Shown: piece after piece, positions 1 to 38,798 of the stretch
Layout: every line of letters starts with the position of its first letter
How positions within the stretch are numbered: the first letter of the stretch is position 1
Source of the DNA: Caldimonas manganoxidans ATCC BAA-369
GTDB lineage: Bacteria; Pseudomonadota; Gammaproteobacteria; Burkholderiales; Burkholderiaceae_C
Reading direction: 5' to 3'
Length of the DNA: 38,798 bases
NCBI RefSeq assembly: GCF_000381125.1
Contig: NZ_KB905956.1
Span: 1-38,798 of the forward strand
Made by a program: the position numbers and the translations under genes
The notes under the pieces: generated by a model
The model's input: only the letters and a program-made list of their open reading frames with translations
Databases searched by the model: none
Told to the model about the DNA's origin: nothing

Positions 1-1191
1 ATGGCAAAAGGCAAGTTTGAGCGGACCAAGCCGCACGTGAACGTGGGGACGATTGGTCACGTGGACCATGGCAAGACGACGCTGACGGCGGCGATCACGA
101 CGATTTTGGCGGCCAAGTATGGTGGCGAGGCCAAGGCGTACGACCAGATCGACGCGGCGCCGGAGGAGAAGGCGCGCGGCATCACGATCAACACGGCGCA
201 CGTGGAGTACGAGACGGCCAACCGTCACTATGCGCACGTGGACTGCCCCGGGCACGCTGACTACGTGAAGAACATGATCACGGGTGCGGCGCAGATGGAT
301 GGGGCGATTCTGGTGGTGTCGGCTGCGGATGGTCCGATGCCGCAGACGCGCGAGCACATTCTGCTGGCCCGTCAGGTGGGTGTGCCCTACATCATCGTGT
401 TCCTGAACAAGTGCGACATGGTCGACGATGCCGAGCTGCTCGAGCTCGTCGAGATGGAGGTGCGCGAGCTGCTGTCGAAGTACGAGTTCCCTGGGGACGA
501 CACGCCCATCGTGAAGGGGTCGGCCAAGCTGGCGCTCGAAGGCGACAAGGGCGAGCTGGGCGAGCAAGCCATCATGAAGCTGGCCGAGGCGCTGGACACC
601 TACATTCCCACGCCGGAGCGTGCGGTCGATGGCACCTTCCTGATGCCTGTGGAAGACGTGTTCTCGATTTCGGGTCGTGGCACGGTGGTGACCGGTCGCG
701 TGGAGCGCGGGGTCATCAAGGTGGGTGACGAAATCGAGATCGTGGGGATTCGTCCGACGCAGAAGACCACCTGCACGGGTGTGGAGATGTTCCGCAAGCT
801 GCTGGACCAAGGTCAGGCGGGCGACAACGTGGGGATTTTGCTGCGCGGCACCAAGCGTGAGGAAGTCGAGCGTGGGCAAGTGCTGGCCAAGCCGGGCTCG
901 ATCACGCCGCACACGCACTTCACGGCCGAGGTGTACGTGCTGAGCAAGGAAGAAGGTGGGCGTCACACGCCGTTCTTCAACAACTACCGTCCGCAGTTTT
1001 ACTTCCGCACCACGGACGTGACCGGTGCCATCGAACTGCCCAAGGACAAGGAGATGGTGATGCCGGGCGACAACGTGACGATCACCGTCAAGCTGATCGC
1101 GCCCATTGCCATGGAAGAAGGCCTGCGCTTTGCCATCCGCGAAGGCGGCCGCACCGTTGGCGCCGGCGTCGTGTCCAAGATCATCGAGTGA
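1..1191 (+). CDS. tuf: Elongation factor Tu
   Basis: This encodes the GTPase that brings aminoacyl-tRNA to the ribosomal A site. At 396 aa it is full length for bacterial EF-Tu. The GTP-binding motifs are all visible: GHVDHGKT at residues 19-26, DCPGH at 81-85 and NKCD at 136-139. The C-terminal beta-barrel domains 2 and 3 follow and end in the usual VVSKIIE. The window begins on its ATG, so its promoter and any upstream fusA cannot be seen. rpsJ follows after 136 bp, the usual end of a str operon in betaproteobacteria. Many of these genomes carry a second tuf copy; only one is in this window. Confidence 0.99.
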
Positions 1192-1327
1192 CATGGTGTC
1201 CCTGGGTGTCCGGCGCTCGCCCGCTGGATGCCTGCCCCGAGGGGGCCTGCCGCCCAGGCGGCCTCCTCGTTCCATCATCGCTTCGTTGCAGCGATCGAAG
1301 CTGCAACACTGCTCTTTAGGAGTCACC

Positions 1328-1639
1328 ATGCAAAAGCAAAAGATCCGTATCCGCCTCAAGGCGTTCGACTACAAGCTGATCGATCAGTCGGCGCTGGAGA
1401 TCGTGGACACCGCCAAGCGCACCGGGGCGATCGTCAAGGGCCCGGTGCCCCTGCCGACGCGCATGCAGCGTTTCGACATCCTGCGCTCGCCGCATGTCAA
1501 CAAGACCTCGCGCGACCAGTTCGAGATTCGCACGCACCAGCGCCTGATGGACATCGTCGATCCGACCGACAAGACCGTCGATGCCCTGATGAAGCTGGAT
1601 CTGCCCGCCGGCGTCGACGTGGAAATCAAGTTGCAGTAA
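1328..1639 (+). CDS. rpsJ: 30S ribosomal protein S10
   Basis: This is the small-subunit protein S10 (103 aa), which also serves as NusE in antitermination complexes. The start [19 protein letters not shown] and the internal GPVPLPT and [14 protein letters not shown] motifs are diagnostic. An AGGAG Shine-Dalgarno at about 1318-1322 fixes the ATG at 1328. The gene is 136 bp after tuf but 178 bp before rplC, and that second gap carries a hairpin and a promoter-like site. rpsJ may therefore be transcribed mainly with tuf rather than with the S10 operon that it heads in E. coli. Confidence 0.98.
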
Positions 1640-1640
1640 A

Positions 1641-1669
1641 CCCCGCAAGGCGCGGGCTGGCTTGCGGGG
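1641..1669 (+). terminator. Hairpin after rpsJ, possible weak terminator
   Basis: CCCCGCAAG (1641-1649) pairs perfectly with CTTGCGGGG (1661-1669) across an 11-nt loop, starting one base after the rpsJ stop. No T-tract follows, so it may attenuate transcription or protect the mRNA 3' end rather than terminate fully. Its right arm overlaps the proposed -35 of the next promoter. Confidence 0.45.
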
Positions 1670-1689
1670 CAGGCCGCGTCTGCTACAAT
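1662..1689 (+). promoter_or_regulatory. Putative S10 operon promoter
   Basis: A sigma70-like pair, TTGCGG at 1662-1667 and TACAAT at 1684-1689 with a 16-bp spacer, precedes rplC by about 130 bp. The -10 matches five of six consensus bases. It would give rplC and the downstream genes a start independent of tuf-rpsJ. Inferred from sequence only. Confidence 0.5.
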
Positions 1690-1700
1690 CATTCTCTTTA

Positions 1701-1735
1701 CCACAAGGCCGCCCACCGAAAGTGGGCCTTTGTGG
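1701..1735 (+). promoter_or_regulatory. rplC leader stem-loop
   Basis: The leader RNA can fold with CCACAA (1701-1706) pairing to TTGTGG (1730-1735) and GCCCAC (1711-1716) to GTGGGC (1722-1727), around a short CGAAA loop. In E. coli, L4 represses the S10 operon through leader hairpins; this structure is a candidate for a comparable role, but nothing in the sequence proves L4 binding. Confidence 0.4.
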
Positions 1736-1817
1736 TTTGTGGTTGCGAAGCCGGCGCCGTTCGGTCTTCGTGCATCAGGTCAGCTCGGCCAATCGTTGTC
1801 GAGCATTGGAGAAAACA

Positions 1818-2492
1818 ATGAGTCTTAGCAATCGTCTCGGATTGCTGGGCCGCAAGGTGGGCATGATGCGCATCTTCACGGGCGACGGCGATGCCGTGCC
1901 GGTGACGGTGCTCGACGTGTCGAACAACCGTGTGGCTCAGGTCAAAACCGTGGAGACCGACGGCTACAACGCCATCCAGGTGGCGTTTGGCACCCGCAAG
2001 GCTTCCCGTGTGACCAAGCCTGAAGCCGGTCATTTCGCCAAGGCCGGCATCGAGGCGGGCGAGATCCTCAAGGAGTTTCGTGTCTCCGCCGAGGTGGCGG
2101 CCGAGTACAAGCCGGGCGCTGTGTTGCCGGTGACGATGTTCTCGGCGGGTCAGGCGGTCGATGTGCAGGGAACCTCCATCGGTAAGGGCTTCGCCGGCAC
2201 CATCAAGCGTCACAACTTCGGTTCGCAGCGTGCCTCCCACGGCAACAGCCGCTCGCACAACGTTCCTGGGTCGATCTCGATGGCTCAGGATCCGGGCCGT
2301 GTGTTCCCTGGCAAGAAAATGTCCGGGCACCTGGGGGATGTGACCGTCACCGTACAAAACTTGGACATCGTGCGCGTCGATGAGGCTCGCCAGCTGCTGC
2401 TGGTCAAAGGGGCTGTGCCTGGCGCCAAGGGTGGCCATGTGGTCGTGCGCCCGGCCGTCAAGGCCAAGGCCAAGAAAGAAGGGGCCAACTGA
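1818..2492 (+). CDS. rplC: 50S ribosomal protein L3
   Basis: L3 (224 aa) is an early-assembly 23S rRNA-binding protein close to the peptidyl transferase centre. It begins [20 protein letters not shown]; the conserved central loop with [12 protein letters not shown] and the [19 protein letters not shown] stretch are both present. The ATG at 1818 follows a GGAG Shine-Dalgarno; an in-frame upstream extension to 1662 would run into the non-coding leader and is not conserved in the family. Its TGA overlaps the rplD ATG by one base (TGATG), which suggests translational coupling. Confidence 0.97.
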
Positions 2493-3112
2493 TGCAGCTC
2501 GAGCTCCTGAATGAACAGGGTCAGTCGTCGGCCAAGATCGACGCGCCCGATACCGTTTTCGGTCGTGAATACAACGAGGCCCTGGTGCACCAGGTGGTGG
2601 TGGCTTACCAAGCCAACGCTCGCCAGGCCACCCGTGCCCAGAAGGATCGTGGGGCGGTCAAGCACTCCACCAAGAAGCCTTGGCGGCAAAAGGGGACCGG
2701 CCGTGCGCGTGCCGGGATGACCTCATCGCCGCTGTGGCGTGGCGGTGGTCGGATTTTCCCGAACAGCCCCAACGAAAACTTCACGCACAAAGTCAACAAG
2801 AAGATGTACCGCGCCGGCATGGCTGCCATCTTCTCGCAGCTGGCCCGCGAAGGTCGCCTGGCCGTGGTGGACTCGCTGAAAGTCGAGGCGCCCAAAACCA
2901 AGCTGTTGGCGGCCAAATTCAAGGCCATGGGCCTGGAGTCCGTGCTGGTGATTGCCGACCAGATCGACGAAAACTTGTATCTGGCGTCGCGCAATCTGGC
3001 CAATGTGCTCGTCGTCGAGCCCCGCTACGCCGATCCGGTGTCGCTGGTGCACTACAAGAAGGTGCTCGTGACCAAGGCCGCGATCGAGCAGCTCAAGGAG
3101 ATGCTGGCATGA
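2492..3112 (+). CDS. rplD: 50S ribosomal protein L4
   Basis: L4 (206 aa) binds domain I of 23S rRNA and lines the exit tunnel with a long loop. The loop is visible as [18 protein letters not shown] (about residues 53-70), followed by [15 protein letters not shown]. In E. coli it is also the autorepressor of the S10 operon, and a structured leader lies upstream of rplC here. The start overlaps the rplC stop by one base and the end overlaps rplW by four (ATGA), so the three are probably translated in series. Confidence 0.98.
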
Positions 3113-3423
3113 GCGCCCCGAAATTCAATGAAGGCCGCCTGATGCAGGTGCTGGTCGCTCCCATCGTCTCGGAAAAGGCGACCGCGGTTGCGGAAAAGCA
3201 CAATCAGGTGTTGTTCAAGGTCCTGCGCGACGCCACCAAGCCCGAGATCAAAGCGGCTGTGGAGCTGCTGTTCAAGGTCGAGGTCGAGGGCGTGCAGGTG
3301 GTGAATCAGAAGGGCAAGGTCAAGCGCTTCGGTCGTTCCATGGGTCGGCGTGATCACGTCAAGAAGGCCTATGTGTCGCTGAAGGAAGGCCAGGAGCTCA
3401 ACTTCTCTGGGGAGGCTGCGTAA
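3109..3423 (+). CDS. rplW: 50S ribosomal protein L23
   Basis: L23 (104 aa) sits at the tunnel exit and is the docking site for trigger factor and SRP. The start [20 protein letters not shown] and the motif [20 protein letters not shown] identify it. The ATG at 3109 overlaps the rplD stop as ATGA, and the stop TAA is directly followed by the rplB ATG with no spacer. Length is normal for betaproteobacteria. Confidence 0.97.
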
Positions 3424-4248
3424 ATGGCCGTCATCAAACTCAAGCCCACCTCGCCCGGCCGTCGCGCCGTGGTGAAAGTGGTGCACAAGCACCTGCACAA
3501 GGGCGCTCCCGAGAAGTCTTTGATCGAGCCCCAGAAGCAGAACGCCGGCCGTAACAACAACGGTCACATCACCACCCGTCACAAGGGGGGTGGGCACAAG
3601 CATCACTACCGTGTGATCGACTTCCGTCGCAACAAAGACGGTATTCCCGCCAAGGTCGAGCGTATCGAGTACGACCCGAACCGCACGGCGCATATCGCAT
3701 TGTTGTGCTATGCGGACGGCGAGCGTCGTTACATCATCGCCCCGAAGGGGTTGGAGGTGGGGGCGACCGTGCTCAGCGGCTCGGACGCCCCGATCAAAGC
3801 GGGCAATGCGCTGCCCATCCGCAACATTCCGGTGGGTTCGACCATCCACTGCATCGAGATGTTGCCGGGCAAGGGGGCTCAAATCGCCCGTTCGGCTGGG
3901 ACGTCGGCCGTGTTGATGGCTCGCGAAGGCGCTTATGCGCAGGTCCGGTTGCGTTCGGGTGAGGTTCGCAAGATCCACATCGAGTGCCGTGCCACGATCG
4001 GCGAGGTCAGCAACGAAGAACACAGCCTGCGTCAGTACGGCAAGGCCGGCGCGGTGCGCTGGAGGGGGATCCGCCCGACCGTGCGTGGCGTCGCGATGAA
4101 CCCGATCGACCACCCGCACGGTGGTGGTGAGGGTCGCACCGGTGAGGCCCGCGCGCCCGTGTCGCCGTGGAATACCTTGACCAAGGGCTACCGCACCCGT
4201 CGCAACAAGCGCACTCAGACGATGATCGTCTCGCGCCGCAAGAAATAA
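3424..4248 (+). CDS. rplB: 50S ribosomal protein L2
   Basis: L2 (274 aa) is needed for subunit association and peptidyl transferase activity. Residues near the start include [14 protein letters not shown]; the [19 protein letters not shown] segment and the C-terminal [16 protein letters not shown] segment, with its conserved functional histidine, are intact. It starts at the base after the rplW stop, with GGGGAGG Shine-Dalgarno-like sequence inside the end of rplW. Full length, nothing unusual. Confidence 0.98.
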
Positions 4249-4257
4249 GAGGACGCT

Positions 4258-4533
4258 ATGGCTCGTTCACTCAAGAAAGGCCCGTTCGTCGACCACCACC
4301 TGATGGCCAAGGTCGAGAAGGCCGTCGAGACCAAGGACAAGAAGCCGATCAAGACCTGGTCGCGTCGCTCGACGATCCTGCCTGAATTCATCGGTCTGAC
4401 GATCGCGGTGCACAACGGTAAGCAACACGTGCCGGTGTATGTGACCGACCAAATGGTCGGCCACAAACTCGGCGAGTTCGCGCTGACCCGCACGTTCAAG
4501 GGTCACCCCGCGGACAAGAAGGCGAAGAAGTAA
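4258..4533 (+). CDS. rpsS: 30S ribosomal protein S19
   Basis: S19 (91 aa) forms a complex with S13 in the head of the 30S subunit near the A-site t[23 protein letters not shown] at the N-terminus and [16 protein letters not shown] near the C-terminus are typical. A GAGGACG Shine-Dalgarno lies just before the ATG. It is 9 bp after rplB and 9 bp before rplV within the S10 operon. Confidence 0.97.
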
Positions 4534-4542
4534 GGAGCGGCG

Positions 4543-4872
4543 ATGGAAACCAGAGCAATCGTTCGCGGTGTGCGCCTGTCGGTCGACAAAGGCCGTCTGG
4601 TGGCTGACATGATCCGCGGCAAAAAGGTCGACCAGGCCCTCGACATTCTGACATTCACGCGCAAGAAGGCTGCAGGCATCATCAAGAAGGCGCTGGAGTC
4701 CGCCATCGCCAACGCCGAGCACAACGCCGGTGCCGACATCGATGAGCTGAAAGTCAAGACGATCTACGTGGAGCAAGGCACCACGCTGAAGCGCTTTACC
4801 GCCCGGGCCAAGGGCCGTGGCAATCGCATCAGCAAGCCCACCTGCCACATCTTTGTGACCGTCGGCAACTAA
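4543..4872 (+). CDS. rplV: 50S ribosomal protein L22
   Basis: L22 (109 aa) contacts all 23S rRNA domains and its beta-hairpin narrows the exit tunnel, where macrolide-resistance mutations occur. The sequence begins [20 protein letters not shown] and contains the conserved hairpin region [20 protein letters not shown] near the C-terminus. AAGGAG precedes the ATG. Position between rpsS and rpsC is canonical. Confidence 0.97.
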
Positions 4873-4889
4873 GGGGCAGAAAGAGAACC

Positions 4890-5768
4890 ATGGGACAGAA
4901 AATCCATCCGACCGGTTTCCGGCTGCCCGTCACCCGTGCCTGGGCGTCGCGCTGGTATGCGTCCAACCGCAATTTCAGCCAGATGTTGGCCGATGACCTG
5001 CAGGTGCGCGAGTATCTGAAGCAGCGTCTGAAGAATGCTGCCGTCTCGCGCATCCTGATCGAGCGCCCTGCCAAGAATGCTCGCATCACGATTTTCTCGG
5101 CGCGCCCGGGTGTGGTGATCGGCAAGAAGGGCGAGGACATCGAAAGCCTCAAGGCCGAGTTGGCCAAGCGCTTGGGCGTGCCCGTGGCGGTGAACATCGA
5201 GGAGGTGCGCAAGCCCGAGATCGATGCGCAGCTCATTGCCGATTCGATCACCCAGCAGCTCGAAAAGCGCATCATGTTCCGCCGCGCCATGAAGCGCGCG
5301 ATGCAAAACGCGATGCGACTGGGCGCACAGGGCATCAAGATCATGTCCTCCGGCCGACTCAACGGCATCGAAATCGCGCGGACCGAGTGGTACCGTGAGG
5401 GTCGCGTGCCTCTGCACACCCTGCGTGCCGACATCGACTATGGCTTCTCGGAAGCCAAGACCACGTATGGCGTCATCGGCGTCAAAGTGTGGGTCTACAA
5501 AGGCGAGCGTCTGGGTCGCGGCGAGCAGCCGACGGCCAAGACCGAGGAGCGTCCGGAAGATGACCGCCGTGGCCGTCGCGGCCCGCGCAGCGACCGCCCT
5601 GCGGGCGATCGGCGTCCCCCGCGCGGCGCTGCGCGCACTGCGGCCGGCCGCAATGAAGCGCCGGCCGACGGCAGTGACAAGCCGGCCGAGGCCGCGGACG
5701 CGCCCAAGACGGCCGTCAAGCGCGTGCGCAAAGCGGCTTCGCCCGCCGGCGAGGTCAAAGGAGAATAA
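4890..5768 (+). CDS. rpsC: 30S ribosomal protein S3, with long charged C-terminal tail
   Basis: S3 lies at the mRNA entry channel and contributes to helicase activity. The N-terminal region ([18 protein letters not shown]), the KH domain with [11 protein letters not shown] (about residues 73-83) and the C-terminal S3 domain ending [14 protein letters not shown] are all present. At 292 aa it is about 60 residues longer than the 233-aa E. coli protein. The extra part, from about residue 215, is rich in Arg, Gly, Pro, Ala, Asp and Glu and looks disordered. Such tails are common in Burkholderiales; no separate function can be read from it. Confidence 0.97.
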
Positions 5769-5771
5769 GAC

Positions 5772-6188
5772 ATGCTGCAACCTGCTCGTCGCAAATACCG
5801 CAAGGAGCAAAAAGGCCGCAACACGGGCGTGGCCACCCGCGGTGCGACCGTGGCGTTCGGTGATTTCGGCTTGAAGGCCACCGAGCGCGGCCGCATCACG
5901 GCCCGCCAAATCGAGGCGGCCCGCCGTGCGATTTCCCGTCACGTCAAACGTGGCGGCCGCATTTGGATCCGCATCTTCCCGGACAAGCCGATTTCCCAGA
6001 AACCCGCCGAAGTGCGTATGGGTAACGGCAAAGGCAATCCCGAATATTGGGTGGCCGAGATCCAGCCGGGCAAAGTGCTGTATGAGATCAACGGCGTGCC
6101 CGAGCAACTCGCCCGCGAGGCCTTCCAGCTGGCTGCGGCCAAGCTGCCGCTGAAGACCATCTTCGTGAGCCGTCAGATCGGCGCCTGA
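5772..6188 (+). CDS. rplP: 50S ribosomal protein L16
   Basis: L16 (138 aa) organises the A-site architecture of the large subunit. [27 protein letters not shown] and [21 protein letters not shown] are strongly conserved. It starts three bases after the rpsC stop, with AAGGAG inside the rpsC terminus acting as Shine-Dalgarno. The arginine modified by YcfD in E. coli falls in the conserved VRMGNGKG region, but whether a modifying enzyme exists here is not visible. Confidence 0.98.
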
Positions 6189-6208
6189 ACCGCATTCGGA
6201 GTATCGAC

Positions 6209-6412
6209 ATGAAAGCATCTGAACTGCGTAGCAAGGACGTCGCTGGCCTGGAGAAGGAATTGGCAGACTTGCTCAAGGCCCATTTCGGGCTGCGCATGCA
6301 AAAGGGAACCCAGCAGCTGAGCAACACGGCTGCGCTGGGCAAGACCCGCCGTGACATCGCTCGCGTCAAGACCATCCTGGCGCAGAAGAAGAGGGAAGGA
6401 GCCGCGAAATGA
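6209..6412 (+). CDS. rpmC: 50S ribosomal protein L29
   Basis: L29 (67 aa) is a small two-helix protein next to L23 at the tunnel exit. [18 protein letters not shown] at the start and [20 protein letters not shown] near the end match the family. The gene overlaps rpsQ by four bases (ATGA), which suggests translational coupling. Confidence 0.95.
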
Positions 6413-6684
6413 CGCAAGCTCAAGGCGCCGTGAAGAACACTCGCACGCTGATTGGGCGTGTGGTGAGTGACAAGCGGGCCAAGACCGTCACCGTCTTGGT
6501 CGAGCGTCGTACCAAGCACGAGCTGTACGGCAAGATCGTGGCCCGTTCGCGCAAGTACCACGCCCATGACGAAAAGGGCGAGTACAAAATGGGCGATCTG
6601 GTGGAGATTGCCGAGGGTCGTCCGGTGTCCAAGACCAAGGCCTGGTATGTCACCCGCCTGATCGAAAGGGCCCGCGAGGTCTGA
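6409..6684 (+). CDS. rpsQ: 30S ribosomal protein S17
   Basis: S17 (91 aa) is a primary 16S rRNA binder with an OB fold. The typical core is [20 protein letters not shown], followed by [19 protein letters not shown] and the C-terminal [16 protein letters not shown]. It is the last gene of the S10 operon here: a hairpin terminator lies 57 bp downstream, before a peroxiredoxin gene, instead of the usual direct run into rplN. Confidence 0.97.
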
Positions 6685-6740
6685 CCCCCAGGGTCTGAAC
6701 GGCCCGCTGGCGGCCTGGGTTTCCGGGCCGCCCGCCGGCG

Positions 6741-6780
6741 AAAACGGCCGGTTCGCCTCACACTGGCGGCCGGCCGTTTT
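6741..6780 (+). terminator. Intrinsic terminator of the S10 operon
   Basis: AAAACGGCCGG (6741-6751) pairs perfectly with CCGGCCGTTTT (6770-6780) across an 18-nt loop. The 3' T-tract is only four bases but the stem is very stable and A/T-flanked, as in bidirectional terminators. It lies between rpsQ and the peroxiredoxin gene. Confidence 0.7.
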
Positions 6781-6828
6781 CACATCCGTGGCCGGTGTTC
6801 ATCATCCCAAGCAACCCAGGAGACGACG

Positions 6829-7344
6829 ATGCTCAAAGTCGGTGACAAGCTGCCAGCCGGTACGCTGCAGGAATTTATCGAGGTCGAGGGGCAGGGCTGC
6901 TCGATCGGCCCGAACAGCTTCGACATCCACCAGTCCACCGCGGGCAAGACGGTGGCCATTTTTGGCGTGCCCGGCGCGTTCACCCCGACGTGTTCGGCCA
7001 AGCACCTGCCGGGCTACCTGGAATTGGCCGACGCCTTCAAGGCCGCCGGCGTGGATGAAATCTGGTGCGTGGCGGTCAACGATGCGTTCGTGATGGGCGC
7101 TTGGGGCCGCGAGCAGAAGACGGCCGGCAAAGTGCGCATGATGGCCGACGGCAGCGCTGACTTTGCGCGCGCCACGGGTCTGACGCTGGATCTGACCGCC
7201 CGGGGCATGGGGGTGCGATCCCAACGGTATTCGATGTTGGTCGTCGACGGGGTGGTCAAGACGCTGAACATCGAGGCCCCCGGCAAGTTCGAGGTGAGCG
7301 ATGCGGCCACCCTGCTGAAGCAGGCCCAGGCCTTGCGCGGCTGA
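6829..7344 (+). CDS. Peroxiredoxin, Prx5/AhpE-like redoxin
   Basis: This is a thiol peroxidase expected to reduce H2O2 and organic peroxides in the cytoplasm; no signal peptide is visible. The Prx5-type active-site motif PGAFTPTCS spans residues 48-56, with the peroxidatic cysteine at C55, T52 two turns before it, and conserved R130/R133 in the RSQRYSM segment. C80 (in the IWCVAVND stretch) and C24 are other cysteines and could resolve the disulfide. Length (171 aa) is normal. A strong AGGAGA Shine-Dalgarno precedes the ATG. The gene sits inside the ribosomal cluster, between the rpsQ terminator and the rplN promoter, and so is probably its own transcription unit or served by readthrough. Why it is here is not evident from sequence. 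Confidence 0.93.
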   Translation: MLKVGDKLPAGTLQEFIEVEGQGCSIGPNSFDIHQSTAGKTVAIFGVPGAFTPTCSAKHLPGYLELADAFKAAGVDEIWCVAVNDAFVMGAWGREQKTAGKVRMMADGSADFARATGLTLDLTARGMGVRSQRYSMLVVDGVVKTLNIEAPGKFEVSDAATLLKQAQALRG

Positions 7345-7390
7345 GCTTCCCGGGGCCTGGCGGCGCAGCAGGCGCACTGCGCGTGCGGCC

Positions 7391-7433
7391 GGCGCCCGGC
7401 CCGACACCCCTTGCGAGGCGGGCCGGGGGCGCC
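7391..7433 (+). terminator. GC-rich hairpin after the peroxiredoxin gene
   Basis: GGCGCCCGGCCCG (7391-7403) can pair with the stretch at about 7419-7433 (CGGGCCGGGGGCGCC), leaving a two-base bulge. There is no T-tract, so this may be a Rho-assisted stop or an mRNA-stabilising hairpin rather than a clean intrinsic terminator. Confidence 0.4.
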
Positions 7434-7451
7434 CCAGGGGGTTCAGAGCAG

Positions 7452-7480
7452 TTGACGCGAGAAAAAACTTCTACGACAAT
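7452..7480 (+). promoter_or_regulatory. Putative spc operon promoter
   Basis: TTGACG (7452-7457, five of six -35 bases) and GACAAT (7475-7480, four of six -10 bases) are separated by exactly 17 bp, within a locally A-rich stretch (GAGAAAAAACTT) in an otherwise GC-rich gap. It points to rplN and the genes after it. Confidence 0.6.
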
Positions 7481-7531
7481 ATGCAGCTTCGCCGGAAATC
7501 GGCTGATTTTGCGTGCACCAAAGGCTGCGTG

Positions 7532-7579
7532 TGGTACGAGCGCGAGCTGGTACGAGCACAAGCTGGTACGAGCATCAGC
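7532..7579 (+). repeat. Three 16-bp tandem direct repeats in the rplN leader
   Basis: The units are TGGTACGAGCGCGAGC, TGGTACGAGCACAAGC and TGGTACGAGCATCAGC, perfectly contiguous. The first ten bases and the last three are identical; variation is confined to the positions between. They lie about 50 bp downstream of the promoter -10 and 150 bp upstream of the rplN start, so they would be transcribed. Function unknown. Confidence 0.9.
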
Positions 7580-7727
7580 GGCGGTGCTTGAGCCAAAGTC
7601 AGAGCGCGCCGGCTTCGCCCAAGCGGGTGTCTGCCATCGGGTAGGCATTCGACGGGCCCAAGACTGACCGCTTTGCCTTTTCCGTGATGGGCACGGGGGG
7701 ATTCGGCGGGAGAAGTTGGGGACTTTC

Positions 7728-8096
7728 ATGATTCAAATGCAATCGCGACTCGACGTCGCCGACAACACTGGCGCCAAGTCCGTCATGTGCATCAAGGTGC
7801 TGGGCGGGTCCAAGCGCCGTTATGCCGGGATTGGCGACATCATCAAGGTCAGCATCAAGGAAGCTGCGCCGCGCGGCCGCGTCAAGAAGGGCGAGGTGTA
7901 TAGCGCGGTGGTCGTGCGTACGGCCAAGGGGGTGCGTCGTCAGGACGGCTCGGTGATCAAGTTCGATGGCAACGCGGCCGTGCTCCTGAACAACAAGCTG
8001 GAGCCGATCGGCACCCGCATCTTCGGCCCGGTGACCCGCGAGCTGCGCACCGAGCGTTTCATGAAGATCGTGTCGCTCGCCCCCGAAGTGCTTTGA
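7728..8096 (+). CDS. rplN: 50S ribosomal protein L14
   Basis: L14 (122 aa) lies at the subunit interface and is the target of the silencing factor Rsf[21 protein letters not shown] and [20 protein letters not shown] are diagnostic. The ATG at 7728 gives the exact family length; an in-frame TTG at 7716 would add four residues and is not the family start. It is the first gene of the spc section, with a separate promoter about 250 bp upstream. Confidence 0.97.
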
Positions 8097-8117
8097 GCTT
8101 CAAGCCGAGGACAGGTC

Positions 8118-8435
8118 ATGAACAAGATTCGTAAGGGCGACCAGGTCATCGTGTTGACCGGGCGCGACAAGGGCAAGCGCGGGACGGTGACGGCGCGCAT
8201 CGACTCGCAGTACATCGTCGTCGAGGGGGTCAACGTGGTCAAAAAACACGTGCGCCCCAACCCGATGAAAGGCACGACCGGTGGCATCGTCGACAAGGCC
8301 ATGCCCATCCATCAGTCCAATGTGGCGATTTACAACGCCGCGACGGGCAAGGCTGACCGGGTCGGGTTCAAGCTGCTGGCTGACGGCAAGAAGGTGCGCG
8401 TCTACAAGTCCAGCGGCGAAGAGATCAAGGCGTAA
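8118..8435 (+). CDS. rplX: 50S ribosomal protein L24
   Basis: L24 (105 aa) initiates large-subunit assembly and carries a KOW motif. The N-terminal [20 protein letters not shown] is the KOW segment, and [19 protein letters not shown] follows. GAGGACAGG before the ATG supplies the Shine-Dalgarno. The gene is 21 bp after rplN and 12 bp before rplE. Confidence 0.97.
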
Positions 8436-8447
8436 GAGGTGTTCGAG

Positions 8448-8987
8448 ATGGCTCGTCTGCAACAGTACTACCGCGAGAAAGTCGTCCCGAACCTCATGAA
8501 GAAGTTCGGCTACAAGTCGGTCATGGAGGTGCCGCGCATCACCAAGATCACGCTGAACATGGGCGTGAGCGAGGCGGTGTCGGACAAGAAGGTCATGGAG
8601 CATGCGGTCAGCGACCTGGCCAAGATCGCTGGGCAAAAGCCCGTGATCACCAAGTCGCGCAAGGCCATTGCCGGCTTCAAGATCCGCGAGGGGGTGCCCA
8701 TCGGTTGCATGGTCACGCTGCGAGGGGTGCGCATGTATGAATTCCTCGATCGTTTCGTGACGATCGCGCTGCCCCGTGTGCGTGACTTCCGTGGGATTTC
8801 GGGGCGCTCCTTCGATGGCCGCGGCAACTACAACGTCGGCGTCAAAGAGCAGATCATCTTCCCCGAGATCGAATACGACAAGGTTGATGCCCTGCGTGGC
8901 CTCAACATCAGCATCACCACGACGGCCAAGTCGGACGAAGAGTGCAAAGCGCTGCTGTCCGAGTTCCGTTTCCCGTTCAAGAACTGA
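8448..8987 (+). CDS. rplE: 50S ribosomal protein L5
   Basis: L5 (179 aa) binds 5S rRNA and forms a bridge to the 30S head. [38 protein letters not shown] and [20 protein letters not shown] are characteristic. The ATG at 8448 is preceded by AAGAGG and gives the family length; a GTG at 8439 would add MFE and is less likely. Confidence 0.97.
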
Positions 8988-8995
8988 GGTGGCTC

Positions 8996-9301
8996 ATGGC
9001 CAAGGTTTCCATGATTCAGCGCGAAGCCAAGCGCAGCAAGCTGGCCGCCAAGTACGCGAAGAAGTACGCCGAGCTCAAGGCCATCGCCAACGATGCCAAG
9101 AAAAGCGACGAGGAGCGCTACTTGGCGCGTCTGGAATTGCAAAAGCTGCCGCGCAATGCCAACCCCACCCGCCTGCGCGCGCGTTGCGGCCTGACCGGGC
9201 GGCCGCGTGGCACTTTCCGTTTGTTTGGTCTGAGTCGCAGCAAGATCCGCGACTTGGCGTTCCGTGGCGATATCCCGGGCGTCATCAAGGCCAGCTGGTA
9301 A
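8996..9301 (+). CDS. rpsN: 30S ribosomal protein S14, zinc-free long form
   Basis: S14 (101 aa) belongs to the 30S head. [20 protein letters not shown] and the C-terminal [20 protein letters not shown] match the long proteobacterial form. This form lacks the two CxxC pairs of the short zinc-binding S14; only one cysteine (in [15 protein letters not shown]) is present. It is therefore not a zinc client, a relevant point given the Zur locus farther downstream. Confidence 0.96.
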
Positions 9302-9325
9302 TCGGCACGATCAGGAGAAGAACCC

Positions 9326-9721
9326 ATGAGCATGAGTGATCCTATCGCCGACATGCTGACCCGCATCCGCAACGCCCAGATCGTCGAGAAGGCCAGTGTT
9401 CGCATGCCTTCGTCGAAGCTGAAAGTGGCCATCGCGCAGGTGCTGAAGGATGAGGGCTACATCGAAGACTTCGTCGTGCGTGGCGAGGCTTCCAAGCCGG
9501 AGCTCGAAATTGCGCTGAAGTACTACGCCGGTCGTCCGGTGATCGAGCGTCTGGAGCGTGTGAGCCGTCCCGGTTTGCGGATCTACAAAGGTCGGCACGA
9601 GATTCCTCAGGTCATGAATGGCCTGGGTGTGGCCATCGTCACCACGCCCAAGGGTGTGATGACGGATCGTAAGGCACGTCAGGCCGGCATCGGCGGCGAA
9701 GTGCTCTGCTACGTCGCTTGA
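9326..9721 (+). CDS. rpsH: 30S ribosomal protein S8
   Basis: S8 (131 aa) is a primary 16S rRNA-binding protein and, in E. coli, the translational repressor of the spc operon acting at the rplE start region. [18 protein letters not shown] and the C-terminal [20 protein letters not shown] are conserved. CAGGAGAAG precedes the ATG. An alternative start two codons later (MSDPIAD) is possible. Confidence 0.97.
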
Positions 9722-9738
9722 TCGAGGAGAGGTCGCAA

Positions 9739-10272
9739 ATGTCCCGCGTTGGAAAAATGCCGATCGCCATCCCCCAGGGTGTGGATGTGTCGATCACTGC
9801 CGACCAGATCAGCGTCAAGGGCTCGCTGGGCACCTTGTCCCGTCCGTTGAACAAGCTGGTCACGGTCAAGAACGAGGGCGGCAAGCTGTCGTTTGCGCCC
9901 GTGAATGACTCTGCCGAGGCCAATGCCATGTCCGGCACCATGCGCGCCTTGGTGGCCAACATGGTGCAAGGCGTCAGCAAGGGCTTCGAGCGCAAGCTGA
10001 CCTTGGTGGGAGTGGGTTATCGTGCACAGGCTCAGGGGCAGAAGCTGAGTCTGCAAATCGGTTATTCCCATCCGGTGGTCAAGGACATGCCCGCCGGCAT
10101 CAAGGTGGAGACGCCCTCGCAGACGGAAATCGTGATCAAAGGCGCCGACCGTCAAGCGGTGGGCCAGATTGCTGCCGAGGTGCGCGCCTTCCGTCCGCCC
10201 GAGCCCTACAAGGGTAAAGGCATCCGCTATGCGGACGAGAAGGTGGTCATCAAAGAGACCAAGAAGAAGTAA
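9739..10272 (+). CDS. rplF: 50S ribosomal protein L6
   Basis: L6 (177 aa) lies near the sarcin-ricin loop and the factor-binding site. It begins [20 protein letters not shown]; ends with the conserved [19 protein letters not shown] followed by a short lysine tail. GAGGAGAGG lies upstream of the ATG at 9739. An earlier in-frame start at 9718 would add seven non-conserved residues overlapping the rpsH end and is rejected. Confidence 0.97.
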
Positions 10273-10283
10273 GGAGCCGCCAG

Positions 10284-10649
10284 ATGTTGAACAAGAAAGA
10301 ACAGCGCCTGCGTCGCTCCCGCCAGACGCGTTTGCGTATCGCCCAGCAGCGTGTGGCGCGCTTGACCGTGTTCCGCTCCAACCTGCACATCTACGCCAAC
10401 GTCATCTCCGAAGACGGCACCCGTGTGTTGGCTTCGGCCTCGACGGTCGAGAAGGAAGTCCGCGAGCAGCTCGGTGGCAAGGGCAAGGGCGGCAATGTGG
10501 CGGCGGCCCAGATCGTCGGCAAGCGCATCGCCGAGAAGGCCAAGGCCGTTGGCATCGAGAAAGTGGCCTTCGACCGTTCGGGTTTTGCCTACCACGGCCG
10601 TGTGAAGGCGCTGGCCGAAGCGGCGCGCGAAGGCGGACTGAAGTTTTAA
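10284..10649 (+). CDS. rplR: 50S ribosomal protein L18
   Basis: L18 (121 aa) binds 5S rRNA together with L5. [37 protein letters not shown] and the C-terminal [20 protein letters not shown] are typical. AAGGAGCC is the Shine-Dalgarno. Located 11 bp after rplF and 24 bp before rpsE. Confidence 0.97.
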
Positions 10650-10673
10650 GCGCACGACCTCAAGGAATCCGAA

Positions 10674-11192
10674 ATGGCAAAGTTTCAACCGAAAGTGGCG
10701 GACGAAGGTCGCGACGACGGTCTGCGCGAAAAGATGATCGCGGTCAACCGCGTCACCAAAGTGGTCAAGGGCGGTCGCATTCTCGGTTTTGCGGCCTTGA
10801 CCGTGGTGGGTGATGGCGATGGGCGCATCGGCATGGGCAAGGGCAAAGCCCGTGAGGTGCCGGTGGCCGTGCAAAAGGCCATGGAGCAGGCGCGCCGCAA
10901 CATGTTCAAGGTCAGCCTGAAGAATGGCACCTTGCATCACAACGTCGTGGGTCAGCATGGCGCGGCCAAGGTGCTGATGGCCCCGGCCAAGCCTGGTGAC
11001 GGCATCATCGCCGGCGGTCCGATGCGAGCGATTTTCGAAGTCATGGGCGTGACCGACATCGTGGCCAAGAGCCATGGTTCGACCAACCCGTACAACATGG
11101 TGCGCGCCACGCTGGATGCTCTGAAGCGCTGCTCCACACCGGCCGAGATCGCGGCCAAGCGCGGCAAGTCGGTTGAAGAGCTGTTCAACTGA
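10674..11192 (+). CDS. rpsE: 30S ribosomal protein S5
   Basis: S5 (172 aa) is involved in mRNA unwinding and decoding fidelity; the spectinomycin-resistance loop is near its N-terminus. The motifs [13 protein letters not shown]-like ([20 protein letters not shown]), [20 protein letters not shown] and [20 protein letters not shown] are intact. AAGGAAT precedes the ATG. Nothing unusual in length. Confidence 0.97.
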
Positions 11193-11208
11193 CGGGCAGG
11201 AGAACGAC

Positions 11209-11400
11209 ATGGCTGAGAAAAAGACCCTGAAAGTCAAGCTGGTTCGCAGCGTGATCGGCACGCGGGCCGATCACCGCGCCACCGTGCGCGGCTTGGGCCT
11301 GCGCAAGCTCAATAGCGAATCGGTGCTGGAAGACACTCCCGCCGTGCGCGGAATGATCAACAAGGTGAGCTACCTGGTGCAGGTGGTTCAGGCAGGCTGA
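11209..11400 (+). CDS. rpmD: 50S ribosomal protein L30
   Basis: L30 (63 aa) is a small peripheral large-subunit protein. The core [20 protein letters not shown] followed by [20 protein letters not shown] identifies it. AGGAGAACGAC is the Shine-Dalgarno region; the earlier in-frame start at 11173 lies inside rpsE and has no family support. Confidence 0.95.
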
Positions 11401-11408
11401 GGACGATC

Positions 11409-11843
11409 ATGCAACTCAACTCCATCAAGCCGGCTGCGGGCTCCAAGCACGCCAAGCGCCGCGTGGGCCGTGGCATCGGTTCGGGCCTGGGCAAAACGGC
11501 TGGTCGCGGCCACAAGGGCCAAAAGTCGCGTGCTGGGGGCTTCCACAAGGTGGGCTTCGAAGGCGGTCAAATGCCCTTGCAGCGGCGGCTGCCCAAGCGC
11601 GGCTTCAAGTCGCAGAGCCTGAAGTTCAACGCCGAGGTGCGCCTGAGTGACCTGCAGCGTCTGGAAGCCACCGAGATCGATCTGCTTGCGCTCAAGCAAG
11701 CCGGCTTGGTCGGCGAGCTGGTGCGTCAAGTCAAGGTGATCGCTTCGGGCGAGCTCACCCGCAAGGTCGTGCTCAAGGGCCTGGCGGCCACCGCCGGCGC
11801 CAAGAAGGCGATCGAGGCCGCTGGCGGCTCCATCGTCGAGTAA
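11409..11843 (+). CDS. rplO: 50S ribosomal protein L15
   Basis: L15 (144 aa) binds 23S rRNA during late assembly. [20 protein letters not shown], the glycine-rich [19 protein letters not shown] and [18 protein letters not shown] are conserved. It is 8 bp after rpmD and 42 bp before secY, the usual spc order. Confidence 0.97.
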
Positions 11844-11885
11844 CGCGCCGCAAGCAAAGACTAGGCTCACGAGGACACCTTAGCC

Positions 11886-13196
11886 GTGGCAAGCAACGCA
11901 AGTCAGTTGGCCAAGACCGGGAAGTTCGGCGATCTGCGTCGCCGGCTGTTTTTCCTGGTCATGGCGCTGGTCGTCTACCGCATTGGGGCGCACATCCCGG
12001 TGCCGGGGATCGACCCCAACCAGCTGCAGGAGCTTTTCCGCAGCCAACAAGGCGGCATCCTGAGCCTGTTCAACATGTTCTCGGGGGGGGCGCTGTCGCG
12101 TTTCACCGTGTTCGCGCTGGGCATCATGCCCTACATTTCGGCGTCGATCATCATGCAGTTGATGACCTACGTCGTGCCCACGCTCGAACAGCTGAAGAAA
12201 GAGGGTGAGGCGGGTCGTCGCAAGATCACGCAGTACACGCGCTATGGCACCCTGGGGCTGGCGATTTTCCAGTCGGTGTCGATCGCCATCGCCTTGGAAA
12301 GCTCGCCCGGCTTGGTCCTCAATCCTGGGTTCGGCTTTCGCGTGACGGCCATGATCAGCCTGACCGCGGGAACCATGTTCTTGATGTGGCTGGGCGAGCA
12401 AATCACCGAGCGCGGCCTGGGCAATGGCATTTCGATCCTGATTTTCGCGGGCATCGTGGCCGGCCTGCCCAATGCCATCGGAGGGCTTTTCGAGCTGGTG
12501 CGCACGGGGGCGATGAGCATCATCGTGAGCCTGGCGATCATCGTGCTCGTGGCGCTGGTCACCTACTTCGTGGTGTTCGTGGAGCGGGGGCAGCGCAAGA
12601 TCTTGGTGAATTACGCCAAGCGCCAGGTCGGTAACCGGATCTACGGGGGGCAGGCCTCGCACTTGCCCCTGAAGTTGAACATGGCCGGGGTGATCCCGCC
12701 GATCTTTGCCTCGTCGATCATCTTGCTGCCGGCCACGGTGGTGAGTTGGTTCAGCACGGGCGACAGCCTGCGTTGGCTGAAGAACATTGCCGACGCCTTG
12801 CATCCGGGCCAACCGGTCTATGTGATGCTGTATGCCGCGGCGATTGTGTTCTTCTGCTTTTTCTATACGGCGTTGGTGTTCAACAGCCGTGAGACTGCAG
12901 ACAACTTGAAGAAAAGCGGTGCCTTCATTCCGGGCATCCGTCCGGGCGAGCAGACGGCGCGTTACATCGACAAAATCTTGTCGCGTCTGACCCTGGCGGG
13001 CGCGCTGTACATCACCGCGGTGTGTTTGCTGCCTGAGTTTTTGATCTTGAAGTACAACGTGCCGTTTTATTTCGGCGGCACCTCGTTGCTGATCATCGTG
13101 GTCGTGACGATGGACTTCTGGGCTCAGGTGCAGTCCTATGTGATGTCGCAGCAGTATGAATCGCTGCTGAAGAAGGCAAATTTCAAGGCCGGTTGA
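11886..13196 (+). CDS. secY: Protein translocase subunit SecY
   Basis: SecY (436 aa) is the channel-forming subunit of the SecYEG translocon in the inner membrane. About ten hydrophobic segments are visible. Plug and pore regions are recognisable, including [31 protein letters not shown] and the cytoplasmic loops [18 protein letters not shown] and [20 protein letters not shown]. The start is GTG at 11886, preceded by GAGGACACC. It follows rplO by 42 bp and precedes infA by 31 bp. Confidence 0.97.
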
Positions 13197-13227
13197 GACA
13201 GGCCGTCAGCGAAACGAACGAACACGC

Positions 13228-13446
13228 ATGGCGAAAGACGACGTCATTCAAATGCAGGGCGAAGTGATCGAAAACTTGCCCAATGCCACGTTTCGCGTGA
13301 AGTTGGAGAACGGGCACGTGGTGCTCGGTCACATTTCGGGCAAGATGCGCATGCATTACATCCGCATCCTGCCCGGCGACAAGGTGACCGTCGAACTCAC
13401 GCCCTACGATTTGAGTCGCGCTCGCATCGTGTTTCGAGCGAAGTGA
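13228..13446 (+). CDS. infA: Translation initiation factor IF-1
   Basis: IF-1 (72 aa) is an OB-fold protein that occupies the 30S A site during initiation. [40 protein letters not shown] and the C-terminal [13 protein letters not shown] are family-typical. Placement between secY and rpmJ is standard for betaproteobacteria. Confidence 0.97.
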
Positions 13447-13472
13447 GCAACTGAAAGGTCAAGGAGAAGACC

Positions 13473-13586
13473 ATGAAAGTTTCGGCATCTGTCAAAAGGA
13501 TCTGCCGCAATTGCAAGATCATCCGCCGCAATGGCGTGGTTCGCGTGATTTGCACCGACCCGCGCCACAAGCAGCGCCAGGGCTGA
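13473..13586 (+). CDS. rpmJ: 50S ribosomal protein L36, zinc-binding form
   Basis: This 37-residue protein is the smallest ribosomal protein of the cluster. The translation runs [15 protein letters not shown] and ends [11 protein letters not shown] complete zinc ribbon is present: C11, C14, C27 and H32. The ATG at 13473 is preceded by AAGGAGAAG. In many bacteria a zinc-free L36 paralogue is under Zur control and replaces this form in zinc shortage; none is seen in this window. Confidence 0.95.
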
Positions 13587-13628
13587 GCGGCAGCGCCGCC
13601 CCGGATGAACGCGAGTTAGAGGACGCAC

Positions 13629-13994
13629 ATGGCACGTATTGCTGGTATCAACATCCCGCCCCACAAGCACACCGAGATCGGTCTGACCGCGATCTACGGC
13701 ATCGGCCGCTCGACGGCGCAGAAGATCTGCGACGCCTGCGCGATTCCGTATGACAAGAAGATCAAGGATTTGACCGACGCCGACCTGGAGAAAATCCGGG
13801 AAGAAGTGGGCAAGCTGACCATCGAGGGCGACTTGCGCCGCGAGATGTCGATCAATATCAAGCGCTTGATGGATTTGGGTTGCTACCGCGGTTTCCGCCA
13901 TCGTCGCGGCCTGCCTGTGCGCGGCCAGCGCACTCGTACCAACGCCCGTACCCGCAAGGGGCCGCGCAAAGCCGGCGTGGCGTTGAAGAAGTAA
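13629..13994 (+). CDS. rpsM: 30S ribosomal protein S13
   Basis: S13 (121 aa) sits at the top of the 30S head and contacts P-site tRNA through its basic tail. [35 protein letters not shown] and the C-terminal [20 protein letters not shown] are conserved. GAGGACGC is the Shine-Dalgarno. It begins the alpha section; the 42-bp gap upstream shows no obvious promoter. Confidence 0.97.
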
Positions 13995-14029
13995 GCCGCC
14001 GCAATCACGCTGATTGAAAGAAGGTATTC

Positions 14030-14434
14030 ATGGCCAAGTCACCTGCGAACACCGCTGCCCGCCGCGTGAGCAAGAAGGTCCGCAAAAACGTTGCGGACGG
14101 CATCGCGCACGTCCACGCCTCGTTCAACAACACGATCATCACGATCACCGACCGCCAGGGCAACGCGTTGGCCTGGGCTTCTTCCGGTGGTCAGGGTTTC
14201 AAGGGCTCGCGCAAGTCCACTCCGTTTGCCGCCCAGGTGGCCGCCGAAATGGCCGGACGCGCTGCGCAGGAGCAGGGCATCAAGAACCTGGACGTCGAGA
14301 TCAAGGGGCCCGGGCCCGGGCGGGAGTCCTCGGTGCGCGCGTTGGCGGCGCTGGGCATTCGCATCACCTCGATTTCCGACGTGACGCCGATCCCGCACAA
14401 TGGTTGCCGCCCGCCAAAGCGTCGTCGCATCTAA
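14030..14434 (+). CDS. rpsK: 30S ribosomal protein S11
   Basis: S11 (134 aa) forms the 30S platform with S6/S18 and contacts m[43 protein letters not shown] and the C-terminal [16 protein letters not shown] are diagnostic. GAAAGAAGG lies upstream of the ATG. Its stop is followed by a 164-bp gap before rpsD. Confidence 0.97.
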
Positions 14435-14454
14435 TAGAATTGTGTGTTTTGGTT

Positions 14455-14488
14455 CGCCGGCCGGTGTTGTGAGGCACCTGGGCCGGCG
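14455..14488 (+). promoter_or_regulatory. Stable stem-loop in the rpsD leader
   Basis: CGCCGGCC (14455-14462) pairs with GGCCGGCG (14481-14488), and the next bases GGTG (14463-14466) pair with CACC (14475-14478), giving a 12-bp stem with a TG bulge and an eight-base loop. It lies midway in the 164-bp rpsK-rpsD gap, about 110 bp before rpsD. It could be an attenuator, an S4-responsive leader element or a processing site; sequence alone cannot decide. Confidence 0.6.
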
Positions 14489-14598
14489 GTTTCGTTGAAG
14501 CCCACCGTCCGGACGCGATCGACAGAGCATCGACATTCCGCTTCCGGACTCGCGCAGCCGCGCAAGCGGCGGCGTCAGATTTTTGAGGAAAGACTCAA

Positions 14599-15222
14599 GT
14601 GGCACGTTATCTCGGCCCCAAGGCCAAACTCTCCCGCCGTGAAGGCACCGATCTCTACCTGAAGAGCGCCCGCCGCGCCATCGGGGACAAAGCCAAGTTC
14701 GACAGCAAGCCCGGCCAGCACGGCCGCACGTCGGGGTCTCGCACCTCGGACTACGGCCTGCAGTTGCGCGAGAAGCAAAAGGTCAAGCGCATGTACGGCG
14801 TGCTGGAGCGTCAGTTCCGACGTTATTTCGCCGAGGCCGAGCGCCGCAAGGGCAACACCGGTGCGAATTTGCTGCAGTTGCTGGAGTCGCGTCTGGACAA
14901 CGTCGTCTATCGCATGGGCTTTGGCTCCACGCGTGCGGAAGCCCGCCAGCTGGTGTCGCACAAGGGCATTACGGTCAATGGGCAGTGCGTCAACATCCCG
15001 TCCTACCTGGTCAAGCCCGGTGACGTGGTGGCCGTGGCCGAGAAGGCCAAGAAGCAGCTGCGCGTGCAGGAGGCCTTCAAGCTGGCCCAGCAAATCGGAT
15101 TGCCGGGTTGGGTGCAGGTGGACGGCAGCAAGCTCGAAGGCGTGTTCAAGAAGACGCCCGACCGTGATGAATTCGGTGCCGAGATCAACGAATCGCTGAT
15201 CGTCGAACTGTACTCGCGTTGA
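14599..15222 (+). CDS. rpsD: 30S ribosomal protein S4
   Basis: S4 (207 aa) is a primary 16S rRNA binder and assembly initiator, and in E. coli is the repressor of the alpha operon. [20 protein letters not shown], the S4 RNA-binding domain with [20 protein letters not shown] (near residue 95) and the C-terminal [11 protein letters not shown] are present. The start is GTG at 14599, with GAGGAAAGA upstream. Gaps on both sides (164 and 134 bp) are long for this cluster and contain inverted repeats. Confidence 0.97.
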
Positions 15223-15283
15223 TGCCGAAGGCGGCCTCGCGTCCTTTCGGGTGGCACGAGGCGCCAAGCGTGTTTTCAAAGAA

Positions 15284-15302
15284 CCTGGTGCCTGGCACCA
15301 GG
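15284..15302 (+). repeat. Perfect 9-bp inverted repeat before rpoA
   Basis: CCTGGTGCC (15284-15292) and GGCACCAGG (15294-15302) flank a single T. As DNA it is a near-continuous palindrome that could bind a dimeric protein; as RNA it would form a short stable hairpin about 55 nt before the rpoA start. No T-tract follows. Confidence 0.6.
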
Positions 15303-15356
15303 CGGTCCATCAGCCTTATCGGTGTAACGAGCCGAGGGTATTGACAGGAAGACCTC

Positions 15357-16343
15357 ATGCAAACCAATCTGCTGAAACCCAAGGCCATCAATGTCGAGCC
15401 GCTGGGCGGTCACCGAGCCAAGGTGACGCTGGAGCCCTTCGAGCGCGGTTATGGCCACACGCTGGGCAACGCCTTGCGCCGTGTGCTGCTGTCGTCGATG
15501 GTGGGTTATGCGCCCACCGAAGTGACGATTGCCGGCGTGCTGCACGAGTACTCGACCATCGACGGAGTGCAGGAAGACGTGGTGCACATCATGCTCAATC
15601 TGAAGGGCGTGGTGTTCCGTCTGCACAACCGCGATGAAGTCACCTTGGTGCTGCGCAAGGAAGGCGAAGGCCCGGTGACGGCCGGTGACATTCAGACGCC
15701 GCATGATGTCGAGATCATCAATCCCGACCATGTGATCGCCCACTTGGCCCAGGGGGGCAAGCTGGACATGCAGATCAAGGTGGAGAAGGGGCGTGGCTAT
15801 GTGCCTGGTACCCTGCGCCGCTTCGGCGACGAGCCCACCAAAGCCATCGGCCGCATCGTGCTGGACGCCTCGTTCTCGCCGGTCAAGCGGGTGAGCTACA
15901 CGGTGGAAAGCGCCCGTGTGGAGCAGCGCACCGACCTGGACAAGCTGGTGATGGAGATCGAGACCAATGGCGCGATCTCTCCGGAGGAGGCGATCCGGGC
16001 CTCGGCCAAGATCCTGGTCGAGCAGCTGGCCGTCTTTGCCCAGTTGGAAGGCAGCGATCTGCCCGGCTTCGAGCCGGCCATGCCGCGCAGCCAGACCTTC
16101 GACCCGATCTTGCTGCGTCCGGTGGACGAGCTGGAGTTGACGGTGCGCTCGGCCAACTGCTTGAAGGCCGAGAACATCTACTACATCGGCGACTTGATTC
16201 AGCGTACGGAGACCGAGCTGCTCAAGACCCCGAACCTGGGCCGCAAGTCGCTCAACGAAATCAAGGAAGTGTTGGCCTCGCGGGGCCTCACGTTGGGCGT
16301 GCGTCTGGAGAACTGGCCGCCGTCTGGTTTGGACAAGCGCTGA
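15357..16343 (+). CDS. rpoA: DNA-directed RNA polymerase subunit alpha
   Basis: The alpha subunit (328 aa) nucleates RNA polymerase assembly and its C-terminal domain contacts UP elements and activators. The N-terminal domain (residues 1 to about 230) contains [20 protein letters not shown] and the [18 protein letters not shown] motif. The C-terminal domain shows [20 protein letters not shown] and [19 protein letters not shown], including the DNA-contacting helix region. AGGAAGACC precedes the ATG. Confidence 0.98.
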
Positions 16344-16429
16344 CATCGGCCGGCCCTCTTGCGAGGGCGCGGCCGCCGGATCGGCCCCGGGGGCGGATCC
16401 GCAGCCTTCGTTTCATGAATCGTGTGCAC

Positions 16430-16459
16430 CTTCCGGTACCTGATACGGCCGGAAGTTTT
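16430..16459 (+). promoter_or_regulatory. Hairpin with short T-tract before rplQ
   Basis: CTTCCGG (16430-16436) pairs with CCGGAAG (16449-16455) and is followed by TTTT. It lies 21 bp upstream of rplQ, in a 137-bp gap after rpoA. It could be a partial terminator that lowers rplQ output relative to rpoA, or simply part of the rplQ leader. Confidence 0.4.
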
Positions 16460-16480
16460 GGATAAAGAAAGGAATGCACC

Positions 16481-16897
16481 ATGCGTCATCGTCACGGACT
16501 TCGCAAACTCAACCGCACCTCCGAGCACCGTCTCGCGATGCTGCGCAACATGGCCAATGCGCTGATCGAGCACGAGGCCATCAAAACCACGCTGCCCAAG
16601 GCCAAGGAACTGCGCCGCATCGTCGAGCCGCTGATCACGCTGGGCAAGGAGCCGACGGTGGCAAACAAGCGCTTGGCGTTTGCCCGTCTGCGCAACCGTG
16701 ACAACGTGGTGAAGCTGTTCAATGTGCTGGGCGAACGCTACAAAACCCGGCCGGGGGGCTACACCCGCATCCTGAAGATGGGCTTCCGCGTGGGCGACAA
16801 CGCGCCGATGGCGTATGTCGAGCTGGTGGATCGCCCCGAGCCGACCGAGGCCGAAGCGGCCAAGGTCGAGGCGGCCAAGACCGAGGCGGCCGAGTAA
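16481..16897 (+). CDS. rplQ: 50S ribosomal protein L17
   Basis: L17 (138 aa) is near the tunnel exit. [20 protein letters not shown] and [20 protein letters not shown] are conserved. The C-terminal tail after [10 protein letters not shown] is Ala/Glu/Lys-rich with an EAAK-type repeat ([11 protein letters not shown]) and extends about ten residues beyond the E. coli protein. AAGGAATGC precedes the ATG. It ends the ribosomal cluster; a strong terminator lies 45 bp downstream. Confidence 0.97.
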
Positions 16898-16942
16898 GTC
16901 GGTTGGGCGTCGGCAGACGCCGGCGCTGGCGATAGGCTTCCG

Positions 16943-16975
16943 GGGGCCGGCCTTGTGCCGGCCCCTTGTTTTTGT
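16943..16975 (+). terminator. Intrinsic terminator of the ribosomal cluster
   Basis: GGGGCCGGC (16943-16951) pairs with GCCGGCCCC (16957-16965) around a CTTGT loop and is followed by TTGTTTTTGT. This is a textbook Rho-independent terminator and closes the alpha operon after rplQ. Confidence 0.92.
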
Positions 16976-16982
16976 ATGGGCC

Positions 16983-17013
16983 TCTTTGGAGGGGCCGTCT
17001 TTGGAGGGGGCCG
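16983..17013 (+). repeat. Two tandem copies of a 15-16 bp repeat
   Basis: TCTTTGGAGGGGCCG (16983-16997) is followed directly by TCTTTGGAGGGGGCCG (16998-17013), the second copy having one extra G. They lie between the rplQ terminator and the ABC transporter gene, about 60 bp upstream of the latter. Role unknown; slippage is a sufficient explanation. Confidence 0.8.
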
Positions 17014-17073
17014 GTGGGCGGCAATGGCCGTCTGCGGGCGAGGAATCCGGCTCTTTGGCACACTGGCAGGTCT

Positions 17074-18009
17074 ATGTCCGCCTCGTCTCCGTCTGCGCCG
17101 CTGTTTGCCGTCGAGCACTTGGTCAAGCGTTACAACGGCCACACGGTGGTCGATGGCCTCAGTTTCGAGATCCGCGCTGGGGAATGCTTGGGCGTGATCG
17201 GGCCCAACGGGGCCGGCAAGACGACGACGATCCGGATGTGCCTGGGGCTGACGGCGCCGCAGTCCGGGCGCATCACGGCGTTTGGGATGTCGGTGCCCGA
17301 GCGGCTGAGGGAGATCAAGCAGCGCTTGGGCGTGGTCAGCCAGTTCGACAGCCTGGACCCGGATTTTTCGTGTGCGGAGAACTTGATCGTTTTCGCGCGC
17401 TATTTCGGCTTGCCTGGCGCCGTGGTGGCGCAGCGAGTGCCGATGTTGTTGCAGTTTGCGGCGCTGCAATCGAAGGCACAGGCCAAGCCGGCGGAGTTGT
17501 CCGGCGGCATGCGGCGACGCCTGAGCTTGGCACGGGCCTTGGTGAATGACCCGGACTTGCTGCTGCTGGATGAGCCGACCACGGGGCTGGACCCGCAGGC
17601 GCGCCACTTGATGTGGGAGCGGCTCAAAGAGTTGCTGCAGCAAGGCAAGTCCATCCTGCTGACGACCCATTTCATGGACGAGGCCGAGCGTTTGTGCGAT
17701 CGGCTCATCGTGTTGGACCATGGGCGCAAGATCGCCGAGGGCACGCCACGCGGCTTGATTGCCGAGCATTTGGAGTCCGATGTGATCGAGGTGTATGGCC
17801 AGGGGGCGCGGCAGGCGGCACAGCAGCTCCAGCCCTTGTGCGAGCGGGTCGAGCGCAGCGGGGAGACCACGTTTTTGTATGTGAACCGGCCGCAGCCGGT
17901 GTTGCAGCGCTTGGCCGATCTGGCTGGGGTGAGATACCTGCATCGTCCTGCCAATTTGGAGGATCTGTTTCTCAAGCTCACGGGGCGGCAGATCCGCGAC
18001 GATGCCTGA
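17074..18009 (+). CDS. ABC exporter ATP-binding protein, NodI-like
   Basis: This 311-aa protein is the ATPase of an ABC-2 type exporter. Walker A is GPNGAGKT (residues 43-50), the signature is [15 protein letters not shown], Walker B is [12 protein letters not shown], and the H-loop is in [15 protein letters not shown]. The C-terminal region with residues shared with NodI-type ATPases ends in [14 protein letters not shown]. The ATG at 17074 lies 98 bp after the ribosomal terminator. The permease partner follows after 21 bp. NodI/NodJ exporters carry lipo-chito-oligosaccharides in rhizobia, but homologues in non-nodulating betaproteobacteria have no established substrate, so no cargo is assigned. 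Confidence 0.92.
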
Positions 18010-18030
18010 CTTCATGAGGTCTGCCGAATC

Positions 18031-18816
18031 ATGCCCGAATCGTTTTACGCGCCGCCTCGGCTGAGCCGCCGTGTCTGGCCGGTGGTGCAGCGGAATTTGT
18101 TGGTTTGGCGCAAGCTGGCCGTGCCGAGTCTGCTGGGCAACATTGCCGAGCCGTTGATCGTGCTGGTGGCCTTTGGCTATGGCTTGGGCGCGTTGGTGGG
18201 CGAGGTGCAGGGCTTGCCTTACATCGTGTTTCTCGCCTCGGGCAGCATTTGCATGAGCACGATGTATGCGGCTTCTTTCGAAGCGCTGTACTCGGCCTTT
18301 TCACGCATGCATGTGCAAAAGACCTGGGACGGCATCATGAATGCCCCGGTGAGCTTGGACGACATCGTGTTCGCCGAGATGTTGTGGGCGGCGCTCAAAG
18401 CGTTGTTTTCGGCCGTGGCGATCGCCGCGGTGTTGATCGCGCTGAACATCAGCCGTGCACCGACCCTGCTGTTGGCGGTGCCCTTGCTGTTCGTGGTGGG
18501 GATCACGTTCGCCTCGGTGGCCTTGGTGTTCAATGCGTTGGCTCGCAACTACGATTTCTTCACGTACTACTTCACCCTGGTGCTCACGCCGATGACCTTC
18601 CTGTCCGGGGTGTATTTCCCGCTGGAGCAATTGCCGCCGGTGTTGCAGTCGGTGGCCAGGGTGTTGCCGCTGACGGCGGCGGTGGAGATCGTGCGCCCGT
18701 TGGTGGTGGGCCAGTGGCCGGCCGACTGGGGGCGGGCGCTGGCGGTGTTGGGCCTGTACGCCGCCGGGGGCTACTATGTGGCGCTGGTGATGACGCGCCG
18801 GCGCTTCTACCGTTGA
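18031..18816 (+). CDS. ABC-2 type exporter permease, NodJ-like
   Basis: This 261-aa inner-membrane protein has about six hydrophobic segments and the ABC-2 permease pattern. The N-terminal cytoplasmic part contains VWPVVQRNLLVWRKLAVPSL; the conserved late motif PMTFLSGVYFPLEQLPPVLQ precedes the last transmembrane segments. It pairs with the ATPase gene 21 bp upstream. The positively charged end (MTRRRFYR) is expected in the cytoplasm. Substrate unknown. Confidence 0.92.
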   Translation: MPESFYAPPRLSRRVWPVVQRNLLVWRKLAVPSLLGNIAEPLIVLVAFGYGLGALVGEVQGLPYIVFLASGSICMSTMYAASFEALYSAFSRMHVQKTWDGIMNAPVSLDDIVFAEMLWAALKALFSAVAIAAVLIALNISRAPTLLLAVPLLFVVGITFASVALVFNALARNYDFFTYYFTLVLTPMTFLSGVYFPLEQLPPVLQSVARVLPLTAAVEIVRPLVVGQWPADWGRALAVLGLYAAGGYYVALVMTRRRFYR

Positions 18817-18826
18817 GGGGTGGATC

Positions 18827-19171
18827 ATGGACGATATGGCTGCATCCGAGGTGCTGGTGGCGCTGAGCACGGCCCCCGATGAAGCCACGGCTCGCCGTCT
18901 GGCTCGGCAGCTGGTGGAGGAGTCTTTGGCGGCCTGCGTGAACCTGTTGGGCTCGGCGCAGTCCATTTATCGGTGGCAGGGGCAGGTGGAGGAGGCCGCC
19001 GAGTGGCTGATGTGGATCAAGACCACCCGCGAGGCTTGGCCGCGACTGAAGGAGCGCTTGTCGCAGTGGCACCCTTATGAGGTGCCGGAATTGCTCGCGC
19101 TGCAGGTGCAGGACGGTCATGCGCCGTACCTGGCCTGGGTGTTTGCCAACGTGAAAGGGGCCGATCGGTGA
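18827..19171 (+). CDS. cutA: Divalent cation tolerance protein CutA
   Basis: CutA1-family proteins (114 aa here) are small trimeric proteins with a ferredoxin-like fold. They were first linked to copper tolerance in E. coli, but their biochemical role is unsettled. The core motifs are visible: LAACVNLLGSAQSIYRWQGQ and HPYEVPELLALQV. The stop overlaps the dsbD GTG by four bases, and in E. coli too cutA precedes dsbD. An alternative start three codons later (MAASEV) is possible. Confidence 0.95.
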   Translation: MDDMAASEVLVALSTAPDEATARRLARQLVEESLAACVNLLGSAQSIYRWQGQVEEAAEWLMWIKTTREAWPRLKERLSQWHPYEVPELLALQVQDGHAPYLAWVFANVKGADR

Positions 19172-21075
19172 GGTCGATGGTGCGCCGTTGGATGCTGGCA
19201 CTGCTTGCGCTGGGCTGGGCATGGGCGGTGGGCGCCAGCCAAGAGGTGCTGGAGCCCGAACAAGCTTTTCGTCACAGCGCCAGACTGATCGACGAGCGCA
19301 CGCTGGCGTTGCGATTCGAGATTGCCGACGGCTACTACATGTACCGTGAGCAGTTTGCTTTCACGGCGCCAGCGGCCACGCTGGGGGCGGCGCGTCTGCC
19401 GTCTGGCCAGATCAAATACGACACCACGTTCCAGAAAGACGTCGAAACCTATCGGGGCGAGGTGCTGATCGAGCTGCCGGTGCAAGCCGCGCCGCCGGAG
19501 GGTTTTCGGCTGGTGGTGCGCAGCCAGGGATGTGCCGATCAGGGGCTGTGCTATCCGCCGATGGAACATGAGCACGAGGTGAGTTTGCGGGCCTTCGGAG
19601 CCGCGCAAGACCGCGTGCAGCTGCTGCGCATCGATGATCGGCCGGTGGGCGGGGCGCTGGGGGTGTTGTCGCAGGGCTGGTCGGTCTTGTGGGGCTCGGG
19701 GCCTCAGGCGGCGGCCTCGACAGCGGTGACGCCCGGCCCGGTGCCCGCAGGCGGGTCCACACCGGCGCAGCCTGCACGCATCGAGGCGGTGTTGGCCTCG
19801 GGACAGTGGTGGGCGGTGTTGGCGGTGTTTTGGGTCGCGGGGGTGCTGCTGTCGCTGACGCCGTGCGTGTTGCCGATGTTGCCCATTTTGTCGTCGCTCA
19901 TCGTTGGACAGGCCGATGCCACATCACGACCGGTGACCCGCGGGCGGGGGCTGGCGCTGGCAGCCAGCTATGCCTTGGGCATGGCCTTGGTTTACACGGC
20001 CCTGGGGGTGGCTGCGGGGTGGGCCGGCGAAGGGTTGGCCGCGCGCCTGCAGCAGCCTGAGGTGCTGGCGCTGTTTGCCGCGCTGCTGGTGGGCTTGGCA
20101 TTGTCGATGTTCGGCTTTTACGAACTGCAGCTGCCACGCGTTTGGCGTGAACGGCTCACCCAAGCCAGCGGGCGCACACGCGGCGGTCGGCTGGGAGGGG
20201 TGTTCGTGATGGGGGGGCTGTCTGCCTTGATCGTGAGCCCGTGCGTGGCCGCCCCCTTGGCTGCGGCGTTGGTCTACATCAGTCAGACGCGTGACGTGGT
20301 CTTGGGGGGGGCGGCGTTGTTCGCGCTGGCTGGGGGCATGAGCGTGCCGCTGCTGTTGCTGGGGGCTTCGGCTGGCCATTGGTTGCCACGCGCGGGGGCT
20401 TGGATGGAGCATGTCAAGCATTTCTTTGGTGTGCTGTTGTTGGCCTTGGCCCTGTGGATGCTGCAGTCGGTTTTGCCCGGGCCGGTGTCGATGCTGCTGT
20501 GGGGCGCGCTGCTGCTGGTGTCGGCCGTCTATCTGCGGGTGTTCGACAGCCTGCCTGCGGGGGCGCGTGGCTGGGCCCGCTTTTTCAAGGGCGTGGGGAT
20601 GGTGCTGGCGGTGTTGGGCGTGCTGCAATTGGTTGGTGCAGCCTCGGGCGGGAGCGATCCTTGGCAGCCGTTGCGTCATTGGGCCGCTCGCGTGGACACG
20701 CCGGCATCGACCGGGCTGCGCTTCCAGCGCGTGGCCAGTGTGGAGGAATTGGAGCGCATCGTGGCCACGGCCGGGCGGCCGGTGATGCTGGATTTCTATG
20801 CGGACTGGTGCGTGTCGTGCAAGGAGATGGAGGTCTGGACCTTCAAGGACCCGCGCGTGCAGTCGGCGCTGTCGGCCGCCTTGTTGCTGCAAGCCGATGT
20901 GACACGCAACAGCCCCCAAGACCGAGCCTTGTTGCGACGCTTCCGCTTGTTCGGGCCGCCGGGGATCGTGTTTTTCGATGCCCAGGGGCGCGAGGTGGAC
21001 GGGGCGCGGGTGATCGGCTTTCAGTCGCCCGAGCGGTTCTTGCAAAGCTTGGCCGCCGTGGGTTTGCGACCCTGA
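19168..21075 (+). CDS. dsbD: Thiol:disulfide interchange protein DsbD
   Basis: DsbD (635 aa) carries electrons from cytoplasmic thioredoxin to periplasmic DsbC, DsbG and cytochrome c maturation proteins. All three modules are present: a signal peptide and periplasmic alpha domain with C122 and C128 (SQGCADQGLCYPP), a membrane beta domain of about eight segments with C233 (LTPCVLP) and C359 (VSPCVAAPL), and a C-terminal thioredoxin domain with the CxxC pair C548/C551 (YADWCVSCKEME). Every cysteine needed for the relay is therefore intact. The start is GTG at 19168 overlapping the cutA stop; the downstream ATG at 19177 (MVRRWML) would also give a good signal peptide. Confidence 0.96.
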   Translation: MRSMVRRWMLALLALGWAWAVGASQEVLEPEQAFRHSARLIDERTLALRFEIADGYYMYREQFAFTAPAATLGAARLPSGQIKYDTTFQKDVETYRGEVLIELPVQAAPPEGFRLVVRSQGCADQGLCYPPMEHEHEVSLRAFGAAQDRVQLLRIDDRPVGGALGVLSQGWSVLWGSGPQAAASTAVTPGPVPAGGSTPAQPARIEAVLASGQWWAVLAVFWVAGVLLSLTPCVLPMLPILSSLIVGQADATSRPVTRGRGLALAASYALGMALVYTALGVAAGWAGEGLAARLQQPEVLALFAALLVGLALSMFGFYELQLPRVWRERLTQASGRTRGGRLGGVFVMGGLSALIVSPCVAAPLAAALVYISQTRDVVLGGAALFALAGGMSVPLLLLGASAGHWLPRAGAWMEHVKHFFGVLLLALALWMLQSVLPGPVSMLLWGALLLVSAVYLRVFDSLPAGARGWARFFKGVGMVLAVLGVLQLVGAASGGSDPWQPLRHWAARVDTPASTGLRFQRVASVEELERIVATAGRPVMLDFYADWCVSCKEMEVWTFKDPRVQSALSAALLLQADVTRNSPQDRALLRRFRLFGPPGIVFFDAQGREVDGARVIGFQSPERFLQSLAAVGLRP

Positions 21076-21081
21076 GTCATC

Positions 21082-21111
21082 TTGCGACGCAGCAAAATTC
21101 CGTGCTAGAAT
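21082..21111 (+). promoter_or_regulatory. Promoter of the tRNA-fMet gene
   Basis: TTGCGA (21082-21087) and TAGAAT (21106-21111) are separated by 18 bp. The tRNA begins 13 bp after the -10, so transcription would start only a few bases before the mature 5' end. Part of the region overlaps the segment just after the dsbD stop. Confidence 0.65.
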
Positions 21112-21123
21112 CTTAGCTTCTGA

Positions 21124-21201
<78 letters not shown>

Positions 21202-21262
21202 CACGCGACGACACACGAAAACCACAACAAACGAAAACGGCAAACAAAAATGGCAAAACGAG

Positions 21263-21297
21263 ACGCCAGCCCAAGCAGGCTGGCGTTTTTGTTTTTT
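21263..21297 (+). terminator. Intrinsic terminator after tRNA-fMet
   Basis: ACGCCAGCC (21263-21271) pairs with GGCTGGCGT (21278-21286) across a six-base loop and is followed by TTTTGTTTTTT. The A-rich sequence just upstream lets it work partly in the other direction, where it would face the end of the diguanylate cyclase gene 65 bp away. Confidence 0.9.
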
Positions 21298-21361
21298 GTC
21301 GATGTTTTCGTCGCTGTTTTCGTCGCGGGCCAGCTGGCGGGCTGGCTTGCCTCATCTTGCC

Positions 21362-22519
21362 TTACATGGCCATGACGCGGTTGCGGCCACTGCGCTTGCA
21401 AGCGTACAGCGCTTGGTCGGCGCGAATCAGGACCGTGTCGATGCGCTCGTCGGATGGGCGGGCACTGGTCAGGCCGATGCTGACCGTGACCGGCAAGGGG
21501 CCGGCGGTGGTGGACACAGGGGTGCTGGCGATCAGGTGGCATAGCCGTTGGCAGGCCCGTTGGGCGCCAGCGGCGTCGGTCGAGGGCATCAGCAGCAAGA
21601 ACTCCTCGCCGCCGTGGCGCGAGAGCCGGTCGTTGGGGCGCACGTGGGTTTGCAAGCGGTGCGCGACATGCTGCAAGACCTGGTCGCCCACGTCATGGCC
21701 ATGGGTGTCGTTGACGGCTTTGAAGTGATCGATGTCGATCAGGGCCACGGACATCGGGCTGCGGTGCCGTTGGAACCGCGACCATTCGTCGCGCAGGGCT
21801 TCGCCCATGGCCCGCCGGTTGAGCAGGCCGGTGAGCCCGTCGGTGCGTGACAGCGCATCGAGGCGGCGCATGACGCGCGCCATCAGCATGCCGCCATAGG
21901 CGAAGTTGATGAAGGCCGAGACGATCTGCGCAGCGTAGGCGAAGCTGGGGTGAGCCGCCGTGGTGGAGACGATGTCGGTGTCGGGGCTGGGGGCGAGCAG
22001 GACCCGCAGCGCGCGCAGACTCAGCAGCACGGCCATCAGCAAGGCGGTGCCATCGATGGCCCAGGCCAGACGCGCACCGAATTCGTGTTTCAGCGCATGG
22101 TGCACGGCCATGACGGAGCGCACGATGGTCCACACGACCACGGCGCTGACCACCACCACGCGCCACGGCGTGTGCTCAGATTCGGGGCCGATCCACAGGG
22201 ACGCTAGCACGGCGGCCAGGCCGACGAGGCGGCGCTCGCGGGTCTGATCTTCCAGTGCGAAAAACGCGGTGACGCCGCGCCACACCATCAGGTAGGAGGC
22301 GATCAGGCACAGGTTGGACCCCGTGACGCTCCACCACGGCTCGACCGAGCCGCGGCCGGCCATGAGCAACAAGGCGGCGGCATGGAAGCCGCAAAAGCCC
22401 ACGAAATGCCAGGCGGTGCGGCGGTGCTCGCGAAGGAGGGCCGCGACCATGGTCCAGCCCATGGCGTACAGGGCCTGGGTCAGACCGGTCGAGATGAACA
22501 GTGGGGCGATGGTCTCCAT
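21362..22519 (-). CDS. Membrane-bound diguanylate cyclase
   Basis: This 385-aa protein makes cyclic di-GMP from GTP. The N-terminal half (to about residue 210) has six or so hydrophobic segments and no recognised ligand-binding fold. The C-terminal GGDEF domain starts near LSRTDGLTGLLNRRAMGEAL. The active-site motif is GGEEF, an active variant, and an RPND I-site lies five residues before it, so product inhibition is expected. The ATG at 22519 gives a start METIAPLF leading straight into the first hydrophobic segment; an upstream TTG at 22609 would add 30 Pro/Lys-rich residues and is less likely. The gene diverges from the Crp-like regulator across 211 bp. Confidence 0.9.
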   Translation of the reverse strand: METIAPLFISTGLTQALYAMGWTMVAALLREHRRTAWHFVGFCGFHAAALLLMAGRGSVEPWWSVTGSNLCLIASYLMVWRGVTAFFALEDQTRERRLVGLAAVLASLWIGPESEHTPWRVVVVSAVVVWTIVRSVMAVHHALKHEFGARLAWAIDGTALLMAVLLSLRALRVLLAPSPDTDIVSTTAAHPSFAYAAQIVSAFINFAYGGMLMARVMRRLDALSRTDGLTGLLNRRAMGEALRDEWSRFQRHRSPMSVALIDIDHFKAVNDTHGHDVGDQVLQHVAHRLQTHVRPNDRLSRHGGEEFLLLMPSTDAAGAQRACQRLCHLIASTPVSTTAGPLPVTVSIGLTSARPSDERIDTVLIRADQALYACKRSGRNRVMAM

Positions 22520-22629
22520 CGGTCCGCCGGGTTTGGGCTTTGCGCTGGGTTGCCTTGGAGTATCGGCGCCTTCTGGCCGCTTTGAAGGGGGGATGGCACA
22601 AGAAGGCAAGATTTCGGCTCGAATCGTGA

Positions 22630-22658
22630 ATGACGGATTTCACGGCGCTTCGTACATT
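22630..22658 (+). promoter_or_regulatory. Possible promoter of the Crp/Fnr-like gene
   Basis: ATGACG (22630-22635) and TACATT (22653-22658), 17 bp apart, each match four of six consensus bases. They lie about 70 bp upstream of the chosen start. In such GC-rich sequence a match of this quality is only suggestive. Confidence 0.3.
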
Positions 22659-22730
22659 GAAGCCGATGCGTGGCCGCGCCGCCCGTGGCCTGTGGGCGCT
22701 GCGGCATGGATCGATGTCTGGGATGTGTCG

Positions 22731-23627
22731 ATGTCTGCCTTCGTGAGCTCCTGGTCTGCCTCGGTGCGCAGCCAGTCGTCGGACGCACGTCTTACGCCGT
22801 GGCGACCTGGCATGACGGCTGCCGATTTGCGTTTGGATGAGCTGGCCCGTCTGCAGGCCGGCGCGTGGTTCGGTGCTTTGTCGGAGTCCTTGCGCTGTGC
22901 GGTGCTGGCCCGCGCACGGGTGTTGGGCGTGGCTTCGGGCACCGTGCTGGCCCGGCGCAGCAGCGCGGCCACGGATTGGATCGGCGTGCTGCGCGGCGCG
23001 GTGCGCCTGGGGACGGTGCTGCGAGATGGGCGTCCGTTCACGCTCGACCTGGTGGGGCCGGGGCAGTGGTTCGGCGATATCGCGTTGATCGATGGCAAGC
23101 CCAATGACCTCGATGTGGTGGCCCAGGTGCCGTCGACTTTGTTGATGGTGTCGCAGACGGATTTGCGTCGTCTCACGGCGGATCATCCCGAGCTGCGCGA
23201 TGCCTTGATGATCTTGAATTGCCAGCGCCTGCGGCACATGTTCCGCCGCTTCGAGGAGCTGCACACGCTGCCTTTGGCGCAGCGGCTGGCGCGGCAGGTG
23301 TTGCGCCTGGCGCGTCAGTTCGGCCGTGTGGGCGAGCAGGAGGTGCGCATCGAGCTGCGCATCTCGCAGAGCGATCTGGCCGCGATGGTGGGGGGCAGCC
23401 GTCAGCGGGTGAATGCAGCCTTGCGTGAATTGCAGGCCTTGGGGCTGTTGCGGCTGGGCGAGGCGCGCTTGTCGGTGCTGGACATGGCCCGGCTGCAAAC
23501 CCTGGCCGACGCCGATGCGCAGTGGTGGATGGGATTGAGCCGGCGCGGTCGGGCGCGCGCGGCCAAGCCTGCACCGGCTGCGGCGGGGTTGGACGAGCTG
23601 GCTCGGAGGTGGGCAGGCGTGGGTTGA
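22731..23627 (+). CDS. Crp/Fnr-family transcriptional regulator
   Basis: The protein (298 aa from this start) has a cyclic-nucleotide-binding-like beta-barrel (about residues 50-150: VASGTVLARRSSAATDWIGV, GPGQWFGDIALIDGKPNDLD), a long dimerisation helix and a C-terminal Crp-type winged helix with recognition segment SQSDLAAMVGGSRQRVNAAL. No N-terminal cysteine cluster for an Fnr iron-sulfur centre is present, so oxygen sensing of the Fnr type is unlikely. The signal is unknown. The start is uncertain: ATG 22812 (MTAADLRLDELARLQ) is the other good candidate and would remove 27 poorly conserved residues. About 45 residues after the winged helix are Arg/Ala-rich. Confidence 0.85.
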   Translation: MSAFVSSWSASVRSQSSDARLTPWRPGMTAADLRLDELARLQAGAWFGALSESLRCAVLARARVLGVASGTVLARRSSAATDWIGVLRGAVRLGTVLRDGRPFTLDLVGPGQWFGDIALIDGKPNDLDVVAQVPSTLLMVSQTDLRRLTADHPELRDALMILNCQRLRHMFRRFEELHTLPLAQRLARQVLRLARQFGRVGEQEVRIELRISQSDLAAMVGGSRQRVNAALRELQALGLLRLGEARLSVLDMARLQTLADADAQWWMGLSRRGRARAAKPAPAAAGLDELARRWAGVG

Positions 23628-23752
23628 GGGGCATGGGGCGCCGTCGCAGGCGGCGATCGTTGGCCGAAGCATGTTAGGGTTCGGACTTGCGCGGCCAGGG
23701 TCGGATGCCGCCACGGGAGCCTTGTGCCTTGCCTGTCCGAGCCCCTTCGTCG

Positions 23753-24766
23753 ATGACCACGCCCACTTTGTCGATGGGCTATGTGCGGGCCCTCTTCGAG
23801 GCCAGTGGTGCCCGTGCAGCCGATGTGCAGGCGGCGTTGGAGGAGGCTGGTGTATCCGCCGGGCTGGTGCAGCACCTGAGCGCTCGCGTGACCGAGGCAC
23901 AGTTTGCGGCCTTGTATCGCGCTTTGGTGCGCCGTCTGGACGATGAGATGTTGCGGTTTTTTTCCAGACCGCTGCGGCCTGGCGCATTGAAGTTCACGTG
24001 TCTGAGCCTGCTGGACGCCCGCAATCTGCAGGTGGCTTTGCACCGCTGGTCTTTGTTCTTGCGTATGTTGCAGGACGATTTCCAACTGGCGGTGTCGGTG
24101 CAGGAAGGCTGGTGTCGCATCGCGATGCAACGCAATGCGGGCGCGCCCACGCCCGCACCGATTGCCGAAGAGTTGATGTTCAAACTCGTCCATGGCGTGA
24201 GTTCTTGGTTGGTGGGGCACAAGCTGCCCTTGGAGCGGGTGGATTTCGCTTTCGAGGCGCCTGCCTTTGCCGAGGACTATCAGCATTTGTATCCCGGTCC
24301 GGTGCGCTTTGGGCAGCCGCTGTCGGCCCTGTATCTGGATGCGAGCTGGCTGGAGCGACCGCTGCGGCGCAGCGCCCAGGAGTTGCCGGAGTTTTTGCGC
24401 CGTGCGCCTGAGGGCTGGATGTTCGCCGAGTTTCGTCACGGCCGGCTGGCCCAGCGGGTGCGCTCGCACCTGTCGGCGCATTTGCTGCAAGAAGGAAGCG
24501 TGCAGGCCACGGCGCATGCGCTGAACCTGTCGGTGCGCACCTTGCACCGTCGGCTGGCCGAGGAAGGCACGAGCTTTCAACGCATCAAGGACGAGCTGCG
24601 GCGTGATTTGGCGGTGTACAAGCTCACGCGCACGCGCCAGTCCATTGCGGCCATCGGCGCGGAGTTGGGGTTCGACAATGCGGCTTCTTTCCACCGGGCC
24701 TTCCGGCTGTGGACCGGGCAGACGCCCGGTGCCTACCGGGGCCGGGGCGTGTCGGCCCAGGAATGA
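23753..24766 (+). CDS. AraC-family transcriptional regulator
   Basis: This 337-aa protein has the layout of the OruR/ArgR-like AraC subgroup with an N-terminal arabinose-binding-like domain (about residues 20-205; segment LHRWSLFLRMLQDDFQLAV). Its C-terminal double helix-turn-helix covers VQATAHALNLSVRTLHRRL and IAAIGAELGFDNAASFHRAF, closing with [10 protein letters not shown]. The ATG at 23753 starts MTTPTLSMGYVRALFEASG; earlier in-frame codons give a Pro-rich non-conserved stretch. No adjacent catabolic gene suggests its target. Its last 34 bp overlap, tail to tail, the end of the lipoprotein gene on the other strand. Confidence 0.9.
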   Translation: MTTPTLSMGYVRALFEASGARAADVQAALEEAGVSAGLVQHLSARVTEAQFAALYRALVRRLDDEMLRFFSRPLRPGALKFTCLSLLDARNLQVALHRWSLFLRMLQDDFQLAVSVQEGWCRIAMQRNAGAPTPAPIAEELMFKLVHGVSSWLVGHKLPLERVDFAFEAPAFAEDYQHLYPGPVRFGQPLSALYLDASWLERPLRRSAQELPEFLRRAPEGWMFAEFRHGRLAQRVRSHLSAHLLQEGSVQATAHALNLSVRTLHRRLAEEGTSFQRIKDELRRDLAVYKLTRTRQSIAAIGAELGFDNAASFHRAFRLWTGQTPGAYRGRGVSAQE

Positions 24767-25629
24767 GAGGCCGGCTGCTCGCGGGCCAGGGCGCGCAGAT
24801 CGGCCTCCCAGTCACGCAGGCGCTGCTGGGCCGTGCGCCGTTGGGCCGTCGTGGTGAGGTTGTGCAGTCGGGCCAGCAGCTCACAGGCCTTGGAGTCTCG
24901 ATGCAGGCTGGACGTGGGGGCGTTCACCGCGCGCTGATACACGGCTTGCAGGGCGGCCAAGGTGTCGGGCCCTCCCGCGTGGCGCTCGCGCAGCTGCGCC
25001 AGGGTTTCCAGCAGGTCGGCTTGACGGCGTTGACGTTCGGCCCACCAGGCTTGCGGATCGAGTCCGGCTTCGGCGAGGGCCTGAGCGAGCTGGTGGCGCT
25101 GCGGGGCATCGAGCCGGCCGTAGAGTCGTTGGGCCCGCTGGACGGTTCGCTGGACTTGCGCCTGCAGTCGTTCGGCGGGGTCGTCGGGCAGGATGTCGCG
25201 GCGCAAGGCGTCGTCGTCGCGCTGCCATTGCTGCGCCAGGCGTGCGAGTTGGTCGGCCTGGAGCTCGCGGGCCAGCGGGGCCAGCAGGGGCAGGGCCTGC
25301 TGCCAGGCCGCATCGCGCCAGGCCGCCAGCTCGTGCAGCCAGCGGCAGGCTTGCGGCGCGGTCGCGTCTTGGAGCAGTTCCTGCTGGAGCCGGGCCAAGG
25401 CTGCGGCATAGCGAGGCAGCTCTTCGCGCCGATGCCATTCGAACCAGTGCGCGATCGCTTCACGCACCCTGGGGGCTTGCGCCGGCGTGAAACCGACCCA
25501 GCGGTCGAGCCGCCAGTACAGCAGGGTGGGGCCTTGCTCGTAGCTCAGACGCAGCAGGCTGCAGCCGCCCAGCAGCATCGCCAGCGCGAGCAGCAGCCCG
25601 ACGGATCGCCGACCGATAATGCGGGGCAT
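24733..25629 (-). CDS. DUF6279-like lipoprotein
   Basis: The product (298 aa) begins with a lipoprotein signal: [20 protein letters not shown] followed by the lipobox LGGC, so C23 would be lipidated. The mature part is helical and Arg/Gln/Leu-rich. It opens with a segment of the pattern [20 protein letters not shown] followed by an [17 protein letters not shown] stretch, which resembles DUF6279 lipoproteins of Pseudomonas and relatives; their function is unknown. The start at 25629 is only 25 bp from the glmU start on the opposite strand. The gene could be involved in envelope maintenance, but this is only an inference from its lipobox. Confidence 0.8.
25615..25620 (+). promoter_or_regulatory. 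Possible -10 of glmU inside the lipoprotein gene
   Basis: GATAAT at 25615-25620 is 35 bp upstream of the glmU ATG and matches five of six -10 bases. It lies within the first codons of the divergent lipoprotein gene. No clear -35 is seen at the right distance, so support is weak. Confidence 0.3.
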
Positions 25630-25654
25630 CGATTCGACACGAGCGAACCTTTCC

Positions 25655-27034
25655 ATGGCACTGAACGTCGTCATCATGGCCGCGGGGCAAGGCACCCGCA
25701 TGAAATCCTCGCTGCCCAAGGTCTTGCATCGGCTGGCGGGGCGAGCCCTATTGCAGCATGTGATCGACGCGGCTGCACGTTTGCAGCCGGATCGCCTCAT
25801 TGCCGTGGTGGGTCATGGGGCCGAGCAGGTGCGCTCGGCGATGGCGCAGGCGGCCGAGGGCCTGCGCTTCGTGCTGCAGCAGCCGCAGTTGGGCACCGGC
25901 CATGCGGTGCAGCAGGCGGTGCCGGAATTGCTCGAGCCAGGCACCACATTGATTCTCAATGGCGATGTGCCGTTGATCGAGGCGGAAACCGCGCGTGCCT
26001 TGGTGGCGGCCTGCGATGGACGCCGTCTGGCCTTGCTGACGGTGCATTTGGCCGATCCCACCGGCTACGGCCGCATCGTGCGTGAAGGGGCGGCGGTGCG
26101 TGCCATCGTGGAGCACAAGGATGCCAGCGCGTCGCAGCGGGAGATTCGAGAGGTGTACACCGGCATGATGGCCGCGCCGACGGCGCACCTGAAGCGCTGG
26201 CTGGCGCAACTGAACAACGACAACGCCCAGGGGGAGTACTACCTGACCGACGTGGTGGCCCTGGCGGTGGCCGAGGGCGTGGAGGTGGTGGCTGCCCACC
26301 CGGCCGATGAGATCGAGGTCTTGGGGGTCAACAGTGCGGCACAGCTGGCGGACCTGGAGCGCCGCTGGCAACGCCGCCAGGCCGAGCGCCTGATGGGCGA
26401 GGGGGTGCGTTTGGCCGACCCGGCCCGCTTCGATGTGCGTGGCCGCCTGAGCTGTGGGCGGGATGTGGAGATCGATGTCGGCTGTGTGTTCGAAGGGCGT
26501 GTGGTGCTGGGCGACGGCGTGCGCATCGGGCCGTATTGCGTGATTCGCAATGCCGAGATCGCCGCCGGCGCGGTGATCCATGCCTATACCCACATCGATG
26601 GGGACGCCCAGGGGGTGAAGGTGGGGGAGGCGGCGCTGGTGGGGCCGTTCGCTCGGCTGCGTCCAGGCACCGAGCTGGGGCCGCAGGTGCACATCGGCAA
26701 CTTCGTGGAGGTGAAGAACTCGACCTTGGCGCGTGGCGCCAAAGCCAATCACTTGGCGTATCTGGGCGATGCCACCGTGGGGGAGCGGGTGAACTACGGC
26801 GCCGGCAGCATCACCGCCAATTACGATGGCGCCAACAAGCACCGCACGGTGATCGGCAACGACGCGCATGTGGGGAGCAATTGCGTGCTGGTGGCGCCGA
26901 TGACCGTCGGTGAGGGGGCGACCATCGGGGCCGGCAGCACCTTGTCGAAGGATGCACCGGCAGGCCAGCTCACCGTGGCGCGCGCCAAGGCGGTGACGGT
27001 GGCGGGCTGGCAACGGCCGCGCAAAACCCCGTGA
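25655..27034 (+). CDS. glmU: Bifunctional GlcNAc-1-P uridyltransferase / GlcN-1-P acetyltransferase
   Basis: GlmU (459 aa) makes UDP-GlcNAc, the precursor of peptidoglycan and lipopolysaccharide. The N-terminal pyrophosphorylase domain has the nucleotide motif [18 protein letters not shown] (residues 8-25) and the metal-binding LNGDVPLI. From about residue 250 a left-handed beta-helix of hexapeptide repeats follows, including [20 protein letters not shown] and the acetyltransferase region [19 protein letters not shown]. The start at 25655 ([11 protein letters not shown]) matches the family; an upstream ATG-like start at 25619 is not conserved. glmS, for the first step of the pathway, lies 5.5 kb downstream in the same direction. 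Confidence 0.97.
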
Positions 27035-27249
27035 GCGCCAAGCCGCCGATCGATACCAGCCGTTGCCCTTTGTGTGGCGGGCCCAACGGCTGCGCGATGG
27101 CCGCGCCGGCGCAGGCCCCGACGCCTTGTTGGTGCACCCGGGTGAGGTTCCGGGCCGAGACTTTGGCTCGCGTGCCGCAGCCCTTGCGCCGGCGGGCTTG
27201 CATTTGCTGCCGCTGCGCCGAGGTTCAGGACGAGGCGGGCGCCGACTGA
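27031..27249 (+). CDS. Small cysteine-rich CWC-family protein
   Basis: This 72-aa protein starts with GTG at 27031, overlapping the glmU stop by four bases. It contains [13 protein letters not shown], then the CWC triplet in [12 protein letters not shown] that names the family, and a second cluster CICCRCA near the end. The cysteines suggest metal binding (zinc or iron-sulfur), but no function is established. Its 3' end overlaps the end of zur on the opposite strand by 25 bp. Coupling to glmU suggests co-expression, not a shared role. Confidence 0.82.
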
Positions 27250-27740
27250 CAGGCTGCGCACAGCCCTTTGATCTCGATGTCCATGGCGCGAAAGCCGGGG
27301 GCATCGGTCTGCAAGGCCCGGCCGATGGCCTCGGTGGCCGCCGGGTCGTGCACTTCGGTGACCTGGCCGCACCGCGAGCACACCAGCATCATCGTATGCT
27401 CATGGGGATGATCGTGGGGCTGCGGGTCGAGGTTGCAGACGACGAAGCAGTTGAGGGTGTCCACGCGGTGCACCAGCTGCTGCTCCATCAGGAATTCCAG
27501 GGCTCGGTAGACGGTCGTGGGGGCGACCCGGCCGTGGCGTTGGCGCAGGTCGTCTTGCAGGTCGTAGGCTTTGGCGCTGCCGTGGCGCAGCAGCAGCAGC
27601 TCCAGCACTTCGCGGCGCAAGGCCGTGAGTTGGGCCCCGCGCGCGGCGCACAGGGCCTCGGCGCGATCGAGGCGGCGCGAGACCTCGGCGGGGCTGGGGC
27701 GGGCGGACGAGGCGTTCGTGGAAGCGTTCGTGGGACTCAC
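27225..27740 (-). CDS. zur: Fur-family zinc uptake regulator
   Basis: This 171-aa protein is a Fur-superfamily repressor, assigned to Zur by context. The winged-helix region is AQLTALRREVLELLLLRHGS through VAPTTVYRALEFLMEQQLVH. The dimerisation/metal domain has the His-rich HDHPHEHTMMLVCSRCGQVT with one CxxC and a second CxxC in KGLCAACQ, which together form the structural zinc site. The start is GTG at 27740, overlapping the permease stop as GTGA. As the last gene of the zinc operon it would regulate itself through the palindrome at 31868-31887. Confidence 0.92.
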   Translation of the reverse strand: MSPTNASTNASSARPSPAEVSRRLDRAEALCAARGAQLTALRREVLELLLLRHGSAKAYDLQDDLRQRHGRVAPTTVYRALEFLMEQQLVHRVDTLNCFVVCNLDPQPHDHPHEHTMMLVCSRCGQVTEVHDPAATEAIGRALQTDAPGFRAMDIEIKGLCAACQSAPASS

Positions 27741-28507
27741 GCATCCAGTGTAGCGCTGCCCTGGCGGGCTGGCGGCTTGCGCCGGCCCAGGGCCGCCAGT
27801 CCACCGGCGGCCATCAGTGCCAGCACGATGCAAGGACCGCTGGGCAAGTCCCAGTGCAGCGAGGCCCATAGGCCCGCCGCATAGGCCAAGGTGCCCAGGC
27901 ACACGCCGGCCCAGAGGGGGCCGCGCAGGCCGGCCACGGCCAGTGCCGGCACGATGAGCGTGGCGAACACGAGGTACAGCCCCAGCAGCGGCACGGACAA
28001 GCTGACCAGCACCGCAAAGGCTGGGTAGAAGGCCGGGCCGTTCCACAGCGAGGCCCCAGCCCACCGTTGCAGCAGCAGGAACACGGCCGTGGCTGCGGCC
28101 AGCACTGCCAATTGCTGCGGCAGCACCCACAGCACGTCGCCGGCGAGCGCGGCGGCGAGTTTTTGCCCCCCATGCGGGTCGGCGCTGACCCACAGCAGTG
28201 CAGCCACGGCGGCGCCCACATAGACCAGGCCGATGAGGGCCTCGCGCCGCTGGGGCCACAGGCGGCTGAGCATGGCCACCCCGGCGGCCCCGAGCAGCGC
28301 GGCCAGGCCACCGGCGAGCGAGGAGACGATGCGGTCTGCGCCGGTGAGGGTGTCGGCCATCAGCACGCCCAGGGCTGCCACCTGGGCCACGGCCAAGTCG
28401 ATGAAAACGATGCCGCGGCGCAGCACTTGCAGGCCCAGCGGCACGTGACTGAGCAAGACCAGCACGCCGGCGGCCAGTGGCCAGCCCAGCACGGACAGTT
28501 CGTTCAT
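27737..28507 (-). CDS. znuB: Zinc ABC transporter permease, ZnuB/AztB-like
   Basis: This 256-aa inner-membrane protein has about eight hydrophobic segments and ABC-3 family motifs: HVPLGLQVLRRGIVFIDLAV near the N-terminus, GLVYVGAAVAALLWVSADPH in the middle, and YPAFAVLVSLSVPLLGLYLV followed by FATLIVPALAVAGL in the coupling region. It starts with ATG overlapping the end of the binding-protein gene (ATGA). The ATPase that should energise it is not encoded next to it. The gene symbol follows ZnuB by family; AztB would be equally fitting given the aztD-like gene. Confidence 0.92.
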   Translation of the reverse strand: MNELSVLGWPLAAGVLVLLSHVPLGLQVLRRGIVFIDLAVAQVAALGVLMADTLTGADRIVSSLAGGLAALLGAAGVAMLSRLWPQRREALIGLVYVGAAVAALLWVSADPHGGQKLAAALAGDVLWVLPQQLAVLAAATAVFLLLQRWAGASLWNGPAFYPAFAVLVSLSVPLLGLYLVFATLIVPALAVAGLRGPLWAGVCLGTLAYAAGLWASLHWDLPSGPCIVLALMAAGGLAALGRRKPPARQGSATLDA

Positions 28508-29448
28508 CGAGTTCGAGCCTCCGATGCTCGCAGGGCGTCCAAGAGCTGGTCGATCAACTCGTCGAACAGCCCTTCGAGGGTGGCGCTGCGCCCTTGCTCG
28601 GTGACGGTGGCTGGCAAGACCTTGAGCGGCAAGCCGGTGCGCGCGGCCAGCCATCGGCCGGCCTGAGGGTCTTGGTAGCTTGCTTGCACGATGAAGCGTG
28701 GCGGGTCCTCGGCCACGTCCTTGAGCACCCGCTGCAGATGCGCCAGCGTGGGCGGCAAACCGGGCTTGGGTTCCAGGTCGGCCACCTGGGTGAGCCCCAG
28801 CCATTCCCACAGGTACGCAAAGGTGGTGTGTTGGGCCACCAGGGCGTGGCCCATCAGCGGCTCGGCCTTCTTTTCCCAGCGGGCGATGTGTTGATCCCAT
28901 GCCTGGACCCAGGCCGCGTGGCGCTGGCGCACACCCGCGGCGTCGGCGGGGTCGATGCGCGCCAGGCGGTCGGCGAGGGCCTGGGCGACTTGCTTGAGCT
29001 TGTGCGGGTCGAGGTGCAAGTGGGGGTTGCCCTCGGCATGCACGTCACCCAGGCTGCGGTCCAGGGGCGTGTGGGCGTGGTCGTGCATCAGCGTCACGTG
29101 GTCGGCCGCGTAGAACATGACGTCGCGACCGTCGAACACGCGTGCATGGCCCGCGCGCTGCTGCAGCATGGGCAGCCAGCCGGCTTCCAGCGAGGCGCCG
29201 GTGCACACGGCCATATCGGCACGGCGCAGCGCCCCGATGAGCGCGGGGCGAGCCTCGATGTGATGCGGGTCTTGCAGCGCGTGCGTGGCGCTGGTCACGC
29301 GCGCCTGTGGGGCCAGGGCCTTCACCAGCGCGGCCCATTCGGGCTCGCAGGTGAACACTTCCAGCGCTTGCGCCGCCGGCGCGGCCAAGAGGCAGCCCAG
29401 CACCGCCGCCGCCCAGCGGCGCATCCGTTCAGAAACCGTGCGCACCAT
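28504..29448 (-). CDS. znuA: Zinc ABC transporter substrate-binding protein, ZnuA/AztC-like
   Basis: A periplasmic cluster A-I metal-binding protein (314 aa). The signal peptide is RRWAAAVLGCLLAAPAAQA. Likely metal ligands are H62 or H63 (DPHHIEARP), H143 (GNPHLHLDPH) and H207 (AQHTTFAYLWEWLGL), with an acidic residue near D260 (ASYQDPQAGRWLA). The His-rich flexible loop of ZnuA is reduced to a short HDHAH at about residues 122-126. AztC-type proteins also have a short loop and receive zinc from AztD, which fits the operon. The ATG at 29448 has a GGGAG Shine-Dalgarno and overlaps the barrel gene by 20 bp; ATG 29424, four bases after the upstream stop, is an alternative. Confidence 0.9.
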   Translation of the reverse strand: MVRTVSERMRRWAAAVLGCLLAAPAAQALEVFTCEPEWAALVKALAPQARVTSATHALQDPHHIEARPALIGALRRADMAVCTGASLEAGWLPMLQQRAGHARVFDGRDVMFYAADHVTLMHDHAHTPLDRSLGDVHAEGNPHLHLDPHKLKQVAQALADRLARIDPADAAGVRQRHAAWVQAWDQHIARWEKKAEPLMGHALVAQHTTFAYLWEWLGLTQVADLEPKPGLPPTLAHLQRVLKDVAEDPPRFIVQASYQDPQAGRWLAARTGLPLKVLPATVTEQGRSATLEGLFDELIDQLLDALRASEARTR

Positions 29449-30574
29449 GGGCTCCCAGACTCATCACGTATTGCAGTTGCACGCTGTGAGCGGCGTCTTG
29501 GAAGCCGCCACGGTCGCGCTGGCCGGTGAGCTGCAGGCGCAGCGCCGAGAAGTGGGTGGGCTTCCAGGCCAGCATCGCGCTGGCTTCGCGCAGGCGGCCG
29601 CTGTGGAAGTGGTCGCCATGCGGCTCACGCACGCGCAGCTGGTCCACGCGCAGGCCGGCTTCCCACTGCGGCGCGAAGCGGTACACCACCGAGAGATAGC
29701 CGGCTTCGTGCACATCGCCGGAGCGGGCGAACTCGTTGAGCTCGCTCACACGCGCGTACTCGGCCGAGACACGCAGCTGCCGCTGGCGGTTGTTGCCAGC
29801 AGGGGCCCATTTCCACACCGCATCGGCGATCACGAGATGGCGTCCGCCGAACCGGCTGCCATGGGCATGGTCATGGTCGTGATCCGGGTCGGGGTCTTCC
29901 TCCTCCATTACCGCCTTGCGCCGGTTGTGCAGGTAGGACAGGCCCAGTTGCCAGCTGTGCGAGGCATTCCAGTCGCCGCCGATCTTGGTGCTGGCGGTGA
30001 AGGCGCCGGCGCGCGGATCGTGGGTCGATGCCGGCACGAGCTGGCGGCCGCCCAGCACCTCGACGGTGGAGCGCCAGTACAGGCGCGTGGGGGCCGTCCA
30101 GCTCAGGCGCAGCCCGTCGTCGAAGTAATGCCCCCCCAGGAAGGCGCGGTAGAGCAAGGGGCGCTCGACGAAGTCGTCGGCATGGACATGCTGCTCGTTC
30201 AGGTAGCCCAGGCTGGCCAGGAAGCGGCCCGCACGCACCTGCACGCCGGCTGGCAGCGTGGTCGTCTCGAGGTAGGCCTCTTCGAGGTCCAGTTCGGTGT
30301 CGCCCTCGTGGCTGTGCAGCACGGCGGTCGCGCGGGCCTGGAAGAGGGTGTCCACGGCACCGGCCAGGCTCAACTCGTTGTGGCCGAGGCCGAAGCCCCG
30401 CTCGCGCTGGCCCAAGGCCAGTTCGCGCGAGCTGAAGGCGCCGTCGAGCACCAGGCCCAGCTCGAAGTTCGAGACGGTGGGCGGGTTGGCCGGCGTCTGC
30501 GCCCACACGGGGGTGCCCAGGCCGGCGGCCGCCAGGATCAGCGGTGCGATGCGGTCAATGCGCATGGTTGTCAT
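29429..30574 (-). CDS. Outer-membrane beta-barrel protein with His/Asp-rich segment, zinc locus
   Basis: This 381-aa protein has a signal peptide (RIAPLILAAAGLGTPVWAQ) and alternating amphipathic strands with many aromatic girdle residues. It ends in phenylalanine, the usual outer-membrane insertion signal. Near residue 230 there is an acidic and His-rich loop, EEEDPDPDHDHDHAHGS, and further His clusters occur in EQHVHADD, REPHGDHFHSG and the terminal GAHGAHGF. No TonB box or plug domain is visible, so it looks like a porin-type channel rather than a TonB-dependent receptor. It lies between the chaperone and binding-protein genes with overlaps at both ends, so a role in zinc passage across the outer membrane is the simplest inference. 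Confidence 0.78.
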   Translation of the reverse strand: MTTMRIDRIAPLILAAAGLGTPVWAQTPANPPTVSNFELGLVLDGAFSSRELALGQRERGFGLGHNELSLAGAVDTLFQARATAVLHSHEGDTELDLEEAYLETTTLPAGVQVRAGRFLASLGYLNEQHVHADDFVERPLLYRAFLGGHYFDDGLRLSWTAPTRLYWRSTVEVLGGRQLVPASTHDPRAGAFTASTKIGGDWNASHSWQLGLSYLHNRRKAVMEEEDPDPDHDHDHAHGSRFGGRHLVIADAVWKWAPAGNNRQRQLRVSAEYARVSELNEFARSGDVHEAGYLSVVYRFAPQWEAGLRVDQLRVREPHGDHFHSGRLREASAMLAWKPTHFSALRLQLTGQRDRGGFQDAAHSVQLQYVMSLGAHGAHGF

Positions 30575-31838
30575 GTCGTTCGATGCCCACCCAGGTCAGC
30601 AGCGTGGGGTTGAAGTTCAAGGCAATGGGGGTAGCCAAGGTGGCCGTGTCCAGGTCGACGACCACGATGCGCGCGCCGTTGGGGTCGCTCAGGTAGGCGC
30701 GGTTGGCGGCGCGGTTCACCGCGATGGCAGGGAAGGGGGCTGCCGTGGGCATGCTGGCGATGGCCGGCAGCCGGGCGCGCACGGCCCAGCCGGCGTGGCC
30801 GTCGAGCAGGTGCAGCGTGCCCTAGTCGTCCAGGATCAGCAGGTGGCGGCCTTGGGCGTCCATGGCATGCGCGCGGCGGGTGCGGCCCTCGGCCCAGTTG
30901 ATGCGGGTGAGGGTGCCGGCCACCGGGTCGATGTCGAAGAAGTGGCCGGGCGAGGCGATGCCGATGAAGGTGCTGCGCTCGGGATGACCGAGGATCGTGC
31001 CGATGCGCGCATCCACCGGCATGTCATCCGGGTTGGGCAGCTTGCGGGTGCTGAAGCTGCTGCCGTCCTGCGTGACGATGAGCACGCCGTCGGTGCAGCC
31101 GAAGGCGCTGTGGCTTTCGTTGGAGTAGCTGCCGTGCAGGCCGGGGCAGGCTTCCTCGAAGCGCTGCACGAAGCTGTAGCCGCTGCCGTTGCGCTGGTAG
31201 AGCTCCACCTGGCTGGGCAGCGTGCTTTGGCTGCCAGCTTCGCGGTAGGTGGTGAGCAGGAAGTTGCCGCGCGGCTCGGCCGTGCCATGCATCGCGCGCG
31301 GCAGGGTCAGCGAAGCCAGGGCTTGCCGCGCGGCGATGCTGGCGTCGGTGAGGACCACGACCTGCGCCGGCAGGCTGCTGGCCTCCAGGCCGTCCATGAA
31401 GAAGGCGGCCAGACCGTCATGCGCTTGGTAGTGGGTGGGCCGCACACCGGGGAGGCGCCAGTCCAACAGCGCCGGATTGCGCTTGTAGTCGTGCAGGTGG
31501 TCGCCATGGTCTTCCTGGTAGATGCCGCCGTCGATCACCTGCACCTGGTCCTGCGTGCGCTGCACGGCCAGGGCGTAGCGGTGGCTGGGGCTGCTGTACA
31601 GGGCGGAGGGGGCGTGGTCCAGCGTGTAGTTCTGCACCACGTTGCCGCCGTCGAGGTCGAGCACACGCACCGTGGTGCTGCCATCGGCGATCACCAGCCG
31701 GCCCAGGGTGTCGACGTGGTGCTCATCGTCATGGTCGTCGCCGTGGCTGCCGCCACCGCAAGCGGCCAGCAGCAAGGTGGCCGACAAGGCGGCCGCCAGC
31801 CACCGACGACGGGGGATGGGGGGATGGGATGGGGTCAT
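30555..31838 (-). pseudogene. aztD: aztD-like zinc metallochaperone gene interrupted by an in-frame TAG
   Basis: The reading frame opens at ATG 31838 after a strong GGAGGAAG Shine-Dalgarno. The product has a lipoprotein-like signal (WLAAALSATLLLAAC) and then an acidic/His-rich segment (SHGDDHDDEHH), as in AztD, the periplasmic beta-propeller that hands zinc to AztC in Paracoccus. Propeller-like repeats follow (LGRLVIADGSTTVRVLDLDG, HRYALAVQRTQDQVQVIDGG). After 338 codons a TAG at 30822-30824 stops it in HLLILDD; the same frame continues for 88 sense codons (GTLHLLDGHAG to IERHDNHAH) with propeller-like sequence (NRAYLSDPNGARIVVVDLDT) and a natural TGA at 30555-30557. A CAG-to-TAG change is the simplest cause. 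It may be a real mutation, a sequencing error or a readthrough stop; I label it a pseudogene provisionally. Confidence 0.75.
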
Positions 31839-31867
31839 GCGGCTTCCTCCAGTCGAAAATCGATGGA

Positions 31868-31887
31868 TGCAATGTTATAACATTGCA
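31868..31887 (-). promoter_or_regulatory. Perfect 20-bp palindrome, probable Zur operator
   Basis: TGCAATGTTATAACATTGCA is its own reverse complement. Its core, AATGTTATAACATT, resembles the Zur boxes of proteobacteria (E. coli consensus built on GTTATA and TATAAC half sites). It lies 29 bp upstream of the aztD-like ATG, in the 87-bp gap after the Lrp gene, and contains a TATAAC -10-like hexamer, so repressor binding would block transcription. With zur at the far end of this operon, autoregulation is expected. Confidence 0.8.
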
Positions 31888-31925
31888 ATCAAGAGGCGCC
31901 GCGCAGCTCGGGGCGACCGCGGGGC

Positions 31926-32426
31926 TCAGGCCGAAGGAGGGGGGAGGTTCAGCGCAGGTTCAAACTTTGCTCGCTTCACAGCGAAGTAGGCCTTCACATT
32001 GCGCACGTTCGCATCGTTGGTGAACAGGCGCTGCGCCAGTGCGTGGTAGGCGTCCATGTCGCGCACCTGGATCACCAGCACGAAGTCGGGTCCGCTGCTG
32101 ACGCGGTAGCACTGCTGCACCTGGGGCTCGGCCACGGCACGGGCTTCGAAGGCGGCCAGGCGTTCGGCGGCCTGCTGGTCCAGTGTGATCTCGACGATGG
32201 CCGTGAGCCCGGCCCCCAACCGCTCGGGCGACAGCAGGGCCACGCGCCGCTCGATCACGCCCGCTTCCACCAGACGCCGCACCCGGCGCAGGCAGGTGGC
32301 CGGCGACACATGGCAGCGCTGCGCCAGGGCTTGGTTGCTCAAGGAGGCATCCCGCTGCAGCTGATCGAGCAGGCGCAGGTCGATCGCGTCCAGGGGGATG
32401 TGAGGGAGGGTGGCGAATGAATCCAT
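31926..32426 (-). CDS. Lrp/AsnC-family transcriptional regulator
   Basis: A 166-aa feast/famine regulator. The N-terminal helix-turn-helix covers LLDQLQRDASLSNQALAQRC and VSPATCLRRVRRLVEAGVIE; the C-terminal RAM ligand-binding domain follows, with QQCYRVSSGPDFVLVIQVRD and a final basic stretch NVKAYFAVKRAKFE. Such proteins usually sense amino acids and often control an adjacent gene; the neighbour read divergently is glmS (139 bp between starts). The ATG at 32426 is chosen over a TTG three bases earlier. It is upstream of, and collinear with, the zinc operon but separated from it by the Zur-like site. Confidence 0.92.
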   Translation of the reverse strand: MDSFATLPHIPLDAIDLRLLDQLQRDASLSNQALAQRCHVSPATCLRRVRRLVEAGVIERRVALLSPERLGAGLTAIVEITLDQQAAERLAAFEARAVAEPQVQQCYRVSSGPDFVLVIQVRDMDAYHALAQRLFTNDANVRNVKAYFAVKRAKFEPALNLPPPSA

Positions 32427-32565
32427 CAAAATACGATTAGAAAAGATAGATTATTGCATCTTGAGGATATGATGTCTTGATCGTTCATAACATGTTTATA
32501 AACGCAAGAAAATTTCTCATCGCCTTGTCTAGCATGCCGACATCCCTTGTTTACGGAGCTCGTCC
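32427..32565 (+). promoter_or_regulatory. AT-rich divergent control region of lrp-like gene and glmS
   Basis: This 139-bp gap is notably richer in A and T than its surroundings. A TATAAA hexamer at 32497-32502 is a possible glmS -10, with TTGATC at 32477-32482 as an imperfectly spaced -35. ATAACATGTTTAT (32488-32500) is a near palindrome centred on ACATGT that could bind a dimeric regulator such as the divergent Lrp-like protein. No glmS ribozyme is present, as expected outside Gram-positive bacteria. Confidence 0.35.
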
Positions 32566-34446
<1,881 letters not shown>

Positions 34447-34477
34447 CTCACGCGGGCAGCCATCAAGTGGCGACCAG

Positions 34478-34497
34478 GGACGGCCGATAAGCCGTCC
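34478..34497 (+). promoter_or_regulatory. Perfect hairpin touching the sensor-kinase start codon
   Basis: GGACGGC (34478-34484) pairs with GCCGTCC (34491-34497) across a CGATAA loop; the next base is the A of the ATG at 34498. It occupies the place where a Shine-Dalgarno would sit. No T-tract follows, so it is a poor terminator for glmS. It may limit translation of the kinase, or the true start may be further downstream. Confidence 0.6.
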
Positions 34498-37400
34498 ATG
34501 GAAAGTTTCGATGGCTTGGGCTGGTTTTTGTCGCGCAGCGCCGAGGTGCCGCGGGCCGAGCTCGTGTACTCGGACATGCTGGTGGCCGCATCGGTGATCG
34601 TGGCCATGCTCGGCGGCATGGCGGCGATGCAGCTGATGGGGATCGCCCGGCGGCCCGACCGCTTTGGGGCGGCCACCGCACACGCGGCGCACTGGACGGC
34701 GGTGATCGTGCTGGGCGGCAGCGTTTGGAGCATGCACTTCATCGGCATGCTGGCCGTGGACGTGTGCCAGCCGGTGCAATTCGACGAGTGGGTGACGGCC
34801 GCCTCGATGCTGCCCAGTGTGGTGGCCAGCGCGGTGGGGCTGCGGTCTGTGCAGCAGCACCGGGACGATCTGCGCTCGATCGTGTGGGCCGGGGTGGTCG
34901 TGGGGGCGGGCATCGGCGTGATGCATTACATCGGCATGGCTGCGATGCGCATGGACAGCCAGCTGCGCTACGACCCGACCTGGTTTGCCATCTCGATCGT
35001 GGTGGCGGTGGCCTTGGCCACGCTGGGCCTGGGCGCACGCGCCGTGCTCAGCCGCACGCGTTGGCCGCGCTTGGTCGTGGTCCTGGTGTCTGGCGCCTTG
35101 TTGGGGCTGGCCATCAGCGGCATGCACTACACGGCCATGCAGGCGTCCTTGTTCGTCGGGCCGGTGGACCTGCTGTACCAGCGCTGGTCGAGCCGCCAGT
35201 TCGAGCTGGCGGTGGCCGTGGCGCTGGTGACGGTGTGCGTCTTCGGGTTTGCCTGGGGCGTGGTGGGCCTGGTGTCTTACCGGTCCTTGGCGCAGCACTT
35301 GCGTGAGCGCGAGCGGCTCATCAGCGACATTCTGGAACACTTGCCGGGCACCGTGGTGCGCCTGCGCGCGCGCGGTGACGAGACCATGCAGCGCGTGCTG
35401 GTGTCGCGGTCTTTGGAAGATCTGACCGGACGAAGCCTGCAGGATTACGAGCGCGAGCAGTGGACGCTGACACAGATCATCACCGATGCGGACCGGCCGG
35501 TGTTTCTGCAGGCGATGCGTCAGACACTGCAGACCGGGCGACCGATCCACTTGAACGTGCGCTTCGAGCATGCCAGCGGCGCACTGCGTTGGATGGAAGT
35601 GCGTGCAGTGGCTCACCGTGTGGATGCCAGCGCGCCGGTGGTGGACTTGTTTTTGTCCGACGTGACCGCCGCCCAATGGGCCCAACAGCGTGAGCAAGAG
35701 CTCCTGCGTGGCGTGGATGAGGTGGTGGGCCGGGCGCGGCTGAGCGTCCAAGGGGAGTTTCTCGACGTCAATGATCGCCTGGCGCGGGCTTTGGAGTACG
35801 AACCGGAAGAGTTGATCGGCCGGCCCCACCGGTCGGTCTGGGCGCTGGACCAAGACCCTGCACAAATGGAGGCGTTCTGGCAGGCCTTGCGTCAAGGGCA
35901 GCCGCAGAAAGGGACCTTCAAGCGGCGCACCAAGTCCGGTGGGGTGCGGCATATGAGCGGCTGGTACCAACCGATCCACGACCTGCACGGGCAGGTGGTG
36001 GCAGTGCTCAAGCTGGTGATGGATGTGACCGAGCACGTGCAGGCCTTGCAGGAATTGCAGCACCTGAACGAACGGCTGCAACAGGCCATGGCCGCACGCA
36101 GCACCTTCTTTGCCACGGTCAGTCACGAGATCCGCACGCCGATGAATGCGGTGGTGGGGTTTGCCGAGCTGTTGCGTGATCAACTGACCGACGCCGAGCA
36201 GCGCGCGCAAGCGCAGTCGATCCTGGATGCCGCGCGCTCTTTGCTGCGCATCCTCAATGATCTGCTGGATGTGGCCAAGCTCGAAAGCGGCGAGTTTTCC
36301 ATCGTCGAGGCGCCATTCCGGCTGCCGCGGATGCTGCGCGATCTGGTTTCACAGTTCGGGGTCTTGGCCGCGCGCAAGGGCTTGTCGCTGCGCCTGGAGA
36401 TGGCCGATGGCTTGCCGGATTGCTGGCTGGGCGATGGCGATCGGGTGCGCCAGATATTGACGAACTTGCTTGGCAACGCGCTGAAGTTCACCGAACAGGG
36501 GCATGTGACCCTCGGTGCGGCGACCGAAGACGGCCAGTTGCGCCTGTGGGTGCAAGACACGGGCATCGGCATCGACCCGCAGCGGCAACAAGCGATCTTC
36601 GAGCCCTTCGTGCAGGCCGACGCCGGCACCGCGCGACGCTATGGCGGCACGGGCTTGGGCATGAGCATCGTCAAGGGATTGGTGCAGCGCATGGGAGGGC
36701 GCCTGAGCTTGCACAGCGTGCCAGGCCAAGGCACGACGGTCACGCTATGGTTGCCGCTGGCGCCGGTGCAAGATGCGCCGTGTCCCACCGAGCCGTCGCC
36801 CTTGCCGCCGGCCGCAGCCGCGCAGGGGCCGCGCCTGCGCGTGCTGGCGTGTGACGATGTGGAGCAGAACCGGGAGTTGCTGCGGCGACTGTTGCAGCGT
36901 GCTGGGCACGAGGTGTGTGTGCTGCCCGATGGGCGCTCCTTGCTGCAGCACTACGTGGAGCAGGGTGGGCAGTGGGACGTGATCTTGCTGGACTTGCACA
37001 TGCCGCAGTGGGATGGGGTGGAGACTTGCAAGCAGCTGCGCGCGGCCGAGCGGGCGCATCGCTGGCCGGCGCGACCGGTGCTGGCTTTGAGCGCCAGCGT
37101 GTTGGAGTCCGACCGCCACGCTGCAGGGCAAGCCGGCATGAATGGCTTTTTGGAAAAGCCCATCGATGTGCGGGCGCTGGAGCGCTCGGTGCAAGAACAT
37201 GCCGCCCAGGCCCGAGGCGAGGATGCACGCGCCAGCGGGTCCGACACATCCACTGCAGTGGCCGATGAGGCGCGTGGTCGAGCCTTGTGGGGGGATGACT
37301 GGCTCGCGCGGGTGCAGGATTGGCTGCGCGAGCAAGAGCCGCTGGTGCGCGCAAGCCGGTGGGATCAGTGGTCGGCCGACCAATGGCATCGATGGGCGGG

Positions 37401-37815
37401 CACGGCGGCGAATCTGGGGCTGCCGGCTTTGGCTGCGGCCGCGCGCGCGTGTGAGCGCGCGCTGCGGGAAGGCCGCACGGTGCCGTGGCCACAGGCCGAG
37501 CAGGCTTGGCGGGCGGTGTGGCAATGGTGTGGCCTGTCACCAGACGCCGACGGCGGTGTGCACGCTGGGGCAGGGACGGCTGCGCACGAGCCGGGCGGCG
37601 ATGTGCCCATCGATGCGGCCTTGCTGCGGCGGCTGCTGCAGGCTTGCCAGCGCGGGGAGATCGATGGCGCTGCGCTGGCGGAACTGGCCGAGCAGGATCC
37701 CGCCAGCGCGCAAGGCTTGCGGGGCTGGCTCGAAGAGTTCGATTTCGAACGGGCTGCTCAATGGCTGGCTTGGCGCCTGGGCGATCGAGCACAGAACGAG
37801 GAGGTGCGCGCATGA
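34498..37815 (+). CDS. MHYT-domain hybrid sensor histidine kinase
   Basis: This 1105-aa protein combines many signalling modules. Residues 25-260 form a seven-segment MHYT membrane domain with all three motifs (MHFIG at 79, MHYIG at 142, MHYTA at 209), a fold proposed to bind metal and sense O2, CO or NO. Two PAS-like regions follow (about 275-395 and 400-515). Next are the HisKA domain with H543 (SHEIRTPMN), the ATPase domain (NLLGNALKF, DTGIGI, GGTGLGMSI), a receiver domain with D832 and K887 (LLDLHMP, EKP), and a degenerate HPt-like end with H964 (HRWAGTAANLG). A His-Asp-His relay within one chain is thus plausible. A perfect hairpin precedes the ATG; M27 at 34576 is an alternative start. 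It overlaps the response regulator by four bases. Confidence 0.93.
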   Translation: MESFDGLGWFLSRSAEVPRAELVYSDMLVAASVIVAMLGGMAAMQLMGIARRPDRFGAATAHAAHWTAVIVLGGSVWSMHFIGMLAVDVCQPVQFDEWVTAASMLPSVVASAVGLRSVQQHRDDLRSIVWAGVVVGAGIGVMHYIGMAAMRMDSQLRYDPTWFAISIVVAVALATLGLGARAVLSRTRWPRLVVVLVSGALLGLAISGMHYTAMQASLFVGPVDLLYQRWSSRQFELAVAVALVTVCVFGFAWGVVGLVSYRSLAQHLRERERLISDILEHLPGTVVRLRARGDETMQRVLVSRSLEDLTGRSLQDYEREQWTLTQIITDADRPVFLQAMRQTLQTGRPIHLNVRFEHASGALRWMEVRAVAHRVDASAPVVDLFLSDVTAAQWAQQREQELLRGVDEVVGRARLSVQGEFLDVNDRLARALEYEPEELIGRPHRSVWALDQDPAQMEAFWQALRQGQPQKGTFKRRTKSGGVRHMSGWYQPIHDLHGQVVAVLKLVMDVTEHVQALQELQHLNERLQQAMAARSTFFATVSHEIRTPMNAVVGFAELLRDQLTDAEQRAQAQSILDAARSLLRILNDLLDVAKLESGEFSIVEAPFRLPRMLRDLVSQFGVLAARKGLSLRLEMADGLPDCWLGDGDRVRQILTNLLGNALKFTEQGHVTLGAATEDGQLRLWVQDTGIGIDPQRQQAIFEPFVQADAGTARRYGGTGLGMSIVKGLVQRMGGRLSLHSVPGQGTTVTLWLPLAPVQDAPCPTEPSPLPPAAAAQGPRLRVLACDDVEQNRELLRRLLQRAGHEVCVLPDGRSLLQHYVEQGGQWDVILLDLHMPQWDGVETCKQLRAAERAHRWPARPVLALSASVLESDRHAAGQAGMNGFLEKPIDVRALERSVQEHAAQARGEDARASGSDTSTAVADEARGRALWGDDWLARVQDWLREQEPLVRASRWDQWSADQWHRWAGTAANLGLPALAAAARACERALREGRTVPWPQAEQAWRAVWQWCGLSPDADGGVHAGAGTAAHEPGGDVPIDAALLRRLLQACQRGEIDGAALAELAEQDPASAQGLRGWLEEFDFERAAQWLAWRLGDRAQNEEVRA

Positions 37816-38540
37816 AGGACGATACAGCACTGCAGGCCGTGTGGACACCGTGGACGGCCTTGCAAGAGCGCCCGCGCTTGCTGCTCGTCGATGACGAGCC
37901 GGCCAACCTGCAGTTGCTCAAGCGGGTGCTGGAGCCGCTGTACACCTTGTCGTTTGCTCGACATGGGATGCAAGCCTTGGAGATGGCCAAGCGTTTGCAG
38001 CCGGCACTCATCGTGCTGGATGTGATGATGCCGGGCATGACCGGGCACGAAGTCATCGTGCAACTCAAAGCCGACGCGGCCACGGCGTCGATCCCGGTGT
38101 TGTTTTGTACCGCTTTGGGCGACGAGGAGGACGAAGCCCGCGGACTGGACCTGGGGGCCGTGGACTATGTGACCAAACCGATCTCGCCGGCGGTGCTCAA
38201 AGCCCGCATACGCACCCACTTGGCTTTGGTGCAACGGCAAGAGCTGGAGCGGACCCGTCAGGCGGTGATCTGGCGCTTGGGCCGAGCCGCGGAGTTCAAA
38301 GACAACGAGACCGGCCGCCATGTGATCCGCATGAGCAAATTCTGCCGCCTCATCGCGCAAGCCCTGGGGGCGCCGCCGGTGTTCTGCGACTTGATCGAAG
38401 CGGCCGCGCCGATGCATGACATCGGCAAGATCGGCATTCCCGACCGCATCTTGCTCAAGCCGGGCAAGCTGGACGAGGACGAATGGGCGGTGATGCGAAC
38501 CCATCCGCTCATCGGCGCGCAAATCCTTGGGAAACGCTGA
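37812..38540 (+). pseudogene. REC/HD-GYP response regulator truncated by an IS element
   Basis: The protein begins with a complete receiver domain: acidic pair D27/D28, phosphoacceptor D70 (LIVLDVMMPGMTG), T100 and K122 (YVTKPIS). A linker and the first half of an HD-GYP phosphodiesterase domain follow, with RAAEFKDNETGRHVIRMS, the HD pair H202/D203 (MHDIGKIGIPDRILLKPGKL) and MRTHPLIGAQILG. It then stops at residue 242, where family members continue with the HHE and GYP motifs. The stop TGA lies in IS5-like sequence that starts around 38529, so the 3' half of the gene has been displaced. Without the GYP half, c-di-GMP hydrolysis is not expected, though the receiver could still accept phosphate from the overlapping kinase gene. 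Confidence 0.9.
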
Positions 38541-38798
38541 TCAAGCCCCGCGCCGCGGCGAGATTGTCCTGCGCGGGGCGAAACGGAGCGTTTTTGGCGC
38601 GTTCTACGGCCTCGAGGGCCTTACTGGCGGGCCCTTCGGCGCCCGCCCGGGCCATGATGGGCCCATTACGGGCGCACCAATGCCGGCACGCGCCGTGCGG
38701 CCATGTACAGGTTGACCATCGCCAGCGCCGTGAAGGCGCGGTTGGCGTTCTTGGCCAGGCCTCGGTAGCGCACCTTGGCAAAGCCCCACAGGCGCTTG
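38529..38798 (-). mobile_element. IS5-family insertion sequence, one end only
   Basis: The HD-GYP reading frame is lost at about 38529-38534 and the sequence after it (GGGAAACGCTGATCAAG) looks like an IS end. From there to the window edge is non-coding IS tail followed by the 3' end of a transposase gene on the - strand. The other end, the inverted repeat and the target duplication are outside the window, so the boundary is approximate. Confidence 0.75.
38666..38798 (-). CDS. IS5-family transposase, C-terminal fragment (partial at window edge)
   Basis: Reading from the window edge to TAA at 38666-38668 gives 43 codons: KRLWGFAKVRYRGLAKNANR, then AFTALAMVNLYMAARRVPAL and VRP. The FAKVRYRGLAKN stretch, followed by a hydrophobic helix, is the typical C-terminal end of IS5-type DDE transposases, including the region after the catalytic glutamate. 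The 5' part lies beyond the window. It cannot be said from this fragment whether the element is active. Confidence 0.85.
   Translation of the reverse strand, partial: KRLWGFAKVRYRGLAKNANRAFTALAMVNLYMAARRVPALVRP

Follow-up and report, generated by a model that had tools for sequence, protein, structure and literature searches.

How might a bacterium import zinc through an ABC-type binding protein and permease when the operon that encodes them has no ATPase gene within it or next to it? Textbook ZnuABC-type zinc import requires ATP hydrolysis. This study investigated such an operon in a stretch of 38,798 nucleotides from Caldimonas manganoxidans ATCC BAA-369 (contig NZ_KB905956.1), hereafter called the window. 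The sequence evidence gives about an even chance that the operon is an ATP-independent zinc importer of ABC transporter origin.

The operon comprises five reading frames on the - strand that overlap in sequence by 20, 20, 4, and 4 bp (Table 1). The barrel frame starts at 30574, before the aztD-like frame ends at 30555; the corresponding ends and starts are 29429 and 29448 for the barrel and znuA, 28504 and 28507 for znuA and znuB, and 27737 and 27740 for znuB and zur, the latter starting with GTG. The palindrome upstream of the operon was not obtained in any of 100 shuffles, and it was the sole site in the window genome when its inner 18-mer was searched with up to three mismatches. In Caldimonas caldifontis, a near-identical box lies directly upstream of the barrel gene, and no aztD-like gene was found there. 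In L014, L015, L086, L113-L116, and L182, znuB is likewise followed by a Zur-like gene. The two components of a Zur regulon, a Zur box and a Zur-type protein, thus both appear to be present in the window operon, the match of the Zur protein to NF008646 lying below the curated cut-off of 167 bits. An Rfam scan of positions 26000-33500 returned no match. The initial annotation had read these five frames and their overlaps in the same way; the coordinates agree, and the gene set and Zur control hold.

Table 1. Features of the zinc operon (positions in the window)
Feature	Positions	Strand	Evidence or remark
aztD-like gene, 5' part; 338 codons, lipoprotein-like start, His-rich	30822-31838	-	AztD NF038015, 85.7 bits
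aztD-like remainder past TAG; 88 codons, then TGA	30555-30821	-	alignment, GC3 0.90
Porin-like outer-membrane barrel	29429-30574	-	about 16 strands, no plug domain, OprP/OprO-like fold (model)
ZnuA/AztC-like cluster A-I metal-binding protein	28504-29448	-	PF01297, 125.2 bits
ZnuB-like ABC-3 permease without coupling-helix segment; D37, Q42, E89 signature	27737-28507	-	PF00950, 47.2 bits
zur, Fur-family zinc uptake regulator	27225-27740	-	GTG start; NF008646, 113.6 bits; PF01475, 47.2 bits
Zur-box-like operator TGCAATGTTATAACATTGCA, perfect 20-bp palindrome	31868-31887	.	29 bp 5' of the aztD-like start codon

The aztD-like gene had been described as one open frame, and an in-frame TAG at 30822-30824 (codon 339 of 427) had been overlooked. 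The first of the 20-bp overlaps therefore concerns a frame that should normally be beyond the reach of translation. The stretch past the TAG can still be aligned with intact relatives and has kept its GC3, and the frame is uninterrupted in L016, L116, L117, L182, and L086. The TAG may be either a recent nonsense mutation or a sequencing error. The combination of an AztD-like chaperone with a porin had also been proposed as the novelty of this locus. This proposal did not stand: the aztD-like gene is interrupted in the window, only 3 of the 80 related loci gave a match to it, and three operons of the same genus gave none. The novelty is the widespread barrel-ZnuA-ZnuB trio without an ATPase.

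To locate the missing ATPase, we searched the contig and the genome for ZnuC- and AztA-type genes. The results agreed with the earlier reading that the operon neither contains nor adjoins an ATPase gene. The only AztA-model match in the window contig was a NodI-like ABC ATPase at 16966-18009 on the + strand, adjoining a NodJ permease, and the possibility of an ATPase hidden nearby was rejected. The window genome, which is rated 100% complete, contains one ABC-3 permease and one ZnuA, both in the operon, and it yielded no ZnuC at E<=1e-45 and no AztA-model match at E<=1e-46. The best AztA-model match in this genome scored 139.7 bits (curated cut-off 220); as references, AztA-like ATPases of other genomes scored 199-225 bits and five of eight ZnuC genes scored 161-172 bits. 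In the reading frames of eight of the best 10 matches, CysA-, nitrate-, and BtuD-like sequences were recognised by eye only. The cognate ATPase of a ZnuABC-type importer was found neither in the operon nor, at the thresholds used, in the genome; draft assemblies can miss genes. The initial annotation had suggested that a ZnuC or AztA is supplied from elsewhere or that the ATPase of another importer is shared. Neither suggestion was supported in the window genome: no such ATPase was found at these thresholds, sharing with a second zinc importer was rejected since no other ABC-3 permease or ZnuA was found, and the permease lacks the presumed docking segment.

The shortening of this segment was seen by comparing permeases. 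The window ZnuB has the ABC-3 permease fold. However, the linker between two conserved anchors comprised 51-60 residues in 81 of 81 permeases of its family versus 73 residues in 15 of 15 canonical permeases, which came from 12 of the genomes that carry the family. The coupling-helix segment is shorter by approximately 19 residues, its position being set by alignment, and the same gap was seen against the solved ZnuB 9oko_B. We take the shortened segment to be the ATPase-docking coupling helix on the basis of alignment, motif, and the general features of BtuC and ABC-3 structures. The coupling helix seems to have been lost from the family permeases along with the ATPase docking part; an ATPase could dock elsewhere on the permease. 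A small branch of the family has a degenerate coupling-helix segment and a linker of 65-70 residues. In these counts, L110 and L111 were placed in the family on residue evidence, L112 (FecCD-like in appearance, with a linker also of 73 residues) was kept outside the canonical counts and the trees, and L097 was counted as canonical, its ATPase not being seen at a contig edge.

The membrane metal site is also altered. ABC-3 permeases carry an Asp-His-Asp triad, as described in an excerpt of PMC8487065 and matched here by motif. The canonical permeases had D, H, and D at these positions in 13, 15, and 15 of 15 sequences, whereas L38, Q42, and E89 were each present in 81 of 81 family members, together with a new Asp37 (81 of 81). 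The resulting site comprises Asp37, Gln42, Glu89, and usually His21. The altered residues may point to another substrate or to the absence of transport. In a tree of 15 canonical and 122 family sequences, the two groups were split with a support of 0.999. In a second tree, which had 14 more sequences and was rooted at its midpoint, a subgroup of six (L190-L193, L200, and L201) grouped with the canonical permeases; unrooted, the separation of canonical from family permeases persisted at a support of 0.999, but the canonical permeases plus this subgroup were also separated from the rest with a support of 0.968. With both splits supported, the branching order is tentative.

The window ZnuA is a cluster A-I substrate-binding protein as in ZnuABC-type importers. 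Its His 62, 143, and 207 occur in every one of the 62 sequences aligned, and they match His-containing motifs of a solved zinc-binding protein in position. The barrel protein matched no Pfam or NCBIfam profile at E<=0.001, and its model contained 17 strand pieces, two of which were joined to give approximately 16 strands in a porin-like arrangement. It has a His-rich loop and the C-terminal sequence LGAHGAHGF. The Pfam beta-barrel porin-2 family was matched at E<=0.1 by 16 of 61 related barrels, the best of them at 5.5e-9. OprP and OprO are phosphate and pyrophosphate porins; the window barrel shares 13-14% identity with these and related porins and differs in being tied to a zinc operon.

The trio is not confined to this genus. 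In a sample of 232 genomes from the class, 60 matched its permease family, and among 80 related loci the barrel was found in 74 and ZnuA in 79. An ABC ATPase within 1 kb on the same strand was present in one of the 80 (L072), as part of a ZrgA/FtsX-type set. A minority of loci had an ABC ATPase close to the trio, and those ATPases that were typed fit other transporters. An intact znuC in the operons of relatives, or a complete separate znuABC, had been named as findings that would speak against the initial reading. No ZnuC/AztA-type gene was present in the relatives' operons in any locus read, and the rest of the window genome yielded no complete znuABC. A tblastn search of the permease against a plasmid collection gave no match. 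L177, where an ATPase frame overlaps a ZnuB match, was not counted, because this match is a C-terminal remnant, approximately half of a permease, and neither ZnuA nor a barrel was found there. The znuB frames of L176 and L184 are broken. A ZIP transporter is encoded in the window genome, as in all nine same-genus genomes tested. By contrast, the Methylotenera genome G011 (L028 type) gave no second ABC-3 permease, no ATPase in the ZnuC/AztA range, and no ZIP match.

The permease may still be ATP-driven, with a non-dedicated ABC ATPase of another family docking at a remodelled site, an explanation that we consider unlikely. MsmK, which serves several sugar importers, is a precedent for a shared ATPase. 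Many ABC ATPases are available per genome (87 AztA-model matches in the window genome), and some family members have canonical importers, complete or seen in part, as neighbours (L016 with L095, and L115). In addition, 6 of 16 further genomes, a set that includes the window genome, had an AztA-model match in the ZnuC/AztA range (G035, G039, and G055 at 205-225 bits; G082, G452, and G423 at 160-167 bits, in the ZnuC range by score). Two of these belong to the same genus: G039 has a separate complete canonical zinc importer divergently adjoining the operon, and G035 also has an AztA-like ATPase. However, every main-branch member has a shortened docking segment, and ZnuC/AztA-type ATPases track the canonical permease and not the family. 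Among 32 genomes with the family, 12 also had a canonical ABC-3 permease, and 11 of these 12 had a ZnuC/AztA-type ATPase, whereas none of the 20 without a canonical permease had one. In the 1.9-Mb genome G198, 18 of the 20 ABC-ATPase frames were typed, and all best fit other families.

Alternatively, nothing may be transported into the cytoplasm, and the ZnuB-like protein may instead work together with the periplasmic binding protein as a sensor, as a metal store, or as a membrane anchor. The membrane metal triad and the coupling helix, both important in ABC metal import, are changed or gone, which speaks for this explanation; we regard it as distinctly improbable. Marginally less probable again is that most hosts handle another metal (copper, cobalt, or manganese) and that zinc applies only to the Zur-linked window branch. 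Only 7 of the 71 loci had a strict Zur-like box within 500 bp upstream of the barrel (against 0.3 expected, with letters shuffled within 50-base blocks), and beyond the branch of the window and the Marinobacterium loci such boxes were scarce. Zinc import is indicated by the Zur box, zur, and neighbouring zinc genes, but for most of the family this support is therefore weak. The upstream genes of some loci encode a small CxxC/His protein or an Fe/Mn superoxide dismutase. Nevertheless, box-like sites lie farther upstream in five more loci (L016, L023, L038, L043, and L086), and 22 of the 80 loci, as a raw count, have zur/fur, COG0523, or ZrgA genes in the vicinity of the trio; ZrgA adjoins the trio in L072 and is near it in four more. 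Moreover, ZnuA keeps its three His, and the window branch carries a zur and a box of its own. The operon could also be a decaying AztABCD remnant that has lost its ATPase and chaperone. The premature TAG, the three same-genus operons without a detected aztD-like gene, and the presence of the unit in only four of nine genomes of the genus, window genome included, are consistent with decay. However, the permease family lacks an ATPase across the class and residues are invariant in all three trio proteins, which argues that the loss of the ATPase is not recent, and in the window the aztD-like gene alone shows decay. This explanation is very improbable.

On the preferred reading of an ATP-independent importer, Zur would leave the palindrome under zinc shortage and the operon would be read. 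The porin-like barrel, to judge from its modelled fold, would pass zinc, perhaps as small complexes, across the outer membrane. The ZnuA-like protein would then capture zinc with its three conserved histidines and hand it over to the ZnuB-like permease, an ABC-3 descendant that seems to have lost its cytoplasmic coupling helix and its ATPase and that has an altered membrane site. This permease may alternate access as a binding-protein-dependent facilitator or a proton-coupled carrier, presumably driven by the membrane potential and tight cytoplasmic zinc binding. We infer ATP independence, transport itself, the energy source, and zinc as the substrate in every member. We conclude that the trio forms a separate family of ABC-derived, binding-protein-dependent importers, which probably work without ATP.

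Several known systems share features with the window system. ZnuABC importers and ABC-3 permeases (ZnuB, PsaC, and MntC) have in common with it the ZnuA-type binding protein, the ABC-3 fold, and Zur control; the window system differs in having no ZnuC, a shorter coupling-helix segment, a porin in the operon, and a triad changed from D-H-D to L-Q-E plus the new Asp. AztABCD of Paracoccus denitrificans shares AztC- and AztB-like proteins, Zur control, and, in some members, the AztD-like chaperone; however, the window system lacks AztA, adds a porin, and matches the AztB, AztC, and AztD models at 47.8, 63.4, and 85.7 bits, far below the curated cut-offs of 280, 350, and 400 bits. ZrgABCDE-type uptake also involves zinc uptake genes but is a MacB/FtsX-type ABC system with its own ATPase and an unrelated permease. 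TRAP transporters are binding-protein-dependent and ATP-free, which they would share with the window system if our proposal is right, but they have unrelated membrane subunits and a different fold and carry organic acids, not metals. Solitary ECF S-components are likewise membrane parts of an ABC-type importer but have the ECF S-component fold and are not known to have a periplasmic binding protein. According to an excerpt of PMC4820897, some of them can mediate transport without the ECF module. A search of the open-licence literature, with subscription papers outside its scope, found no description of an ATPase-less barrel-ZnuA-ZnuB system and no paper wording a lack of znuC; excerpts of PMC6103462 and PMC10563805, which concern Zur regulons and zinc starvation in other species, do not mention an ATPase-less set.

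With no ATPase and a docking part that is seemingly lost, the trio may import metal by a mechanism that has not been described for this transporter type. We tentatively propose, at somewhat less than an even chance, that an ABC-derived permease family present in approximately a quarter of an even sample of the class gave up ATP and constitutes, with its porin and metal-binding protein, a metal importer of a new type, dependent on a binding protein and either secondary or facilitated, the branch with linkers of 65-70 residues recording the transition. If this is true, an ABC transporter has become a secondary carrier without giving up its binding protein. The need for an ATPase in ABC transport would then be directly testable, as canonical, intermediate, and ATPase-less permeases could be compared, sometimes within one genome, and some genomes that may be annotated as having a zinc ABC transporter would have a transporter without a recognisable motor.

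The window carries a palindrome resembling a Zur box (see the table), followed by five minus-strand frames. In order, these encode an AztD-like protein, a beta-barrel, a binding protein resembling ZnuA, a permease resembling ZnuB, and Zur; successive overlaps among the final four measure 20, 4, and 4 bp. The initial annotation had described one five-gene operon behind one palindrome; the frames, the palindrome, and these overlaps agreed with that description, but the AztD-like frame was interrupted by a TAG codon. Because the frame past this codon still aligned with intact relatives and retained a GC3 of 0.90, the interruption would either have arisen recently by nonsense mutation or reflect an error of sequencing or assembly. 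The gene was uninterrupted in the related loci L016, L116, L117, L182, and L086. No such gene was found in three same-genus operons (L113-L115), so the unit can dispense with it. Genome G079 carried two versions of the unit (L182/L183), one with AztD-like and Zur-like genes and the other without both.

Coordinates of features in the window and in related loci
Feature	Location	Strand	Remark
Zur-box-like perfect 20-bp palindrome	window 31868-31887		upstream of five minus-strand frames
In-frame TAG, AztD-like gene	window 30822-30824	-	codon 339 of 427
NodI/NodJ-like ABC-2 exporter pair	window 16966-18816	+	
Complete canonical importer set	L115 479-4354	-	divergent from the ATPase-less operon
ZrgA, MacB-type ATPase, FtsX permease	L072 6718-9275		immediately downstream of the trio
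Small exported-looking His/CxxC protein	L018 3293-3610		just upstream of the barrel; similar in other loci

Genome-wide profile searches (completeness rating 100%; the window is an entire contig) identified one ABC-3 permease and one ZnuA, each inside the window operon. With at most 57 (ZnuC) and 53 (AztA) candidates scored per genome, no ZnuC-model match was found at E<=1e-45, and neither this genome nor G037 yielded an AztA-model match at E<=1e-46. With all 124 candidates scored, the top AztA-model score was 139.7 bits; by the same AztA model, AztA-like ATPases of other genomes reached 199-225 bits, as against 161-172 bits for five of the eight genes that the ZnuC model had found. As the initial annotation had noted, neither the operon nor its flanks encode an ATPase. 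The genome contained one ZIP-family gene, and ZIP was present in 9/9 genus genomes tested; therefore, a zinc route outside the operon exists.

The gene order in relatives was then compared, using the best 80 of 288 relatives of the ZnuB-like protein as loci, some truncated by contig ends. ZnuA was present in 79/80 and the barrel in 74/80. ABC-ATPase ORFs occurred at any distance in the DNA around 12 loci, and the only same-strand ATPase within 1 kb of the trio of barrel, ZnuA, and ZnuB, in L072, belonged to a set comprising ZrgA, a MacB-type ATPase, and an FtsX permease. Typing was completed or tried for ten of the 12 (L060 and L063 were left out): the ATPase was AztA-like in L016 (220.1 bits), GlnQ-like in L048, CcmA in L032, MsbA in L092, and of the LolD/FtsE/DevA kind in L029, L033, L041, L054, and L072, and that of L068 matched no family at E<=1e-32. 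Among ten loci from relatives of the window genome, one ATPase was found, in L115. Family-profile matches at E<=1e-20 occurred in 60/232 genomes evenly sampled from the class and 32/299 sampled from the phylum (own genome included), a few of the genes being partial or broken. Of the 17 hand-picked loci from 16 of the class-matching genomes, two showed ATPase ORFs: L177, where the ORF lies beside a mere permease remnant, and L186 (593 aa, 850 bp upstream). None was seen in a set of 14 loci, all but one of which came from 12 of the phylum-matching genomes. Barrel and ZnuA were present with ZnuB in 16/17 and 12/14, respectively, the barrel not being found in L192 and L200. Four loci (L114, L119, L120, and L203) duplicate sites that had been counted before. 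Across the family, the missing ATPase is the general pattern rather than a local deletion.

Other genes were observed near the trio: ZrgA also in L029, L041, L060, and L063; an Fe/Mn superoxide dismutase upstream in 4/80 loci (L025, L026, L042, L087); and the small His/CxxC protein, which formed a BLAST cluster of 19 loci (10 by phmmer) and, in the one tested, had no Pfam match.

The permease itself differed from canonical ABC-3 permeases at the docking segment. The Pfam ABC-3 match to the window permease was split in two with the middle absent, and the identical gap appeared when a profile built from 80 family sequences was aligned to solved ZnuB (9oko_B). The linker between two anchors measured 51-60 residues in 81/81 sequences (window plus 80 relatives) and exactly 73 in 15/15 canonical permeases encoded in 12 of the genomes that supplied those sequences, most with an fDpelaqveGv-like motif. 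In 25 further sequences (three repeats), it was 49-55 in 20 and 65-70 in five, and in another 14 (one repeat) it was 52-56 throughout. The shortened linker lies between helices matching BtuC helices 6 and 7, which we take to be the coupling-helix site of type II importers. Passages of one report describe the role of coupling helices in the related PsaBC and MntBC, not where they lie (PMC11779740).

The long-linker permeases formed a branch of seven (L110, L111, L119 as a repeat of L110's place, L178-L181) that retained a degenerate linker segment, with no ATPase seen nearby. In a first tree, this branch (support 0.656) and the remaining 101 family sequences (support 0.798) were sister groups; a second split 122 family members (four repeats) from 15 canonical permeases with support of 0.999, the branching order inside being unsettled. 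In Limnobacter (L110, L111, L119), this was a second ABC-3-like permease of the family, with neither barrel nor ATPase seen nearby and a distant ZnuA-like gene adjoining in L119. A diverged subgroup from the phylum sample (f190; L190-L193, L200, L201) had D37/Q42/E89 and a short linker; its barrel was low-scoring in four of six and missing in two, and its place relative to canonical permeases was unsettled.

Among 32 family-bearing genomes, 12 also had a strong full-length canonical permease (G003, G015-G017, G019-G022, G025-G027, G029) and 20 did not; weak partial matches in some of the 20 were taken as putative FecCD-type, and G004 and G006 had a second family member. With at most 57 (ZnuC) and 53 (AztA) candidates scored per genome, the ZnuC model matched in 8/12 and both models together in 11/12, the exception, G016, having its canonical permease close to a contig end; neither model matched in any of the 20. 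The zinc ATPase therefore goes with the canonical permease rather than with the family in this set. G198 (1.9 Mb, 95% completeness rating) contained 20 ORFs with PF00005 domains. The 18 typed all fitted other families best, many under the curated cut-off: FtsE, LolD, YbbA/LolD-like, LptB, MlaF, CcmA, SufC, MsbA, an MsbA-like exporter, type I secretion, Dpp/Opp, PstB-like, PotA/PhnT-like, Wzt/teichoic-acid-like, three DrrA/Gld-like, and one ABC-F. The remaining two (L168, L169) have two ATPase domains apiece and a size typical of ABC-F proteins.

The initial annotation had suggested that an ATPase comes from elsewhere or from another importer. The window genome, which at the thresholds used has no other ABC-3 permease or ZnuA and no ZnuC/AztA match, speaks against this; sharing could in principle occur in genomes with both systems. 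Among 16 further genomes (own included), six had an AztA-model match. The matches of same-genus G039 and G035 and same-family G055 were AztA-like (205-225 bits); in G452, G082, and G423, which carry the family, they were in the ZnuC range (160-167 bits), scored by the AztA model alone. The canonical permease was seen in G039, where L115 holds an AztA-like ATPase, a permease with the coupling-helix motif, ZnuA, and COG0523; in Chitinimonas (L016, L095), the ATPase-less unit is followed by an ATPase and a permease of the canonical kind. The two permeases of such genomes differ at the docking segment, and their coexistence may equally reflect a division of labour.

Targeted searches of an open-licence library turned up no description of an ATPase-less barrel-ZnuA-ZnuB system. 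The conserved new permease residues and wide spread argue for a functional unit, and Zur control argues for a role in uptake. Solitary ECF S-components, ABC-type importer parts reported to work without an ATPase (PMC4820897), offer a precedent. On these grounds, we propose that the unit, which would retain every zinc-importer part except those that ATP requires, may be a binding-protein-dependent importer that operates without ATP.
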